NCBI RefSeq assembly: GCF_014229965.1
Contig: NZ_JABGBW010000003.1
Location: forward strand, 62,001 to 126,000
Origin: Peptostreptococcus canis
GTDB taxonomy: Bacteria > Bacillota > Clostridia > Peptostreptococcales > Peptostreptococcaceae
Direction: 5' to 3'
DNA length: 64,000 nt
Within the stretch, counting starts at the first letter, position 1. Every line of letters begins with the position of its first letter. The notes beneath the pieces were generated by a model, which ran no database searches, was not told the origin of the DNA, and worked only from the letters and a program-made list of their open reading frames with translations. Position numbers and translations under genes: made by a program. Of the stretch, positions 1 through 64,000 are shown in pieces.

Positions 1-484
1 ATGGCTGACCGGTTCTTTCCGATAAAATTTTATTTAATTTTTCTTTAGTCTTTAATAAATATTTTGTATGTATCTCTACATCAGTCGCTTGACCTCTTGA
101 GCCACCAAGTGGTTGATGAATCATTATTGTACTATTAGGCAATGCAAATCTTTTTCCCTTAGCTCCTGCAGCAAGCAAAAAAGCCCCCATAGATGCAGCC
201 ATTCCTATACAAATTGTACTTACATCCGCTTTTATATATTGCATAGTATCATATATAGCCATTCCGGCTGTAACACTTCCACCTGGAGAATTTATATATA
301 AATGTATATCTTTATCCGGATCATCCGCCTCTAAAAATAACATCTGTGCAACCACTAGGCTTGCAGTGGTATCATTCACTTCATCTCCTAAAAATATTAT
401 TCTGTCCTTAAGAAGTCTTGAGTAAATATCATATGATCTTTCACCCCTACCATCCTGTTCTACAACATAAGGTACTAACGCCAT
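1..484 (-). CDS. clpP: ATP-dependent Clp protease proteolytic subunit ClpP (3' end cut by window)
   Basis: I translated this by hand on the minus strand: it begins [19 protein letters not shown] and stays open to the window edge, giving 161 residues, so roughly the last 30 of a normal ClpP are missing. The serine-protease core is clear: the oxyanion-loop INSPGGSV, the nucleophile Ser98 in GMAASMGAF and the catalytic His123 in MIHQP. ClpP assembles as a tetradecameric barrel that degrades proteins fed by ClpX or ClpA/C ATPases in the cytoplasm. The ATG at 484 follows a GGAGG (491-495) by six bases. It lies downstream of tig on the same strand, the usual tig-clpP(-clpX) order. Identification is very secure; only the C-terminus is unseen. 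Confidence 0.96.
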
Positions 485-512
485 AATATTCCTCCTTTTC
501 TCTATTTTAGAT

Positions 513-621
513 AAGGGGCTGACTATAAGTCAAAAATTTCTTTTATCAAAATTAGTACCACTGAAAATGGAAACTTTTATATTGATAAATATAAAAACAC
601 CGACTTTTGAGTCATCCCCTT
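513..621 (-). other. Long-range inverted repeat in the tig-clpP intergenic region
   Basis: AAGGGGCTGACT at 513-524 can pair with AGTCATCCCCTT at 610-621, with one mismatch, closing a loop of about 85 bases between the tig stop and the clpP ribosome binding site. No T-run follows on the minus strand, so it does not look like a normal intrinsic terminator. It could be an RNA processing or stability element in a tig-clpP transcript, or part of a clpP leader. Confidence 0.4.
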
Positions 622-634
622 TTTAAATCACTTT

Positions 635-1918
635 TTATTTAAGGTTGGCTTTTTCTAATAGAAGATCAATTGCTTTCTCATTTTTCAATCTTCCTGAAAT
701 ACTTTCTTTTTCTGCTTCACCAATAGATTCTTTTATTCTTTCTACATCTATCTGGTACATATTAGCCATCTTTTCAATATCTTTGTCTATATCTTCTTCT
801 GTTACTTCTATATTTTCTAATTCTACTATTTTCTCAATTACTAAAGAGTTCTTAACTATAGATTTAGCCTCATCTCTTTTAGAATCTCTCAATTCTTCAA
901 TAGATTGACCGGATAATTCCATAAACTTATCTAAAGACCAGCCCTGGTAACTCAATTGCATATTGATTTCTTCCAATTGTCTGTCTAATTGATATTCAAT
1001 CATTGACTCAGGTATATCTATTTCAACACCTTCAGCTACTTTTTCAATCACTTTATTTTTCATTTCATTTTCAGATTCTTCATCTGCTTTTTTCTGAAGA
1101 TTCTTCTTAATATCTTCTTTTAATTCTGCAAGTGATTCAAATTCGGTAGTATCCTTTGCAAAGTCATCATCAAGTTCAGGCAGTTCTTTTACCTTTACTT
1201 CATTTATTTTAACCTTAAATACAACCGGCTTTCCTGCAAGTTCTTCCGTTGGATAATCCTCTGGGAAAGTAACATTTACATCGAATTCATCACCTACTGA
1301 TTTACCAATTATTTGCTCTTCAAATCCCGGTATAAAAGTTCCGGAACCTATTTCTAATGAGTATCCTTCAGAAGTTCCACCATCAAATGCAACTCCATCT
1401 AAAGTACCTGCAAAATCAATAACTGCGATGTTTCCATTTTCAACCGGTCTTTCAACACTTACCATTCTTGACTGCTTTTCAAGAAGGGCTTTTAGTTCGG
1501 CATCTATATCTTCATCAGATATTATTTTTTCTACTTTATCTAACTCTACTCCAAAATAATTTTCTACAGTGAATTCCGGTTTAACATCAACCACTGCAAC
1601 CATTACTATTGAACCATCTTCATTTATATCCTTTATATCCATTTCCGGCTGAGATACTGCAGCTAAATTTAATTCTTCAACTGCATCAGGATATACTTCC
1701 GGCAATACTATATCTAAAGCATCATTAAAAAATACACCCTTTCCGTAGTTTAATTCTATAATCTTTCTAGGTGCTTTACCTTTTCTAAATCCTGGAATAT
1801 TATATCTTGATTTAGTTTTTTTATACGCCTTATCTATAGCCTTTTCAAATTCTGCAGCTTCAATTACTATTTCGAAAGTTACAGAATTGCCATCTTTCTT
1901 AATAAATTCTGGTTTCAT
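635..1918 (-). CDS. tig: Trigger factor (ribosome-associated chaperone and peptidyl-prolyl isomerase)
   Basis: This 427-residue protein has the full trigger factor architecture. The N-terminal ribosome-binding domain carries the signature GFRKGKAP (43-50), which docks at the exit tunnel. A central FKBP-type isomerase domain spans about 150-240 (VIDFAGTLDGVAFDGG...), and a long helical C-terminal chaperone domain follows. Length matches the family (about 430). The ATG is preceded by GGAGG (1925-1929). A TATAAT on the minus strand (1992-1997) lies a suitable distance upstream as a possible -10 box. It sits just upstream of clpP, as in many Firmicutes, coupling folding of nascent chains to quality control. 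No oddities seen. Confidence 0.97.
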   Translation of the reverse strand: MKPEFIKKDGNSVTFEIVIEAAEFEKAIDKAYKKTKSRYNIPGFRKGKAPRKIIELNYGKGVFFNDALDIVLPEVYPDAVEELNLAAVSQPEMDIKDINEDGSIVMVAVVDVKPEFTVENYFGVELDKVEKIISDEDIDAELKALLEKQSRMVSVERPVENGNIAVIDFAGTLDGVAFDGGTSEGYSLEIGSGTFIPGFEEQIIGKSVGDEFDVNVTFPEDYPTEELAGKPVVFKVKINEVKVKELPELDDDFAKDTTEFESLAELKEDIKKNLQKKADEESENEMKNKVIEKVAEGVEIDIPESMIEYQLDRQLEEINMQLSYQGWSLDKFMELSGQSIEELRDSKRDEAKSIVKNSLVIEKIVELENIEVTEEDIDKDIEKMANMYQIDVERIKESIGEAEKESISGRLKNEKAIDLLLEKANLK

Positions 1919-2051
1919 AAAAATCCTCCTACTATTATTTTCGTACTTTATAAATTATCGATTAAATTTATAAGCATATTTTAACATACTAATTATACTA
2001 TAAAATACGTATTATTGCACGTCTTTTAATAAAAAAATTACCAATACCAGC

Positions 2052-2532
2052 CTATAGGAATCTATATTCAAAGTCGTAAACTCCATTTTTTATATTCATA
2101 ATAACATAACTTTGATCTATACCATCTCTTGGAAGTGATAGACTTCCGGGGTTAATTAACTGTATTCCATCAATTATTCTATTCTCTTTCTTATGCGTAT
2201 GTCCAAATATGACTATATTTACAGATTTAGATTTTGCATAATCCACCAAAAATTCAATGCCGTATTTTACTCTATGTCTATGACCATGAGTAAGTAATAT
2301 TTTTATACCCTCTAATTCAAAAATTAACTCTTCCTCCACATTGTCAAAATCACAATTTCCTGCAACTGCTATAGAATTTTTCACAGACGTTCGACAAATA
2401 AACAGAATCCCTAAAATTATCACCGGCATGTATTATCATATCTACATTTTCTTTAATGTACGGAACTAATTTATCCATATTATTTTTTGCCCTGTGTGTA
2501 TCTGATAATATTATCACCTTCATTGGAATCAT
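2052..2532 (-). pseudogene. YfcE/MJ0936-type metallophosphodiesterase, broken by a frameshift
   Basis: Two overlapping reading frames make one calcineurin-like phosphodiesterase. The first (2532 leftwards) gives MKVIILSDTH and IIHAGDNFRDSVYL, with the metal-binding D-x-H and GDN motifs. The second (to 2052) gives AVAGNCD, LLTHGH, FGHTHK and NPGSLSLPR. Together they cover the whole 155-residue family. The frames must be joined near a run of five T (2377-2381; five A in the mRNA); four or seven bases there would restore one frame. So this is either a real one-base indel, a sequencing error, or a site read by slippage. The start ATG overlaps the stop of the upstream rph/rdgB fusion by four bases, so the gene is translationally coupled. 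Confidence is high for the family, moderate for calling it a pseudogene. Confidence 0.8.
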
Positions 2533-3983
2533 ATCATCCTTTCTTCAAGTATATCCTTAAGTTTTAATTTCATCTCTTCTAAAGATCTTCCTCTATGACT
2601 TAAACCATTTTTTATTTCCGAAGAAAGTTCACCAAATGTATGTTCATATCCTTCCGGAATAAACATACAGTCATATCCAAATCCATTTTCTCCCCTTTCT
2701 TCAAGGGCTATTTTCCCCTCTACCTTTCCTCTGGAAAGCATTTCTTTTCCATCTGGAAAAACTACTGCAATTGCACAGACAAATCTTGCCGTTCTTTCTT
2801 CAAACGGAATTCCCTTTAGTTCTTCAAACATCTTGGCTCTATTTTCTTCATCAGTGGCATTTTCACCCGCATATCTCGCAGAATAAACTCCCGGCCTTTT
2901 ATTTAAAGCATCCACTTCTATACCACTGTCATCTCCAATAGCTATTTTACCTGTTTTTCTTGCAATTGTTCTGGCTTTAATAAAAGCATTATGTTCAAAT
3001 GTTTTTCCATTTTCTATAATTTCTATCCCATCCAAACCTACATCTTTAAGCGACTTAATATCAAAGTTCAAATCGGCTACCATATCTCTTATTTCTTTTA
3101 ATTTATGAGTATTTCCCGTAGCTATAACCGCTTCTCTTTCATATTCACATCCAATTATGCTGTCAGCAACTTCTCCTAAAATATCCCTTTGAATTCTCAT
3201 CAATTCTCTGTTTCCTTTTTCCGCATATTCAATAATTTTGGAAAACTCATCTTTAGTAAAAGGCCTTTCTTCTCCGGTTCCTTGTAATTCAATAAATTCA
3301 CCTTTATTGTTCATAACGACATTTGTATCTACTTCTGCATTAGAATCTTCATCATAACATATATCTAATAGAACTTCACCATTTACAATTCCTACACTTA
3401 CTGCTGACATCATAGAATTCATAGGCATACTTTTTATTTCGCCATTTTTTACAAGAGTGAATAAAGCATCGGCTATTGCCACAAAAGCTCCTGTAATTGA
3501 TGCTGTTCTGGTACCTCCATCAGCCTGAATAACATCGCAATCTATCCAGATAGTCCTTTCCCCTAATAAAGACAGGTTTACAACAGATCTGACGGCTCTG
3601 CCTATTAATCTCTGTATTTCCTGGCTTCTTCCATCCACTTTGCCATTATTGACATCTCTTCTCTTTCTTGTGGCAGTTGCACTCGGAAGCATTGAATATT
3701 CAGCACTTATCCATCCTTCTCCGGTTCCCTTTATAAATGGTGGTACCGATTCATCTACAAAGGCTGTACATATAACCTTAGTATTGCCGACTTCAATCAA
3801 AACCGATCCTTGAGCATATTTTGTAAAATTTCTGGTTATTTTTATATTTCTTATCTCATCATTTCTTCTTCCATCAATTCTAAGCATATCTTTATCAATA
3901 TTTATATTATTTTCTAACTTAATTTCTTTTTCTGTTTCAATTTTTGTTTTAACGTCGATTTTATCTTCTACATTTATGCTCAT
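2529..3983 (-). CDS. Bifunctional RNase PH / XTP-dITP diphosphatase fusion
   Basis: The 484-residue protein joins two normally separate enzymes. Residues about 34-275 are RNase PH, a phosphate-dependent 3'-5' exoribonuclease that trims tRNA 3' ends. It shows RNxxTKYAQGSVLIEVGNTKVICTA-type sequence, the RRDVNNGKVDGRSQEIQRLIGR segment and the QADGGTRTASI active-site region. Residues about 286-480 are RdgB/HAM1, which hydrolyses XTP, dITP and ITP to monophosphates. They show ATGNTHKLKEI, GDDSGIEVDAL, RPGVYSARYAG and a final SHRGRSLE. The first 33 residues are a charged extension of unknown role. The start follows AAGGAG. Such fusions are known in some Firmicutes. It overlaps the phosphodiesterase gene by four bases. 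Confidence 0.93.
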   Translation of the reverse strand: MSINVEDKIDVKTKIETEKEIKLENNINIDKDMLRIDGRRNDEIRNIKITRNFTKYAQGSVLIEVGNTKVICTAFVDESVPPFIKGTGEGWISAEYSMLPSATATRKRRDVNNGKVDGRSQEIQRLIGRAVRSVVNLSLLGERTIWIDCDVIQADGGTRTASITGAFVAIADALFTLVKNGEIKSMPMNSMMSAVSVGIVNGEVLLDICYDEDSNAEVDTNVVMNNKGEFIELQGTGEERPFTKDEFSKIIEYAEKGNRELMRIQRDILGEVADSIIGCEYEREAVIATGNTHKLKEIRDMVADLNFDIKSLKDVGLDGIEIIENGKTFEHNAFIKARTIARKTGKIAIGDDSGIEVDALNKRPGVYSARYAGENATDEENRAKMFEELKGIPFEERTARFVCAIAVVFPDGKEMLSRGKVEGKIALEERGENGFGYDCMFIPEGYEHTFGELSSEIKNGLSHRGRSLEEMKLKLKDILEERMI

Positions 3984-3993
3984 TATATTCTCC

Positions 3994-6126
<2,133 letters not shown>

Positions 6127-6227
6127 TTAATACTCCAAATTTATTATTTATATCTAGTATAATACACTTAAAACCTTAATTATTATTTTATCATATATCA
6201 TATTACTTTTCATTGCTACTTTTATTG

Positions 6228-6260
6228 ACATAAAAAGAAAAAGGGAGATGCATTTCTCCC
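6228..6260 (-). terminator. Intrinsic terminator after the Bcp peroxiredoxin gene
   Basis: On the minus strand a GGGAGA/TCTCCC stem (6243-6260) with a small loop is followed directly by a run rich in T (TTTTTCTTTTT). It sits about 25 bases past the stop of the peroxiredoxin gene and ends that transcript before ligA. Confidence 0.85.
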
Positions 6261-6285
6261 AGTTTTCATATATTATATTAAATTC

Positions 6286-6750
6286 TTATTTCAGAAAATC
6301 ACTTTTCAATATATCTTCGGCATTTGTAGACGTCTTTAATCTCTTTCCATCCATTATATCCACTATTATTCCATCTTCATTAATTAAAAATGTAGTCCTT
6401 ACTACACCCATATATGATTTTCCGTACATCTTTTTCTCTTTCCATATCCCATACTTTTGAATGACTTCAGTTTCAGGATCCGATAATAATATAAAAGGCA
6501 ATTCGTGCTTACTTGCAAAGTTAATATGTGATTTTATACTATCCTTACTTACGCCAATTACCACTGCACCTTTTTCTATGAAATGAGGATAATTATCTCT
6601 GAAATTACAAGCCTGTTTTGTACAGCCGGATGTATTATCCTTAGGATAAAAATACAATACAACTTTCTTCCCTTTAAAATCGGACAAACTTATTTTATTG
6701 CCGTCTTTATCTTCCAAAGTAAAATCTAACGCTTTATCTCCTATATTCAT
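6286..6750 (-). CDS. bcp: Thiol peroxidase of the Bcp/PrxQ family
   Basis: A 154-residue AhpC/TSA-type peroxiredoxin that reduces hydrogen peroxide and organic peroxides in the cytoplasm, using thioredoxin. The peroxidatic Cys43 sits in the DNTSGCTKQACNFRD motif and the resolving Cys48 is five residues later, the atypical two-cysteine pattern of Bcp/PrxQ. Other family marks are the N-terminal GDKALDFTLEDKDG, the VVLYFYPKD strand and the late VVRTTFLINEDG. Length is normal. A strong AGGAGG precedes the ATG. It is a single-gene unit with its own terminator, and fits an anaerobe coping with oxygen exposure. Confidence 0.95.
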   Translation of the reverse strand: MNIGDKALDFTLEDKDGNKISLSDFKGKKVVLYFYPKDNTSGCTKQACNFRDNYPHFIEKGAVVIGVSKDSIKSHINFASKHELPFILLSDPETEVIQKYGIWKEKKMYGKSYMGVVRTTFLINEDGIIVDIMDGKRLKTSTNAEDILKSDFLK

Positions 6751-6903
6751 AATCTACCTCCTAATCATCTTTTTCCGATTTAACTACTCTACTATAAGAA
6801 TACCACTTTTCAGATATTTCAAACCTCATTAAAACATTTTTTATTCTATGCTCATAAATATCAAAAACAAAATATCAGATGTATATAAATCATCCTCCTC
6901 TAT

Positions 6904-6938
6904 TACAAAAGAGCCCATACTAATAGTATAAGCTCTTA
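6904..6938 (-). terminator. Intrinsic terminator after the YebC/83-residue gene pair
   Basis: Minus-strand AAGAGC (read from 6937) pairs with GCTCTT (to 6908) around an inner TATAC/GTATG stem, then TTTTGT follows. It lies a few bases beyond the stop at 6944 and likely ends the yebC transcript. Confidence 0.7.
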
Positions 6939-6943
6939 AATCT

Positions 6944-7195
6944 CTATTCTTCTTTTTGCATATAAAACTCTTCATAAAGAGCTTCACACATTTCAACCGG
7001 AGATGCTTCCGGAATATATGGAGCTTTATAAGTTTTAATATAAAGTATTACAGGCCCACTTGCCTTATATACATCTACTTCAATTATATTTTCTCCATTT
7101 TCTTCCAACTCTCTATAATTGAATGCAAAAGTTCCTATATTATATACTTCTAAATTCGATTTGGTTACATTGAATTCCACACCCAAGTTTTCCAT
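6944..7195 (-). CDS. Unrecognised 83-residue protein downstream of the YebC gene
   Basis: I do not recognise this small acidic soluble protein. It has no signal peptide, membrane segment or cysteine cluster; the only cysteine is near the C-terminus (EMCEALYEEFYM). Predicted strands alternate (NIIEVDVYK, PVILYIKTYK) before a C-terminal helix, suggesting a small alpha/beta fold. It follows the YebC-type gene by 21 bases and precedes a terminator, so it is probably co-transcribed. The ribosome binding site is weak. The clean reading frame, the position and normal codon use argue that it is real. Confidence 0.6.
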   Translation of the reverse strand: MENLGVEFNVTKSNLEVYNIGTFAFNYRELEENGENIIEVDVYKASGPVILYIKTYKAPYIPEASPVEMCEALYEEFYMQKEE

Positions 7196-7216
7196 AATAC
7201 ACCACTTTCTAAAATA

Positions 7217-7939
7217 CTAAGCTTCCGGTAATTCCCAGTTGTGATGAACATTTTGCACATCATCATCAGCCTCTAACATATCCAATAATTTTTCCATTGA
7301 TTTTATTTGTCCATCTTCATCAAGGGCTGTCATAGTCTGTGAGATAAGTTTTACATCTGCAAATATAAACTTATACCCCTTTTCTTCCAATCCTTCTCTT
7401 ACAGAAGTATAATCCTCCGGTGCCGTTATTATTTCAAACCCTCCGTCATCCGGAATAAAATCTTCGGCTCCTAAATCTAGAGCATCTTCCATTAACTGTT
7501 CTTCTTCTGCATCATCACTGGAAATAAATATCTGACCTTTTCTATCAAACATAAAAGATACACATCCTTGAGTACCTAAATTACCATTGTTTTTATCAAA
7601 ATAATATCTGACATTACCCGCCGTTCTATTCTTATTATCTGTAAGAGTTTCAACAATAACTGCTACTCCACCAGGTCCATATCCTTCATAAACTATTGAT
7701 TCATAGTTTTCACCTTCGCCACTACCGATTCCTTTTTTAATAGCCCTATCGATATTATCATTAGGCATATTATCTGATTTAGCTTTGACTATTGCAGCTT
7801 TTAATGCTGCATTGTATTCTGGATCTCCTCCGCCTTCTTTTGCTGCAACTGAAATAGCTCTTGCATGCTTTGTAAATACATTTGCTCTGGCTGCATCCTG
7901 TTTTCCTTTTCTAGCTTCGATATTGTGTATACGACCCAT
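7217..7939 (-). CDS. YebC/PmpR/TACO1-family protein
   Basis: At 240 residues this matches the YebC family in full length. The N-terminus [19 protein letters not shown] is the clostridial variant of the family start (others begin MSGHSKW). [50 protein letters not shown] and a C-terminal HNWELPE are all diagnostic. Members were first described as DNA-binding transcriptional regulators; more recent work on relatives links them to translation of proline-rich stretches on the ribosome. Which role applies here cannot be read from sequence. AAGGAG precedes the ATG. It heads a two-gene unit with the 83-residue protein. Confidence 0.93.
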
Positions 7940-8141
7940 CGTTTCATCTCCTTTATTTATTTATAAATACATAATAAATGCTGTTATACAATGCTTACAC
8001 TATACAACATTTGATTATATCACAAATTATATTAATTTAAAACACATCTCCATTAAATAATTTGTTTCAAAACTTAGTGTTATATGTACAGTTAATACAC
8101 ATTTTAGAAATAAAAAATACTGCCTGTAGTCAAAAATAAAG

Positions 8142-9008
8142 TTAATTTTGAGATGCCTGCTTTGCTATAAATACACCTATAATTGTAATTATCATACCTA
8201 TTATCTCTATTAATGTCAAAGTTTCTCCAACAAACAGGAATGCATAAAAGGATGAAATTCCAATTCCTATTAGAGATATTACTGTCACTAAAGTTGCATT
8301 TAGTTTTCCCAGACACATTGAAACCAATCCCTGCCCCAATATTTGTGAACATATTGCGTACATTAGTATCAATAATATATCTTTAGAACCACTCGGAATG
8401 ACTATTCCTTCACTTGGAAGCATTGTAAGAAATAAAAATACCATAGCGCCAAATGTACATATTAATACAACAGCATTGTTATTAAGCGAATCCCTCACTT
8501 TATAGATAAATAACACATACCCGGAATATGATACTGATGCCAGTATAGCAAGCATGTTACCTATAATAGAAGATTGTCCATTACTTTTTGCAGATGTCAA
8601 TATAACTATTACAACTCCGATAAAAGCTATCACTGCTCCCAGTAAGAACTTTTTCTTTATCTTTTCTTTAAATAAAAAATAAGATAATGGAGAAACTATA
8701 AAGACTGTAAGATTTATTAATAAAGCACTATTTGCAACAGATGTAGAACCTAGTGATAAATTCCAAAATAAAACATCTCCACCCAAACTTAAACCACCTA
8801 AAAATGCCAGTATAAACTGTTTTTTTGTTACGTTCTTCAAACTGGTCCATGTAAATGGCAAAAGTAATATCAAAGTTATCAACATTCTATAAAATCCTTG
8901 ATTAATAGGCGGTACAGAGCATAATTTAACCCATATTGCTGCACTTGATAAAAAACTTATCCCCAATAATTGTATTGCAACATACTTATTTTCATTTTTT
9001 CTGTCCAT
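8142..9008 (-). CDS. EamA/DMT-superfamily transporter
   Basis: A 288-residue protein with ten predicted membrane helices arranged as two EamA repeats of five, typical of drug/metabolite transporters that export amino acids, nucleotides or other small metabolites. Landmarks are SSAAIWVKL near the start, NQGFYRMLITLILLLPF at the end of helix 2, SVANSALLINLTVFIVS and the second-repeat ISLIGIGISSFYAFLFVGE. I chose the ATG at 9008, which has GAGGT seven bases upstream. The frame extends to 9062, but a TATAAT (9054-9059) lies inside that extension and looks like the promoter. Substrate cannot be predicted. Single gene. Confidence 0.88.
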   Translation of the reverse strand: MDRKNENKYVAIQLLGISFLSSAAIWVKLCSVPPINQGFYRMLITLILLLPFTWTSLKNVTKKQFILAFLGGLSLGGDVLFWNLSLGSTSVANSALLINLTVFIVSPLSYFLFKEKIKKKFLLGAVIAFIGVVIVILTSAKSNGQSSIIGNMLAILASVSYSGYVLFIYKVRDSLNNNAVVLICTFGAMVFLFLTMLPSEGIVIPSGSKDILLILMYAICSQILGQGLVSMCLGKLNATLVTVISLIGIGISSFYAFLFVGETLTLIEIIGMIITIIGVFIAKQASQN

Positions 9009-9212
9009 TTCCGCTACCTCACTATTATTCATATTATAATCTTTCAAGTTTACATTATACACGAAAATGGATTAAATATCATTAAAAAATGCCCTATATA
9101 AACTGATTTTTCAAATATATTACACAGATACACTATATATTATACTAATAGACTATAAATAGTATAGTATTAAAAAATAATTTATTATAAGACATTTTAC
9201 TTTTTTTATCGG

Positions 9213-10022
9213 TTATTTACAGGTGCAATTTCCACCGCAGGCACAGCCATTTGGAATTACAAGAGGAACAAATTTTTTAGATATACCATAATTTTTAACT
9301 TTCATAGATTCATAGTCATTTTCATCAAAGTATAAATCTATAATTCCTTCATTTCTATCTATCATTACACTTTTATTATCAGCACCTTTTGTTTTAAGTA
9401 TTTCTATTGTACTTTTTAAAAAATCCTTACTTCCAACAACATAAAAAATGGCATTATTAAAATCCATTTCTTTTAAACCATTTTTTAATTCTTTTCTTCC
9501 TTTGAAATTAATAGTTTTATACTTATCATTTTCTAAAACTTCCAATTCATCCTTATATAGATAGTCACTCGATTTATTGACCACTATATTTGTAATATAA
9601 GGAATACCGCTTTCATCATCTAAAAAAGACTTTATTAATGGCCTCATAGTTGCCATACCTACTCCCATAGATATCAATACAACCGGTCGATTCTCCCTTC
9701 TAAGTTTCATTCTTGAACCATATTCAATTATATGACACAAATCACCTATACAAAATTTCGACATTTTCTTTTTATATTCTGATTCACTGCTATCAAGTCT
9801 GGTCGTTATGCCTATCCTTTTCTCGTAATCCATAGTGAATATCGAAAATTTTCTAATCATCCTATTATCCAATTTACCGTTAACTTTATATCCATCTAGA
9901 GCAACAGAGATATGACTTCCTTCATCCCATTTAAAATCATCCGGCTTTTCTAATAAATAAGTCATTCTATTGCTACCTTCATCAATTATATCTGTTATTT
10001 TAAGTGAAAAAACATTATTCAT
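9213..10022 (-). CDS. FNR-type flavin reductase with a cysteine-rich C-terminal tail
   Basis: The 269-residue protein resembles ferredoxin-NADP reductase-type electron transfer flavoproteins. An N-terminal beta-barrel carries the flavin-binding RKFSIF motif (an R-x-[YF]-S pattern). The nucleotide-binding half starts at VVLISMGVGMATMRPLI and ends with FYVVGSKDFLKSTIEILK. These enzymes move electrons between NAD(P)H and a protein partner. The unusual part is the last ten residues: Cys260, 262, 266 and 268 form a CxCx3CxC tail that is not part of the normal fold and could bind a metal or cluster. AGGAGG precedes the ATG. No neighbour gives a partner, so the substrate is unknown. Confidence 0.82.
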   Translation of the reverse strand: MNNVFSLKITDIIDEGSNRMTYLLEKPDDFKWDEGSHISVALDGYKVNGKLDNRMIRKFSIFTMDYEKRIGITTRLDSSESEYKKKMSKFCIGDLCHIIEYGSRMKLRRENRPVVLISMGVGMATMRPLIKSFLDDESGIPYITNIVVNKSSDYLYKDELEVLENDKYKTINFKGRKELKNGLKEMDFNNAIFYVVGSKDFLKSTIEILKTKGADNKSVMIDRNEGIIDLYFDENDYESMKVKNYGISKKFVPLVIPNGCACGGNCTCK

Positions 10023-10207
10023 TTTTTACTACCTCCTAATCTAGTAATAAATATACCCAATGAATAATGTTTTTCAAACAATTAACTGAACTAACTTATT
10101 ATATTGAATTTTTTCCTGACTTCAATCCTATAAATCAATTCTATAAAAATCAAACATTCCAAAATAAGAAAAATTTTAAATATTTTTTATAAACTTTATT
10201 ATATTTT

Positions 10208-11443
10208 TTACCTATTTTTCACCAATAATATCAAACCTATTCCAAACAGCATGATTAAGCTTAGTACTCCGTTTTTTACATTTCCTGTCAATTGAGTAAT
10301 GATACCTACCAAAGCAGGTCCCATTATTGCGGCAAATTTGCCAAAAATATTGTAAAAACCAAAATATTCATTTGAATTTTCTTTAGGTATTATTTTCGCA
10401 AAATACGATCTGCTTAAAGCCTGAATTCCTCCTTGAGAACTTGCTACCAACATGGATAATATCCAAAATTCCCTTGCAGAAGTCATAAAAAATGCAAATA
10501 CACAAATTATCATATATATTATTATTCCGACAACCAGCATTATTTTTGCCCTGAAAATAGACGTAAGCTTTCCATAGATAATAGCAAATGGAAAAGCCAC
10601 AAATTGAGTAACTAATAATATAACTAATAATGTAGTCGAATCTATTCCCAATGTCGTACCAAAACTAGCCGCCATTCTGATAATAGTATCTACTCCGTCT
10701 ATATAGAAAAAATATGCACATAAAAATATTACCGCTTTTTTGTTTTTCTTTACTCTCTTAAAACTCTCCCTGTATTTGTTAAAAGTTTCAGAAGGCTTGA
10801 ATTTTACATATGGCTTTCCGTGAACCTGTTCTACGTTTTTTAACATCGGTAATGTAAATACAAACCACCATATTGCAGTAATTACGAAAGATATCTTTGT
10901 TGTAAATACCATTCCTAATGGTATTACCCCTTTTTGTACCCCCATAATAAGTCCCATACAGAGAATAAACGGTATTGTACTACCTATATACCCAAAAGCA
11001 AATCCCAGGGAAGAAATTACATCCATCTTACTTTCAATAGTAATATCCGTAATAAAAGAATCATAAAACACATTACTTAAAGAAAAACCTATTAATGATA
11101 TTACATATGTAATCATAAGAGGCATCCACATACCATATGGTATAAATGCGAGTAGCCCTGTAAATACAACCCCTAACATAGAAAATACTGTAAAAAATTT
11201 CTTCTTCATTCCCATATAATCTGCCAAACCACCCATAAGTGGCGACAGACATGCAACAATTAATGATGCAATGGAGTTTGTATATCCCCAATATGATGTT
11301 GCTAATTCTTTAGATAAGCCGACTTCTCCCACCATATTTGTAAAATAAATGGGTAAAATTGTAGACATTATCGTAAGCGCAAATGCAGAGTTCGCCCAAT
11401 CATATAATATCCAGCTTTTTTCTTTTTTAGTTATTTTTAACAC
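10208..11443 (-). CDS. MFS transporter of the UMF1/ATG22-like type
   Basis: A 411-residue membrane protein with about twelve hydrophobic helices. The opening WILYDWANSAFALTIM is the hallmark (DWANSAF) of the UMF1 subgroup of the major facilitator superfamily, related to the fungal vacuolar amino acid exporter Atg22. GGLADYMGMKKK matches the loop 2-3 signature of the superfamily. The substrate in bacteria is not established. Translation starts at a GTG, with GGAGG seven bases upstream inside the end of the preceding gene. The phosphodiesterase stop codon lies only one base away, so the two genes form a tight operon and may act on related compounds. Confidence 0.9.
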   Translation of the reverse strand: MLKITKKEKSWILYDWANSAFALTIMSTILPIYFTNMVGEVGLSKELATSYWGYTNSIASLIVACLSPLMGGLADYMGMKKKFFTVFSMLGVVFTGLLAFIPYGMWMPLMITYVISLIGFSLSNVFYDSFITDITIESKMDVISSLGFAFGYIGSTIPFILCMGLIMGVQKGVIPLGMVFTTKISFVITAIWWFVFTLPMLKNVEQVHGKPYVKFKPSETFNKYRESFKRVKKNKKAVIFLCAYFFYIDGVDTIIRMAASFGTTLGIDSTTLLVILLVTQFVAFPFAIIYGKLTSIFRAKIMLVVGIIIYMIICVFAFFMTSAREFWILSMLVASSQGGIQALSRSYFAKIIPKENSNEYFGFYNIFGKFAAIMGPALVGIITQLTGNVKNGVLSLIMLFGIGLILLVKNR

Positions 11444-11444
11444 C

Positions 11445-12737
11445 TTAATCCTCCAATAATTCTTCCAACACTCTTCCGTCTACATTTTTCATATCCAATC
11501 CTAATATAGCCGCAAATGTCGGACCTTCATCAACTAAATTCATATCATCAATAAAAACACCTTTTTTTATTCCTTTACCTGACACTAAGAATACTGTTTC
11601 ATAGTCTTTCTTTGTATATGGGCTAAAACCATGATTATTTCTATATAACTTTTCATTGTATTTTGTTGACTCTTCAGAAGTCATTATCACTTTTTCTCTT
11701 ACAGGATTAGCAAAAAAATATCCCTCTGCCGCTTCCAACATAAATCTACAATTGCTATCTGCACCAAATTCTCCAGCCTCTTGAGAAATATATATTTTTT
11801 CTATTATATTATTTTCTACTAATGGGTTTATTATTTCGAGAATTTTATCATCTGAAACTTCATTATCTGCATAGATATATGCAGAACCATCTGAAGATTT
11901 GCAAACCACTTTATATGAAGATATTGTTCCATCTTCACATTTACTTAATAGTTTTTCCTTATTAAATAATGTATTTAAATATATTTTGCTATGTATGTCT
12001 CTACTGCTATGATCACCCAAGACAACTATCACCGAGTCTTCATAAATACCTTCTTTTTTTAGTTTTTTTATCAAATCTTCCAATCTTCCATCAAGCCTTT
12101 TTAAAGCATCATTTGCTTCTTTAGAATCAAAACCGTAATCGTGCCTTTGAGAATCTAAATCAATATAATGAACCATATTTATATCGGGCTTATATTTACT
12201 TATTGAATATAAAAATGAAGCATGAGAAAAATTATCTAATTCGGGTTCACTAATACCATTCCTCAATTTTCCAAATTTCGAGTTCATCTCTATTTGAAAA
12301 AGCGGACTTCCACTTATAAGCGAAACCATTATCTGATTTTGCCATTTTCTATTAGCCATTACTTCCGGCATATTATATTTAATATTTTTTGAGCCTGCAG
12401 TCACCGGCCAAAGTATCGATAGTATTGAATAACCGGCTTTGTTAGCAACTTCCTGAAAAGTTGGAACTTTTATATCTTTCTCATACCAATGCCAATCAGG
12501 ACTTACCCTATTCATTTGCATCTTTGTATTATTTATAATACCATGATTATTTGGATATACCCCTGTACTTATACTTGCATGAGCACAATATGTTAGACTT
12601 GGATATACACTTTTAACATTTATACATCCGGAAGCATTTTCATAAAATTTTGAAAATGTAGGAAATTTCTTCATTTTTTCTATATCTACTTTTGAAAGAC
12701 CGTCAAAAGATAAGATATGTAAATATTTTTTGCTCAT
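11445..12737 (-). CDS. Alkaline phosphatase-superfamily phosphodiesterase/nucleotide pyrophosphatase
   Basis: The 430-residue protein belongs to the type I phosphodiesterase/nucleotide pyrophosphatase branch of the alkaline phosphatase superfamily. The metal ligand of the first site is in ILSFDGLSK. The threonine nucleophile follows in YPSLTYCAHASISTG, with the typical VYPNNHGI after it. Further metal ligands appear in VHYIDLDSQRHDYG and VVLGDHSSRD, and the last histidine in NNHGFSP. No signal peptide is seen, so it should work in the cytoplasm on a phosphodiester or pyrophosphate substrate I cannot name. AGAGGT precedes the ATG. It is the first gene of a pair with the UMF1 transporter. Confidence 0.88.
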   Translation of the reverse strand: MSKKYLHILSFDGLSKVDIEKMKKFPTFSKFYENASGCINVKSVYPSLTYCAHASISTGVYPNNHGIINNTKMQMNRVSPDWHWYEKDIKVPTFQEVANKAGYSILSILWPVTAGSKNIKYNMPEVMANRKWQNQIMVSLISGSPLFQIEMNSKFGKLRNGISEPELDNFSHASFLYSISKYKPDINMVHYIDLDSQRHDYGFDSKEANDALKRLDGRLEDLIKKLKKEGIYEDSVIVVLGDHSSRDIHSKIYLNTLFNKEKLLSKCEDGTISSYKVVCKSSDGSAYIYADNEVSDDKILEIINPLVENNIIEKIYISQEAGEFGADSNCRFMLEAAEGYFFANPVREKVIMTSEESTKYNEKLYRNNHGFSPYTKKDYETVFLVSGKGIKKGVFIDDMNLVDEGPTFAAILGLDMKNVDGRVLEELLED

Positions 12738-12893
12738 AAATACCTCTTTTTACTTATTTTTTAATCTCAATAACTTTGTCATAAAAATTATCTATCATAA
12801 TATCATTTATTATTTTTTAAAATTCTCAACTTATTATATCACAAGAATATAAATAAGACTATTTTCTATTAAAATATTGCTTTATTACTTTTT

Positions 12894-12925
12894 TAATAAA
12901 AAAGTAGGGTTTCAAAATCCCTACT
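12894..12925 (-). terminator. Intrinsic terminator after the DUF454 gene
   Basis: On the minus strand AGTAGGG (12925-12919) pairs with CCCTACT (12909-12903) and is followed by TTTTTATT. It lies about 60 bases past the stop of the DUF454 gene. Confidence 0.8.
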
Positions 12926-12987
12926 CCATAATCCTATTAACCCTAAATATTTAAACTATTTTCTTACTTGAAAAACAAAATTAGTTC

Positions 12988-13353
12988 TTACGATTGCTCC
13001 GTTGTCTTTACAACTCCCAAGAAATAATAATATTTTAGCAAAAGCAACACTGCTATCATAATTCTCATAGGTAATATTTCATACTTAAAGAATACTATTG
13101 ACAACATTATAGTGGCAAAAGCCAATATTTTTACCTTGGTTTTCATCGTCATTGATCTGTTTTTTTCAAAAGATTCCAAGTTATTTTTATACAATTTTGT
13201 AGATTTAAACCATCTATCAAATTTTTCCGATCCTTTTGCAAACCCAAAAGATGCTACTAATAAGAAAGGAGCTGTTGGTAATACAGGAAGAAATGCTCCT
13301 ACTATACCCAGTCCAAAAGCAACAAAACCTATTGCCAAGTAAAAATACCTCAT
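12988..13353 (-). CDS. DUF454/YbaN-family inner membrane protein
   Basis: A 121-residue protein of the YbaN (DUF454) family. It shows the conserved opening GFVAFGLGIVGAFLPVLPTAPFLLVASFGFAKGSEKFDRWF, in which GxxLPVLPTxPF is diagnostic, followed by a basic stretch (NRSMTMKTKVK) and further membrane helices. Three to four helices are predicted. The role of the family is unknown. I chose the ATG at 13353 because AAGGAG stands seven bases ahead; an upstream TTG in the same frame overlaps the binding site. Single gene, divergent from the YtrA-type operon. Confidence 0.9.
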   Translation of the reverse strand: MRYFYLAIGFVAFGLGIVGAFLPVLPTAPFLLVASFGFAKGSEKFDRWFKSTKLYKNNLESFEKNRSMTMKTKVKILAFATIMLSIVFFKYEILPMRIMIAVLLLLKYYYFLGVVKTTEQS

Positions 13354-13557
13354 AATCAATCTCCTTATAAAAACATAATTCGCCTGTTTATATTTAAATT
13401 ATATCAAAAAATAAGTTAATTGTAAATTATTATTATTTGATTATAATTTTGATTGTGTAATAAAATCAGTTTTAAATATCATAAGGATTAATAAATGGAC
13501 TTTTATAATCTAATCAAAAACGAAATAGAATTTTTATATAAATTTTTCAAAAAAGTA

Positions 13558-13586
13558 TTGACAATTTACCGTGTCAATTGTATTAT
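13558..13586 (+). promoter_or_regulatory. Strong sigma-A-type promoter of the YtrA-like operon
   Basis: A consensus -35 TTGACA (13558-13563) and a TATTAT -10 (13581-13586) are separated by exactly 17 bases. The first gene starts at 13627. The -10 lies inside the palindrome at 13578-13615, which implies tight repression when that site is occupied. Confidence 0.85.
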
Positions 13587-13615
13587 TGTATTAATTAATT
13601 AATACAATAATACAA
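13578..13615. promoter_or_regulatory. Perfect 38-bp palindromic operator with nested half-sites
   Basis: The stretch is an exact inverted repeat of 19+19 bases. Each arm contains two tandem copies of TTGTATTA (13578-13585, 13586-13593), mirrored by two TAATACAA (13600-13607, 13608-13615). This gives an inner and an outer pair of half-sites. It covers the -10 box and runs up to the ribosome binding site (AGGAGG, 13615-13620). The most likely ligand is the GntR/YtrA-type regulator encoded directly downstream, acting on its own operon. Confidence 0.8.
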
Positions 13616-13626
13616 GGAGGTTGTTT

Positions 13627-13992
13627 ATGCAGGATTTTGATAATAATATACCTATCTATATTCAGCTCATAGATAGATTGCAAAGCCAAATACTCTCAGG
13701 TGAACTTTCTCCAGGAGACAAACTTGATTCAGTCAGAGGCTTGGCCGATCTGTATCAGGTAAATCCTAACACAGTTCAAAGATCTCTTGCTGATTTAGAA
13801 AGTAGCGGTCTGATAGTATCTAAAAGAGCTGTTGGAAAATTTGTCACTGAAGATGTAAGATTAATATCGACAATAAGAGAAAAGCATATTGATGACGAAA
13901 TAAGAAACATGCTCGAAAAACTTTATAAAGAAGGTTACACAAAAGAAGAGATATACTCTTCACTTAAAAAAATATTGGAGGGGAATAAATAA
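13627..13992 (+). CDS. GntR-family regulator, YtrA subfamily
   Basis: This 121-residue protein has the GntR winged helix (PIYIQLIDRLQSQILSGELSPGDKL, then SVRGLADLYQVNPNTVQRSLADLESSGLI) and only about 40 further residues. The short helical tail marks the YtrA subfamily, which regulates ABC transporter operons in Gram-positive bacteria. I start it at the ATG at 13627, six bases after AGGAGG; a TTG at 13621 in the same frame is too close to the site. The stop overlaps the next start by one base (TAATG). It probably represses its own operon through the 38-bp palindrome. The inducing signal cannot be read here; cell-envelope-active compounds induce some relatives. Confidence 0.93.
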   Translation: MQDFDNNIPIYIQLIDRLQSQILSGELSPGDKLDSVRGLADLYQVNPNTVQRSLADLESSGLIVSKRAVGKFVTEDVRLISTIREKHIDDEIRNMLEKLYKEGYTKEEIYSSLKKILEGNK

Positions 13993-14690
13993 TGGAAAAG
14001 CTATTAGAAATAAGAGATTTACATAAATCTTATGGAAGAAAAAAAGTACTTGATGGCTTGGATTTTGATCTTGAGTCGGGCAAAATAGTTGGACTTTTAG
14101 GCCCAAATGCAAGTGGAAAATCTACTTTAATCAAAACTATAAACGGATTATTAAAGCCGGACTCCGGAACTATAAAAATAAACGGATATGAACCCGGAAT
14201 AGAAACCAAAGCAATAGTTTCTTATTTACCTGAAAGAACCTATATAAATGATTGGATGAAAATTAGAGATATTGTAGAATTTTTTGATGAAATGTACTAT
14301 GATTTTGATATTGAAAAGGCATTTAAATTGCTGGCCGACTTGAACCTAAATCTGGATGACAAAGTAAAGAATCTTTCAAAAGGCTCAAAAGAGAAAGTTC
14401 AACTTATTCTTGTAATGTCAAGACACGCAAAACTTTATATACTTGATGAACCAATTGGAGGAGTTGACCCGGCAGCTAGGAGTTATATAATAAAAACAAT
14501 AATAAATAACTTTCCTGAAGATTCTACACTTTTAATTGTAACGCATTTAATAAGCGATATAGAAGGAATTTGTGACGAAGTAGCATTCCTAAATGAAGGA
14601 AAAATTGTTTTACATGAAAATACGGATTATATAAGAAACGAAGAAGGAAAATCTGTAGATGCACTATTTAGGGAGGTATTCAAATGTTAG
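13992..14690 (+). CDS. ABC transporter ATP-binding protein (YtrB-like)
   Basis: A 232-residue ABC ATPase with Walker A GPNASGKST, a Q-loop region (VSYLPERTYI), the signature LSKGSKEKVQ, Walker B LYILDEP and the switch histidine in IVTHLI. The signature is LSKGS rather than LSGGQ, which is common in exporters of this YtrB/ABC-2 group. It overlaps the regulator by one base and the permease by seven, so the three are translationally coupled. It energises the membrane partner encoded next, probably for export or for response to an envelope-active compound. Confidence 0.94.
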   Translation: MEKLLEIRDLHKSYGRKKVLDGLDFDLESGKIVGLLGPNASGKSTLIKTINGLLKPDSGTIKINGYEPGIETKAIVSYLPERTYINDWMKIRDIVEFFDEMYYDFDIEKAFKLLADLNLNLDDKVKNLSKGSKEKVQLILVMSRHAKLYILDEPIGGVDPAARSYIIKTIINNFPEDSTLLIVTHLISDIEGICDEVAFLNEGKIVLHENTDYIRNEEGKSVDALFREVFKC

Positions 14691-15526
14691 GAAAACTTAT
14701 AAAATATGAATTAAAAAGCTCTATTAGGTATTTTATACCTATATATATCGCATTACTTGTAATATTTTCTATAAATGCAATCTCACTTTCATTTTCTTTT
14801 AAAAGTGAAGAAATATCCAGTTCCTTTGGAATCTTTTCAGGAATAATGGTATTTGCAACTATGGCTGTAATTATTACTTTGACAATTATGCTTTTATATA
14901 TTACTGTTAAGAGGTTTGCAACTGGTTTTTATGGAGATGAAGGTTATTTAACAAATACTCTTCCAGTTAGCACTCATAAAATCATATTTTCCAAAGCAAT
15001 TACAATGCTGATATTGAATATAATATCTTTTATAGTATTAATTTTAGCTATAGCACTCATAACCATACCATTATTTAATATAGTAGATGCTGAAAGCTCT
15101 GGACAGGCGTTTTTACAGATAAAACAATTCTGGAGAGAATTTTCTAATGAGTTAACAATAGTAATAATGCTATTTATATTATTAGAAATAATATCTTCTT
15201 TTGCTAATACTTTTATTATATATTTATGTGTTGCTGTTGCTCACCTGAAAAGTTTTGTAAATAAAAAAATATTGGTTGGAGTTATCCTTTATATATTGAT
15301 ATCTGTTTTACAAGGATTTCTATTCTCACCTTCCGATAAGTCTATCAAAACATTGGATGCTTTAAATAATCCTGAGGTAGCAAATAATTTTTCTTCATCA
15401 ATGAGTATAATATTAAAACATTTTCAATCTTTGCTTACTACACAAACTTTAATTATTTTGGTAATGGGCATAATTGCATACTCAATTACTTATTACTTAT
15501 TAAAAGGAAAACTCAATATTGAATAA
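14684..15526 (+). CDS. ABC transporter permease (ABC-2 type)
   Basis: A 280-residue integral membrane protein with about six helices: near 17-40, 50-75, 100-130, 165-195, 205-225 and 255-270. A short conserved patch FYGDEGYLTNTLPVSTHKIIFSK after helix 2 is typical of permeases that pair with YtrB-like ATPases. GGGAGG precedes the ATG inside the end of the ATPase gene. It forms the membrane part of the transporter; the cargo is unknown. A long hairpin (15543-15578) follows. Confidence 0.88.
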   Translation: MLGKLIKYELKSSIRYFIPIYIALLVIFSINAISLSFSFKSEEISSSFGIFSGIMVFATMAVIITLTIMLLYITVKRFATGFYGDEGYLTNTLPVSTHKIIFSKAITMLILNIISFIVLILAIALITIPLFNIVDAESSGQAFLQIKQFWREFSNELTIVIMLFILLEIISSFANTFIIYLCVAVAHLKSFVNKKILVGVILYILISVLQGFLFSPSDKSIKTLDALNNPEVANNFSSSMSIILKHFQSLLTTQTLIILVMGIIAYSITYYLLKGKLNIE

Positions 15527-15542
15527 AATTTTAGATATAAAG

Positions 15543-15578
15543 ACAAAGAGAATATGGCATATGCCATATTCTCTTTGT
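15543..15578. repeat. Perfect 36-bp palindrome between convergent genes
   Basis: ACAAAGAGAATATGGCAT is followed immediately by its own reverse complement. RNA from either strand can form a 16-bp stem with a minimal loop. It lies between the ABC permease (plus) and the CPBP protease (minus), the place of a bidirectional terminator. However, neither side has a clean T-run, so termination would be atypical. Confidence 0.6.
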
Positions 15579-15647
15579 GTAGTAAAATATATAATAAATT
15601 TATCTTGTGTGCAATTATTTAGAATTATATAAACCATGTATTATAGA

Positions 15648-16556
15648 TTATATAACAATGGCGATTATATCAAAAATCAATACAATTATCACACCTATTC
15701 TAGTGAAAAATAATAATGAGTGATTTACTCTTTTACCCGATTTTATTTCTACTCTAGACTCCTTTAATTGTACAAAAAGCTTTTTTACTTTTAAAAATAT
15801 CTCCTTACGATTTTTTACCAAAATAAATAAAAAAATTGTAAAAGATGAGATAAATATAAAGTAATCTAAAAAATTTGAAAGCCATTCATTACTTTTTGAA
15901 ACATATGATGTCAATTCAACAGAAAGATTATTTAACATATGAATAATAATGCTAAATTTCAAGGAATATTTATATGCTGAATATCCAAGTACAAATCCCA
16001 TAAAAAAAGTTACAAATGATTGTGACAAATTCATATGCATGAGTCCAAATAGTAAAGAAGATGTGGCTATAGCAAAATATGCACCGTATTTTTCCAGCTT
16101 TCTCATTATTACTCCTCTATATGCTATTTCTTCAATAACAGGCGCACCAATAATTGAATAAATGAAATCTCCTGCAGTATTAGACATCTCCATTGAAGGA
16201 TCGTCTAATCCCGTTAGCCCGATGAAGTTCAACAATGGTTCTAGTTCATATATCAAGATTGATGCTAACTGATTTAAAACAATAATTACTGCAAAAATAA
16301 TTACTATCTCTTTTATACTAAATTTAATTCTATCCGTTTTTATTTCATTCCCTATACTTCTAGTTCCATATATAAGAAAATAAGGTAGTAAAGATAATAA
16401 CGCTATACTTAATGTCAAAAATCCCTCATCCATCTTTATATTAAAAAGACTAGAAAAACAACTTAATATACTAAATAAAAATGTATGAGCAAAAATAGCT
16501 ACACTTAATATAAACAGGTATTTTTTATCTTCTTTAAATTTAATACAGTTTTCCAT
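15648..16556 (-). CDS. CPBP-family intramembrane metalloprotease (Abi/CAAX type)
   Basis: A 302-residue protein with about eight membrane helices and the three CPBP motifs: EEIAYRG (motif 1, the catalytic glutamates and arginine), LFGLMHMN (motif 2, histidine) and HMLNN (motif 3). The family includes eukaryotic Rce1 and bacterial proteins linked to bacteriocin self-immunity or surface protein processing. The preferred start is the ATG at 16556, with AAGGAG six bases ahead; the longer frame starts at 16574. It is a single gene next to surface protein genes, but no bacteriocin gene was found nearby. The substrate is unknown. Confidence 0.9.
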   Translation of the reverse strand: MENCIKFKEDKKYLFILSVAIFAHTFLFSILSCFSSLFNIKMDEGFLTLSIALLSLLPYFLIYGTRSIGNEIKTDRIKFSIKEIVIIFAVIIVLNQLASILIYELEPLLNFIGLTGLDDPSMEMSNTAGDFIYSIIGAPVIEEIAYRGVIMRKLEKYGAYFAIATSSLLFGLMHMNLSQSFVTFFMGFVLGYSAYKYSLKFSIIIHMLNNLSVELTSYVSKSNEWLSNFLDYFIFISSFTIFLFILVKNRKEIFLKVKKLFVQLKESRVEIKSGKRVNHSLLFFTRIGVIIVLIFDIIAIVI

Positions 16557-16819
16557 TTTATTCTCCTTTTTCATAATACCCTAACAGATTTTTTTTAATC
16601 GCAAAAGATATATTATTAATAACAAAATATAAATATTATGCCTTTACTAAAATATGCTAACACATTTATCTTGCAAAAAGGAAAAACAAAGCAAAACTTT
16701 ATAAAAATTTTATTTTATTTTAATAACTTAAGAAAATTGTTTTTAATATAGTACTATAAATATTGTTATTTTTAGAATATAACACCCCTCCTAAATACAA
16801 TAAATATATAGTTATAATA

Positions 16820-18010
16820 TTAAAATTTAAGTCCTGTTATTTCTTCTTGAATTTTTAAACCAACTGAATCATAACCTCCAACAATTATCACATTCTCTAT
16901 ATTTCCTTCTTTTAAAAATTCTATTACTGACTTATGTAATCTATCATTTCTAGTTAATAGTACAGTTGCTCCCTCTTTACCGGCAATTGTAGAAGCAGCT
17001 AAAGCATCCGGATATTTTCTTCCATCAGCAAGTATAACAGTCTTCAATTTCTTTCCTGTTAATAATTCAAACTTCCTTGCTCCTTCAACAGATGTTTCAT
17101 ACCTATTGCCACCCTTAATTCTATATTTCTCATACTTTCCATATGGTATGGATTGTTCACCACCGAACACTATCCAATAATCCTTTGATAGCGAATTATT
17201 TTTAGCATTTGGAATCATGTAGGAAAGATAATTTCCACTGATTTGACCTACAATTGATGCCGCTATAAGAGCATCCGGATAATCTTTAGAATCTATACCT
17301 ACATAATTTTCACCTATAGGCAGATTAATATTATTTAATTCCGTATGATAATGGTATCTCGAAAAAGCAATCTTTTCTGCAGTACGATATCTATTTGCTC
17401 CACTTATTCTATCAACTTTAGGACCAATAGAAGTTATTTCCTTAACTACTTTTGAAGAAATTGTCTTTTCACCACCTATTAAAATAACTTTCTTTGCATT
17501 TAATCTTTTTATTTCATCCTTCACATATGAATGTATCTTGTCATTTTTAACCAGTAATAATGGCACCTTTAACTGAGATACTAAAGAACCACCCACTAAG
17601 GCATCTATATATCCCTGTCCGCTTGCCACAACAACTATTTCTGACTGACTAAAATACATTTTGCTTATTTCAACAGATGTAAGATATCTATTTCTACCAT
17701 AAATCCTCTTTACATTAATATTCTTTATTTTTTGATTTTCCTCTGTGTTTACATCAGCCTTTTTTTGCGTGCCATCACTATCTTTATCATTTCTATTTTC
17801 CTCAAATTTTACGGTGTTTGGTTTTACTTCAATAGAATCCAATTTCCCATTATTCAAAAAATCATCCACCTTTATATTTTCCTCTGAATACTGTAAAATA
17901 CTCTCTTCTTTTTCTAATTTATCTAAATTTTGACTATCTAACGCAGAAATATTAACATTCAACGATAAAATCACACCAATACTCAATATAACAGATGATA
18001 ACCTTCTCAT
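16820..18010 (-). CDS. Secreted cell-wall-binding protein with three CWB2 repeats
   Basis: A 396-residue exported protein: signal peptide at 1-24 (MRRLSSVILSIGVILSLNVNISA), a low-complexity charged linker to about 95, then three CWB2 repeats filling the rest. Each repeat has the R-(I/Y)-x-G-x-(N/D)-R-Y-x-T motif (RIYGRNRYLTSVEIS, RISGANRYRTAEKIA, RIKGGNRYETSVEGA) and a conserved core such as ASGQGYIDALVGGSL. In clostridia three CWB2 modules hold S-layer and adhesin proteins to the wall through a secondary polymer. Here there is no extra functional domain, so the protein is nearly all anchor. AGGAGG precedes the ATG. Confidence 0.92.
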   Translation of the reverse strand: MRRLSSVILSIGVILSLNVNISALDSQNLDKLEKEESILQYSEENIKVDDFLNNGKLDSIEVKPNTVKFEENRNDKDSDGTQKKADVNTEENQKIKNINVKRIYGRNRYLTSVEISKMYFSQSEIVVVASGQGYIDALVGGSLVSQLKVPLLLVKNDKIHSYVKDEIKRLNAKKVILIGGEKTISSKVVKEITSIGPKVDRISGANRYRTAEKIAFSRYHYHTELNNINLPIGENYVGIDSKDYPDALIAASIVGQISGNYLSYMIPNAKNNSLSKDYWIVFGGEQSIPYGKYEKYRIKGGNRYETSVEGARKFELLTGKKLKTVILADGRKYPDALAASTIAGKEGATVLLTRNDRLHKSVIEFLKEGNIENVIIVGGYDSVGLKIQEEITGLKF

Positions 18011-18055
18011 GATTTACCTCCTTGAGTTACAAATATAAAGTTTATTTAAAATTAA

Positions 18056-18111
18056 TCGCATAAAAAATATGATATAATTAAAAATCACTACTTTTAATTA
18101 TATCATATTTT
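18056..18111 (-). terminator. Intrinsic terminator after the Crp/Fnr gene
   Basis: A 20-bp perfect stem is formed by 18064-18083 and 18092-18111, with an eight-base loop. On the minus strand it ends in T-rich sequence (TTTTTTATG). It lies about 70 bases past the stop of the Crp/Fnr-type gene. Confidence 0.8.
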
Positions 18112-18181
18112 AAATACTTTTTTAATACCTGTACAGACAAATCTATTAGAATAGACACATCTGTTCTATATTTAACAAAAT

Positions 18182-18859
18182 CTAATAGAAATCAAATTCA
18201 TATTCACTTATTATTTCAAATTTATTCTTCTTATAATTTAGTAAACCTTCTTTTTTCATCTTGCTCAACTCATTTGAAAGGGCACTTCTATCCACGCATA
18301 AATAATCAGCTAGTTGTTGTCTATCAAAAGGTATCTCAAATTTATTATTACCATGTTTTATTGACATATAAGAAAGATACGAAACAATTCTTCCTCTAAT
18401 CCCTTTTGATGATGTATGAGCAATTTTTCTACTAAGATTAAGATTTTTACCAGACATTACTTTAAGTAAATTTGCAAGTAATTTATCTTGAAAAGTATAG
18501 TTATATGTATAGTTATCAAATAATCTTGATAAATTCAAAAATACTATTTCAGTATCCTCGGCTGCAACTACATCAACCATTAATACTTCATTTATTGTAC
18601 AAGCATACACTTCCCCAAATACATGACCTTTTGTCACATTATCAAATATACTTTTATTTCCCCATACATCATTATTTTCTATATTAACACTACCTTTTAT
18701 TATTATACCCATTGAATTTATCTGTTCACCAGCATGTAGAATTGTTTCTCCTTTTAAGTATTTTTTATCAGTATATCCTAACCAATCAAACATCTCTTTT
18801 AGTTCAACTTCGTTTATTCCACTAAAAATTCTTGTATTTCTAAATATGTTAAAATCCAT
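18182..18859 (-). CDS. Crp/Fnr-family transcriptional regulator
   Basis: A 225-residue regulator. Residues about 10-120 are a cyclic-nucleotide-type sensor barrel (LKGETILHAGEQINSMGIIIKGSVNIE, KGHVFGEVYAC), and about 140-215 a winged helix with the recognition segment FDRQQLADYLCVDRSALSNELSKMKKEGLL. The residues that bind cAMP are not clearly kept, so another ligand or redox signal is likely. There is no N-terminal cysteine cluster, so it is not an oxygen-sensing Fnr. The HTH helps place it in the clostridial group that regulates nitrosative or reductive stress genes, but this is inference. GGAGG precedes the ATG. It starts 18 bases after the Mga-like gene and is probably in its operon. Confidence 0.88.
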   Translation of the reverse strand: MDFNIFRNTRIFSGINEVELKEMFDWLGYTDKKYLKGETILHAGEQINSMGIIIKGSVNIENNDVWGNKSIFDNVTKGHVFGEVYACTINEVLMVDVVAAEDTEIVFLNLSRLFDNYTYNYTFQDKLLANLLKVMSGKNLNLSRKIAHTSSKGIRGRIVSYLSYMSIKHGNNKFEIPFDRQQLADYLCVDRSALSNELSKMKKEGLLNYKKNKFEIISEYEFDFY

Positions 18860-18877
18860 AATACCTCCACAAAATAA

Positions 18878-20311
18878 TTATTCTACTATTCCATAATGAC
18901 TTCTATGTAAATAATTTAAAAACCTAGAAATATCTTCATATAACGAATAGTATGAAACCGGAAATATTTCCGAATATCTACAATTATTCTCATTAGGTAT
19001 TAATCCCCTATCACATAAAATCACATATGGCTTCCAATCTATATATGGTGGTATATCATCTATGTTATAATACAAAGTACTATTAATACTATTAATATTA
19101 GGATTAATTAATTTTTTCAGAGTTTCTCTATAAATTATATGATTTGCTTCGTTTTCCGCCACTATTAATATTTGTTTTTTTTCCTTTGAAAACAAAACAT
19201 TGAAAAGAATCTGTATTCCTAACATATCTATTATATTTTCAGGAACATCAAATACTTCTTCCTCAAGTTCATTAGAACACCTTTCTAATATGTTTTTTAA
19301 TTTTCCCACAATTTTAATCTGTTCGGTATTCAAATAAAAATGTCTTTCTAAAATAAATGCTGATATATTCATTTTCCATAGATAAAAAAATTTTAAAAAG
19401 GGTCTTTTAAAAAGTATATCATTAATAATATCTAAATCCACATTAAATTCATCTAGTATTAGTTTTTCGATTTTCGACACTTCCGGAAAAGACTCTAATA
19501 TTTTCTTTCTCATATACGTATAATGAAAGTAGACCGCATCATAGCTATCCAGGTTCAATGGCAATGCTATACAAATCATGGATAAAAAAGCTATTTCATA
19601 TTTATTAAAAAAGCTGTTATAGCCCAATTCTTTTACAGTTCTTTCTATATCTTTATAAATATATCCGTCTTTAAACAAATCATATTGGTTATAATATAAA
19701 TCGACTCCCCTATTAACTGATTCAAACATAACGGAAATTGTAAGCTTTAGAAAATTTTCATCACCTTTATCAAGTCTTGGGCAAACTCTATCCTTTAATA
19801 TTCTTGCCAGTTTTTCTACTTCCGGATAATACTCAGATTTATATATCTCCTCTGGAATCCCTAATCTCACAAAAACAGCAATTTTCACCATTCTATGGTT
19901 TATCTCATTATCTATGAAGTTTTTATTATCGTCCATAATCTTCGATAGTATAAAGAAATCTTCGACTTTTTTTCTTATTTTAAACGTTTTACTATATGAA
20001 AAATGATATTTATCAGAAATAATTGCACAACTTGTTATCCCCAATATATAGTTTTTACATACCTTTAAAAAATCTGATTCATTATATAGTGTTCTAATTA
20101 AATCATATCTGTCACATCCATGTTTAAATAAAACAGTCAACATTCCATCACTTAAACTTGAATAAAATATATATTCATCAAGAATTTTGCAAATCACATT
20201 GTAGTCTTCACTTAAAGTTGCTATAGTAATTTCCAATCTTTTGGCTAATTCATTGACTGATAAAAACTTTAACTCATAAATATATTCTACTAATTTTATC
20301 TGCCTCAACAC
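18878..20311 (-). CDS. Mga/AtxA-like transcriptional regulator
   Basis: A 477-residue protein (486 if translation starts at the ATT at 20338) of the Mga/AtxA/RofA type. It has an N-terminal helix-turn-helix (FLSVNELAKRLEITIATLSEDYNVI), a central mostly helical PRD-like region, and a C-terminal alpha/beta domain like a PTS EIIB (KKQILIVAENEANHIIYRETL). Such proteins switch surface and virulence genes in Gram-positive bacteria, often in response to sugar phosphotransfer. The first normal start codon (GTG, 20311) has no ribosome binding site. A perfect AGGAGG (20347-20352) instead lies eight bases before an in-frame ATT at 20338. It is followed by the Crp/Fnr gene and is close to three surface protein genes that could be targets. 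Confidence 0.8.
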   Translation of the reverse strand: MLRQIKLVEYIYELKFLSVNELAKRLEITIATLSEDYNVICKILDEYIFYSSLSDGMLTVLFKHGCDRYDLIRTLYNESDFLKVCKNYILGITSCAIISDKYHFSYSKTFKIRKKVEDFFILSKIMDDNKNFIDNEINHRMVKIAVFVRLGIPEEIYKSEYYPEVEKLARILKDRVCPRLDKGDENFLKLTISVMFESVNRGVDLYYNQYDLFKDGYIYKDIERTVKELGYNSFFNKYEIAFLSMICIALPLNLDSYDAVYFHYTYMRKKILESFPEVSKIEKLILDEFNVDLDIINDILFKRPFLKFFYLWKMNISAFILERHFYLNTEQIKIVGKLKNILERCSNELEEEVFDVPENIIDMLGIQILFNVLFSKEKKQILIVAENEANHIIYRETLKKLINPNINSINSTLYYNIDDIPPYIDWKPYVILCDRGLIPNENNCRYSEIFPVSYYSLYEDISRFLNYLHRSHYGIVE

Positions 20312-20372
20312 GCTTTTTTCAATATATTTCTCAATAATTGCGGCCCCCTCCTAACACAAACATAATAAAAAA

Positions 20373-21188
20373 TTAATCATTATCTTTGATCAAATCTATC
20401 ATTTCTAAAATATTTAGTTTTTTTATAGGATGAACCAAATATGGCTCGATTTCTTCTAAAGACTTTAAAACATTTTCTCTTATATGCATTTCCGGGTGGG
20501 GTATTTTTAAATCTTCTTCAAAAATAATTTTGTCACCAAATATTAAAATATCTACATCAAGAGTTCTTTCTCCCAATTTCCTTGTAGTTTTTCTTCCAGA
20601 CTTCTTCTCGACTTTTTTGCAAAATTTTAGAAGCTCATAAGGTGTATATATTGTTTCTATTTTTACAACAGCATTTAGAAAATCCGATTGTTCTAATATT
20701 CCATATGGTTTCGTTTCAATATATGTCGATTTTTTCATTTCTTTAATATATGAATCTTTTTTTATTTCTTTAGATAGTAGATCTAAATTTGCTTCTCTGT
20801 CTCCCAAATTAGAACATATAGCCAAATAGCAGATACTTCTTTCCCTTTTTATTCTCACACTCACATCGGAAAATCTCACAGGAATAGGAGCATTTGGTTT
20901 ATGGACAATCAGCTCTATTGATTTTACCAAATCGTATTTTAGTAAAAGAAATTTTGCCAAATCATTTACCATTGTTTCCAACAAATCATATTTATTACTT
21001 ATTGAAAAATTTCTAATATCAAGAGCAACATCACCATAATTTACGGTCTTGTATATATTATCGCCACAACTTGATGTATCAACTTCCATTTCACAATCCA
21101 CACTAAATACTTGTCCTTGTTTTTTTTCACTCTCAAATACTCCATGATATGCGTAAAATTCAATACTTTCTAATTTTATCTTATCCAT
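20373..21188 (-). CDS. Bifunctional dihydroneopterin aldolase / HPPK (FolB-FolK fusion)
   Basis: A 271-residue fusion catalysing two successive folate steps. Residues about 1-118 are dihydroneopterin aldolase (LESIEFYAYHGVFESEKKQGQ, VNYGDVALDI and the KPNAPIPVRFSDVSV end). Residues from about 121 are 6-hydroxymethyl-7,8-dihydropterin pyrophosphokinase, with YLAICSNLGDREANL, ETKPYGILEQSDFLNAVV, the RTLDVDILIFGD catalytic segment and IPHPEMHIRENVL. Together they make the pyrophosphate substrate of dihydropteroate synthase. GAGGAGGG precedes the ATG. No other folate gene is adjacent. The fusion is known in other Firmicutes. Confidence 0.95.
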   Translation of the reverse strand: MDKIKLESIEFYAYHGVFESEKKQGQVFSVDCEMEVDTSSCGDNIYKTVNYGDVALDIRNFSISNKYDLLETMVNDLAKFLLLKYDLVKSIELIVHKPNAPIPVRFSDVSVRIKRERSICYLAICSNLGDREANLDLLSKEIKKDSYIKEMKKSTYIETKPYGILEQSDFLNAVVKIETIYTPYELLKFCKKVEKKSGRKTTRKLGERTLDVDILIFGDKIIFEEDLKIPHPEMHIRENVLKSLEEIEPYLVHPIKKLNILEMIDLIKDND

Positions 21189-21973
21189 AATTTCTCCCTC
21201 CTCTAGACTTCTCCTATAAACTCCATTTACTCTCGTTGACTATAGATTTTACCATCTTTATCAAATCACAATTTGGTTCTACATAGTGAACTCTTACAAA
21301 AGAAGCTCACTTCATTACTCCATTGCCGTTGATGCTAATGTCCAGCCACCCTTTTATCAATGGGCTTATTATGATTAAACCTATCACGGATTTTTTAGAA
21401 GTGGCTATTCTAACCGGCAAATCATATTTACAAAGCTCATATGTCCTATTGAGCACCATTAAATTTTGTTCATAAGTTTTTTTGAAATCCAACACCTCCA
21501 TCAAGAATTATCCTAATCTTTTGAAATTCCGGCTTTTTTTGCAATATTTAACATTCATTAATATCATCAATAAAATCCTTCCAAAAATCAGTATAATTTA
21601 ATTTCTTCCTATTATGCATTAGACAATATATTACTTGCTAACTAAAAAGTTTAATCAAAACTTATACTAATAAAAAATAAGTATGTTAACTATATTATAC
21701 TTCAAAATTGAACTGGTTTTAATAAGTTTTCAATAAATATATAAATTTTTGTAATTTTCTGTTTTTTACTTTCTACAAATAAAAAATCCACCGGTCTATG
21801 TATTATTTTCTCAAAACTTAGATTTTTACATCTAAACAAGAAATATACATAAGCCAGTGGTTATTTATTTTTGTTTACAAATATCTTATCTACTTAATTA
21901 TAATTCAAGAAATTTTCTATTAATATTTTAAAACAATTTATTCATTTTATAATGCGCTAATACATACAAAAAA
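21189..21973. other. Long gap with no convincing gene
   Basis: This 785-base stretch holds a weak 65-codon frame (21307-21504, minus) whose possible ribosome binding site overlaps its first codons; I recognise no family in it. There is also a hairpin at 21285-21309 (GTGAACTCTT with AAGAAGCTCAC) and a terminator-like structure at 21780-21860. The folB-folK promoter must lie near 21190-21300. The GGGTGGC near 21345 is reminiscent of a T-box but lacks the rest of that element. Confidence 0.5.
21775..21860 (-). terminator. Long structured terminator after the 830-residue CWB2 gene
   Basis: On the minus strand CCACTGG (21860-21854) pairs with CCGGTGG (21794-21788). Inside, CTTATGTAT pairs with ATACATAG and TTTAGAT with ATCTAAG. 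The structure is followed by ATTTTTTATTTG. It lies about 110 bases past the surface protein stop. Its nested shape and length are more elaborate than the other terminators here. Confidence 0.7.
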
Positions 21974-24466
21974 TTATTTTTTAATCCCAGATAAGTATGT
22001 CAATACATATTCACTTAAAGTGCTTATTCCACCTATTGCTTTAAATTTAGTTATTTTTGCTAACTTAATATAGTTCTCTACACTTTTTGGTACTGAATTT
22101 TTATGCGTTAATAGTATTGGTGCTTTATGTTTTCCTGCATATGGTCCCGCTATTAATGCATCGGCAAATATTTCCCCACTTGTGACTATACCTAGTGTAG
22201 CATCTGGTATTGCAGCTTTTGCTATTATAGCAGATGTTTCATATCTATTTACTCCACCATATCTCGTTCCATTTTTAGCTCCGCTGAATTTACCATCATA
22301 TTTTCCAAAAGTTCCATTTCCAATAACTTTTTTATTTATATCTAACTTGAAACCTGATCTTAATTCATTTTCAATCTTTCCAGAAATTGTACTCTTTCCG
22401 CCTGCTATATAAATTGTTTCTATATCCCAAGCATCTAAAGTTCTTCTAGTTATATTTGTTAAATCATTCTTCTTTGATAGTAATATTGGTGCATTGTGTT
22501 TTACTGCAAGCATTGACATTGATAATGCATCTGGAAATACTTCTCCTGAAGCTATTTCCACTACATTTTTATTCCCTGCACTTCTTATTCTATCAGCTAT
22601 CAATCTCGCTGTATCATATCTATCAACACCATTAAATCTATGCAACACATATCCCTTTTTCTTTAAATTTTCTTCTATTTCTTTTGATACTGATGATGTT
22701 CCACCATTTATATAAACATGAGTTGGTCCTAATCTTTGTATTTCTTTTGATGTTATTTCCGGTAAGTCAACAATGTTTGTGTATAATATCGGTGCATTTA
22801 TCTGTACTGAAAATGGCACTGCAGTTAATACATCTGAAAACTTATCTTTATTTGCAAGGATTACTGCTTTTGCTCCATTTGGATATAATTCTTTACTTAC
22901 TTCTACAGCTGTTTCTACTCTATCTTTACCATCTATTCTATCAGGTATCTCTGGCTTTGGTTTAGGAGTATCTGATCCTCCACCTCCAGGACTAACTTTT
23001 TTTAGCTTATATCCAATTGATAAAGTATTTGATGAAACTTCGTCAATTTTATTTGTTTTTTTAAGCGTAAGAAAACTTACTTTACCAGCATCGGCAACTG
23101 CCATACCTCTAATAATACCTATAACTGGTATTTTGTTAACACCATCTGTATCTGCTAAAGTCTTGGCAACAGAATCATCAATTCTAATAACGCTCTTATT
23201 TATATCTACTTTTGATTTAGCCGGTGCAATTGCTTTTATTTCTTTTGTTGTAAGAGTTCTAAGAGTCATATTTTCAAGTATTTTTTCTGCTATAGTTCCA
23301 TTTGGCTCAGGAGTTATGCTACTCTCTTCAATTCTTTCTTTGACTCCATTTTCGTCATCATGTCTAATAATGGTTCTAATAGTTAGCTTATGATTTCCTT
23401 TTGTTTCTACACCAAACTTCACCTTTGGATTTACATTGTTTATAAGAGTATTAAAACTATCCTTATTATTTCCTAAATTTGTATCATCCGCAGGATTTAA
23501 TACATTTAAAAGAATTTTATTTTCTCCAAACACATATAAAGGTCTCCAAGAATAACCTTTAAATTCTAAATATAATTTTTCTGGAACAGTAAACTGGGGA
23601 TCTAAATTTACCTCTAAATCTACATACGTATAACCGGCATCTCTATCACTAGTTTTGAAATTTCCTCCATCCTTTTTATTAGCATTATAACCGGATGTCA
23701 GCACATGACCAGCATAACCAACCCAAGGATTTTTATAAACTAGCATAGCAGTAGTATTATCCATCTCAAACTGTGCTTTTAATACCACTTCGTTTATATG
23801 ATCGACATCATCCTTTTTAGAATATTCATCCAAAATAGTTATATCTTCATTTGCTTCCTTTTTTAATTCAACTGTCTTTGTGTCTGGAAGTATATCATTT
23901 CCTTCCATATCAGGATTTATAGCTATCTTGTTATTATTGATTTTTATCTTATTTATACCACTCAACAAAGCAAATCCTAAACCAAAATTGTCACCTGGAA
24001 TAGGTTTTTCCGGATCATTTAAACTAAAATATACCCCATATAATTTAGCATTTTCTGGTATACCATTAGGAAACACTGTCGCTATCGTATCCTCTGTTGA
24101 AAATAATCTAGCACCATCAGCAAGTTCACCATTATTTACAGGCTCTTTATCTGACCAACCTAAAAATATTTTTGCGGCCCCTCTAAATAACCCCGGATTT
24201 GACTCAGGGTTTCCTAGTTTATCAGTTGCTACTGTAAAATTTCTAGTTGTATTAACTCTTTTTGATGATTCTCCTGTCCACTGATTCATAAATTCAACAG
24301 TACCATTATATTTGTTTTCCTCTGAAAACATTTCTAAATTCACCGTACTTTCAACAACTTCAGTGTCAAAAACATTGTTCTCTGCATATAAAATTGTTGA
24401 TGAATATGAAATAGACAACATCAATGCAAGAGAAATCGATACTATTTTTTTAGATTTTTTTTTCAT
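21974..24466 (-). CDS. Large secreted surface protein with C-terminal CWB2 repeats
   Basis: An 830-residue exported protein with a signal peptide at 1-28 (MKKKSKKIVSISLALMLSIS then SSTILYA). Residues about 50-150 form a module with RGAAKIFLGWSDKEP and ATVFPNGIPENAKLYGVYF, a repeat type I have seen associated with clostridial surface proteins. A long mostly beta region follows to about 490, then a PGGGGSDTPKPKPE linker. Three CWB2 repeats complete it (RIDGKDRVETAVEV, RFNGVDRYDTARLI, RYGGVNRYETSAII), which should anchor the protein non-covalently to the wall. AGGAGG precedes the ATG. The ligand or role of the outer region is unknown. Confidence 0.9.
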   Translation of the reverse strand: MKKKSKKIVSISLALMLSISYSSTILYAENNVFDTEVVESTVNLEMFSEENKYNGTVEFMNQWTGESSKRVNTTRNFTVATDKLGNPESNPGLFRGAAKIFLGWSDKEPVNNGELADGARLFSTEDTIATVFPNGIPENAKLYGVYFSLNDPEKPIPGDNFGLGFALLSGINKIKINNNKIAINPDMEGNDILPDTKTVELKKEANEDITILDEYSKKDDVDHINEVVLKAQFEMDNTTAMLVYKNPWVGYAGHVLTSGYNANKKDGGNFKTSDRDAGYTYVDLEVNLDPQFTVPEKLYLEFKGYSWRPLYVFGENKILLNVLNPADDTNLGNNKDSFNTLINNVNPKVKFGVETKGNHKLTIRTIIRHDDENGVKERIEESSITPEPNGTIAEKILENMTLRTLTTKEIKAIAPAKSKVDINKSVIRIDDSVAKTLADTDGVNKIPVIGIIRGMAVADAGKVSFLTLKKTNKIDEVSSNTLSIGYKLKKVSPGGGGSDTPKPKPEIPDRIDGKDRVETAVEVSKELYPNGAKAVILANKDKFSDVLTAVPFSVQINAPILYTNIVDLPEITSKEIQRLGPTHVYINGGTSSVSKEIEENLKKKGYVLHRFNGVDRYDTARLIADRIRSAGNKNVVEIASGEVFPDALSMSMLAVKHNAPILLSKKNDLTNITRRTLDAWDIETIYIAGGKSTISGKIENELRSGFKLDINKKVIGNGTFGKYDGKFSGAKNGTRYGGVNRYETSAIIAKAAIPDATLGIVTSGEIFADALIAGPYAGKHKAPILLTHKNSVPKSVENYIKLAKITKFKAIGGISTLSEYVLTYLSGIKK

Positions 24467-24949
24467 TTTTTCCTCCTATTATTTTAATTATATATAAAAT
24501 TTCTATATATAAAATTTCTATATATAAAAATACTGTTTTAATTATATAGAAATTTTTTAGAATATTTTATAAATACCCAATTTTTAATATTTTTACTCCT
24601 TTTTTTTCGTAATTGAATTTTTCTAAATCTATATTATATTTTTATTTTCAATATTTTATAATAATCTAAAACTATGTAAGTAATATATTGTTTCAAAATA
24701 AATTTTATTTATATCACCACTTTAAATCTTCATATTGACAGAAAAATTACTTACAGATGTCTTAATCTTTTTAGTAAAATAAATTTAGATGTTCTCATCT
24801 ACATAGTCAAATCTTGATTAATTCTATTTAATATTTATATGTCAACTGTCATCTCATATACTTTTAGCATCCTTGTATATTAAACTAAACCACTCTTTTT
24901 TTCAAATTTACTATAAGAAGTTTACAATTTTATCAGCTTTAAATATCGA
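24467..24949. other. Intergenic region upstream of the CWB2 gene and downstream of the sortase substrate
   Basis: No gene seen in 483 bases. It contains the 15-bp tandem repeat at 24491-24529 close to the CWB2 start. A six-base stem TAGATG/CATCTA (24786-24801) followed on the minus strand by AATTTATTTTA may be a weak terminator for the sortase-substrate gene. The rest is very AT-rich. Confidence 0.5.
24491..24529. repeat. Tandem 15-bp repeat, 2.6 copies, in a surface gene leader
   Basis: TATATAAAATTTCTA occurs at 24491-24505 and 24506-24520, with a partial third copy to 24529. It lies 25 to 63 bases before the ATG of the 830-residue CWB2 protein gene, in its promoter or leader. Confidence 0.8.
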
Positions 24950-27900
24950 TTATGTGTGTCTGCAAGTCTTAAATTCTTTAATTTCTCCAGTTTTTCTTTT
25001 TTTATAACATACTGAACCTGCCATGATTACAATCCCTAAAGTTACAAAACTTATAGTACCCATACCACCTGTCTGAGGCATAATTTTTTTTCTATTTTTT
25101 ATTAAAATGAAATCTCTTTCTTCATTGTCAATAATCACTTTGTATTCTTTTACTGTAAATTCAATGTCTTTCAATTTCATATATTCTCTAAGAACAGTAC
25201 TTTCCTTTAAAACGTAGGTCTGATCTACCTCTAAATTCGGAAAATTAATTATCCCATTTTTATCAGTGAATAATTCCCCCAAAAATGGTTTGTCTTCTCC
25301 TTTTTTGTATAAAGTAAATCCAACATCTTGTAAAGGTTCTGATGTATTTTCATCTATCTTTTTAATTTTAACGTCACGAATTGGAGAAAAAACATTAACT
25401 CTTGCTTCATATCCTTCCACCAATCCTTGTTCTTCCAATCTGTCTGATATAATAAATGCCATGGAATTTGCAGCATATTCTTTAGGATTCAATTTTTCTG
25501 CTTGTAGTTTATGTCTGGTAACTACATACGCTTTCTTTCCTTTTTCAATAATAGCATTAGGTTTTAAAACCCCTTTAATCATAGTAACTTTTGAATAGTC
25601 ATTAGGTTTTTTAACAAACGTTTTTATCATGTTTTCCTCAATGGTTTTACCCGGTAATTCTGTAGAATAATATAAATCAAACAAGTCATTAGATACAGGT
25701 TTTATAAGAGGTAACTCAAAAGAAGATCCTCTTGGACTATATTTACCATCTTTATTTGGTGAAGGTGCGAGATCACCTTTTCTAGGAAGAATATTTAAAA
25801 AAGTCATCTTACTAATATCTGATAATGAATCATTTTTAAATTCCTGACGAAAATCCACACTCGCTTCTCTAGTACTTTTTGTAATTTTCCTTCCCGTAGA
25901 ATGACCGTATGAGTCATCATTTTCTTCTGATAACTTTACTTTTGTCAATCCAATAAGTTGTTGTGGTGGAGATATCGATATTTCCTTAGATTCAAACTGA
26001 GTTAATGCTGAAGAATCGATTGGATGATTTTCGCCATTTTTATGAATTCCAATAAAGGGCTTCTCAGCTTTTCCCTCCATTATATATCCTCTAGTTCTAC
26101 CCTTATTATAAACGGGTGTATTATTATCTATTAAAACAGCATGATAGCATTTATGAATTCCTTGTTCACACCAGGGTTTTACCTCAAATCCAATAGTATA
26201 GGAATTACTCACAAAATTACTGTATTTAGTTAATTCAGGATACGTAATTTTTCTAGGTTTAGCTATTATCAATTGATATCCTTTTAAATTTGAAGGTTTA
26301 ATTTTTATTTCCGAAAAATCTTTTTGTTCTCTTAGAGGCTCGATACCTATAGGTACCAAGTAATTAAGGGTCAGATTTCTAGTTTCAACATTTTCCACAT
26401 CCCCTACTCTTTCTAAATAAAAATCACTTGAAAGTCCAATCTCATTACCTGCATAAAAATTATTTGCACCATTTGAACCCCAATCAGAATCTCCAGAATT
26501 TTTTCTTTTAACAGAAAGTATTCCTTTTTTTATTTTTAAATAATTAGCATCAAATGTTATATTAGGAAAAGCTTGATTTCCAGAAGGAACTGTTGTAACT
26601 ATTTCATTCTTTCTTTGAGAATAAGTTACTTCTGTATTGGCTTCACAACGAAGACCTTTTCTAGGATAGTAACTCTCTCTTGGAGAGTCGCCTTTTTCAA
26701 TCTTTTTTTGAAAATCCTCATAAACCTCCGAACCTATTTTACTCAATCTTTCAAACGCAAAACCATTTATAAATTTTTCAAAATTTTCCTTTCCTTCAAA
26801 AATAACTCCTTCTCCTGGAAATGTTATTCTAAGGGCAGTATATGGTTTTTCTGGTATATCTTGCCATTTCGCAGATTTTTTCCCCGTATGCATATCATCA
26901 GCATTAATAACCATACAATTGTTCGTCAACTCATCTATCTCATTTCCTACTTCACCAACAACACGTATATCAGATGGCATAGGAGTTGAAGTGGCATTAA
27001 TCAAACGTATACTCTTTGGATATAAAGATTTAGGAACATTATACCAAATTTCTTTTATAACAAATTTTATAGGATCCTTTTCGTCTTTCCTTTTAAGTAT
27101 TACATATCTTTCAGGCTTATAACTTTCTGCAACATATAAAGATCCAATATCTTCTTTTGTGAAAGGAAGGGAAAGTCTATTTCCTTCACGAATTACATTT
27201 AGATTTTTATCTAATAATCGCGGAATATATTCATAGTCAATATAAACCTCAGCTTTTGATTCTGTTGGATCTACTGGTTTTGGTGGTAATTTTACATTAT
27301 TTTTAAACTTGGCAGTATTAATTTCTTCCCATCCACTACCATCTAATTTTTCTATATATTTTGTATAAACTACTTCGAATGTTAAATCTTTAGAATATTT
27401 AAGTCCACCAATATTTGCACTTACAAATGGTGGTGTATTTATATTATCGAAAATCTTTTCATATTTATTTTCTCCTATTTTAACCCAATTTGAATCCGTA
27501 GGCACTAGACCTAGAGGCATTGTGACAACCATTTTTCCCCTTCTAATATCTATTTTATTTGAATCAGTTATAATTTCCTGCCTCACTTCAAATTGTTCTA
27601 TTTGTTCTTGAATAATTCCACCTATAGGTTCTTTTTTCAATACCACCGGTCTCAATGTCCAGTCAATAATTCCAGGCACTAAAGCACGTGATATAAGTTC
27701 AAAATTATTTTTATCTAACACTTTTCCTTCTGTATTATAGAGTCCTATTGAAATATTATGTTTATCCATGTTTTTCAAAGAATTTTCTTTAAACCTTACC
27801 TTAAATGGCAATGCTCCACTATTACCTGCTAGTATTGTATCTAGTTTAAGTTTTATATAATAAAAATCTTCATCTCCCGTTATTCCAACGCTTATAAGCT

Positions 27901-28387
27901 TATCAAATCCTTTTGAAATATCTTTCTCTTTGGGTCTTTTAAATATTTTACACGGCAAAGTAATAAGCATATATCCACCTTTTTCTAAAGTGGTTGAACC
28001 ACCACTTAAAGATAAATTCGAATATAATAATATTTCTTCATTACAAAAATATTCTTTCTTTCCATTTGCCAGTGGATCAAGTGTTATTTCACAAGAATAT
28101 TTTTCTCTATCTGCAAAAGTTTCCGTGGATAAATTTCTTTTTTCTTTATTTTTGAGGCTAATAGATGCAAATTTCGAATCTAAACTGTAATCTGATTTTA
28201 TATCTTTTTTCAAAATATCTTTCTTTTCATTATTAATAGAGTTACTAAACTTGTTTTGCTTACTCAATAATGATTTAAAGATTTTTACATCTTTATTTGC
28301 ATAAATCTGCTGAGTTAAAGCAGCAAAAGATCCCAAAAATATAAAAATTGCCAAAAAAAATGACAACTTTGAGTTTATTTTTTTCAT
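24950..28387 (-). CDS. Large sortase-anchored surface protein with a SpaA-like domain
   Basis: A 1145-residue surface protein. A signal peptide covers 1-30 (FFLAIFIFLGSFAALTQQIYA). A long beta-rich extracellular region of unknown fold spans about 90-990. A SpaA/Cna-B-type module follows (VKIKKIDENTSEPLQDVGF, LFTDKNGIINFPNLEVDQTYVLKE), which in pilins and adhesins usually carries an internal isopeptide bond. The C-terminus is a cell-wall sorting signal: MPQTGG, a hydrophobic stretch (ISFVTLGIVIMAG) and a basic tail (YKKRK). The motif is MPxTG instead of LPxTG, and the tail runs on for a further 13 residues after the basic cluster. GAAAGGA precedes the ATG. No sortase gene lies in the window. 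Adhesion is a likely but unproven role. Confidence 0.88.
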   Translation of the reverse strand: MKKINSKLSFFLAIFIFLGSFAALTQQIYANKDVKIFKSLLSKQNKFSNSINNEKKDILKKDIKSDYSLDSKFASISLKNKEKRNLSTETFADREKYSCEITLDPLANGKKEYFCNEEILLYSNLSLSGGSTTLEKGGYMLITLPCKIFKRPKEKDISKGFDKLISVGITGDEDFYYIKLKLDTILAGNSGALPFKVRFKENSLKNMDKHNISIGLYNTEGKVLDKNNFELISRALVPGIIDWTLRPVVLKKEPIGGIIQEQIEQFEVRQEIITDSNKIDIRRGKMVVTMPLGLVPTDSNWVKIGENKYEKIFDNINTPPFVSANIGGLKYSKDLTFEVVYTKYIEKLDGSGWEEINTAKFKNNVKLPPKPVDPTESKAEVYIDYEYIPRLLDKNLNVIREGNRLSLPFTKEDIGSLYVAESYKPERYVILKRKDEKDPIKFVIKEIWYNVPKSLYPKSIRLINATSTPMPSDIRVVGEVGNEIDELTNNCMVINADDMHTGKKSAKWQDIPEKPYTALRITFPGEGVIFEGKENFEKFINGFAFERLSKIGSEVYEDFQKKIEKGDSPRESYYPRKGLRCEANTEVTYSQRKNEIVTTVPSGNQAFPNITFDANYLKIKKGILSVKRKNSGDSDWGSNGANNFYAGNEIGLSSDFYLERVGDVENVETRNLTLNYLVPIGIEPLREQKDFSEIKIKPSNLKGYQLIIAKPRKITYPELTKYSNFVSNSYTIGFEVKPWCEQGIHKCYHAVLIDNNTPVYNKGRTRGYIMEGKAEKPFIGIHKNGENHPIDSSALTQFESKEISISPPQQLIGLTKVKLSEENDDSYGHSTGRKITKSTREASVDFRQEFKNDSLSDISKMTFLNILPRKGDLAPSPNKDGKYSPRGSSFELPLIKPVSNDLFDLYYSTELPGKTIEENMIKTFVKKPNDYSKVTMIKGVLKPNAIIEKGKKAYVVTRHKLQAEKLNPKEYAANSMAFIISDRLEEQGLVEGYEARVNVFSPIRDVKIKKIDENTSEPLQDVGFTLYKKGEDKPFLGELFTDKNGIINFPNLEVDQTYVLKESTVLREYMKLKDIEFTVKEYKVIIDNEERDFILIKNRKKIMPQTGGMGTISFVTLGIVIMAGSVCYKKRKTGEIKEFKTCRHT

Positions 28388-28729
28388 AGTTTGTTCCTTT
28401 CATGAGTTTATATAAATTTTTATAAAATTTAATAAATTATAGATTAAAGAACCCCTTTACTCTTAATAATTATTCAATATAAAATTCATTTTATTAGAAC
28501 TAAAAGCATTTTTATTATATTCTAGTAAAATTATAGCATTTTTATTAATAAAAATAAATAGTTTTTAATATTATTTGTAATATAATATATTTCATTTAAT
28601 AAAACTAGCTCTATTTTCTAATTAATAATTTTTTTATACATAAAAAATAGAGAAAAATATTTTTAATAGTTCCCATAACTTATCAAAAATATTTTCCCTT
28701 CAAATTTTATATATACACCATTTAATAAT
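28388..28729. other. AT-rich intergenic region, no gene seen
   Basis: The region lies between the ABC-type ATPase gene's 3' end and the start of the sortase-substrate gene (both minus strand), so it should contain the latter's promoter. No clear consensus -35/-10 pair, repeat or RNA motif stands out. An imperfect CTCTATTTT/AAAATAGAG stem near 28610-28655 may end the ATPase transcript. Confidence 0.4.
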
Positions 28730-29728
28730 TTAGCTAATATTTTTCCCATATCTAAGAGATTTTCTCAACTCCTGAATCTTTCTATCTATTTCCTCCAATT
28801 CTTTCAACTTTTTCTTTTCTTCAACAGATGTATTGATAATTTTTGCAATACCTCCATTATTTATAACTATTCTCCTGTCCGCAAGTAATGCGAGCATCGG
28901 ATCATGTGTCGCCATTAAAACAATCTTGTCTGATGAAACTAATAACTCGAGAGCTTTTTTTCTATCAATTCCGGCATTTTCTATTTCATCTATTAATACT
29001 ATCGGAGAAGATGATAATATTGCGGTATCAGCAATCATTAAAGCCCTTGACTGACCACCACTCAAAGCTGTAATTTGAGTGTCCATATTAAATTTTTCAC
29101 CGGCCAGCTTATTGGCTTCAATTATAATCTTTTCGACTATTTCTTCAATATTTTCTACCATTCTACTTTTTGCATGAAGTTGTAAAAATTCTTTTACAGA
29201 AAGATCCATCACAAAATTCATATTTTGAGATAACTGTGCCACCAGTTTATTATTAGATGAATATCTCCATTTTTTATCGGGTACTTCATCGTTTATTAAT
29301 ATACTTCTTTTTGTTGGTGTATCATTTTGTGCTGCCCATTCAATATCAGCCAATAGCCTGGATTTTCCTGATCCTGTAGGACCCACTATTGCTATCATTT
29401 CCGATTTTTCTATGTCCAGTCTTTTATAGTTTTCTCTTTCTCCAAACTTATTAGTACCGGCTAAAATCGAAAGCTTTTTTACATTGTTACTTTCTTCTAT
29501 ACCTAAAAAAGATTTCATTTGCTCAATATATTCTATTAAATCAATCTCTAACTTGTTTAAATCTAATGCCAGATCTTCTATTTCACTTTCCTCAAAATGT
29601 TCTAAATATTGCATAAATGTAAAATTTTCAAATCCTTTTATATCCAGTTTATTCTCCTCAAAATAAGATTCAACAAATGGATATTTATTTATAATTTCTT
29701 TTATTTTCAATGTATCTATTTTACTCAT
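28730..29728 (-). CDS. ABC-type ATPase with an N-terminal DUF1858-like domain
   Basis: A 332-residue soluble protein, third gene of a tight operon. Residues about 1-70 look like a DUF1858-type helical domain (IKEIINKYPFVESYF...). Residues from about 85 are an ABC nucleotide-binding domain with Walker A GPTGSGKS (116-123), signature ALSGGQSRALMIA, Walker B IVLIDEIENAG and switch His in MATHDP. The C-terminus is a charged coiled coil. No permease gene is present. I start it at 29728, with GGGGG five bases ahead; a TTG at 29740 overlaps that site. With the GTPase and binding-protein genes it could handle a metal cofactor inside the cell, but this is inference. Confidence 0.85.
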   Translation of the reverse strand: MSKIDTLKIKEIINKYPFVESYFEENKLDIKGFENFTFMQYLEHFEESEIEDLALDLNKLEIDLIEYIEQMKSFLGIEESNNVKKLSILAGTNKFGERENYKRLDIEKSEMIAIVGPTGSGKSRLLADIEWAAQNDTPTKRSILINDEVPDKKWRYSSNNKLVAQLSQNMNFVMDLSVKEFLQLHAKSRMVENIEEIVEKIIIEANKLAGEKFNMDTQITALSGGQSRALMIADTAILSSSPIVLIDEIENAGIDRKKALELLVSSDKIVLMATHDPMLALLADRRIVINNGGIAKIINTSVEEKKKLKELEEIDRKIQELRKSLRYGKNIS

Positions 29729-29749
29729 ATTATCCCCCAATATATTGAA

Positions 29750-30457
29750 TTACTTCTTTTGATGCGATTCTTCCAGGTTTATCTTTCTGACATTTCCCAT
29801 CTGGTATTGTTCCCCTATTCTGGTTTCACCTAAACAGTATGAACACAATGCTGATGGCATAGGAAATTTCAATTTCATTCCTTTTACTGTATTTATTTCC
29901 CTTTTTTCTTCTGTCAACAATGTACTTAATTCATAAGCTCCCTGTCCAGTCAATCCGTTAACATGCATAGTAATAGCGGTTGGATTCACGGAATTTACTT
30001 TAGAAGCGAACACTTCTCTTTCGGCTTGAGATACTATATCACCTTTAGTTATAATCACAATATCCGCCGCTTTAAGCATGGGTCCAATTTTCTTTGGTGT
30101 ATTTATTCCGGAAAGGTTATCTATCACGCAAATCCCCTTTATTTCTTTTATGTATGGAGAACATCTGTTACATAAACCTGCTGATTCAGTTATTAATAAA
30201 TCCAGTTTATTTGATTTTCCCCACTGAACTACTTCTTCTATATTTGAAACAAAAAAATGATCCGGACAAAGTGAACCCGAAAGTCCTTTTCTTACGGGTA
30301 TACCTGCTTTTTCATAATATATATCATCGTCAGTGTGTAAACAATCAAACTTAACAACACCTACTTTTATTCCTTGATTTTTTAAAGACTCAATTGTCTT
30401 TATAATTACACTGGTCTTTCCAGATGATGGAGGACCGGAAAAAACTACCAAATTCAT
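29750..30457 (-). CDS. HypB/G3E-like GTP-binding protein with two CxxC motifs
   Basis: A 235-residue P-loop protein of the SIMIBI class, similar to HypB/UreG/CobW metallochaperone GTPases. It has Walker A GPPSSGKT (8-15), the early VGVVKFDCLHTDDD region, a Walker B-like LLITESAGLC, and a base-recognition-like VIITKGD. Two CxxC pairs (CNRC after the Walker B, CSYC near the C-terminus) could bind a metal or iron-sulfur cluster. It lies between the ABC ATPase (9-base gap to the long frame) and the binding-protein gene (8-base gap). AGGTGAG precedes the ATG. A role in inserting or moving a metal cofactor is plausible; no specific target is visible. Confidence 0.82.
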   Translation of the reverse strand: MNLVVFSGPPSSGKTSVIIKTIESLKNQGIKVGVVKFDCLHTDDDIYYEKAGIPVRKGLSGSLCPDHFFVSNIEEVVQWGKSNKLDLLITESAGLCNRCSPYIKEIKGICVIDNLSGINTPKKIGPMLKAADIVIITKGDIVSQAEREVFASKVNSVNPTAITMHVNGLTGQGAYELSTLLTEEKREINTVKGMKLKFPMPSALCSYCLGETRIGEQYQMGNVRKINLEESHQKK

Positions 30458-30465
30458 ACTCTCAC

Positions 30466-31692
30466 CTACTTTAAAATATATTCATTAAAATTATGTTCTA
30501 ATTCTCTTAACAATGAACCTATATCCGTATTATATATAAAATCCCAACCTACCCATTTAAATTTTTTGTCTTCAGATAATTTATTGTCTACATTTTTATT
30601 AGTCGATGGAAATTTTCCATTAGCTGAAAAAACTTCTCCTATTTCCGAAGACATAAAAAAGTCTATTACAGGTCGAGTTTTTTCTTTTTTATCCTTTTTA
30701 GCTATCATGAATATCGGACTGATTACAGCACCATCCTCAGGCCATATAGCAATCTGCTCTTCTCCTTGGATCATCTGAGTGAAAAAATAAGGAATTATAC
30801 TTACAACGGGATTTTGAGATTTGCTTTTCCCTTTTGCCTTTACCATTTCTGCCGGATGTAAGTTTTTCATATAGGATCTTGCTAATCGTTTTATTCCATC
30901 CATTCCATATTCTTTATATATACTTACTACAAGTGCATTAAATAAATCTAAATCTCCCATAGGAACTGCCACAGAATCTTCGAATTCCGGACTTAAAATA
31001 TCATCCCAGGTTTTTGGTACTTTTCTTCCTCTTAATTCTTTAGTATTGACAAGAAAAACTGCAGGTACCACACCTGTTATTATGTATTTATTTTGAGGAT
31101 CTCTAATATCTATATATTCATTACAAAAATCCGAATTTATTTCTCCAACTTGAGATTCAAACAATCCTTTATCTAAATATTGTCCCATTAACTCTCTATC
31201 GAAAAATAAGTCAAAACCTGCAGACATCAAAATATCGGGAACTTTATCAATATCACCTGATTTAACTTGCTCTTTTATCCAGTCTAACCCTAAATTTGCA
31301 GATTTCAATTCATAATCAATACTGTAATCCAGTTCAATCCTGTTTTCTTTTAACCATAACTCAAATTTTTCTAAAAGCGGAATTCTTATAGGGCAGGGTA
31401 ATACCCCTTCTATATTTACATCTGCTTTTTTCTTATTTTTCACTTTAAATAAATCCAAATCTATATTGTTCATTTGATTATCTAAATAAGAAACCAGTCT
31501 TTCCTCAAATAATTCCACATTCATTTTTTTTAATTTTAAAGCCATAGATAAACTTACATTTTTTGACATCTTTTCAAAGATTTTTTTATCATTAAATTGT
31601 TCAAAACCATTTGCTATAAAAAAATTCATTGACTTAGGATTACTTTGAATAATATCAAATATCTTATCATCTATTGAAAAATACTTATTCAT
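30466..31692 (-). CDS. Solute-binding-like protein without signal peptide, DUF1858-like N-terminus
   Basis: A 408-residue protein in two parts. Residues about 1-75 (SIDDKIFDIIQSNPKSMNFF...) resemble the DUF1858 helical domain. The rest looks like a periplasmic iron or polyamine ABC solute-binding protein: PDILMSAGFDLFFDRELM, VPKTWDDILSPEFEDSVAVP, NPVVSIIPYFF and IWPEDGAVISPIFMI. There is no signal peptide or lipobox, so it should stay in the cytoplasm, unlike any normal transporter-binding protein. It is the first gene of the operon with the GTPase and the ABC ATPase; AGAGGTG precedes the ATG. Function unknown. An intracellular ligand sensor or a metal cofactor carrier would fit. Confidence 0.8.
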   Translation of the reverse strand: MNKYFSIDDKIFDIIQSNPKSMNFFIANGFEQFNDKKIFEKMSKNVSLSMALKLKKMNVELFEERLVSYLDNQMNNIDLDLFKVKNKKKADVNIEGVLPCPIRIPLLEKFELWLKENRIELDYSIDYELKSANLGLDWIKEQVKSGDIDKVPDILMSAGFDLFFDRELMGQYLDKGLFESQVGEINSDFCNEYIDIRDPQNKYIITGVVPAVFLVNTKELRGRKVPKTWDDILSPEFEDSVAVPMGDLDLFNALVVSIYKEYGMDGIKRLARSYMKNLHPAEMVKAKGKSKSQNPVVSIIPYFFTQMIQGEEQIAIWPEDGAVISPIFMIAKKDKKEKTRPVIDFFMSSEIGEVFSANGKFPSTNKNVDNKLSEDKKFKWVGWDFIYNTDIGSLLRELEHNFNEYILK

Positions 31693-31819
31693 TACTATTC
31701 ACCTCTCAATTTAGAATATATTATACGCAGTATAATTTAGTTTTTTTATACCTTTTATTTATCACTTTTACACTATATTTCTATTTATAGCATAAAATTA
31801 TTCATCAAAATATTGTTAA

Positions 31820-31866
31820 AACAACAAAAAATAAAAAGTTACCATTTTATTAATAAAATGGTAACT
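31820..31866 (-). terminator. Intrinsic terminator after the thioesterase gene
   Basis: A perfect 30-bp inverted repeat (31837-31866, AGTTACCATTTTATT and its complement) is followed on the minus strand by TTTTTATTTTTTG. It lies ten bases past the thioesterase stop. Confidence 0.9.
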
Positions 31867-31876
31867 TAAAAATCAT

Positions 31877-32275
31877 TTATTTTTTTGCTCTTTCAATTTT
31901 TGAATTTACATTGGCTAAGAATTTTTCATTGTCAATTATAAACCTCTCATGTTTTCCTTCTCCAATTTCATCTAATTCATCAAAACACTTCACTGAAAAA
32001 ACCAATCTAGATCTATCAATTTCAATTAGCTCACACTCACAAGTAACTTTCATTCCTATTGGTGTTGCAGCCTTATGGTTTGTAGAAATCGATATCCCAA
32101 CCGTTCCCTGTGAATCATCCAGGTATTTTTGTGCACATTCTTTGCAAGTCATTTCCATCAATCCTACCATATATGGAGTTCCAAATACTTCTAATCCACC
32201 GCTACCTACTGATGCAGCAGTATTGTTTTTGTCAACAATCAATTCACATTTATGTTTTAAACCTACTTCTAACAT
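31877..32275 (-). CDS. Hot-dog thioesterase of the FlK (fluoroacetyl-CoA thioesterase) type
   Basis: A 132-residue single hot-dog domain. Landmarks are VGSGGLEVFGTPYMVGLMEMTC (helix with the catalytic region), GTVGISISTNHKAATPIG and a final ERFIIDNEKF. Such proteins hydrolyse acyl-CoA thioesters in the cytoplasm; the true substrate is unknown, and the fluoroacetyl-CoA activity of the name-giving enzyme is not implied. AAGGAGG precedes the ATG. It is a single gene with its own terminator. Confidence 0.86.
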   Translation of the reverse strand: MLEVGLKHKCELIVDKNNTAASVGSGGLEVFGTPYMVGLMEMTCKECAQKYLDDSQGTVGISISTNHKAATPIGMKVTCECELIEIDRSRLVFSVKCFDELDEIGEGKHERFIIDNEKFLANVNSKIERAKK

Positions 32276-32548
32276 AAAAATATCCTCCTTATAAATCTGT
32301 CATTACTTTTCTCTTATATAATAAAGTTTATCAAATAAAAGTTATTAAGTAAATATAAAGTTTTATCCTCTAAAATTGACTTTACTATCTAATATAATTC
32401 CATTGCATATTTATAAAAGTTAGTTTATATTTGAAGATAATTAAAAAATAGCGAAATTGAATTTATAACTTTCAATTTGTTTTAATGACTTTTTTCTATT
32501 TATTTGATAAAATAAATCTATACATTAATTATGAAAGGATGAAAAACT

Positions 32549-33082
32549 ATGATATTATCCGGTAAGGAAATACTAAAAAATGTTGAGCTAAATAATATAA
32601 TTATTGAACCATTTGATAAAAATAAAGTTAATCCGAATAGCTATAATCTGTCATTATATAATGAATTATTAGTATACGAAAATGAAATACTAGATATGAA
32701 GGTTCCTAATAAAGTTAAAAAAATAGAAATTCCGGAAGAAGGCCTTCTTTTGGAACCTAATAAACTTTATCTTGGAAGAACTAATGAATTCACTAAAACC
32801 GAAAAATTTGTTCCAATGCTTGAAGGAAGATCTTCTACAGGCAGATTAGGTCTTTTTATACATGTAACAGCCGGATTTGGAGATATTGGTTTTGCAGGTT
32901 ACTGGACCTTGGAAATATTCTGCGTTCAGCCTATTAGAATATATCCTAATACACAAATTTGTCAAATTTACTATCATGATATTCTGGGCGAATTTGATCT
33001 GTATAAAAGTGGAAAATATCAGAATAATACAGGAATTCAACCTTCATTAATGTACAAAGATTTTGAAGAAGAAGCAAAATAG
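32549..33082 (+). CDS. dcd: dCTP deaminase
   Basis: A 177-residue trimeric dUTPase-fold enzyme that deaminates dCTP to dUTP (or on to dUMP in bifunctional members) for thymidylate synthesis. The motifs are NPNSYNLSL, EGRSSTGRLGLFIHVTAGFGDIGFAGYWTLE (general active site, with the glutamate, arginine and serines) and a C-terminal NNTGIQPSLMY. GAAAGGAT precedes the ATG. Plus strand, single gene, converging on ribH across a long hairpin. Whether it also hydrolyses the triphosphate cannot be decided by eye. Confidence 0.93.
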   Translation: MILSGKEILKNVELNNIIIEPFDKNKVNPNSYNLSLYNELLVYENEILDMKVPNKVKKIEIPEEGLLLEPNKLYLGRTNEFTKTEKFVPMLEGRSSTGRLGLFIHVTAGFGDIGFAGYWTLEIFCVQPIRIYPNTQICQIYYHDILGEFDLYKSGKYQNNTGIQPSLMYKDFEEEAK

Positions 33083-33104
33083 TATAATTATAAATTTACA
33101 AAAA

Positions 33105-33189
33105 ACCGGAATTTTTGAATAAACTATATCCAAATCATTTTAAATCCAACTTTTTTTTGGATAAGTTCAATCAGTTTAAAAATTCCGGT
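33105..33189. terminator. Bidirectional terminator between dcd and ribH
   Basis: ACCGGAATTTTT (33105-33116) pairs with AAAAATTCCGGT (33178-33189). Inner segments TTGAA/TTCAA and TATCCAA/TTGGATA extend the stem. T-rich sequence follows on both strands (CCTTTTATTT to the right; TTTTTGTAAATTT on the minus strand to the left), so it can serve both convergent genes. Confidence 0.8.
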
Positions 33190-33226
33190 CCTTTTATTTA
33201 TCTAATAACAAAATTTTATACTTACC

Positions 33227-33691
33227 TTATCTAATTTCATTTATTAGGTTGATCATTTCTATTGCTCCTACAGCTACATCAAATCCCTTATTTCCGGCTT
33301 TAGTACCAGCTCTTTCAATAGCCTGTTCTATATTTTCAGTTGTAACTACTCCAAACATAACAGGTATTTCGCTATCTAGTGAAATATGTGCAATTCCTTT
33401 TGATACTTCACTACAAACATAATCATAATGGGAAGTGTTTCCTCTAATTACAGCTCCTAAACATATCACTGCATCATACTTTCCTGATTTTGCCATTTTA
33501 GATGCAATTAAAGGAATTTCAAATGCACCCGGAACCCAGGCAACATCTATATTATCCTCATCAACATTGTGTCTTGTCAATGCATCGACTGCTCCCGATA
33601 ATAATTTAGACGTTATAAATTCATTGAAACGTCCGGCAACTATTCCTATTTTTACTCCATCTGCTACTAATCTACCTTCAAAAACATTCAT
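33227..33691 (-). CDS. ribH: 6,7-dimethyl-8-ribityllumazine synthase
   Basis: This 154-residue protein condenses 5-amino-6-ribitylaminouracil with 3,4-dihydroxybutanone phosphate, the penultimate riboflavin step. It has VAGRFNEFI near the N-terminus, [33 protein letters not shown] with the catalytic histidine, and [25 protein letters not shown]. Length is typical, and it should form pentamers or icosahedral shells. It is the last gene of the rib operon. AAGGGGG precedes the ATG. Confidence 0.97.
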
Positions 33692-33757
33692 TTTTTTACC
33701 CCCTTATTTTATATAATCTATTATTTAAGTTGTAATATAATTTTATATTTATTAATG

Positions 33758-34966
33758 CTATATACTAGATAGGTCAAGAATATGTCCCATTTTATTTTTC
33801 TTAGCTTCAAGATACTTGAAATCATGCTTATTAGCTTGAACTTGAATTGGCAATCTTTCAACTATTTCCATTCCAAAATCGCTTAACTGATATACTTTAT
33901 CCGGATTATTAGTCAATAGTCTAAGAGTTTTTGCTCCTAAATCCTTTAATATTTGAGCTCCTACAAAATAATCTCTTAAATCTGCGTCAAATCCTAGGGC
34001 TAAATTTGCCTCCATCGTGTCCATTCCTTGCTCTTGAAGTACATATGCCTTTAATTTATTAATCAGACCTATACCTCTTCCTTCCTGTCTCATATATAGA
34101 AGTATACCTCTTCCTTCTGAATCGATTTGCTTCATGGCCGATGCCAATTGATCTCCGCAATCGCATCTCATAGAACCAAAAACATCTCCTGTAAGACACT
34201 CTGAATGCACTCTACAAAGAACATTTTTCCCATCGCCAATATCCCCCTTTACAAGAGCTATATGATGTTCCCCGTTAATTTTATTTACATATCCATATGC
34301 CTTAAATTCGCCGTATTTTGTAGGTAAGTTTGCTATTACTGCTCTTTCCACCAGTTTTTCATTCTTTTTTCTGTAATTTTGTAATTCCTTAATAGTAGTG
34401 AATTTTATATCGAACTTTTCCGCAAGTTCAATCAATTCACTTTTTCTCATCATTGTTCCGTCTTCTTTCATTATTTCACAACACAATCCAACTTCTTTCA
34501 GCCCTGCTATTCTAAGTAAATCTACTGTGGCTTCTGTATGACCATTTCTTTCTAAGACTCCATTTTTTTTGGCTGTAAGTGGAAACATATGACCAGGCCT
34601 TCTAAAATCACTTGGTTTTATGTCTTCTCTAATACATTCCCTTGCAGTGAATCCTCTCTCAACTGCCGAAATACCTGTGGTTGTATCTATATGGTCAATT
34701 GAAACAGTAAAAGCCGTTTCATGATTATCAGTGTTAGTAGTAACCATTTGAGGTAAGTCTAGCTTTCTGGCATATTCTATACTCATAGGCATACATATTA
34801 AACCCCTTCCATGAACTGCCATAAAGTTTACATTTTCAGTAGTTGCAAATTCGGCCGCACAAATAAAATCACCCTCATTTTCTCTATCTTCATCATCTGT
34901 CACAAGTATTATTTTACCTTTACGTAAATCCTCTACTGCTTCCTCAATTGTACTAAATTTAAACAT
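33758..34966 (-). CDS. ribBA: Bifunctional 3,4-DHBP synthase / GTP cyclohydrolase II
   Basis: A 402-residue fusion feeding both branches of riboflavin synthesis. Residues about 1-200 are 3,4-dihydroxy-2-butanone 4-phosphate synthase ([39 protein letters not shown]). Residues about 205-400 are GTP cyclohydrolase II, with the zinc cysteines in [21 protein letters not shown] and [10 protein letters not shown], then [17 protein letters not shown] precedes the ATG. It is third in the operon ribD-ribE-ribBA-ribH, the normal order in Firmicutes. Confidence 0.97.
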
Positions 34967-35002
34967 AATAAATACCTCCTTAAACCAATTTAACTGTTTT
35001 TT

Positions 35003-35659
35003 TTATATAATCCCCTTACTTAAAAGGAAATCTAAGGTTATTTTTTCTTTTTCTTCACTTTCATCGTTATTATTAAATGCAAGCATTCTCTCAACATACT
35101 TTCCGATACAGTCATTTTCTAAGTTTACTACATCGCCTATTTTTTTATCCCCTAATATTGTATTAGATAAAGTATGTGGAATTATAGACACACTAAAATC
35201 TTTATCATTTACATTTGCCACTGTCAAGCTTATTCCATCTATAGCTATTGAACCTTTTTCTATTATGTATTTTAATATTTTTGATTTCGTTTCTATCGTA
35301 TACCAAACTGCGTTATCATCTGTTTTTATGCCTGATATCCTGCCTATTCCATCAATATGACCGGATACGATATGACCACCAAATCTTCCATTTATACTCA
35401 TCGCTCTTTCAAGATTTACTCTTGAACCGGAATATAATTTACCAAGTGATGATCTATCTAAAGTTTCATGCATAACATCTACACTAAATTGATTTTTATC
35501 ATAATCTGTGACAGTAAGACAAACACCGTTTACTGCTATACTATCTCCCAAGTTGACATCTTCTAAAATTTCATTCGCTGATATCGTTAATATAGCAGAC
35601 TTGGCACCTTTTTGTATCCTTTTTATCTTACCTATTTCTTCTACTATTCCTGTAAACAT
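35003..35659 (-). CDS. ribE: Riboflavin synthase alpha subunit
   Basis: A 218-residue enzyme that dismutates two molecules of 6,7-dimethyl-8-ribityllumazine to riboflavin. It starts with the invariant MFTGIVEEIG and contains two lumazine-binding repeats. The first holds GDSIAVNGVCLTV and GGHIVSGHIDG; the second holds KGSIAIDGISLTV and PHTLSNTIL. The start overlaps ribD by 16 bases, so translation is coupled. AAGGTGAGA precedes the ATG. Confidence 0.97.
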   Translation of the reverse strand: MFTGIVEEIGKIKRIQKGAKSAILTISANEILEDVNLGDSIAVNGVCLTVTDYDKNQFSVDVMHETLDRSSLGKLYSGSRVNLERAMSINGRFGGHIVSGHIDGIGRISGIKTDDNAVWYTIETKSKILKYIIEKGSIAIDGISLTVANVNDKDFSVSIIPHTLSNTILGDKKIGDVVNLENDCIGKYVERMLAFNNNDESEEKEKITLDFLLSKGII

Positions 35660-36750
35660 TTTTTCATCTCACCTTCAATTAAAAAATCTTCATCAAAATT
35701 ACGTATTCTAACATTTACTAATTTAATAGATTCAGAAGGTTCCAATATTCCTGCTCCGGAAATGGGAGTTGGAGAATTTTCGCCTGCAAAAATTTTAGGA
35801 GAAATATATGCCTGTACTTTATTTACAATCCCGGAATTTAGTGCAGACCAATTTAACTGCGAACCTCCTTCTAACAAAATGCTGTCTATTTCCATACTAC
35901 CTAATGCATTCATTAGCCAATTCAAATCTATCTTTTTTTCTATACTATTATCCAGTAATATTTCACAGCCCTTTTTTTTAAGAATTTCTATTTTTTTATT
36001 TTCCCTGCACTTCGTTACAATAATTGTCCTATTTCTTTTAGCCGTTTTAACTATTTTGGAATTTTCACTTATTCTTAAGTGGCTATCGCATATTATTCTT
36101 ATCGGATTTCTACCACCGTCTATTCTACAGTCGAGCATGGGATCATCCTTCATTACCGTACCAATTCCAACCATTATAGCACTGTATTTATTTCGATCTA
36201 AATGAACGTTATATCTGGATTTCTCATTAGTTATCCATTTTGATTTACCGGAAGAAGTGGCTATTTTACCATCAATAGTCATAGCATATTTCATCACAAC
36301 ATAAGGTGTCTTATTTTTTATAAAGTGAAAAAAAACGTCATTTAATTCATCACATTCATCTTTTAAAAAATTATTAACTACATCTATACCTTTTTCCTTT
36401 AAAATCTCAAAACCTCTTCCCATCACCAGTGGATTTGGATCATTTGAACCTACCACTACTTTTTTTATACCACTTTCGATAATAGCATCAGTACAAGGAG
36501 GATTTTTACCATGATGACAACACGGTTCTAAGGTAACATACATAGTTGCTCCATTCGGATCTTCAATACATCTGTTCAAGGCATCCCTTTCTGCATGTAA
36601 TTGTCCATAGCCTCTATGATATCCTTTAGATATTATTTCACCTTTCTTTACTATCACTGCACCTACAAGTGGATTTGGATTTACTTTTCCCTCACCTTTT
36701 TTTGCCAATTTAATAGCTATTCTCATATATTTGCTATCTATACTATTCAA
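35644..36750 (-). CDS. ribD: Bifunctional pyrimidine deaminase/reductase RibD
   Basis: A 368-residue protein carrying out deamination and side-chain reduction in riboflavin synthesis. The N-terminal deaminase has the zinc site HAERDAL and CCHHGKNPPCTDAI. The C-terminal reductase (TPYVVMKYAMTIDGKIATSSGKSKWIT, LLEGGSQLNWSAL) resembles dihydrofolate reductase. I prefer the TTG start at 36750, because AGGAGG lies seven bases before it; the ATG at 36756 is only one base from that site. It is the first gene of the rib operon, 217 bases downstream of the FMN riboswitch aptamer. Confidence 0.95.
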   Translation of the reverse strand: MNSIDSKYMRIAIKLAKKGEGKVNPNPLVGAVIVKKGEIISKGYHRGYGQLHAERDALNRCIEDPNGATMYVTLEPCCHHGKNPPCTDAIIESGIKKVVVGSNDPNPLVMGRGFEILKEKGIDVVNNFLKDECDELNDVFFHFIKNKTPYVVMKYAMTIDGKIATSSGKSKWITNEKSRYNVHLDRNKYSAIMVGIGTVMKDDPMLDCRIDGGRNPIRIICDSHLRISENSKIVKTAKRNRTIIVTKCRENKKIEILKKKGCEILLDNSIEKKIDLNWLMNALGSMEIDSILLEGGSQLNWSALNSGIVNKVQAYISPKIFAGENSPTPISGAGILEPSESIKLVNVRIRNFDEDFLIEGEMKKCLQE

Positions 36751-36772
36751 TATCATCCCTCCTGATTTTTCA

Positions 36773-36808
36773 GAAAAATAATAGACCTTGAATAATTCAA
36801 GGTCTATT
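36773..36808 (-). terminator. Second intrinsic terminator in the rib leader, just before ribD
   Basis: A 13-bp perfect stem (36780-36792 with 36796-36808) with a three-base loop is followed on the minus strand by ATTTTTCTG. It stands about 20 bases before the ribD ribosome binding site, so it would stop read-through into ribD unless it is controlled. Confidence 0.8.
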
Positions 36809-36903
36809 TCAAAAGAGTAAGTATCATATAATGTTATTTATTTACTATATTATTAGCTTATCCGGTATGATTTCCCAATAATTTATTATAAGTCAATATA
36901 TAA

Positions 36904-36938
36904 CAAAAATGCTCTGAAATGATACACATTTCAGAGCA
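36904..36938 (-). terminator. Terminator of the FMN riboswitch expression platform
   Basis: An 11-bp stem TGCTCTGAAAT/ATTTCAGAGCA (36910-36920, 36928-36938) is followed on the minus strand by TTTTTGTTATATT. It begins about 28 bases past the aptamer, the position expected for FMN-controlled termination. Confidence 0.88.
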
Positions 36939-36966
36939 AAAATTCACAATACACATAATGATTTTT

Positions 36967-37070
36967 CTTCTCTCATCCAGACTATACTGTCGGCTTTGGA
37001 ATCTCACCAAATCATGCCATAAAGGCTCGCGGGCTATACCGCCGGTAGGGAATCACACCCTGCCCTGAAG
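36967..37070 (-). ncRNA. FMN riboswitch (RFN element)
   Basis: On the minus strand the leader reads CTTCAGGGCAGGGTG..., then ACCGGCGGTATAGCCCGCGAGCC, GATTTGGTGAGATTCC, GCCGACAGTATAGTCTGGATG and AGAGAAG. These are the conserved blocks of the six-helix FMN aptamer, in the correct order. When FMN binds, transcription of the riboflavin genes is stopped at the downstream terminator. The aptamer spans about 104 bases and lies 22 bases after the predicted transcription start. Confidence 0.96.
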
Positions 37071-37098
37071 AATTCTAATTATTTATTTAACTAACTAA

Positions 37099-37127
37099 AA
37101 TTTAACACATTATGAAAACATTGTCAA
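37099..37127 (-). promoter_or_regulatory. Promoter of the riboflavin operon
   Basis: On the minus strand a consensus TTGACA (37127-37122) is followed after 17 bases by TAAATT (37104-37099). The FMN aptamer begins about 30 bases further on. Confidence 0.7.
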
Positions 37128-37157
37128 TACGTTTACTATTGAAAATAATAAATTTTA

Positions 37158-37424
37158 TTAAACTTCTTCTGTAGAAACCATTGTTATTCCAGTTAAATCT
37201 TTTTCTGCTATAATATCTTCAATTACCTCTTTAGTTTCCATTAATTTTTCTAGAGACATTGAATAATAATCAGTTCCCTTATCACTTTCTATATTAAACC
37301 CATGATTATTTAAAAATGCGTTCACCGCTTCCTCATTTTGTTTATAAATTAGGTATCCAGCTGCACAAACACCAACACCTATAGCAATTCCTTTTACTAA
37401 TCCTGCCCTATTTCTCATCATCAT
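37158..37424 (-). CDS. Small membrane-anchored protein at the end of the Fez-like cluster
   Basis: An 88-residue protein with one N-terminal membrane segment (KGIAIGVGVCAAGYLIYK) preceded by basic residues (MMMRNRAGLVK), then an acidic soluble tail (SLEKLMETKEVIEDIIAE). No family recognised. It resembles short YtxH-like membrane anchors in layout only. AGGAGG precedes the ATG. It follows the 257-residue HMA-like gene by 68 bases on the same strand, so it may be the last member of the putative ferrosome cluster. That link is positional and unproven. Confidence 0.65.
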   Translation of the reverse strand: MMMRNRAGLVKGIAIGVGVCAAGYLIYKQNEEAVNAFLNNHGFNIESDKGTDYYSMSLEKLMETKEVIEDIIAEKDLTGITMVSTEEV

Positions 37425-37492
37425 TTTATTTACCTCCTAAATTTCATTATTATCATTTATTACAATCAATTAATTTTTTATTTTCAATTGAT

Positions 37493-38266
37493 TTATCTCA
37501 AAAAACTTCTCCTTACACTTACATTTTGATACACATCCAAGCATGAACCTAAAAATTGGTTGAAAAAAAATGTTCTATTATTTTCCTCTACTACTTTGAC
37601 TTCATCTCCTCTTATGACGGTACCTATCATTATGGATTGGTTATTCCTGGTTAATATATGTCTTCCAAATGTAATACCCCAAGCAATTGCTGGAGAATAT
37701 AGGCCTGCTGGTGTTCCGTCATTTTTAACTACTGTCCCACTGTTAATTGAGTTAAATAAATACATTATTGACATTACTTCCGGATCGAATGCTCCATTTT
37801 CATTAAGCTCATTATATCCATGTTCAAATATAGCACCTATAGTGGAACCAACAGCACACCATCGTATAAAATTCTTGTATCTCATTGCATTTCCGCCAAT
37901 TCCCAAATAATGCGAACTCAAATCCAAAACAATGAAACCAAGTGATAATATTGAACTATATCCAATACTATTCTTTTTTGACATTCTAAAATTAACCTTC
38001 ATATTATTAATTCTTATATCCTTTGAATATATACCACAGAAATTCAATATAAGCTTCTTTAAGTCGATATTTTCCGCATCATATTCTAATAGAAAATTAT
38101 GAGTTATTTCATTGAAACTCCCCTTAATAATCATTCCTTCTCTTTTCAAAGACTTTAGTAAATCAATCGGATTGTTTGGATTTTTTCTTACTCTTAATCT
38201 AAGCCTTCCCGATATTGAAAAAACAATATCTATATTCACATAATTTCTACAATAACACTTTTCCAT
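37493..38266 (-). CDS. HMA-like (GRxR-type) membrane protein of the putative ferrosome locus
   Basis: A 257-residue protein. Its N-terminal half has an HMA-like ferredoxin fold without the metal-binding CxxC: ISGRLRLRVRKNP at about 19-31, in the place where the motif occurs in the neighbouring proteins. The C-terminal half has hydrophobic helices (YSSILSLGFIVLDLSSHYL and FIRWCAVGSTIGAIFEHGY) and a region I do not recognise. It starts one base past the stop of the P1B ATPase gene, using AAAGGAG within that gene, so the two are co-translated. A role beside the ATPase in iron storage-organelle formation is inferred from context. Confidence 0.75.
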   Translation of the reverse strand: MEKCYCRNYVNIDIVFSISGRLRLRVRKNPNNPIDLLKSLKREGMIIKGSFNEITHNFLLEYDAENIDLKKLILNFCGIYSKDIRINNMKVNFRMSKKNSIGYSSILSLGFIVLDLSSHYLGIGGNAMRYKNFIRWCAVGSTIGAIFEHGYNELNENGAFDPEVMSIMYLFNSINSGTVVKNDGTPAGLYSPAIAWGITFGRHILTRNNQSIMIGTVIRGDEVKVVEENNRTFFFNQFLGSCLDVYQNVSVRRSFLR

Positions 38267-38267
38267 A

Positions 38268-40478
38268 TTAATTTACTCCTTTCAGAGATTTGTTGAATAA
38301 CAACCTGCAAGAGTTTCCAATCACGAAAATTGTACTCATATTATGCATTACCGCACTCCAAAACACAGAAATATTACTTGTTGCTCCCAATATCAGCCCT
38401 ACAGTGTTTATTCCTATAACGAGTGCAAAATTCTGCTTAACTATATCCATTGTCATTCCGGATAATTCCATAACTTTAGGAATCATTAGCGGATTATCTG
38501 AATTTATTACTATATCAGATGTCTCAATTGCAACATCAGTAGATTTACTTCCCAGTGAGATTCCTACATTCGCATAAGATAAAGCCGGTGCATCATTTAT
38601 ACCATCACCAACCATTATTACGCTAGTACCTTCAGATTTCATTTTTAATATTTGATCCGCCTTATCTTCAGGTAATAACTCTGCTCTAAAACTATCTGCA
38701 TTAACCTTGTTGGAAACTTCTAGTGCTTGCTTTTTCATATCACCAGTAAGTATCGTAACTTCATTTATACCATTCGATCTCATCATGTTGATAGCTCTTT
38801 TTATATTTTTTCTTGGCTTATCATAAGCTCCTAATACACCGATGAAATCTTCACCATATGATACAAAGATAGGCGTTGCACCTTCTGCAAATTCAATTGC
38901 TCCCCTATCCGGTTCAATTCCATTTTCCTGCATAAATTTTAGATTACCAACTCTGACTGTTTTTCCATCTACTTCCGTATAAGTTCCCCTTCCAACTGCA
39001 GTCTCAATAGTTCCATGCTTAGGTATTTTTATCCCTAGCAATTTACCATATTCTAATACGCAATAAGATAGGGGATGAGAAGAAGATTCTTCTGCAGAAC
39101 AAGCATACTCTACAAGCTGTTTTTCTGTATAATCTCCATTTGCAAGGTAGATATCTTTTATTCTTGGTTTTCCCTCAGTTATTGTACCTGTCTTATCGAG
39201 TACAATAGTATCTGTCAAAGTAAGTTGTTCTATAAATGCACCACCTTTAATTAACACACCATTTTTTACAGACGTATTAATCGATGCAGAAAACGCAGTT
39301 GCAGTCGATAGTTTTATACCACAAGAATAGTCTATTACCAACATATTTAATGCTTTTGTACTACTCTTGGTAACACCATATACAACGGCACTTAGCAATA
39401 AATTAAGCGGTACCAAATAGTTTGAAAATTTGTCTGCATATTTTTGAATTGGTGCCTGTTGAGTAGCACTATTTTCCACCAAATTTATTATTCTTGAAAT
39501 AACAGTATCATCGCCAACTTTTTCAGCTTCTACAGTTATTGTTCCGTTTTTTATCAGTCCTCCTGCAAATACTTTATCTCCGGTTTTTTTAATAACCGGC
39601 ATATATTCGCCTGAAACAGAACTCAAATCCACAATCGCTTCACCATCGACTACTTCGCCGTCCACGCATATTTTTTCACCTGTATGAATTACGACATTAT
39701 CACCTTTTTTCAATTTATCAACACTGCATTTCTCTATACTGCCATCTTCATTTATTTTCCATGTAATATCTTGTTCCAAACTCAAAAGATTTTTTATGGA
39801 ACTTCTTGTTTTTTCTACGGTATACGCAGTCATAAATTCGGCTATATCCGAAAGCGCAATTATAGTAAGCGCTGAAATGCTATTTCCTAATAGTAAACTT
39901 GCCACAATTGACGTAACCGTTAAAAAATCAGCATTTGGTCTTTTTGTTTCAACCAATCCCTCCCATGAAGTTTTTAAAAGTGGGGAAGTAAGTGCTAAGC
40001 TCGTCAAAGCGGGTATAGTGGTGAATCTATCATAGATAGGTCTATTCACTACAGGAAAATTCATTCCACCAATAATTTTTGTACCAAGTATCACTACTCC
40101 ATTTAAAATCAACCTTCCCATCAATTTTTTTGAAGAACTGTTTTCAGCACTATACTTGGCATTTGACTCACTACTTTTTTTATCTAAATATCCTTTATAG
40201 ATATCCAGCGAATACTTTTCTACTATAAAATCAAGAACTTCGAGCAAATCTGATACACTATCAAAAGATTCACTCTCATTATATTTAATTAAAATAGTTT
40301 CTGTTGCAGAATTAATCTGCACAAAGTTTATATAATGAATATCATATATTTCATTCATAAGATCTTCATATTTGTCAGAAATATATTTCAATCCATTGTA
40401 TTTGATACGGCATCTTCCACTAATATTAGAAATCATCTTTCCTTTCAGCGAAAAAACCTTATTACCTAACTGTATCAA
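38268..40478 (-). CDS. P1B-type ATPase with SCG motif, FezB-like
   Basis: A 736-residue P-type ATPase. It has an N-terminal HMA-like domain with ISGRCRIKYNG and no CxxC, the actuator SGE (289-291), a membrane motif VIDYSCGIKLSTATAF (S385-C386-G387), the phosphorylated Asp428 in DKTGT, HP at 468-469 and GDGINDAP in the hinge. Most metal ATPases carry CPC, CPH, SPC or TPC at the membrane site; SC followed by a small residue marks the P1B-6 group. FezB, the ATPase essential for ferrosome (iron organelle) formation in Desulfovibrio and Clostridioides, belongs to this group. The start is TTG, nine bases after AAAGGAG. Iron is the likely cargo, by analogy. Neighbours share its HMA-like domain. Confidence 0.88.
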   Translation of the reverse strand: MIQLGNKVFSLKGKMISNISGRCRIKYNGLKYISDKYEDLMNEIYDIHYINFVQINSATETILIKYNESESFDSVSDLLEVLDFIVEKYSLDIYKGYLDKKSSESNAKYSAENSSSKKLMGRLILNGVVILGTKIIGGMNFPVVNRPIYDRFTTIPALTSLALTSPLLKTSWEGLVETKRPNADFLTVTSIVASLLLGNSISALTIIALSDIAEFMTAYTVEKTRSSIKNLLSLEQDITWKINEDGSIEKCSVDKLKKGDNVVIHTGEKICVDGEVVDGEAIVDLSSVSGEYMPVIKKTGDKVFAGGLIKNGTITVEAEKVGDDTVISRIINLVENSATQQAPIQKYADKFSNYLVPLNLLLSAVVYGVTKSSTKALNMLVIDYSCGIKLSTATAFSASINTSVKNGVLIKGGAFIEQLTLTDTIVLDKTGTITEGKPRIKDIYLANGDYTEKQLVEYACSAEESSSHPLSYCVLEYGKLLGIKIPKHGTIETAVGRGTYTEVDGKTVRVGNLKFMQENGIEPDRGAIEFAEGATPIFVSYGEDFIGVLGAYDKPRKNIKRAINMMRSNGINEVTILTGDMKKQALEVSNKVNADSFRAELLPEDKADQILKMKSEGTSVIMVGDGINDAPALSYANVGISLGSKSTDVAIETSDIVINSDNPLMIPKVMELSGMTMDIVKQNFALVIGINTVGLILGATSNISVFWSAVMHNMSTIFVIGNSCRLLFNKSLKGVN

Positions 40479-40492
40479 AACTTCACTCTCCT

Positions 40493-40882
40493 TTACTTAA
40501 TACTATTAATCTTCATATAGTTTTCAAGTAAACTAAAAAGAATATTTTTTATTTCATCCTCCGTTTTCCCTTCCAAGCTGTTAATTAAGCTTTCATTATC
40601 TAAAGCTAATTTTTTTACAGCATTAAGCCAACTCACAATCATCTTGGAATTTAACTTTCGTTTATCATATTCTATTAATATAGTACCAATAATATTATTG
40701 ATTTTTATATTATTTATTCCATCCAATTTTTTTATAGCTTCTATTCCATAATCTTGATATTGTATAGCTTCTGGCGGTATCTTTTTGTGATTATTTACTT
40801 TTAATCTTAGTCTCCCCGGTAAATCTGAAAGTATTTCAAACCTGAAAAGCATATTAATTAAAGCTGTTTTAAACTTAATCAT
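40493..40882 (-). CDS. HMA-like (GRxR-type) small protein
   Basis: A 129-residue soluble protein that is mostly one HMA-like domain: FEILSDLPGRLRLKVNN, then LDGINNIKINNIIGTILIEYD. It lacks CxxC and has no membrane segment. The LPGRLRL motif matches the equivalents in the two larger HMA-like proteins and in the ATPase. It ends 14 bases before the ATPase gene. The spacing and shared domain suggest it acts with the ATPase, perhaps as a docking or scaffold partner. AAGGATG precedes the ATG. Confidence 0.72.
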   Translation of the reverse strand: MIKFKTALINMLFRFEILSDLPGRLRLKVNNHKKIPPEAIQYQDYGIEAIKKLDGINNIKINNIIGTILIEYDKRKLNSKMIVSWLNAVKKLALDNESLINSLEGKTEDEIKNILFSLLENYMKINSIK

Positions 40883-40894
40883 ATTCTATCATCC

Positions 40895-41485
40895 TTACAT
40901 AAATAATGTAGTAGTCCACCATAAAAACGTGATATAGTCAGGAGTTCTCCTTGCGCCCATCTTTTTTACATCGTAAACAGCGGCTCCTAAAAATAATAAT
41001 GCCATTAATGATTTAATATTTAAAATTCCTCCAGTAAAATCATATACTCCATTATTAATTGCATTTTTAAAAGTTCCTACTTTTTTTTCAATTTCAGAGG
41101 TTCTTCCTTCATCTAACTTTTCATCTAAAGAAAGTAATTTCATTATTACCCCCTCCAGTGTTTGAGCATCTAGGTTATCGGAATCATATTCCACTAATAC
41201 ACTACCTGTGACTAAATTCACTTCACATTTTTTTATTACAGAAATCTTTTTTACCTGAGATGTCAAAAGCTCAGCTAACTCCAAATTTGATTTCAAAACA
41301 GGAACAAAAAATCTTATTCTTCCGTTTACAGAACTTCTAACTTCCAATATGTTCTTAAAAGATGGAAGTTCAAGAGTATTTAATTTATTTTTAGAATATA
41401 ACCCTAATGAACCTTTTTTGTTTTTACCTAAAATACTAGCTAATAAAAATAAAGTGCAAATATATCCTCTATTACATACTAACAT
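40895..41485 (-). CDS. HMA-like (GRxR-type) membrane protein, first gene of the Fez-like cluster
   Basis: A 196-residue protein with a short hydrophobic N-terminus (CTLFLLASIL), an HMA-like domain (ILEVRSSVNGRIRFFVPVL, VNLVTGSVLVEYD) and two C-terminal hydrophobic segments ending TPDYITFLWWTTTLFM. As in its neighbours the usual CxxC is replaced by a GRxR pattern. I start it at the ATG at 41485, eight bases after GGAG; other in-frame starts at 41491 and 41494 are too close to that site. It heads the cluster behind a TATAAT-type promoter. Confidence 0.72.
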   Translation of the reverse strand: MLVCNRGYICTLFLLASILGKNKKGSLGLYSKNKLNTLELPSFKNILEVRSSVNGRIRFFVPVLKSNLELAELLTSQVKKISVIKKCEVNLVTGSVLVEYDSDNLDAQTLEGVIMKLLSLDEKLDEGRTSEIEKKVGTFKNAINNGVYDFTGGILNIKSLMALLFLGAAVYDVKKMGARRTPDYITFLWWTTTLFM

Positions 41486-41514
41486 CAGCATCACTCCATT
41501 CTTTTTTTAATTAT

Positions 41515-41542
41515 ATTATACCACTTTTATTTTCAATTACAA
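41515..41542 (-). promoter_or_regulatory. Probable promoter of the Fez-like cluster, with repeated element
   Basis: On the minus strand TATAAT (41520-41515) lies 16 bases after TTGTAA (41542-41537). The 9-mer ATTTTCAAT (plus strand) occurs at 41529-41537, overlapping the -35, and again at 41567-41575. This is a possible pair of regulator sites. Confidence 0.55.
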
Positions 41543-41626
41543 GTTAAATTTTGATTATTTTTATTGATTTTCAATATTTTTACGTTCTCAATTATATTTT
41601 TTATCATATTAATTGATAATACTTTT

Positions 41627-42457
41627 TTATTTTTCTAAATTCTTTAAAATTTCTATTTCTCTTTTGTAACCTTCAAAGTCATTTGGTGTCTCCAATATCA
41701 TAGGCAAAGTTTTTAAGTAGGGATGATTTACTATTTTTTCAAATGTTGAAATTCCTAAAAAACCATCTCCAATCTTTTCATGTCTGTCTTTATGAGCTCC
41801 TATGGGATTTTTACTATCATTAATATGAAGTGCTTTTAACTTTTCCAGTCCTATTATTCTATCAAACTCCTCAATAACGCCATCCAAATCGTTAACTATA
41901 TCATATCCGCCATCGTTTACATGACAAGTATCCAAGCAAACCCCTATCTTTTCTTTTAGTTTAACCTTATCAATAATTTCTTTAATTTCTTCAAAATTTC
42001 TTCCTATTTCAGTTCCTTTTCCTGCCATTGTTTCCAATAATACAGTTGTTGTCATTTCTTCATTTAAAACCTCGTTTAAAAGCTCTGAAATAAGCTTTAT
42101 TCCTTTTTGACTCCCTTGTTTAACATGACTTCCCGGATGAAAATTATAATAATTTCCCGGTATCAACTCCATTCTTTCTAAATCCTCTTTCATTGCTTTA
42201 AAAGCAAAATCCCTCGTTTTTTCAGTAGAACTTGCAGCATTTAATGTATAAGGCGCATGTGCAACCAATTTAGCAAACTTATTTTCTGTAATATATTTAT
42301 TAAATGCAGCAATATCATCCATATCTAACGCTCTTGCCTTGCCTCCTCTAGGATTTCTAGTAAAAAACGAAAATGTATTCGCTCCCATTGCCGTCGCTTC
42401 TTTTGCCATCGCTAAATATCCATTTGCAATAGATAAATGTGCTCCTATATTAATCAT
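41627..42457 (-). CDS. nfo: Endonuclease IV (AP endonuclease)
   Basis: A 276-residue TIM-barrel enzyme that cuts DNA at abasic sites using three zinc ions. Diagnostic parts are [12 protein letters not shown] at the start, [58 protein letters not shown] and [22 protein letters not shown]; these supply the metal ligands. AGAAGGAG precedes the ATG. It stands alone between the Fez-like cluster and purL. A damaged-base repair enzyme suits a cell with iron and oxygen stress genes, but its presence is not unusual. Confidence 0.97.
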
Positions 42458-42773
42458 TTTTTTCTCCTTCTTTTGTAATTGTCTAATATCATTAGTTTAC
42501 CCACTATCCATTGCAATAAAAACATTTTTATAATATGAAATACTTACATTAAAAGTTGGTATCTAATTATATTTTATAATCAAAATCAGCTTTTATCAAT
42601 GAAAATAGTTACTATTTATCTTTTTTTATATTTTCCTACTACACTGGTAACTTCTCAAAATTAAAAAGCCATTCCATACAAATGAAATGACTTCTTAATT
42701 TAAACCGTAGTATTATAAACCTACTATAAAAATTTGTGATGCATTTATATAAGAATATATCAGAATATCTAAA
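42458..42773. other. Gap between nfo and purL
   Basis: No gene seen in 316 bases. It holds the purL terminator (42660-42693) and, on the minus strand, the sequence in front of nfo, which should include its promoter. No striking motif otherwise. Confidence 0.5.
42660..42693 (-). terminator. Intrinsic terminator of the purine operon
   Basis: On the minus strand AAGTCATTTCAT, a TTGT loop and ATGGAATGGCTT form a fully paired 12-bp stem (three G-U pairs), followed by TTTAATTTT. It lies about 80 bases past the purL stop. Confidence 0.85.
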
Positions 42774-45700
42774 TTACAAGAAATATTTTACTCCTGATTC
42801 AAATAATTTTTGATCCTTCTCTCCTACTATATTCTTCATTACATATTCCCCTATTCTTTCAGAGTGACCCATTTTCCCTAAAATTCTACCGTCAGCTGAA
42901 GTGATTCCCTCTACGGCATAATAGGATCCATTTGGATTAAAATCTATATCATAAGTTGCTTTTCCTCTTAAATCGACATACTGTGTCGCTATCTGACCAT
43001 TTTCTATTAAAGACTTCATAACTTCATCACTTGCCACAAATTTACCTTCTCCATGAGATATTACAATCGAATGAATATCATCTACTTCTGTATCAGCAAA
43101 CCAAGGAGACTTATTTGATGCTATTCTTGTTTGAACCACTTTTGCCTGATGACGACCTATATTATTATAAGTAAGGGTAGGCATATCTGCTGATGGTATT
43201 TTTATTTCCCCATAAGGAACAAGACCCAATTTTATTAGAGCTTGGAATCCATTACATATACCTATCATCAATCCGTCTCTCTCATTTAAAAGTTTCATTA
43301 CAGCTTCTTCAATCTTTGGATTTCTAAATACAGTAGCTATAAATTTAGCTGAACCATCCGGTTCATCGCCGGCAGAAAATCCACCGGGTAACATAACAAT
43401 CTGACTCCTGTTAATTTGTTCAACCATCATATCAATAGATGATTCTATATCAGAATAATTCATATTTCTGAATACACCTATATGAGCCTCTCCGCCTGCT
43501 CTTTCAAATGCTCTGGCGGAATCGTATTCACAATTTGTACCTGGAAATGCCGGTATAAAAATCCTAGGTTTTGCAATCTTAATTGAAGATTTTGCCACTT
43601 CTCCACTTCTCTTAAAGCTGATATTCTCTATATTAGAAGTAATTGACTTCTTAGCCTTTGTCGGAAAAACAGATTCTAGTACACTATCATATTCATTATA
43701 TAACTTGACCAGGTCTATTTCTTCACCAAAAATTTCAATAACAGAATTATCTGTAGTTTCACCTATAACTATATAATTTGAACCATCAAGTACATTTATA
43801 TCTTCTTTAGCTATTTCAATTAATATACTTCCATATGACTGTTTAAATAATTCATCTTTATCAGAATATAAATCTGCAACATCTTCATCAAAACTGATTC
43901 CTATTCTATTACCAAACCCCATCTTAGCAATGGCTTCAGCTACACCACCATATCCTAATGCAAAAGATGAAAGAATTTTTTCAGACATTATAGCATTATG
44001 AATTACATCGAAATTCTTTTTCATTATATCAAAATCCGGAAATGCATAGTCTTTATAAGGAGTTTCAACTAATACAACTAAATTGCCTGATTTCTTAAAT
44101 TCTTGAGAAACTATATATTTTGCATCTTGTGTATTTACTGCAAACGAAACTAAAGTAGGAGGTACATCTATATCTTTAAACGTTCCACTCATACTATCCT
44201 TACCACCTATTGCTGGAATTTCAAAATTTGTCTGAGCATAGTATGCACCAAGTAATGCTGCAAATGGTTTTCCCCAACGAGTAGCTTCTTTTCCTAATTT
44301 TTCAAAATATTCCTGAAAAGTAAGTCTGGCTGTACTATAATCTCCACCCAGGGCAACTAATCTGGATACGGACTCTACAACTGCATTTAATGCACCATGA
44401 AAAGTAGACCATTTACCAATTTTAGGATTATATCCAAAAGTCATTATAGAGGATGTATTAGTTTCCCCTTTCAGCACGGGAATTTTTGCCACCATACCGT
44501 TATTTGGAGTAGCCTGATATTTTCCACCATAAGGCATTATAACAGTATTTCCACCTACAGAATTATCAAATTTTTCAATCATTCCTCTCTGTGAACAGAT
44601 ATTTAAGTCTTTAAATGCATTTATAAACTTATCTTCAAGGCTTTGATATTTTGAAGTCACCTCTGTTAAATCTATATAAGTTGATTCTTCATCAATAGCC
44701 ATAACCTCTATATCAGCATCCTGTTTAGAGCCATTAGTATCTAGAAATGATCTTTTTATATTTACTATATAATCACCATTCCATTTCATTCTCAAATATC
44801 CGGAATCTGTAACTGTAGCTACATGAGTTGCTTGAAGGTTTTCTTCTTTTGCCAATTCAATAAATCTTTCCTTATTTGAAACCTCGATTGCCACCGCCAT
44901 TCTTTCTTGTGATTCGGAAATAGCTAACTCTGTACCATCCAAACCTTCATATTTTTTTGGTACCAAATCAAGATCTATCTCTAAACTATCAGCAATTTCT
45001 CCTATAGCAACAGATACACCACCTGCCCCGAAATCATTGCATCTCTTTATCATCTTTGCAGCTTCAGGATTTCTAAAAAACCTTTGTATTTTTCTTTCAT
45101 TAGGTGCATCACCTTTCTGTACTTCAGCAGAACAAGTCGAAATACTTTCCTCACTATGTTCCTTCGAAGAACCTGTGGCTCCACCACAACCATCTCTACC
45201 GGTTTTTCCACCAAGTAAAATAATTACATCCCCGGCTTCCGGTCTTTTTCTGATTACATTTTCTTTCGGTGTGGCTGCTATTACTGCACCAACTTCCATT
45301 CTCTTTGCCACAAAATTTTCATCATATATTTCGACAACTTGACCTGCCGGTATACCTATTTGATTACCATAAGAGCTATAGCCGTTGGCAGCTTCTGTAG
45401 TTATCTTTTTTTGCATTAATTTTCCGGGAAGAGTTTCTTCTAATGATGCTCTAGGATCGGCTGAACCTGTCACTCTCATTGCCTGATACACATAACTTCT
45501 ACCTGAAAGCGGATCCCTTATCGCCCCTCCAAGACAAGTTGCAGCTCCACCAAAAGGTTCAATCTCAGTAGGATGGTTATGTGTTTCATTTTTAAACATC
45601 AATAAATATTTTTCTTTTTTACCATCTACTTCAACATCTATATTTATACTACAAGCATTGATTTCTTCACTTTCATCAAGGTCATCCAGTTTTCCCTCTT

Positions 45701-46556
45701 TTTTAAGTTTCTTCATAGCTACTGTAGCTATATCCATCAGGCAAATATCTTTTTCTCTATCACCATATACAAATTTTCTATCTTCTAAATACTTATTATA
45801 TGTATCTTTTACTATATCCGTAAATCTGCCTTCGGGAATTTTCACATCAGAAAATCTTGTCATAAATGTTGTGTGCCTACAATGGTCTGACCAATAAGTA
45901 TCGAGAACTTTTATTTCAGTAATTGTAGGATTTCTTTTCTCATCATTTCTAAAATAATTCTGAATACACTTTAAATCTTTTATGGTCATAGCTAGACCAT
46001 TGTTTTGAAGAAATTCTAAAAGGCCATCTGAATCAAGTTCTGTAAAGCCGTCTAATATCTCTACTTTTTTCGGCTTTTCATATTCCATTTCAAGAGTTTC
46101 AGGTTTTTCTAAAGATGCTTCCCTACTGTCTACTGCATTTATCAGGTATGATTTAATTTTTTCAAATTTATCATCAGTTATACCTTCTTCAATTACGATT
46201 ACCTTTGAAGAATTTATATTTGGCCTTTTTCCATCATTTACTATTTCAGCGCACATACTAGCCCAATCTGCTCTTTGATCATACTGTCCCGGCAAATATT
46301 CAATAGCAAATACTCTCTCATTTGTAATATTTGGAATCTCTTCATAATATACATTGTCCAAATTAGCCTCGGAAAGTATAGTTTCAGCTACTTTTTTATA
46401 AGAACTCTCACTTATATTTTCTATATCATATCTATTTATTACTCTTACTTTCCCTATATCTATATGTAGACTTTCCCTTATATCGTTTTGCATTGCAACA
46501 GATTCTAAATCAAACCCGTCTTTTTTTTCAACAAAAACTCTATTTACCTTGCTCAT
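42774..46556 (-). CDS. purL: Phosphoribosylformylglycinamidine synthase, single-chain form
   Basis: A 1260-residue enzyme that converts FGAR and glutamine to FGAM in purine synthesis. The synthase part shows DTYWSDHCRHTTF, NETHNHPTEIEPFGGAATCLGGAIRDP and GNTVIMPYGG. The C-terminal glutaminase shows PAFPGTNCEYD, MLPGGFSAGDEP, the nucleophile cysteine in IGICNGFQALI, and a final GKMGHSERI. This long clostridial type joins PurL and PurQ in one chain, so no purS or purQ is needed. The start overlaps the end of purD by 17 bases, and AGGAG lies ahead of the ATG. Last gene of the operon. Confidence 0.96.
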   Translation of the reverse strand: MSKVNRVFVEKKDGFDLESVAMQNDIRESLHIDIGKVRVINRYDIENISESSYKKVAETILSEANLDNVYYEEIPNITNERVFAIEYLPGQYDQRADWASMCAEIVNDGKRPNINSSKVIVIEEGITDDKFEKIKSYLINAVDSREASLEKPETLEMEYEKPKKVEILDGFTELDSDGLLEFLQNNGLAMTIKDLKCIQNYFRNDEKRNPTITEIKVLDTYWSDHCRHTTFMTRFSDVKIPEGRFTDIVKDTYNKYLEDRKFVYGDREKDICLMDIATVAMKKLKKEGKLDDLDESEEINACSINIDVEVDGKKEKYLLMFKNETHNHPTEIEPFGGAATCLGGAIRDPLSGRSYVYQAMRVTGSADPRASLEETLPGKLMQKKITTEAANGYSSYGNQIGIPAGQVVEIYDENFVAKRMEVGAVIAATPKENVIRKRPEAGDVIILLGGKTGRDGCGGATGSSKEHSEESISTCSAEVQKGDAPNERKIQRFFRNPEAAKMIKRCNDFGAGGVSVAIGEIADSLEIDLDLVPKKYEGLDGTELAISESQERMAVAIEVSNKERFIELAKEENLQATHVATVTDSGYLRMKWNGDYIVNIKRSFLDTNGSKQDADIEVMAIDEESTYIDLTEVTSKYQSLEDKFINAFKDLNICSQRGMIEKFDNSVGGNTVIMPYGGKYQATPNNGMVAKIPVLKGETNTSSIMTFGYNPKIGKWSTFHGALNAVVESVSRLVALGGDYSTARLTFQEYFEKLGKEATRWGKPFAALLGAYYAQTNFEIPAIGGKDSMSGTFKDIDVPPTLVSFAVNTQDAKYIVSQEFKKSGNLVVLVETPYKDYAFPDFDIMKKNFDVIHNAIMSEKILSSFALGYGGVAEAIAKMGFGNRIGISFDEDVADLYSDKDELFKQSYGSILIEIAKEDINVLDGSNYIVIGETTDNSVIEIFGEEIDLVKLYNEYDSVLESVFPTKAKKSITSNIENISFKRSGEVAKSSIKIAKPRIFIPAFPGTNCEYDSARAFERAGGEAHIGVFRNMNYSDIESSIDMMVEQINRSQIVMLPGGFSAGDEPDGSAKFIATVFRNPKIEEAVMKLLNERDGLMIGICNGFQALIKLGLVPYGEIKIPSADMPTLTYNNIGRHQAKVVQTRIASNKSPWFADTEVDDIHSIVISHGEGKFVASDEVMKSLIENGQIATQYVDLRGKATYDIDFNPNGSYYAVEGITSADGRILGKMGHSERIGEYVMKNIVGEKDQKLFESGVKYFL

Positions 46557-47808
46557 AATTAACTCCTATATCCTTTCTGTAGTGCATTCCTTCAAATGAT
46601 ATTTTTTCTATATTCTTATAAACATTCTTTGCAGCCGCTTCTACATCCTTACCTCTCGAACACACACCTAAAACTCTACCTCCATTGGTTACTATTTCAC
46701 CATTGGATAGTTTTGTACCACTATGAAATACAACTATGCTATCATCTACATCTTCAAGTCCTCTTATAGCTTTACCTTTTTCATATTCTTCCGGATAGCC
46801 TCCAGAAGCAAGCACAACGCAAGCCGCAGCATCATTAGAGTAATTTATTTCCACTTCACCTAATCTATCTTCGGTAATAGCCAACATTATTTCACTTAAT
46901 TCGGAATCAAGTCTCATAAGAACTGACTGTGTTTCAGGATCTCCAAATCTACAGTTATATTCCAGTACTTTTTCACCTTCCGGAGTTATCATCAAACCAA
47001 CAAATAATATCCCTCTAAATTCCAGCCCATCTTCCTGAAATCCTTTTAATGATTTCATAAGCACTTCATCGTATACTTTTTTTGCCAGTTCATCATTGTA
47101 AATAGTGCTTGGTGAAAAAGTTCCCATACCACCCGTATTTGGTCCTGTTTCAAGTTCATAAATTTTCTTATGGTCTTTAGCACTTTCCATCGGTATTATT
47201 GTGTTTTTATCTACAAATGCCAAAATGGAAGTTTCTATTCCAGTCAAAAATTCTTCTACAACTACTAAATTTCCGGAATCACCAAATTTTTTATCCCTCA
47301 TTATCATATTCAGAGTATCTATGGCCTCTTTTCTATTCGTAGGTATTATGACACCTTTTCCAGCGGCCAATCCGTCCGCTTTAATCACCACCGGATATCC
47401 AAAACTATCTATTTCATCTATTGCCTTGTTTATATCAGTATATTCTTTGTATTTTGCAGTTGGTATATTATGTCTTACCATAAATTCCTTTGAAAAGAGC
47501 TTACTCCCCTCTAATCTAGAGCAGCTTTTATCTGGACCAAACACCCTTAGTCCTTTACTTGCAAATAAATCAGAAATTCCCATTACTAAAGGAACCTCCG
47601 GCCCCACAACGGTAAGATCTATCTTATTTTGTATAGCAAAATCAGCTAGTTTTTCAAGTTCTGTGTCTTTTATATCAACACACTCTGCAACATCCGCAAT
47701 TCCGGCATTTCCCGGTGCACAATATATTTTTTCAACATTTTTTTCACCATTCAGTTTCCAACAAATCGCGTGTTCTCTTCCGCCACCACCTACTACTAAT
47801 ACTTTCAT
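46540..47808 (-). CDS. purD: Phosphoribosylamine-glycine ligase
   Basis: A 422-residue ATP-grasp enzyme that joins glycine to phosphoribosylamine. Diagnostic parts are VLVVGGGGREHAICWKL, PGNAGIADVAE, the ATP-grasp YPVVIKADGLAAGKGVIIP, ETGPNTGGMGTFSP and YNCRFGDPETQ. It overlaps purL by 17 bases and follows purH by 24. AGGAGG precedes the ATG. Length is typical. Confidence 0.97.
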   Translation of the reverse strand: MKVLVVGGGGREHAICWKLNGEKNVEKIYCAPGNAGIADVAECVDIKDTELEKLADFAIQNKIDLTVVGPEVPLVMGISDLFASKGLRVFGPDKSCSRLEGSKLFSKEFMVRHNIPTAKYKEYTDINKAIDEIDSFGYPVVIKADGLAAGKGVIIPTNRKEAIDTLNMIMRDKKFGDSGNLVVVEEFLTGIETSILAFVDKNTIIPMESAKDHKKIYELETGPNTGGMGTFSPSTIYNDELAKKVYDEVLMKSLKGFQEDGLEFRGILFVGLMITPEGEKVLEYNCRFGDPETQSVLMRLDSELSEIMLAITEDRLGEVEINYSNDAAACVVLASGGYPEEYEKGKAIRGLEDVDDSIVVFHSGTKLSNGEIVTNGGRVLGVCSRGKDVEAAAKNVYKNIEKISFEGMHYRKDIGVNYEQGK

Positions 47809-47832
47809 GATATCCTCCTATATAAAATAATC

Positions 47833-49365
47833 TTAGTGCTTAAAGTGTCTTATACCTGTAAATACCATACTGATTTCCAATTCATTACAAGCCTTTATTG
47901 AATCCTCATCTCTCATAGAACCACCCGGCTGTACGATTGCCTTTATTCCATATTCCGCAGCTAATCTGACACAATCATCAAATGGGAAAAATGCATCAGA
48001 AGCTAGAACTGCACCTTCAAAATTCTTTTCATCTTTATTATTTACTATTGCATTGCTTAATGCCCATATTCTTGAAGTCTGACCACATCCCATTGCAAGA
48101 GTCTGACCATCCTTTACAATTGCTATTGCATTCGATTTCAAATTCTTTACAACCTTCATTCCGAATTCCATATCTTTTAACTCTTGTACAGTAGGCTGTT
48201 TTTTTGTTACAACTTCTTGCTTTTCTGCAATAATTACATCCTTATCTTGAAGAAGAAGCTTACCATCAAGATACTTCATATCATACGTTTGCAAACTTTC
48301 TTCTATTTTCTTCAGTTTTAATAATCTTATATTTTTCTTCTTTTCAAGTATCTCTAGAGCTTCCGGTTCAAAATCATAAGCCACAACTATCTCCAAAAAT
48401 ATACTATTTAACATCTCTGCAGTAGCCTTATCTACAGTAGATGTAATGCCTACAATACCTCCAAAAATTGATATCTTATCTGATTCATAACACTTAGTAT
48501 ATGCTTCTAAAGTATTTTTTCCAAGCCCTACCCCACAGGCATTTGCATGTTTAATTGCAACTGCACAAACTTCCTTGGAATCTCTAAATTCTCTCATAAA
48601 TTCCAAGCATCCTGCAAGATCATTTATATTATTAAAAGATAGTTCCTTTCCGTGTAATTGTTCATAATTCAATATAGGATTTTTTGCATTAGGCTGAATA
48701 TATAAAAATCCTCTTTGATGACTATTTTCACCATATCTAAGTTCAGTTTCTTTTTCAAATGTTAGATTTAGGATTTCAGGATATTTATCGCCAACTACTT
48801 CTGCAAAATATGAAGATATAAGAGCATCATATCTGGCAGTAGTAGCAAAAGCCTTATAAGCAAACTCTCTTTTGTCTTCAATGGTTAAGCCACCATTCTC
48901 CAATTTTTCAATTACCTTTGGATAATCGGCTATATCTACAACTACAGTAACGTCTTTATAATTTTTTGCCGCGGATCTTATCATAGAAGGACCACCTATA
49001 TCTATATTTTCAACTATTTCTTCATGTGATTTACCACTTCTTACAGCACCTTCAAAATCATAAAGACTTACTACAACAATGTCTATTGAACCTATATTAT
49101 GTTCCTTTACAGTATTTACATGAGAGTGTAAATCTCTTCTATACAATATTCCACCATGAATATACGGATTTAGTGTTTTTACCCTACCATCAAGTATTTC
49201 AGGAAAATTTGTTACCTCTTCAACCTGAATTACATTAACACCATTTTCATGAAGTTTCTTAAAAGTATTGCCTGTAGATATTATTTCATACCCCAACTCA
49301 TTTAATTTTTTACCAAACTCTACTACACCCGTCTTATCTGTAACACTTATTAAAGCTCTTTTCAT
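47833..49365 (-). CDS. purH: Bifunctional AICAR transformylase / IMP cyclohydrolase
   Basis: A 510-residue enzyme for the last two steps to IMP. The N-terminal cyclohydrolase (MKRALISVTDKTGVVEFGKKL, FPEILDGRVKTLNPYIHGGIL, DIGGPSMIRSAAKN) is followed by the AICAR transformylase (RYGENSHQRGF, AIKHANACGVG, ASDAFFPFDD, a late VFTGIRHFKH). I choose the ATG at 49365, ten bases after GGAGG, because the frame's upstream start (49395) lies before that site. Normal length; folate (10-formyl-THF) is a substrate, linking it to the FolB-FolK fusion in this window. Confidence 0.97.
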   Translation of the reverse strand: MKRALISVTDKTGVVEFGKKLNELGYEIISTGNTFKKLHENGVNVIQVEEVTNFPEILDGRVKTLNPYIHGGILYRRDLHSHVNTVKEHNIGSIDIVVVSLYDFEGAVRSGKSHEEIVENIDIGGPSMIRSAAKNYKDVTVVVDIADYPKVIEKLENGGLTIEDKREFAYKAFATTARYDALISSYFAEVVGDKYPEILNLTFEKETELRYGENSHQRGFLYIQPNAKNPILNYEQLHGKELSFNNINDLAGCLEFMREFRDSKEVCAVAIKHANACGVGLGKNTLEAYTKCYESDKISIFGGIVGITSTVDKATAEMLNSIFLEIVVAYDFEPEALEILEKKKNIRLLKLKKIEESLQTYDMKYLDGKLLLQDKDVIIAEKQEVVTKKQPTVQELKDMEFGMKVVKNLKSNAIAIVKDGQTLAMGCGQTSRIWALSNAIVNNKDEKNFEGAVLASDAFFPFDDCVRLAAEYGIKAIVQPGGSMRDEDSIKACNELEISMVFTGIRHFKH

Positions 49366-49481
49366 CCTATAAATACCTCCAAAATCAATATCCAACTGTC
49401 TTACAATATCATCTTTTAAACAAAAAATGAATGTTAATGAATAAAACTATTATCAAAATTTTATTTTTTTATTTGCTCATA

Positions 49482-50075
49482 CTATTTATCTATAAACACA
49501 ACCCTGTCTTTTTTTCTTATTTTATCATCACAAAAATCTTTGACTACTTTTTTAAGAATTTTATGCTCTATTTCTAAGACCTTTTTTTGTAAATCCTCTG
49601 CTGAATCTTCGGGATAAACTTCTACCGTATCTTGTGCAATTATAGCGCCTGTATCTGCATTTTCATCTACAAAGTGAACAGTTGCACCGCTAACTTTCAC
49701 TCCATAATCAATTGCTGCCTGATGAACTTTCAATCCATAAAATCCCTTCCCACAGAACGAAGGAATTAGAGATGGATGAATATTTATAATTTTATTTTCA
49801 AAAGAATTTGTAAACTCAGAGCTAAGTATTTTTAAAAATCCGGCAAGAACTATTAGATCTACTTCATTCTTTTTTAATTCATTTATTATTTCTCTTTCGT
49901 CATTTAAAAATACAGCCTTTATATTATGTTTTCTAGCCCTTTCCAGTCCATATGCATTCTCTTTATTAGATATTACTACACTTATTTTTCCTTTGATTTC
50001 CCTCGATTCAATTGCATCTATAATAGATTGAAGATTAGATCCACCACCTGAAATCAAAACGGCTATATTCTTCAT
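49482..50075 (-). CDS. purN: Phosphoribosylglycinamide formyltransferase
   Basis: A 197-residue folate-dependent GAR transformylase. It has MKNIAVLISGGGSNLQSIIDAI at the start, LAGFLKILS, the active-site INIHPSLIPSFCGKGFYGLKVH, and SGATVHFVDENADTGAIIAQ. The true start is the ATG at 50075, six bases after AGGGGG; a longer frame from 50096 would run through the ribosome binding site. It lies ten bases past the purM stop. Confidence 0.97.
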   Translation of the reverse strand: MKNIAVLISGGGSNLQSIIDAIESREIKGKISVVISNKENAYGLERARKHNIKAVFLNDEREIINELKKNEVDLIVLAGFLKILSSEFTNSFENKIINIHPSLIPSFCGKGFYGLKVHQAAIDYGVKVSGATVHFVDENADTGAIIAQDTVEVYPEDSAEDLQKKVLEIEHKILKKVVKDFCDDKIRKKDRVVFIDK

Positions 50076-50085
50076 CTTGGACCCC

Positions 50086-51165
50086 CTAAAAATCAAATTC
50101 TACTCCTTCATGTCTGTCTGTAACACTTCCTATTATATAAGCTTTATCATCCATGAGCTCTTTATATTTATCTTCAACAAAAGGAACATTATCACTTTTT
50201 CTATTATTTATAAAATCTACTAATTTTTCCGCCTCTTCTTTATCTGTTATCATTACAAGCCCTATTCCCATATTAAAGCTTTTGTGTAATTCTCTTTTTT
50301 CAACTGCGTTAAATCCTTCTATCATTTCAAAAATAGGAGGTTTCTTCCAGGATTTTGCATCTATATCAAGCCCTAGACCTTTTGGTACTACTCTCACTAT
50401 ATTTTCCACTAAGCCACCACCTGTAATATGGGCTATAGCCTTTATATTGTGATTTTTTATAGAATCCAAAGCTAAATTCACATATATTTTTGTAGGAGTC
50501 AGTAATGCTTCTCCCAAAGTCATACCTAATTCTTCTATATTTTTTTCCAAACTCATTTTATATTCTTCTAAAAATATCTTTCTCACAAAAGAGAATCCGT
50601 TACTATGAACTCCACTGGAAGAAATTCCCACAAGTACATCTCCTGATTTAACCTGCTTACCGCTTATTATTTTATTTTTATCTGCTATACCTATTGAAAA
50701 TCCGGCTAAATCGTAATCATCTTCTCCATACATACCAGGCATTTCAGCTGTTTCTCCACCTATAAGAGCACATCCACTGATTTTGCATCCATCGGCAATT
50801 CCACCCACTATTTTTTCTATATGTTCAGGAACTAGCTTGCCCAGTGCAATGTAGTCAAGAAAAAACATCGGTTTAGCACCTTGACAGATCAAATCATTTA
50901 CACACATAGCCACCAAATCTATACCTACAGTATCATGTTTGTCGACCATTTGGGCAATTTTAAGTTTAGTACCCACTCCATCCGTTGAGGCAAGTAATAC
51001 TGGTTCTTCCATACCCATATAGTCTTTTAAAGAATATAATCCGCTGAAATTCCCCAAATCGCCAATTACATTTGAATCATATGTTCCTTTTATTTTTCCC
51101 TTTATCAAATCAACTGCTCTATTTCCCTCGTCAATATCTACACCAGAACTCTTATAAGTCAACAT
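50086..51165 (-). CDS. purM: Phosphoribosylformylglycinamidine cyclo-ligase (AIR synthetase)
   Basis: A 359-residue enzyme that closes the imidazole ring, turning FGAM into AIR with ATP. Visible family parts are YKSSGVDIDEGNRAVDLIK, VLLASTDGVGTKLKIAQ, GIDLVAMCVNDLICQGAKPMFFLDYIALG, GGETAEMPGMY and HITGGGLVENI. AAGGAG precedes the ATG. It follows purE by 46 bases. Confidence 0.97.
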   Translation of the reverse strand: MLTYKSSGVDIDEGNRAVDLIKGKIKGTYDSNVIGDLGNFSGLYSLKDYMGMEEPVLLASTDGVGTKLKIAQMVDKHDTVGIDLVAMCVNDLICQGAKPMFFLDYIALGKLVPEHIEKIVGGIADGCKISGCALIGGETAEMPGMYGEDDYDLAGFSIGIADKNKIISGKQVKSGDVLVGISSSGVHSNGFSFVRKIFLEEYKMSLEKNIEELGMTLGEALLTPTKIYVNLALDSIKNHNIKAIAHITGGGLVENIVRVVPKGLGLDIDAKSWKKPPIFEMIEGFNAVEKRELHKSFNMGIGLVMITDKEEAEKLVDFINNRKSDNVPFVEDKYKELMDDKAYIIGSVTDRHEGVEFDF

Positions 51166-51211
51166 TATTAAAATCTCCTTCTTAAATTATATAAATACCA
51201 ATCACCATTAA

Positions 51212-51685
51212 CTATCTTAAACTAGCATCATCCTCTAAGACCTTATCTGCCATTTCCCTTCTATAATCAGCTATTTTCTCTTTAAATTCAGGGAATTTTA
51301 TACTTCCCATCTGCATAGCCATCAATGCAGCGTTAATACTTGAATCTATTGTAACAGTTGCTACAGGTATGCCACTTGGCATCTGAACCATAGATAAAAG
51401 CGAGTCAAGTCCGTCCATTGTAGATGATTTAATAGGCAAACCAACTACAGGAATTAAAGATTGGGCTGCTACTACTCCCGGAAGATGAGCTGCTTTTCCA
51501 GCAGCTGCGATTATTACATCTGTATCATTCTTTATTTCTTCAAGAAATTCAGTCAATTCTATTGGAGTTCTATGTGCCGACAGTACTCTAACCACAACAT
51601 CAACCCCAAATTTTTTTAATAAATCGATTCCACTTTCCAACTTCGGATAATCGGATTTTGATCCCATAATAACTGCTATTTTCAT
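51212..51685 (-). CDS. purE: N5-carboxyaminoimidazole ribonucleotide mutase (class I PurE)
   Basis: A 157-residue protein whose start MKIAVIMGSKSDYP, RVLSAHRTP, IIAAAGKAAHLPGVVAAQSLIPVVGLPI and VQMPSGIPVATV mark class I PurE. It moves the carboxyl group of N5-CAIR to carbon 4. This class normally needs PurK, which is not in the window. I start it at 51685, seven bases after AAGGAG. It heads the operon, about 110 bases after the predicted transcription start. Confidence 0.95.
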   Translation of the reverse strand: MKIAVIMGSKSDYPKLESGIDLLKKFGVDVVVRVLSAHRTPIELTEFLEEIKNDTDVIIAAAGKAAHLPGVVAAQSLIPVVGLPIKSSTMDGLDSLLSMVQMPSGIPVATVTIDSSINAALMAMQMGSIKFPEFKEKIADYRREMADKVLEDDASLR

Positions 51686-52112
51686 TATAATTCTCCTTTT
51701 ACTAAAAATAATATTTATAATTTTTCTAAATTTCATTTTAAAAAACTTCTTTTATACTCATTTTTTTAACTATAGTTCTAAATAATACGAACTTTATACT
51801 AAAATAATATCCTAATATACAGACTTTTTCAATAGTTTATTTATTTTTTTTCAAAAAAAGCCCATTTTTCACGAACTTTATTTCTATTATCAATAATAAA
51901 TATTCTGTTTTTACTAATATATGCAATATTTATAATTGGGTTGAAATTTAAATATATATTTTAATACAAAATATTTATTTTTATAAAAACATCTTATATC
52001 AATTTTTCAATATGGAATATAAATAATTTTTATTGCTCAGGTCTATTAAAAATAAAAAAAATTGATATAATAAATACTATATAATATGATTATTTTTGAA
52101 AGGGGTAAACCT
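51686..52112. other. Divergent purE/yaaA intergenic region
   Basis: No gene seen in 427 AT-rich bases. It contains the purE promoter and the two PurBox-like sites (51787-51797 and 51871-51881). On the yaaA side a TATAAT-like sequence lies near 52064-52071. The remainder shows no clear motif. Confidence 0.5.
51787..51881 (-). promoter_or_regulatory. Purine operon promoter flanked by two PurBox-like sites
   Basis: On the minus strand TTGAAA (51832-51827) and TATTAT (51809-51804) are 17 bases apart. The identical 11-mer ACGAACTTTAT (plus strand) occurs at 51787-51797, just past the -10, and at 51871-51881, about 75 bases upstream of the start. Its CGAAC core matches the PurBox bound by PurR in Bacillus-type purine operons. 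No purR gene is present in the window. Confidence 0.65.
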
Positions 52113-52868
52113 ATGATTACTTTTATATCGCCAGCTAAGGGTTTTAATGACATTGATATATCAGGCACGTCAAGCCCTGAATACATAATTGAATCAAAAT
52201 CCATAGTTAACAAGCTGAAAACACTTGATGTAAATGAAATAAGTAAAATTATGAAAATAAAAAGTGAACTTGCAAAGCTAAACTACGATAGATTTATAAA
52301 CTTTAAATTTGATAAGAACGGCACACCGGCCATTTTAAGCTACAGCGGTTTACAGTATCAAAATATAAATGTATTCAGTTTAACAGATGATGATTTACAA
52401 TATGCTAATTCGCACATTAGAATACTTTCCGGACTTTATGGGATAGTGAAACCACTGGACTCAATCTATCCATATAGGTTGGAAATGATGACAAAAATAA
52501 ATATAGATGGACACAAAAACCTATATGAATACTGGTCAGATAAGTTATATAAATCATTAAAAAGAGCTTCTAATGGTGTAATTGTAAACCTTGCATCAGA
52601 TGAATACTCTAAATGTGTGAAAAAATATGTCGATGATAATGTAAAATACATCACCTGCATATTTAAGATTGAAAAAAATAATACCTTAAAAACACTTGCA
52701 ACTGCATCAAAAACTGCTAGGGGTAATATGATTAATTATATAATTAAAAACAGGATTGACAATTACAAACTATTAAAAAACTTCGATATTGATGCTTACA
52801 AATTCAACGAAAAACTTTCAAATGAAGATACTAACTTAGTCGAATATGTTTTTGTCAAAAAAATATAG
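52113..52868 (+). CDS. yaaA: YaaA-family peroxide stress protein (DUF328)
   Basis: A 251-residue protein of the YaaA family. Diagnostic parts are MITFISPAKGF at the start, FDKNGTPAILSYSGLQYQNI, ILSGLYGIVKPLDSIYPYRLEM, NLASDEYSK and TASKTARGNMINY. In Escherichia coli YaaA lowers free intracellular iron during hydrogen peroxide stress, which protects DNA; the biochemical activity is uncertain. I start it at 52113, after GAAAGGGG; the frame begins at 52086. It is a single gene on the plus strand, divergent from the purine operon. Given the neighbouring putative iron-storage locus, the iron link is worth noting. Confidence 0.93.
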   Translation: MITFISPAKGFNDIDISGTSSPEYIIESKSIVNKLKTLDVNEISKIMKIKSELAKLNYDRFINFKFDKNGTPAILSYSGLQYQNINVFSLTDDDLQYANSHIRILSGLYGIVKPLDSIYPYRLEMMTKINIDGHKNLYEYWSDKLYKSLKRASNGVIVNLASDEYSKCVKKYVDDNVKYITCIFKIEKNNTLKTLATASKTARGNMINYIIKNRIDNYKLLKNFDIDAYKFNEKLSNEDTNLVEYVFVKKI

Positions 52869-52900
52869 ACAATCATATTTATTTTTTAATTTTATATATA

Positions 52901-52940
52901 AAAATAGACTTTGAATTGAAACATATCCAAAGTCTATTTT
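52901..52940. terminator. Terminator between yaaA and the antiporter gene
   Basis: AAAATAGACTTTG (52901-52913) pairs perfectly with CAAAGTCTATTTT (52928-52940). T-rich sequence lies to the right on the plus strand (ATAATTTCTTTT). It separates two convergent genes and may work in both directions. Confidence 0.7.
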
Positions 52941-53044
52941 ATAATTTCTTTTCAGCAAATAATTTAATTAATATACTAACTTCAAAAATATATTTTCATA
53001 ACTTAACAATATTTATATACAAAAAGCAATATTCTTCGTAATTT

Positions 53045-54940
53045 CTAATTATTGAAATTTTTTTGAAACTTATCTCTTATATTTGTTAGTACCTTTTCAT
53101 ATTTCTCAAAACTTTCAAAATTTATTTCATTGTATCCCATTTCATCAGGAGGAGTAAGTGATACTATATAATCCCCTTCAGAAACTTTAGGTTGTCCAGT
53201 TGTAGTAAAAAATGTAATATCTCCGCTCTCAGTCATAGCAAGTATATTAATTTTTCTAAAATCCGATTTTTCATAATAATCTTTTGTTGAAAATTCACTT
53301 GTTATTTTAGTCGCTGTAAATTTATATCCCTGATTAACTAACTCAACCAGGTTTAAATAAGTAGCTCTATAATCGCCTAACCTAGTCGATTGTATATGTC
53401 TAAGTTCCTTAAATTCATTTTTTATTTTATCTCCTAATACATTTACTATACATACATTATTTCTACCAAATCTACCCGTAAATTCATTGGCAACCATAAT
53501 ATTATAAAGAGGTATTGGAGTATTTAATAACATATTTTTATATATAACCAAATCTAAATTATAGTTAGCAACTTCATATAATATTTCCCCTCTATGATGC
53601 TCTATATCCATTTCAATAGCATGCTTTAAATGATATTCACTATATTCTACAATTAAAACCGGAATATCTACAGTAGCCAAAAAATCAGCTAATGCCACAG
53701 AAAATTTATTAGAACCCACAATTATCAGCCCCGGTTTGCCATCATGTGCAACACCTAATTTTTTTGCTAATGGTTGTATGGAAAATCCATGGGCAAAAAC
53801 CGTTACTATTACAAGGGCAAATGTCAATGCCAACAATATTTCGGCATCCTTATATCCTTGTGCTACAAGTAAATTCGAAAAATACCCTGTAACTGTAAGC
53901 GCTACTATACCTCTTGGAGCTATCCATCCTACTAATGCCTTTTCTTGCAAAGTTATATCTGTGCCTATAGTTGAAATCCAAATTGACAAAGGCCTTACTA
54001 CAAATAACATGGATAATACAAACAATATTATCCTTGGTTCAAATACACTGATTAATATTTCTCTAGATAAAGAGGCCGTAAGCATTATAAATACAGATGA
54101 AGTGAGCAATATCGATATATTTTCATTAAAATGAAGTATATCATTAATTTCGCTTATTTTCATATTACCCATTGCCACACCCAGCACAGTAACAGCCAAT
54201 AAACCTGTTTCATGAGATATTAATTCGCTTAAAGTGAATACTCCTATAACAATTGCCAACACTATAGCGGGCTTTAAGTATTCCGGAAAATAATGTTCTC
54301 TAAGAGCAATACTCATAAACTTAGCAGCGAAATAACCTATTATCACAGCTGCTACTACTCCTAGCATGAAATGAATAAGAATCTTTACATCACTACCCCC
54401 GGATGATGAAATTACCCTTGCTAACTCAAGAGAAAAAACTGCTAGTATGGCTCCTAAAGGATCAACCAATATCCCTTCCCACTTTAATATGGCAGATACT
54501 CTTTTATCCAACTTTGCTTGTCTCAACAAAGGAAGAATAACGGTAGGACCTGTAACTATTAGTATCGCTCCTATTACCAAAGATGTAGTAATAGAAAGAT
54601 CTGCAATAAAATGTGCAGCCAAACTTCCTAAAATCCAAGCTATAAAAGCACCGAATATTACTATTCTTTTTATAGTGAATTTTGTGTCCTCTATTTCCTC
54701 AAAATTCAAAGATAAGCTACCCTCAAATAAAATCAATGCCACTGATAATGAAATAATTGTCTTATACATGCCTTCTCCAATTATTTCAGAAGGTATTATA
54801 ATATTAAATAGTGGACCGATTATTAAACCACACAAACTCATTATTACTATTGCGGGTTTTGATATTTTCCATGCTACCCATTGTGATAATATACCTAAAA
54901 AAATTATCAAAGCAATTGCCGTAGTGGTTGTAAAAGTCAT
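53045..54940 (-). CDS. CPA1-type cation:proton antiporter with C-terminal RCK-like domain
   Basis: A 631-residue protein. About twelve membrane helices (residues 1-390) form a NhaP-type exchanger, including LIVTGPTVILPLLRQ and the ion-site region EGILVDPLGAILAVFSLE. A TrkA-N/RCK-like domain follows from about 395 (LIIVGSNKFSVALADFLATVDIPVLIVE), then a possible TrkA-C-like end. The usual GxGxxG of the nucleotide site is altered (VGSNKFS), so ligand binding may differ. It exports sodium or potassium in exchange for protons at the cell membrane, for pH and salt balance. AGGGGG precedes the ATG; it follows the nitroreductase gene by three bases. Confidence 0.9.
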   Translation of the reverse strand: MTFTTTTAIALIIFLGILSQWVAWKISKPAIVIMSLCGLIIGPLFNIIIPSEIIGEGMYKTIISLSVALILFEGSLSLNFEEIEDTKFTIKRIVIFGAFIAWILGSLAAHFIADLSITTSLVIGAILIVTGPTVILPLLRQAKLDKRVSAILKWEGILVDPLGAILAVFSLELARVISSSGGSDVKILIHFMLGVVAAVIIGYFAAKFMSIALREHYFPEYLKPAIVLAIVIGVFTLSELISHETGLLAVTVLGVAMGNMKISEINDILHFNENISILLTSSVFIMLTASLSREILISVFEPRIILFVLSMLFVVRPLSIWISTIGTDITLQEKALVGWIAPRGIVALTVTGYFSNLLVAQGYKDAEILLALTFALVIVTVFAHGFSIQPLAKKLGVAHDGKPGLIIVGSNKFSVALADFLATVDIPVLIVEYSEYHLKHAIEMDIEHHRGEILYEVANYNLDLVIYKNMLLNTPIPLYNIMVANEFTGRFGRNNVCIVNVLGDKIKNEFKELRHIQSTRLGDYRATYLNLVELVNQGYKFTATKITSEFSTKDYYEKSDFRKINILAMTESGDITFFTTTGQPKVSEGDYIVSLTPPDEMGYNEINFESFEKYEKVLTNIRDKFQKNFNN

Positions 54941-54943
54941 AAA

Positions 54944-55516
54944 CTACCCCCTGTCCGTCTCTCCATTAAAAATAATTGGATGCTTTCGTTTTGGTGGTTT
55001 GGATTCTTTGGATATATATCCCATTATAAGGGATGAAACTACTTCATAGTTTTCAGGAACACCATATTTTTCCTTAATTTCTAATTTATTCAATATATGC
55101 TCCCCAAATCCTATCCAACAAGTTCCTATACCTTTGCTGAATGCCGCCAAAATAATATTCTCCGTGACACAAGAGCAATCTTCCTTATACCAATGTGCTG
55201 ATTTATCTCCATAGACCACAACTAAATTTTCTGCATCATAGAAAATATTATATTCCGGATCTCTAAACCATTCTTCATATTTCTTAAAATGAGGCAAATC
55301 ATCTATCATTTCAAGAATGTCTCTTTTGGCAATATTTGAAATTTCTTTCAACTCTTTTTTATCTTGAATTATAACGAACCCCCATGGTTCTCTCATTTGT
55401 GCTGTTGGAGCACACACACTTATTTCCAAAAGTTCCTTAATTATGTCATATTCTAATTTTTTATCAGAAAATTTTCTGTAACTCCTTCTATTTTTTATAC
55501 ATTCTAATATTTCCAT
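54944..55516 (-). CDS. Nitroreductase-family flavoprotein
   Basis: A 190-residue single nitroreductase domain. The start MEILECIKNRRSYRKFSD supplies the FMN-phosphate-binding RRSYR. VCAPTAQMREPWGFVII and GTCWIGFGEH are core parts. Such enzymes use FMN and NAD(P)H to reduce nitro compounds, quinones or disulfide-like substrates; the natural substrate cannot be told. AGGAG precedes the ATG. It is only three bases before the antiporter gene and probably co-transcribed. Confidence 0.93.
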   Translation of the reverse strand: MEILECIKNRRSYRKFSDKKLEYDIIKELLEISVCAPTAQMREPWGFVIIQDKKELKEISNIAKRDILEMIDDLPHFKKYEEWFRDPEYNIFYDAENLVVVYGDKSAHWYKEDCSCVTENIILAAFSKGIGTCWIGFGEHILNKLEIKEKYGVPENYEVVSSLIMGYISKESKPPKRKHPIIFNGETDRG

Positions 55517-55581
55517 AGATATCCTCCATAAATTATTTAATCAAAATGTTACATTTTTCTTATATTTTCAACATAAAAATC

Positions 55582-56658
55582 TTATCTTATTGTTCCATTT
55601 AAGGTATTATACGATATCCAACCGGCAGTATACTTATTTTTACTTGAAGAATATGTTATTTTACACCAGATTCTTGAATCACTTTCTATATGAGTCTCTT
55701 CTATATAAACGCTATCGCCCTTTTCCAAATTATCCATGATTTCAGATTCCCTAGACGGTTCTTTCCTTACATTTGCCTTGATAGAAGTAATAAACTGTTC
55801 TGTTCCTACTATTGATTTCGATTTATCATAGAGATTTTTACTCTTCCTGGATGCGATTTTTTTCAAATTTTCCTCCTCAGAAGGCGAAAGTTTTTCTTTT
55901 TCATCAGCACTCTTATTCAACGATATTCTTTCTTTTAATTTGATGGCGGGCTTATATTCCGGTAATACGTTTACCATTTTATTTATTTCGGACAAAGCAA
56001 ATTCATGTTCTCCAATATCTTGCTTTGTTGATATTTCTTCAATCCATTCTTTAGATGCAATATCTAACATAGAATTCATTTCTTTAATGGTTTTATCATC
56101 TGTGGAACTTATAGTAAGTAAAACTTCAATTGCCCCCTCATAATCTTGAATTTCTATATTATTTTTTGCTTCTTTTAAGAGCTCAATATTTTCAAAATTT
56201 CTGGACATATATTTATAACTTTGACTATATTTTTGTTCTCCGGTCTGCTCAAATAATTTTCTATATGTATCTGCTGCCGCTTTATAATTTCTATCTTCAA
56301 TGTATTGTTCGGCCTCTCTTTCTAAAGATGAAATCCTTGATAGATGCCTTACCAAAACAAAACTAAATATAGAAATACTTACTATAACGAATGTTGAAAC
56401 TATAATAAATATATTCTTTCTTTTCTTTTTATGATTCTCATTTTGTTTTATATATGATTCAAATTCGTCATTATATTCACTATCGGAGTTATTTTCTTTA
56501 GATGTTTCAGACTGTTTTTCCAAAAAATCATTTGCTAACTCAGGATCATCCAATAGTCTTCTAGTCTCTTTATTGAATTTTATCTCTTGTGTGTCCTGAC
56601 TTAAATCTTTACTATCAATCATCCTATGTTCATTAATATTTCTATCTTTCCATCTCAT
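55582..56658 (-). CDS. Single-pass membrane protein with TPR-like and SH3 domains
   Basis: A 358-residue protein with an acidic N-terminal cytoplasmic region (1-75), a basic stop (HKKKRKN), one membrane helix (IFIIVSTFVIVSISIFSFVLV) and an outer part. The outer part has TPR-like helices (AEQYIEDRNYKAAADTYRKLFEQTG, QDYEGAIEVLLTIS) and a C-terminal bacterial SH3 domain (ITSIKANVRKEPSRESEIMDNLEKGDSVYIEE). SH3_3-type domains often bind peptidoglycan. A wall-facing scaffold or sensor is likely, but no function is known to me. AAAGGAGG precedes the ATG. Single gene. Confidence 0.82.
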   Translation of the reverse strand: MRWKDRNINEHRMIDSKDLSQDTQEIKFNKETRRLLDDPELANDFLEKQSETSKENNSDSEYNDEFESYIKQNENHKKKRKNIFIIVSTFVIVSISIFSFVLVRHLSRISSLEREAEQYIEDRNYKAAADTYRKLFEQTGEQKYSQSYKYMSRNFENIELLKEAKNNIEIQDYEGAIEVLLTISSTDDKTIKEMNSMLDIASKEWIEEISTKQDIGEHEFALSEINKMVNVLPEYKPAIKLKERISLNKSADEKEKLSPSEEENLKKIASRKSKNLYDKSKSIVGTEQFITSIKANVRKEPSRESEIMDNLEKGDSVYIEETHIESDSRIWCKITYSSSKNKYTAGWISYNTLNGTIR

Positions 56659-56775
56659 AAAATACCTCCTTTCAAAATTTTAAAATCAATATCCAATGAT
56701 ATTTTTTAATATATAAAGTATCATCCCACTTACTATAATACTCTTTTCTTACTTATTTCTCAACATCTTAAAAGG

Positions 56776-57831
56776 CTATTCTTCATCAATTCTAGATTCA
56801 ATCATATAGATTAAAGAGTCTACCGGCATATCACCCATATCTGCCAATTGCTGCATATTCATTTGGGATAACTCGACCGTACCTGCTAATGTTCTAAGTT
56901 TATTGAATCTGGGATTAATGACAAGTAAATAATCTTTGACAAATGGGTATTTATCAAAAAGTTCTCTAACACCTGACTCCGCTTTAAATCCCATTTTACT
57001 TTCCTCAAAAACATGTTCCTCAACTACTTTCGGTGCTTTTTTAAACATAGTTCTGATTTCACTTTCAGGAATATATTCTAAATTCAGTTCAAACCCCTGC
57101 TTTCTTATAAAATTCATTATTTTAGTTCGATTTTCTCTTGTTAAAGGAAATTTTGTGTATACATGGTTTGTAAAAGAATCATACCTGAAATTTGTTTCTC
57201 TGTTTTTATAGTATTCCTCCAAAATTTTATCATAATCTTTTAATGCTTTAATGTAGCTTTCTTGAATTTTGTATTGATTTTCAAAAACTTTTAACTCAGA
57301 ACTCATTCTAGGCTTTTTGTCCGGTTTTTCATCCGGATAACCAAATCCAATTCCAAGAACAGGGAAAGTATATTCCGGCAAATTTAATATTTTTATCATT
57401 TCTTCAGGATCATTTAATATACTTCCAAAAAAGACACCACCTAATCCCAAGCTTTCCACCGCTATCATTACATTTTGTGCTGCCAAAACTGAATCTGAAA
57501 ATGCTTGAAAAAATTTATCCATATCATTTCTATTTTCCGGATAAGAATCTAGTTCTGCCAATATACTTGCATTTCTGAATACATCTGCAACAAATATCCA
57601 TAATTCCGGTACATCGACAACATATGGTTGCATACAAATGTCTGCAATTGCTTTTTTCTTTTCTTTATCAGTTATTCTTATGATACTAAATGTCTGCATC
57701 GCAACACTCGATGATGTCTGATTTGCTACATTTATAATAGTTTCTATTATATCCTTACTAAGTGATTCTTGCTTGAACTTTCTTATAGATCTGTGTTCTA
57801 ATTGAGTTTTTATAGTTTCATTCATTATCAT
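56776..57831 (-). CDS. Nitroreductase fused to a C-terminal DUF1858-like domain
   Basis: A 351-residue protein. Residues about 1-190 are an FMN-dependent nitroreductase of the NfsA/NADPH type (MNETIKTQLEHRSIRKFKQ, SLGLGGVFFGSIL, VLGIGFGYPDEKP). The linker to about 285 is mixed and not recognised. Residues 287-351 resemble DUF1858 (GVRELFDKYPFVKDYLLVINPRFNKL, then a second helix pair ending MPVDSLIYMIES). DUF1858 often accompanies redox enzymes and may be a partner-binding module. GGAGG precedes the ATG. Single gene; it is the third DUF1858-like protein in the window. Confidence 0.85.
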   Translation of the reverse strand: MIMNETIKTQLEHRSIRKFKQESLSKDIIETIINVANQTSSSVAMQTFSIIRITDKEKKKAIADICMQPYVVDVPELWIFVADVFRNASILAELDSYPENRNDMDKFFQAFSDSVLAAQNVMIAVESLGLGGVFFGSILNDPEEMIKILNLPEYTFPVLGIGFGYPDEKPDKKPRMSSELKVFENQYKIQESYIKALKDYDKILEEYYKNRETNFRYDSFTNHVYTKFPLTRENRTKIMNFIRKQGFELNLEYIPESEIRTMFKKAPKVVEEHVFEESKMGFKAESGVRELFDKYPFVKDYLLVINPRFNKLRTLAGTVELSQMNMQQLADMGDMPVDSLIYMIESRIDEE

Positions 57832-58023
57832 TTTTTTCCTCCGTCTATTATAAATAACTTATTATAGTTTTATTATTATATAATATTATACCCATTCTGA
57901 AACCAATAAACAATATATACTAAACATAATATACTAAACATACAAAAAGCGTTAATAATAGACCTGTCCAAAAGCAAATCCTTATTAACGCACATTATAA
58001 TATATTAAATTGCACTTATGAGC

Positions 58024-58524
58024 TTATTGCTCAATTTCTTGTTTTCCAAACTTCCTAAATATTATTTGCCCTAGTGTATCACAACTAATAGCCAATATCG
58101 CACCACAAATAAATGAAATCGCTACATGTATTACCTCTGCACTTAACACATTTACTCCTACTGATGCAGCTGCAAAAGTTGTAAAGCACCCCATAAAAGC
58201 ACCCGGTATAAACCAAAGAACTTTTGCCTTAGACTGCCAACACATAGTTGCAGATATAATTCCTGTCATCAACACAGGTAAAAAAGCTGATGTAGGTAAA
58301 AATCCTGAAATAAACATGGCAAATATTGCTGATATCATTCCCGAAAAAGTAGAAAAAATAGCTGTTTTTACTCCTTCTAATCCATGTTTTCCAGAAGCAA
58401 AATATGCAGTACATCCAGAAAATCCTACCCATGTTATTAATCCTAAAGCCGGTATTGAAGAAATCCATCCCCAAATAGCACAACATATACCCGTACCTAA
58501 TCCTAAAGCAAACAATAAACTCAT
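58024..58524 (-). CDS. DUF1097 membrane protein
   Basis: A 166-residue protein with about five membrane helices (LGTGICCAIWGWISSIPALGL, WVGFSGCTAYFASGKHG, GFLPTSAFLPVLMTGIISAT, WFIPGAFMGCFTTFA and CGAILAISCDTLGQIIF). WVGFsGcTaYFA-type sequence and the GxFMGCFTtFA segment are characteristic of DUF1097, the YcdZ family. The function is unknown. GGAGG precedes the ATG. Single gene upstream of the hydF end. Confidence 0.85.
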   Translation of the reverse strand: MSLLFALGLGTGICCAIWGWISSIPALGLITWVGFSGCTAYFASGKHGLEGVKTAIFSTFSGMISAIFAMFISGFLPTSAFLPVLMTGIISATMCWQSKAKVLWFIPGAFMGCFTTFAAASVGVNVLSAEVIHVAISFICGAILAISCDTLGQIIFRKFGKQEIEQ

Positions 58525-58614
58525 ATAAACCTCCGTATAATAATTATAATAATTTCATCGACTATTATACCACATATATCGCTTGTCTGCTAATTTTTAC
58601 TTTTATATAGGTTG

Positions 58615-59931
58615 CTATTTAATAATGAGGTTTCCCTTATTTTTATCTTTAATAACGCCCTTTAAGTATGCTAATACTATACCGTAATTTGTAATAGGAA
58701 CATTATTTAATTTAGCTTGATTAACCTTATTCATAATTGAAGTTCTAGTAACCATACATCCACCGCAATGTATTATCATTGCATATTTTGATAAATCTCC
58801 GGGAATATTTTTCCCATGAGAAAAAGAGAATTTAATATCCTTTCCTGTTTTCTTTTTAATTAAATTCGGAATTTTTACAGTACCTATATCCTCGTGTGAT
58901 ACTGTATGGGTGCAAGATTCTGCTATTAATACAGTATCTCCGTCCTTGAGATTATAAATATATTTCGCACCTTCTATAAATTCTTCTATATCCCCTTTTT
59001 GTCTGGCAAAGAGAATGGAAAAACTGGTAAGTTTCATATCTTCAGAAATTATTGAATCCACTTTTTCAAATATCTGGGAATCTGTTATAACTAAATCAAT
59101 ATTTTTATTTTCTTCTAATATTTCTTCAAGTTCCGTATCTCTAACGACAATTACTTTTATACCGAGATCCAAACATTCTCTAATAACCTGTACTTGCGGT
59201 AATATCAATCTTCCCTTTGGTGCCTCTGAATCCACCGGAACAACTAATAAAATAGTATTTCCTTTCTCAGCTATATTATGCAACAAGCCTTTTTCTTCTT
59301 CAGTACTCTCTAAAACTGAAATCAATTTTGAAACCAATTTTGTTTTATAATTCTCTAATACTTTTGATATTTCGCTGTTTATTATTTCAGAAGAGAATAG
59401 TGCTATATCATTAAATTTATCTTCTATAGGCTTTAATATATCTTTAACACTTTCGTCCAGTAAATCCAATTTGCTGATTATAAAAATATGCTTTTTATTC
59501 AAAGCGTCATACTGATCCCTATATATTTTTAATCTATTTATTATATATTCTTCTATATTTTCACATGACAATTTTCCCGAATTCTCATTTAAAATATCAT
59601 TTATACTACTTCCAACTTTATTCACAAGTAAATCTTCAATAGAAATCACATGTATTATGACATCGGAATTCATGATTTCCTCTTGGCTTTTCTCTACTCT
59701 CATTTTTCCGAGATCGCCTTCATCATCCAGTCCCGCAGTATCGACTAAATTAATCGGACCATAACCTATCAACTCCATTGCCTTAAAAACAGGATCGGTC
59801 GTTGTCCCTGCAAAATCAGAAACAATCGACCTATCTTGACCTAAAATTAAATTGAATAAAGTGGACTTCCCTGCATTTCTATTCCCTACTAGCACAACGG
59901 TTTTTCTATTGGCAGTTGGTGTATTTTGCAT
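58615..59931 (-). CDS. hydF: [FeFe]-hydrogenase maturation GTPase HydF
   Basis: A 438-residue scaffold on which the hydrogenase diiron subcluster is assembled. An Era-like GTPase domain (GNRNAGKST, residues 16-24; later LVDTAGLDD and IISKLDLLD) is followed by a dimerisation domain. The C-terminal cluster domain has ESCTHTVSHEDIGT and IHCGGCMVTRTS, the C-x-H and HCGGC ligands of the [4Fe-4S] cluster. I start it at 59931, six bases after GGAGG; the TTG at 59943 precedes that site. It is 11 bases past hydG, last of the maturation operon. Confidence 0.96.
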   Translation of the reverse strand: MQNTPTANRKTVVLVGNRNAGKSTLFNLILGQDRSIVSDFAGTTTDPVFKAMELIGYGPINLVDTAGLDDEGDLGKMRVEKSQEEIMNSDVIIHVISIEDLLVNKVGSSINDILNENSGKLSCENIEEYIINRLKIYRDQYDALNKKHIFIISKLDLLDESVKDILKPIEDKFNDIALFSSEIINSEISKVLENYKTKLVSKLISVLESTEEEKGLLHNIAEKGNTILLVVPVDSEAPKGRLILPQVQVIRECLDLGIKVIVVRDTELEEILEENKNIDLVITDSQIFEKVDSIISEDMKLTSFSILFARQKGDIEEFIEGAKYIYNLKDGDTVLIAESCTHTVSHEDIGTVKIPNLIKKKTGKDIKFSFSHGKNIPGDLSKYAMIIHCGGCMVTRTSIMNKVNQAKLNNVPITNYGIVLAYLKGVIKDKNKGNLIIK

Positions 59932-59954
59932 AAAAACCTCCAATCATCTATTCA

Positions 59955-61358
59955 TTATATATATAAATCTCTTTCACCCTTTTTAAGTTTATCTATATTC
60001 CCCAATGTAAAATTGACTATATCTTCTCTATCTATTGTAGATGCCTGCTCTCTTACAAATTTTTCAGCCTTTTTCAAGAACTCTTCATCTCCATAGTCTA
60101 CTGCATATTCCATCAAAGTTGTCAATGCATTTGGCTTGCACATATAATGTATTTTTTCAGATTTAGCAATATTCATAAATTTTTCACCAGTTCTGCCGGT
60201 TCTATAACAAGCCGTACAATAACTAGGAATATAATTATCATCTATCAAATCATTAATCACTTGAAGTGGAGTTCTTTCATCCGCCATTTTAAATTGTGCT
60301 ATATTTTCTCCTTTCAAAGATTCCTGATATCCGCCAACTCCCGTACATGATCCCGCACTTACTTGAGAAATACCATATTCTAATAGTTCCTTTCTCATAT
60401 CAGCATCTTCTCTTGTGGAAAGAATCATTCCCGTATATGGTACGGCAATACGTATTATAGCTACTATTTTTTTAAACATATCATCATCTACCAGATTTGG
60501 AAAACTTTCCAATGTGACACCTTCTGCCGGTCTAAGTCTAGGAACAGAAATAGTATGGAATCCTACACCAAACTTTTTTTCAAGGTGCTGATTATGTAGC
60601 ATTAAAGATAACACCTCAAATTTCGGATCAGCTAATCCAAATAACACTCCGGCTCCTACATCATCTATTCCACCCTCCATTGCCCTGTCAAAAGCAGTGG
60701 TATGATAATCATAATTTCCTTTAATACAGTTAGGATGCATTTTTTTATAAATTTCTTCATCATATGTTTCCTGGAATAATATGTAAGTTCCTATCTGTGC
60801 TTCTTGAAGTTTTTTATAATTTTCCACAGTAGTAGCGGCTATATTAACATTAATCCTTCTAATTACACCATTTTTATTATAAGTATCATATATTGTATCA
60901 ATAGCCTCGAGAACATATTCAATAGGACAATTTAGAGGATCTTCCCCTGCTTCTAAGGCAAGCCTCTTATGTCCCATTTGTTCAAGAATTTCTACCTCTT
61001 TTCTTATTTCATCCATTGTAAGTTTTCGTCTCACAAACTTATTCTTACATTTATATCCACAATATACACAATTATTTACACAATAATCACTAATGTATAA
61101 TGGGGCGAAAAGTACTACTCTATTTCCGTAAACATCCTTTTTTATCTGACCGGATACCTCAAAAAGTTTTTTCAACTGTTCTTTGTTTTCTATCTCCAAT
61201 AATGCTGCTATTTCGGAATGCTCAAGTCCCTTTTTATTTTTCGCTTTTTCCAAAATCCTATCGATATCCTCTTCAGTAGTTCCTTTTGCCTCCTCCAATA
61301 GACGGAGAACATACTCCCTGTCTATTTTCATGTTTTCATCAAATCTTTTTCTACTCAT
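59955..61358 (-). CDS. hydG: [FeFe]-hydrogenase maturase HydG (tyrosine lyase)
   Basis: A 467-residue radical-SAM enzyme that cleaves tyrosine to give the CO and cyanide ligands of the hydrogenase H-cluster. The SAM-cluster motif is Cys93-x3-Cys97-x2-Cys100 in DYCVNNCVYCGYKC. The C-terminal domain has SYCTACYRTGRTGEKFM, which binds the second (dangler) iron cluster. AEGVTLESFP and GVLFGLADPKFEVLS are further family parts. AGGTGG precedes the ATG. It follows hydE by 73 bases in the operon. Confidence 0.97.
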   Translation of the reverse strand: MSRKRFDENMKIDREYVLRLLEEAKGTTEEDIDRILEKAKNKKGLEHSEIAALLEIENKEQLKKLFEVSGQIKKDVYGNRVVLFAPLYISDYCVNNCVYCGYKCKNKFVRRKLTMDEIRKEVEILEQMGHKRLALEAGEDPLNCPIEYVLEAIDTIYDTYNKNGVIRRINVNIAATTVENYKKLQEAQIGTYILFQETYDEEIYKKMHPNCIKGNYDYHTTAFDRAMEGGIDDVGAGVLFGLADPKFEVLSLMLHNQHLEKKFGVGFHTISVPRLRPAEGVTLESFPNLVDDDMFKKIVAIIRIAVPYTGMILSTREDADMRKELLEYGISQVSAGSCTGVGGYQESLKGENIAQFKMADERTPLQVINDLIDDNYIPSYCTACYRTGRTGEKFMNIAKSEKIHYMCKPNALTTLMEYAVDYGDEEFLKKAEKFVREQASTIDREDIVNFTLGNIDKLKKGERDLYI

Positions 61359-61431
61359 TTTTCTCCACCTTTCAAATCAGAATAATTAGTCTTTCTTTTT
61401 TGTTAGATTTATATAAAAGCTATACAATAGC

Positions 61432-62511
61432 TTAATATATCATTTTACTGTCTCCACGTCCCATATCACAATAATATCCATAACTATTTATATCGTCTTT
61501 TATCATCTGTAATGCTTCTGCTGACTCACTTCCTGAGATTTTTTTATTATTGTAAATCGAATAGTTACCTCTATTTACCACGGGTGTAAGATTTGGCATT
61601 ATTACATTAGCCCCCAACTCTATTCCTCTTCTTCTACCATCAGGTGAAATACTGCCTAATGCTGTCGTAGCTGGAAGTAGTACTTTCGGAAGCAATAGTC
61701 TTATCAAAGCAAGCATCAATAACGTGGTCTCTAAATCCCCACTTTTATAATTTTTCATAGATGTATCTTCGTGTGTTATATAAGGACCTATCCCTACCAT
61801 TTCAGGTTGAAGATTCTTTAAAAATCTCAAATCCTTTACATAATCCTCACTCTTATACCAAGGCAATCCTACCATAAATCCTGCTCCTGTTTGATATCCC
61901 AGTGATTTCAAATTTTTCAAACATTCAACTCTCGAATGCAAATATGAATAAGGATGCAACCATCTATACAATTCTTCATTTGCCGTTTCATGTCTAAGTA
62001 AAAATCTATCAACACCTGCTATCTTCAAAGTTTTATAACTATCATAACTTCTTTCTCCCACGGAAAGAGTTACCGCACAATCAGGAATCATTTTTTTTAT
62101 TGATGTAACTATATCACAAATTATTTTATCAGTAAAATATGGATCTTCACCGCCTTGTAACACAAAAGTTTTAAATCCCAGTTCATTTCCTTTAATACAT
62201 GTGTCCAATATTTCTTTTTTAGAAAGTCTATACCTTTTGACACTCTTATTGAATACATTTATCCCACAATACTTACATTCTCTCCTACAATAATTTGTAA
62301 ATTCTATCAGACCTCGTAAGTATACACTTTTCCCATAATATATTCTCCTTGTATCCTCAGATAATGCAAACAGGTATCTTTTACTTTCATCATCTATATT
62401 ATCAATAAGCCACAAAAGTTCATCATCTCTTAAGTCATTTTCTATATATAGTTTATTTATTAATTTAACTATCCTTTTATTTTTTGCTTCTTCTTCACAA
62501 GTTTTAATCAT
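61432..62511 (-). CDS. hydE: [FeFe]-hydrogenase maturase HydE
   Basis: A 359-residue radical-SAM enzyme needed to assemble the hydrogenase diiron centre, probably acting on an iron carbonyl-cyanide precursor. The SAM-cluster motif is Cys75-x3-Cys79-x2-Cys82 in FTNYCRRECKYCGI. LQGGEDPYFTD, TLSVGERSYDSYK and FMVGLPW are typical of the HydE/BioB-like barrel. The ATG overlaps the stop of the upstream TM1266-like gene by four bases (ATGA), so they are translationally coupled. Confidence 0.96.
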   Translation of the reverse strand: MIKTCEEEAKNKRIVKLINKLYIENDLRDDELLWLIDNIDDESKRYLFALSEDTRRIYYGKSVYLRGLIEFTNYCRRECKYCGINVFNKSVKRYRLSKKEILDTCIKGNELGFKTFVLQGGEDPYFTDKIICDIVTSIKKMIPDCAVTLSVGERSYDSYKTLKIAGVDRFLLRHETANEELYRWLHPYSYLHSRVECLKNLKSLGYQTGAGFMVGLPWYKSEDYVKDLRFLKNLQPEMVGIGPYITHEDTSMKNYKSGDLETTLLMLALIRLLLPKVLLPATTALGSISPDGRRRGIELGANVIMPNLTPVVNRGNYSIYNNKKISGSESAEALQMIKDDINSYGYYCDMGRGDSKMIY

Positions 62512-62768
62512 AATACTTCTTTCTTTGATATAGCCGTTTTGACATTTACACTATCTATAGAACCTAACTTACCGGTAAGGCTGTTTATTTCATCCATAGT
62601 ACCCATTACAGTCAGACACACTACCGAAATTCCTTCTTCAAGAAATGGAATTCCCATTCTTCCTCTTACTATATCTTTTGATTGAGAAACCACTTTATTG
62701 AACTCCACCTGGCATTTCACCGGATCATCTAATACCGCACTAATTACAGCTACTCTATTACTTTCCAT
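62508..62768 (-). CDS. TM1266-family regulator of the hydrogenase maturation operon
   Basis: An 86-residue ACT-like protein of the TM1266 family, often annotated as an iron-only hydrogenase system regulator. It has the VAVISAVLDDPVKCQVEFNKVV start, SKDIVRGRMGIPF and GISVVCLTVMGTMDEINSLTGKLGSI. The family has an NikR/ACT-type ligand-binding fold and no DNA-binding domain here. It is the first gene of the operon with hydE, hydG and hydF, the normal placement. GGAGG precedes the ATG. Role inferred from position. Confidence 0.9.
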   Translation of the reverse strand: MESNRVAVISAVLDDPVKCQVEFNKVVSQSKDIVRGRMGIPFLEEGISVVCLTVMGTMDEINSLTGKLGSIDSVNVKTAISKKEVL

Positions 62769-62800
62769 ATTCGAACCTCCAACTTAAAATATAACTATAT

Positions 62801-62822
62801 ATTATACTGCTTTCTAAAAGCA
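62801..62822 (-). promoter_or_regulatory. Possible promoter and small operator of the hyd maturation operon
   Basis: On the minus strand TATAAT (62806-62801) stands about 33 bases before the first gene. Directly upstream is the inverted repeat TGCTTT-CTA-AAAGCA (62808-62822, plus strand), in the -10/-35 spacer. No good -35 is visible. The repeat could be an operator, or simply chance. Confidence 0.4.
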
Positions 62823-63027
62823 ATATCATTATATTAAGTATCACTAATTGCTTAACTACAGTATAAAGTAAAACACAAAATATTCCAACTCATTTTTTAT
62901 ATAACTTTATAACTATTTTTATGATATAATTGAAGTTATTAATATAGTAATTAATATAGTACGAATCTTACTTTAACAATTTTTTACAGTAAAACCTAAT
63001 TTATAGAAAAGTCTTCAGGAGGAAAAA

Positions 63028-63513
63028 ATGTTTGATATAAAAGTATTTGATGGAATGAGTACCGAAGAAAAATATATAACTATGCTCTCAGCTTTAACGG
63101 GTTTACTTGATAATGATGATTCAAAAATAAGTAAATTATCAAATGCATCCGCACTTATTAATGCCGTAGTCGGAAGAATGAACTGGTGCGGATTTTATCT
63201 AGATAATGGTAAAGAACTTGAATTAGGTCCTTTTCAGGGGATGCCTGCCTGCACTAAAATAAATTACTCCAACGGCGTTTGTGGAAAGGCTTTTAGTACA
63301 AAATCAACAGTAAGAGTGGATGATGTACATAAATTTGAAGGACATATAGCATGTGATGCAGCATCTAATTCCGAACTTGTCATACCGATTATTAAAAATG
63401 AAAAATGTTTGGGTGTTTTAGACATGGATAGCTCTGAATTTTCGAGATTTACGGAGCTTGAAGAAAAATATTTGATTAAAGCCGTGGATATTATATCAAC
63501 AAAAATATTTTAA
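63028..63513 (+). CDS. Free methionine-(R)-sulfoxide reductase (GAF domain)
   Basis: A 161-residue GAF-fold enzyme of the fRMsr (YebR/MsrC) type that reduces free methionine-R-sulfoxide with thioredoxin. Three cysteines, Cys75 (GMPACTK), Cys85 (GVCGKA) and Cys109 (HIACDAASNSEL), have the 10 and 24 residue spacing of the catalytic set in the Escherichia coli enzyme (84, 94, 118). The substrate pocket has NWCGFYL and VLDMDSSE. AGGAGG precedes the ATG. It is a single gene, divergent from the hyd operon and followed by a terminator. It is an oxidative-stress repair enzyme. Confidence 0.94.
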   Translation: MFDIKVFDGMSTEEKYITMLSALTGLLDNDDSKISKLSNASALINAVVGRMNWCGFYLDNGKELELGPFQGMPACTKINYSNGVCGKAFSTKSTVRVDDVHKFEGHIACDAASNSELVIPIIKNEKCLGVLDMDSSEFSRFTELEEKYLIKAVDIISTKIF

Positions 63514-63527
63514 AGAAAAAAATATAT

Positions 63528-63582
63528 AAAAAAGCATTATAGGTCATCAATGAGAAGTCAAAGAACGTCTATAATGCTTTTT
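63528..63582. terminator. Terminator after the methionine sulfoxide reductase gene
   Basis: AAAAAGCATTATAG (63529-63542) pairs with CTATAATGCTTTTT (63569-63582), with a 26-base loop. On the plus strand ATTTCTTT follows. It probably ends the plus-strand gene and may also end the converging permease transcript. Confidence 0.8.
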
Positions 63583-63689
63583 ATTTCTTTATATATTTAT
63601 CCCTTTATATGATTAAACATAATTGGATTTTTATAAAATTTTATCAGCTTGTTTTACTTTCCAATCTACTTGACTTTTCATCCATCTCT

Positions 63690-64000
63690 TTATACTTCAT
63701 TTTTTGCCCTATTTTTATGAATAACCAATGTCAACATAATAAAAGTAATTCCTATTAATAGTTGAACTAAAATATACCTTATAGTGCTATAATTCCAAAA
63801 AACTCCCTCTACTATAGAGCTATATAGTCTGCCGTTCCAAAACATTGGTGAAAATAATGCTATTTTTTCCAGATATTCAGGTAGAAATTCTTTTGGTACA
63901 AATACCCCTGAAATAAAGGATAAAGTCAATGTAAGTAAATTGGTTATAGCCATATTCATATTTGCATTTTTTGATATGGATGCTATAAAAAATGATAATC
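63690..64000 (-). CDS. ABC-2-type permease, C-terminal part (cut by window)
   Basis: The minus-strand frame is open from the window edge to its stop at 63690, giving about 103 residues. SISKNANMNMAITNLLTLTLSFISGVFVPKEFLPEYL matches the last conserved segment of ABC-2 permeases (SGVFVPxExLP), and a final helix (VQLLIGITFIMLTLVIH) with a basic tail follows. This is the membrane part of an exporter of drugs, peptides or polysaccharides; the rest of the gene and its ATPase lie outside the window. Confidence 0.85.
   Translation of the reverse strand, partial: LSFFIASISKNANMNMAITNLLTLTLSFISGVFVPKEFLPEYLEKIALFSPMFWNGRLYSSIVEGVFWNYSTIRYILVQLLIGITFIMLTLVIHKNRAKNEV

Follow-up and report, generated by a model that had tools for sequence, protein, structure and literature searches.

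The 64-kb stretch of Peptostreptococcus canis DNA analyzed here, which we call the window, carries a tight operon of five nearly abutting minus-strand genes at positions 37158-41494 that appears to encode an iron-handling membrane system. From sequence comparisons, this system seems to be built around a P1B-6-type ATPase of the 'SCG' branch, and its most likely product is a ferrosome-like iron store, a reading to which we give a probability of about 0.5. The gene content and order of the operon, the phylogenetic place and motifs of its ATPase, and the iron-linked gene context in relatives are established.

The operon was delineated by reading the open reading frames of the window. Its first gene, g1 (40895-41494), encodes a protein of 199 aa from a GTG start, or 196 aa if the ATG at 41485 is used, with an N-terminal membrane helix, an HMA_2 domain, and two C-terminal hydrophobic helices. 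It is followed by g2 (40493-40882), which encodes a short HMA_2 protein of 129 aa without CxxC, and by g3 (38268-40478), which encodes the 736-aa ATPase from a TTG start. The last two genes are g4 (37493-38266; 257 aa), whose product combines an HMA-like domain with four helices, and g5 (37158-37424; 88 aa), which specifies a small membrane-anchored protein with a glycine-rich helix and then a KE..EDIIAE helix. The initial annotation had recognized a tight minus-strand cluster in which a P1B ATPase with an SCG motif is accompanied by three HMA-like partners lacking CxxC and a small membrane protein, and our analysis confirmed all five reading frames, the motifs, and the HMA homology.

A probable sigma-70 promoter (TTGTAA, a 16-nt spacer, and TATAAT; 41515-41542, minus strand) can be read from the sequence and from comparison within the genus, and it sits within an ATTGAnAAT-rich element that is conserved in Peptostreptococcus. 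The operon is flanked by the AP endonuclease gene nfo and by riboflavin genes under FMN-riboswitch control. These latter genes (ribD-ribE-ribBA-ribH; 33227-36756, minus strand) lie directly downstream, and this neighborhood is kept in most of the Peptostreptococcus species that carry the operon. The FMN riboswitch at 36961-37076 (minus strand; 116.7 bits) is located upstream of the riboflavin genes and belongs to them, and no riboswitch acting on the operon was found, so riboswitch control of the operon was rejected. The 2.06-Mb host genome also encodes CopA-like and ZntA-like pumps at other loci. Among named organisms, the best relatives are Peptostreptococcus species, with P. porci first (87%), followed by P. 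sp. D1, P. sp. MV1, P. faecalis, and P. anaerobius, and the operon is present in six of the nine Peptostreptococcus genomes examined. Because two species that lack it keep nfo and the riboflavin genes close together, with no operon genes or remnants nearby, the operon is an accessory unit in this genus that is gained or lost as a whole.

The HMA_2 model (Pfam PF19991) matches g1 (3e-53, spanning nearly the whole profile), g2 (3.5e-13), g3 (2.6e-7), and g4 (0.0021, which is below the curated cut-off). Comparisons of family profiles yield probabilities of 98.9-99.7% for all HMA-HMA pairs among g1 to g4, with the g2 profile matching those of g1 and the ATPase at 99.6-99.7%. By these comparisons, the four HMA domains are homologous. 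CxxC is essentially absent from the domains of all four families, and a GRxR motif is found in 57 of 60 g1, 46 of 50 g2, 68 of 68 g3, and 41 of 57 g4 family members. Structure prediction, which had been proposed as a check on the HMA-like proteins and was run for g1 and g4, returned HMA-type folds for both (AlphaFold pLDDT of 89 and 83, respectively). In the g1 model, a helix at residues 7-25 precedes a ferredoxin-like HMA fold and helices at 131-150 and 157-176, and a structure search recovered clear structural relatives for the HMA part only. The notion that the C-terminal helices of g1 represent an ATPase fragment was rejected, as profile comparison gave it no support.

The SCG motif of g3 is real (IDYSCGIKLSTATA). 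The protein has an N-terminal HMA_2 domain with the sequence GRCRIK, the TM4 motif IDYSCG, the sequence DKTGT, and an HN motif near its C-terminus (SAVMHNMSTIF). Its TM4 therefore carries D-[YF]-S-C in place of CPC, and the CPC motif typical of CopA and ZntA is absent. The HN motif is present in 65 of 68 g3-family members and in every SCG, SCA, and CtpC-like row of our trees; a conserved HN motif in TM6 is a feature of P1B6 pumps (PMC9374683). In a careful tree of 41 ATPases (IQ-TREE), the SCG branch (support 100/99) and the SCA branch (100/100) are joined at 99/95, with three CtpC-like, DUF1490-associated actinobacterial pumps as their nearest outgroup and with CopA and ZntA outside. A quick tree of 68 rows agrees, with support of 93 for the union of SCG and SCA. 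The SCA branch includes the probable FezB of Clostridioides, which is about 30% identical to g3 and which serves as the FezB reference in the tree in place of the proteins from Rhodopseudomonas palustris, Shewanella putrefaciens, and Desulfovibrio magneticus.

On the basis of this tree position, the D-[YF]-S-C sequence, and the HN motif, we classify g3 as a P1B-6-type ATPase that is sister to the FezB branch and not a member of it. Both sister branches have 99-100% support, and g3 falls outside the clade of characterized FezB. The kinship with FezB proposed by the initial annotation holds to the extent that g3 lies on the P1B-6/FezB side of the tree, away from ZntA, CopA, and CtpC-like pumps; the clustering with those groups that the annotation had named as grounds for refutation is not seen. 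An identity as CtpC/PacL, CopA, or ZntA is ruled out by the tree and the motifs. None of the CopA/ZntA hallmarks (a CxxC-containing N-terminal domain, CPC in TM4, and membership in their clades) is seen in g3, and neither the DUF1490 partner nor the CPC motif of PacL/CtpC platforms is found in the operon.

Six genomes of one Peptostreptococcaceae genus, probably Clostridioides, encode an ATPase of 699-707 aa with an N-terminal HMA_2 domain and the sequence VDFSCALKLS, adjoining a gene for a 131-aa DUF6110 protein. We regard this pair as probably FezB and FezA, given the gene context and genome position. Support for this identity comes from one genome in which the Clostridioides-type SCA ATPase lies near 712 kb, a position that fits C. 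difficile fezAB, which corresponds to CD630_05910-05920 (PMC11651100). Relatives at 38-41% identity occur in Desulfobacterota, several of them beside FeoA and a FezA-like protein. Two Desulfobacterota loci (L189 6126-10258 and L194 2093-6476) carry tandem SCA-type FezB-like ATPases together with an HMA_2 protein and FezA-like proteins. Furthermore, an ATPase lying deep on the SCA side of the quick tree is encoded on a Deinococcus plasmid (L151 2659-5163); it is a long P1B pump with an N-terminal GRVRV HMA-like domain and FASG replacing SCG/CPC, and it is preceded by a small membrane-type protein.

A further SCA group (an Arcobacter plasmid, L150; L192; L193; and the alphaproteobacterial L218) carries small DUF4405-like proteins, as judged from matches at E values of 0.008 and 0.012 in two cases and from reading the sequences of the others. 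These proteins fit FezC, because FezC has been described as a DUF4405-like cytochrome that is a ferrosome component of Desulfovibrio (PMC10979944). No FezC (DUF4405-like) gene is found in the operon of the window or at the Clostridioides locus, and its absence from the latter indicates that FezC is not universal in Fez systems. Thus, the proposal in the initial annotation that the locus is of the fez type is borne out in part. The ATPase is Fez-related and iron genes flank the operon in several relatives, but the ATPase belongs to a separate sister branch and both FezA (DUF6110) and FezC (DUF4405-like) are absent. Because the ATPase branch differs and these two partners are missing, the operon is not fez in the strict sense, and a plain fez locus was rejected. 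It is best classified as a Fez-related variant, which its separate ATPase branch and different partner set distinguish from the probable Clostridioides FezB system.

The partner proteins g4 and g5 are less readily assigned to known families. In a 51-member alignment of g4 homologs, His149 is invariant, Glu163 and His203 are near-invariant, and an FGRH motif is present. The g4 model has helix boundaries at 128-157, 162-176, and 191-206, and it places H149, H203, and E163 near the ends of helices 2, 4, and 3, respectively. Because these ends would face the same side, a two-His-plus-carboxylate site for iron, or else a heme site, is conceivable, if speculative. Profile comparison weakly matches the helices of g4 with the membrane region of the ATPase (49% probability over 52 columns), and the best Foldseek match is to ATP7B (E value of 5e-3) with poor superposition. 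We do not claim that the helices are an ATPase fragment, since both signals are only suggestive.

The g5 protein matches no Pfam or NCBIfam family at threshold and is found in 46 of the 68 loci described below, drawn from the best 80 of 165 relatives. Its layout resembles those of PacL and FezA, with a glycine-rich helix and then a charged helix ending in EDIIAE or EDILAE, but it constitutes a family of its own. Profile similarity to FezA is weak (57%), and g5 has no match to DUF6110, whereas the Clostridioides FezA scores 79.8 bits with that model. Homology of g5 to DUF1490 was rejected, as profile comparison gave no match. A scaffolding role for g5 is nevertheless a reasonable analogy, because PacL1 acts as the scaffold of CtpC efflux platforms and genes for DUF6110 proteins typically accompany those for P1B6 pumps (PMC9374683).

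Two ATPase peptide patterns were used to scan about 85,000 species genomes; of the 165 relatives confirmed in this way, the best 80 were read. Among these 80, there are 68 loci, from about 14 phyla, with a usable ATPase gene, and the order g1-g2-g3-g4-g5 is never broken in any of them. All five genes are present in 34 of the 68; in the remainder, genes were missed at contig ends or by simple gene calling, or are truly lacking. This conservation of gene order is far beyond chance. The best 80 relatives belong to Clostridia and other Firmicutes, Fusobacteriota, Bacteroidota, Desulfobacterota, Spirochaetes, Planctomycetes, Armatimonadetes, Latescibacterota, KSB1, Hydrogenedentota, Riflebacteria, Myxococcota, Chloroflexota, GN15, and Alphaproteobacteria. 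Carriers among oral and gut commensals include Peptostreptococcus, Fusobacterium, Leptotrichia, Intestinibacter, and Christensenella. One SCG-branch pump of Fusobacterium vincentii is carried by a 2.1-Mb replicon that is listed as a plasmid and is probably a chromosome (L147; NZ_CP084075.1). A related five-part cluster resides on Priestia megaterium plasmid pBM400 (L152; 16945-20771), annotated merely as HMA2 domain proteins and a P-type ATPase, and related ATPases with generic annotations occur on many Priestia plasmids. Within Peptostreptococcaceae, the SCG pump is found in 14 of 71 genomes, the SCA pump in 6 (four further matches are the SCG pump itself), and both in none. This mutual exclusion is true but is not evidence, because chance predicts just 1.2 co-occurrences.

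The chief new evidence for a link to iron comes from gene context. Several relatives place the operon next to genes for Fe(II) uptake. In Tepidibacter (L054), the FeoB gene immediately precedes the operon on the same strand; in a Phycisphaerae genome (L077), a FeoA-FeoB pair, likewise on the operon strand, ends 92 bp upstream; and in two other loci (L082 and L035), FeoB lies within about 7 kb. In nine loci, which represent several phyla, the operon is closely preceded by a homologous regulator gene, and the three that were tested are DtxR-type, with Pfam Fe_dep_repress and Fe_dep_repr_C domains confirmed. DtxR-type regulators can respond to manganese. Fur-box matches of at least 15/19 are found upstream of 5 of 37 operons (Firmicutes, Fusobacteria, and Marinifilum), where 0.5 are expected. 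The highest matches are 17/19 in C. acetireducens and a pair of overlapping boxes, 16/19 and 15/19, in Desulfosporosinus hippei. For the window, a Fur box was rejected because no match of at least 15/19 was found anywhere in the 64 kb, and neither a Feo gene nor a DtxR-type regulator was found at its own locus. Because the Feo, DtxR-type, and Fur-box links occur in relatives, with none at the window locus, a role in iron handling is likely for the SCG operon family but unproven for the copy in the window. The FezB-type (SCA) loci show the same Feo association as the SCG relatives. Among Desulfobacterota, SCA-type ATPase genes adjoin FeoA-like genes at L183-L185, L190, and L193, with L190 adjoining both FeoA and FeoB, which independently ties FezB to Fe(II) uptake at the genomic level.

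A mechanism can be proposed in which g3 would transport a divalent metal out of the cytosol and across a membrane, the metal most likely being Fe(II). The HMA_2 domains of g1, g2, and g3, with GRxR replacing CxxC, might serve as docking or relay modules, and g4, with its HMA-like domain, four helices, and His/Glu/His residues, could form a metal or heme site in the membrane. The g5 protein would gather pumps into assemblies, a role that PacL plays for CtpC and that FezA may play for FezB. Upon iron influx after starvation, the metal would then be concentrated in a membrane-bounded, ferrosome-like store. Formation of an organelle by this operon is a plausible prediction. Several points count against the iron-store reading: the window locus has neither a Fur box nor a Feo gene, DtxR-type regulators are able to respond to manganese, FezA and FezC are missing, and the nearest outgroup of the branch pair exports zinc at the plasma membrane.

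The same components might instead form a plasma-membrane platform for Fe(II) efflux without any compartment, like the PacL/CtpC platforms of mycobacteria, although we consider this somewhat unlikely. P1B ATPases normally export, and the DUF1490/CtpC-like branch is the nearest outgroup of the SCG and SCA branches. CtpC and PacL together export zinc at the plasma membrane, and PacL, a small membrane protein, gathers the pump into foci that are not organelles (PMC9374683). The layout of g5 is comparable to that of PacL. However, the characterized member that makes ferrosomes sits in the sister branch rather than in the outgroup, g5 has no DUF1490 profile match, and the ATPase has no CPC. We favor a ferrosome-like store over efflux because the sister branch holds the characterized ferrosome relatives and because some relatives pair the operon with Fe(II) uptake genes. 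Next to such genes, storage of incoming iron would seem to suit better than expulsion.

It is improbable that the operon is merely the six-gene fez operon already described from R. palustris and S. putrefaciens, even though both have multi-gene operons around a P1B-6 ATPase. The fez operon of S. putrefaciens comprises six genes around such a pump. That of R. palustris likewise comprises six genes (RPA2333-2338; PMC12016538). However, the ATPase of the alphaproteobacterial SCA locus (L218) is accompanied by a FezA-like helix protein, a single HMA_2 protein, and a small protein that is DUF4405-like by eye, an arrangement unlike that of the SCG operon. DUF4405-like genes, matching the Desulfovibrio ferrosome component FezC (PMC10979944), are seen beside SCA-type pumps, and, at the threshold applied, only 2 of 385 Alphaproteobacteria yielded an SCG pump. 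Least probable of all is a pump for zinc, cadmium, or manganese resistance or homeostasis that is unrelated to iron. The general NCBIfam model TIGR01512 does label g3 a cadmium-family heavy metal ATPase, CtpC handles zinc, and a version of the operon is present on Priestia megaterium plasmids, where metal-resistance genes are common. Against this, Feo genes, DtxR-type regulators, and Fur boxes are associated with the operon in relatives, g3 lacks the CxxC and CPC ligands that are usual in Zn/Cd and Cu pumps, and it lies outside the ZntA and CopA clades.

With a ferrosome-like store as the preferred reading, it is tempting to speculate further, although the odds run against it, that this conserved five-gene operon of about 14 phyla represents a second, anciently separate, and widespread iron-compartment machinery with its own scaffolds and with a g4 protein possibly derived from the membrane half of the pump. 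Bacteria have few known organelles, and ferrosomes are one of them. Whether ferrosomes also occur in other pathogens or commensals is a question on which a 2025 review urges research (PMC12574912). The operon makes the question of their range testable in many host-associated anaerobes, which carry the same pump superfamily with different partners. Should it make iron stores, there would be at least two machineries for ferrosome-like organelles, and the range of such organelles would be much wider. Should it export iron instead, organelle function would be separated from the pump, which would show which partner genes matter.

Among known systems, the Priestia pBM400 cluster is the deepest member of the SCG branch (100/99) and has the same five-part arrangement of two HMA2 proteins, ATPase, HMA2 protein, and small protein. 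It differs in having ICG rather than SCG, in the reverse size order of its two upstream HMA2 genes, and in a g4 homolog in which the second His (H203) is apparently missing. The mycobacterial CtpC-PacL1 platforms share an HMA-type N-terminus without CxxC, an HN motif, and a small membrane scaffold beside the pump, but they have CPC in TM4, a DUF1490 partner, and an outgroup position in the tree. The C. difficile Fez system is alike in its P1B-6 ATPase with an N-terminal HMA_2 domain, D-F/Y-S-C, and a C-terminal HN motif, and in the small glycine-rich membrane-anchored partner encoded adjacent to it. In contrast, its ATPase has SCA rather than SCG, shares only about 30% identity, and belongs to the separate sister branch; its FezA is a DUF6110 protein with no counterpart here, and its locus is without g1, g2, and g4. 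Finally, the FezC clusters (the Desulfovibrio magneticus type and SCA loci L150, L192, L193, and L218) likewise combine a P1B-6 ATPase with one or more HMA_2 proteins and a small helix protein, and several Desulfobacterota loci have FeoA and FeoB nearby, an iron-gene context like that of the SCG relatives. In these clusters, the pump is accompanied by a DUF4405-like FezC and by a FezA-like protein rich in glycine, whereas the SCG operons have neither and instead carry three HMA_2 partners and g5.
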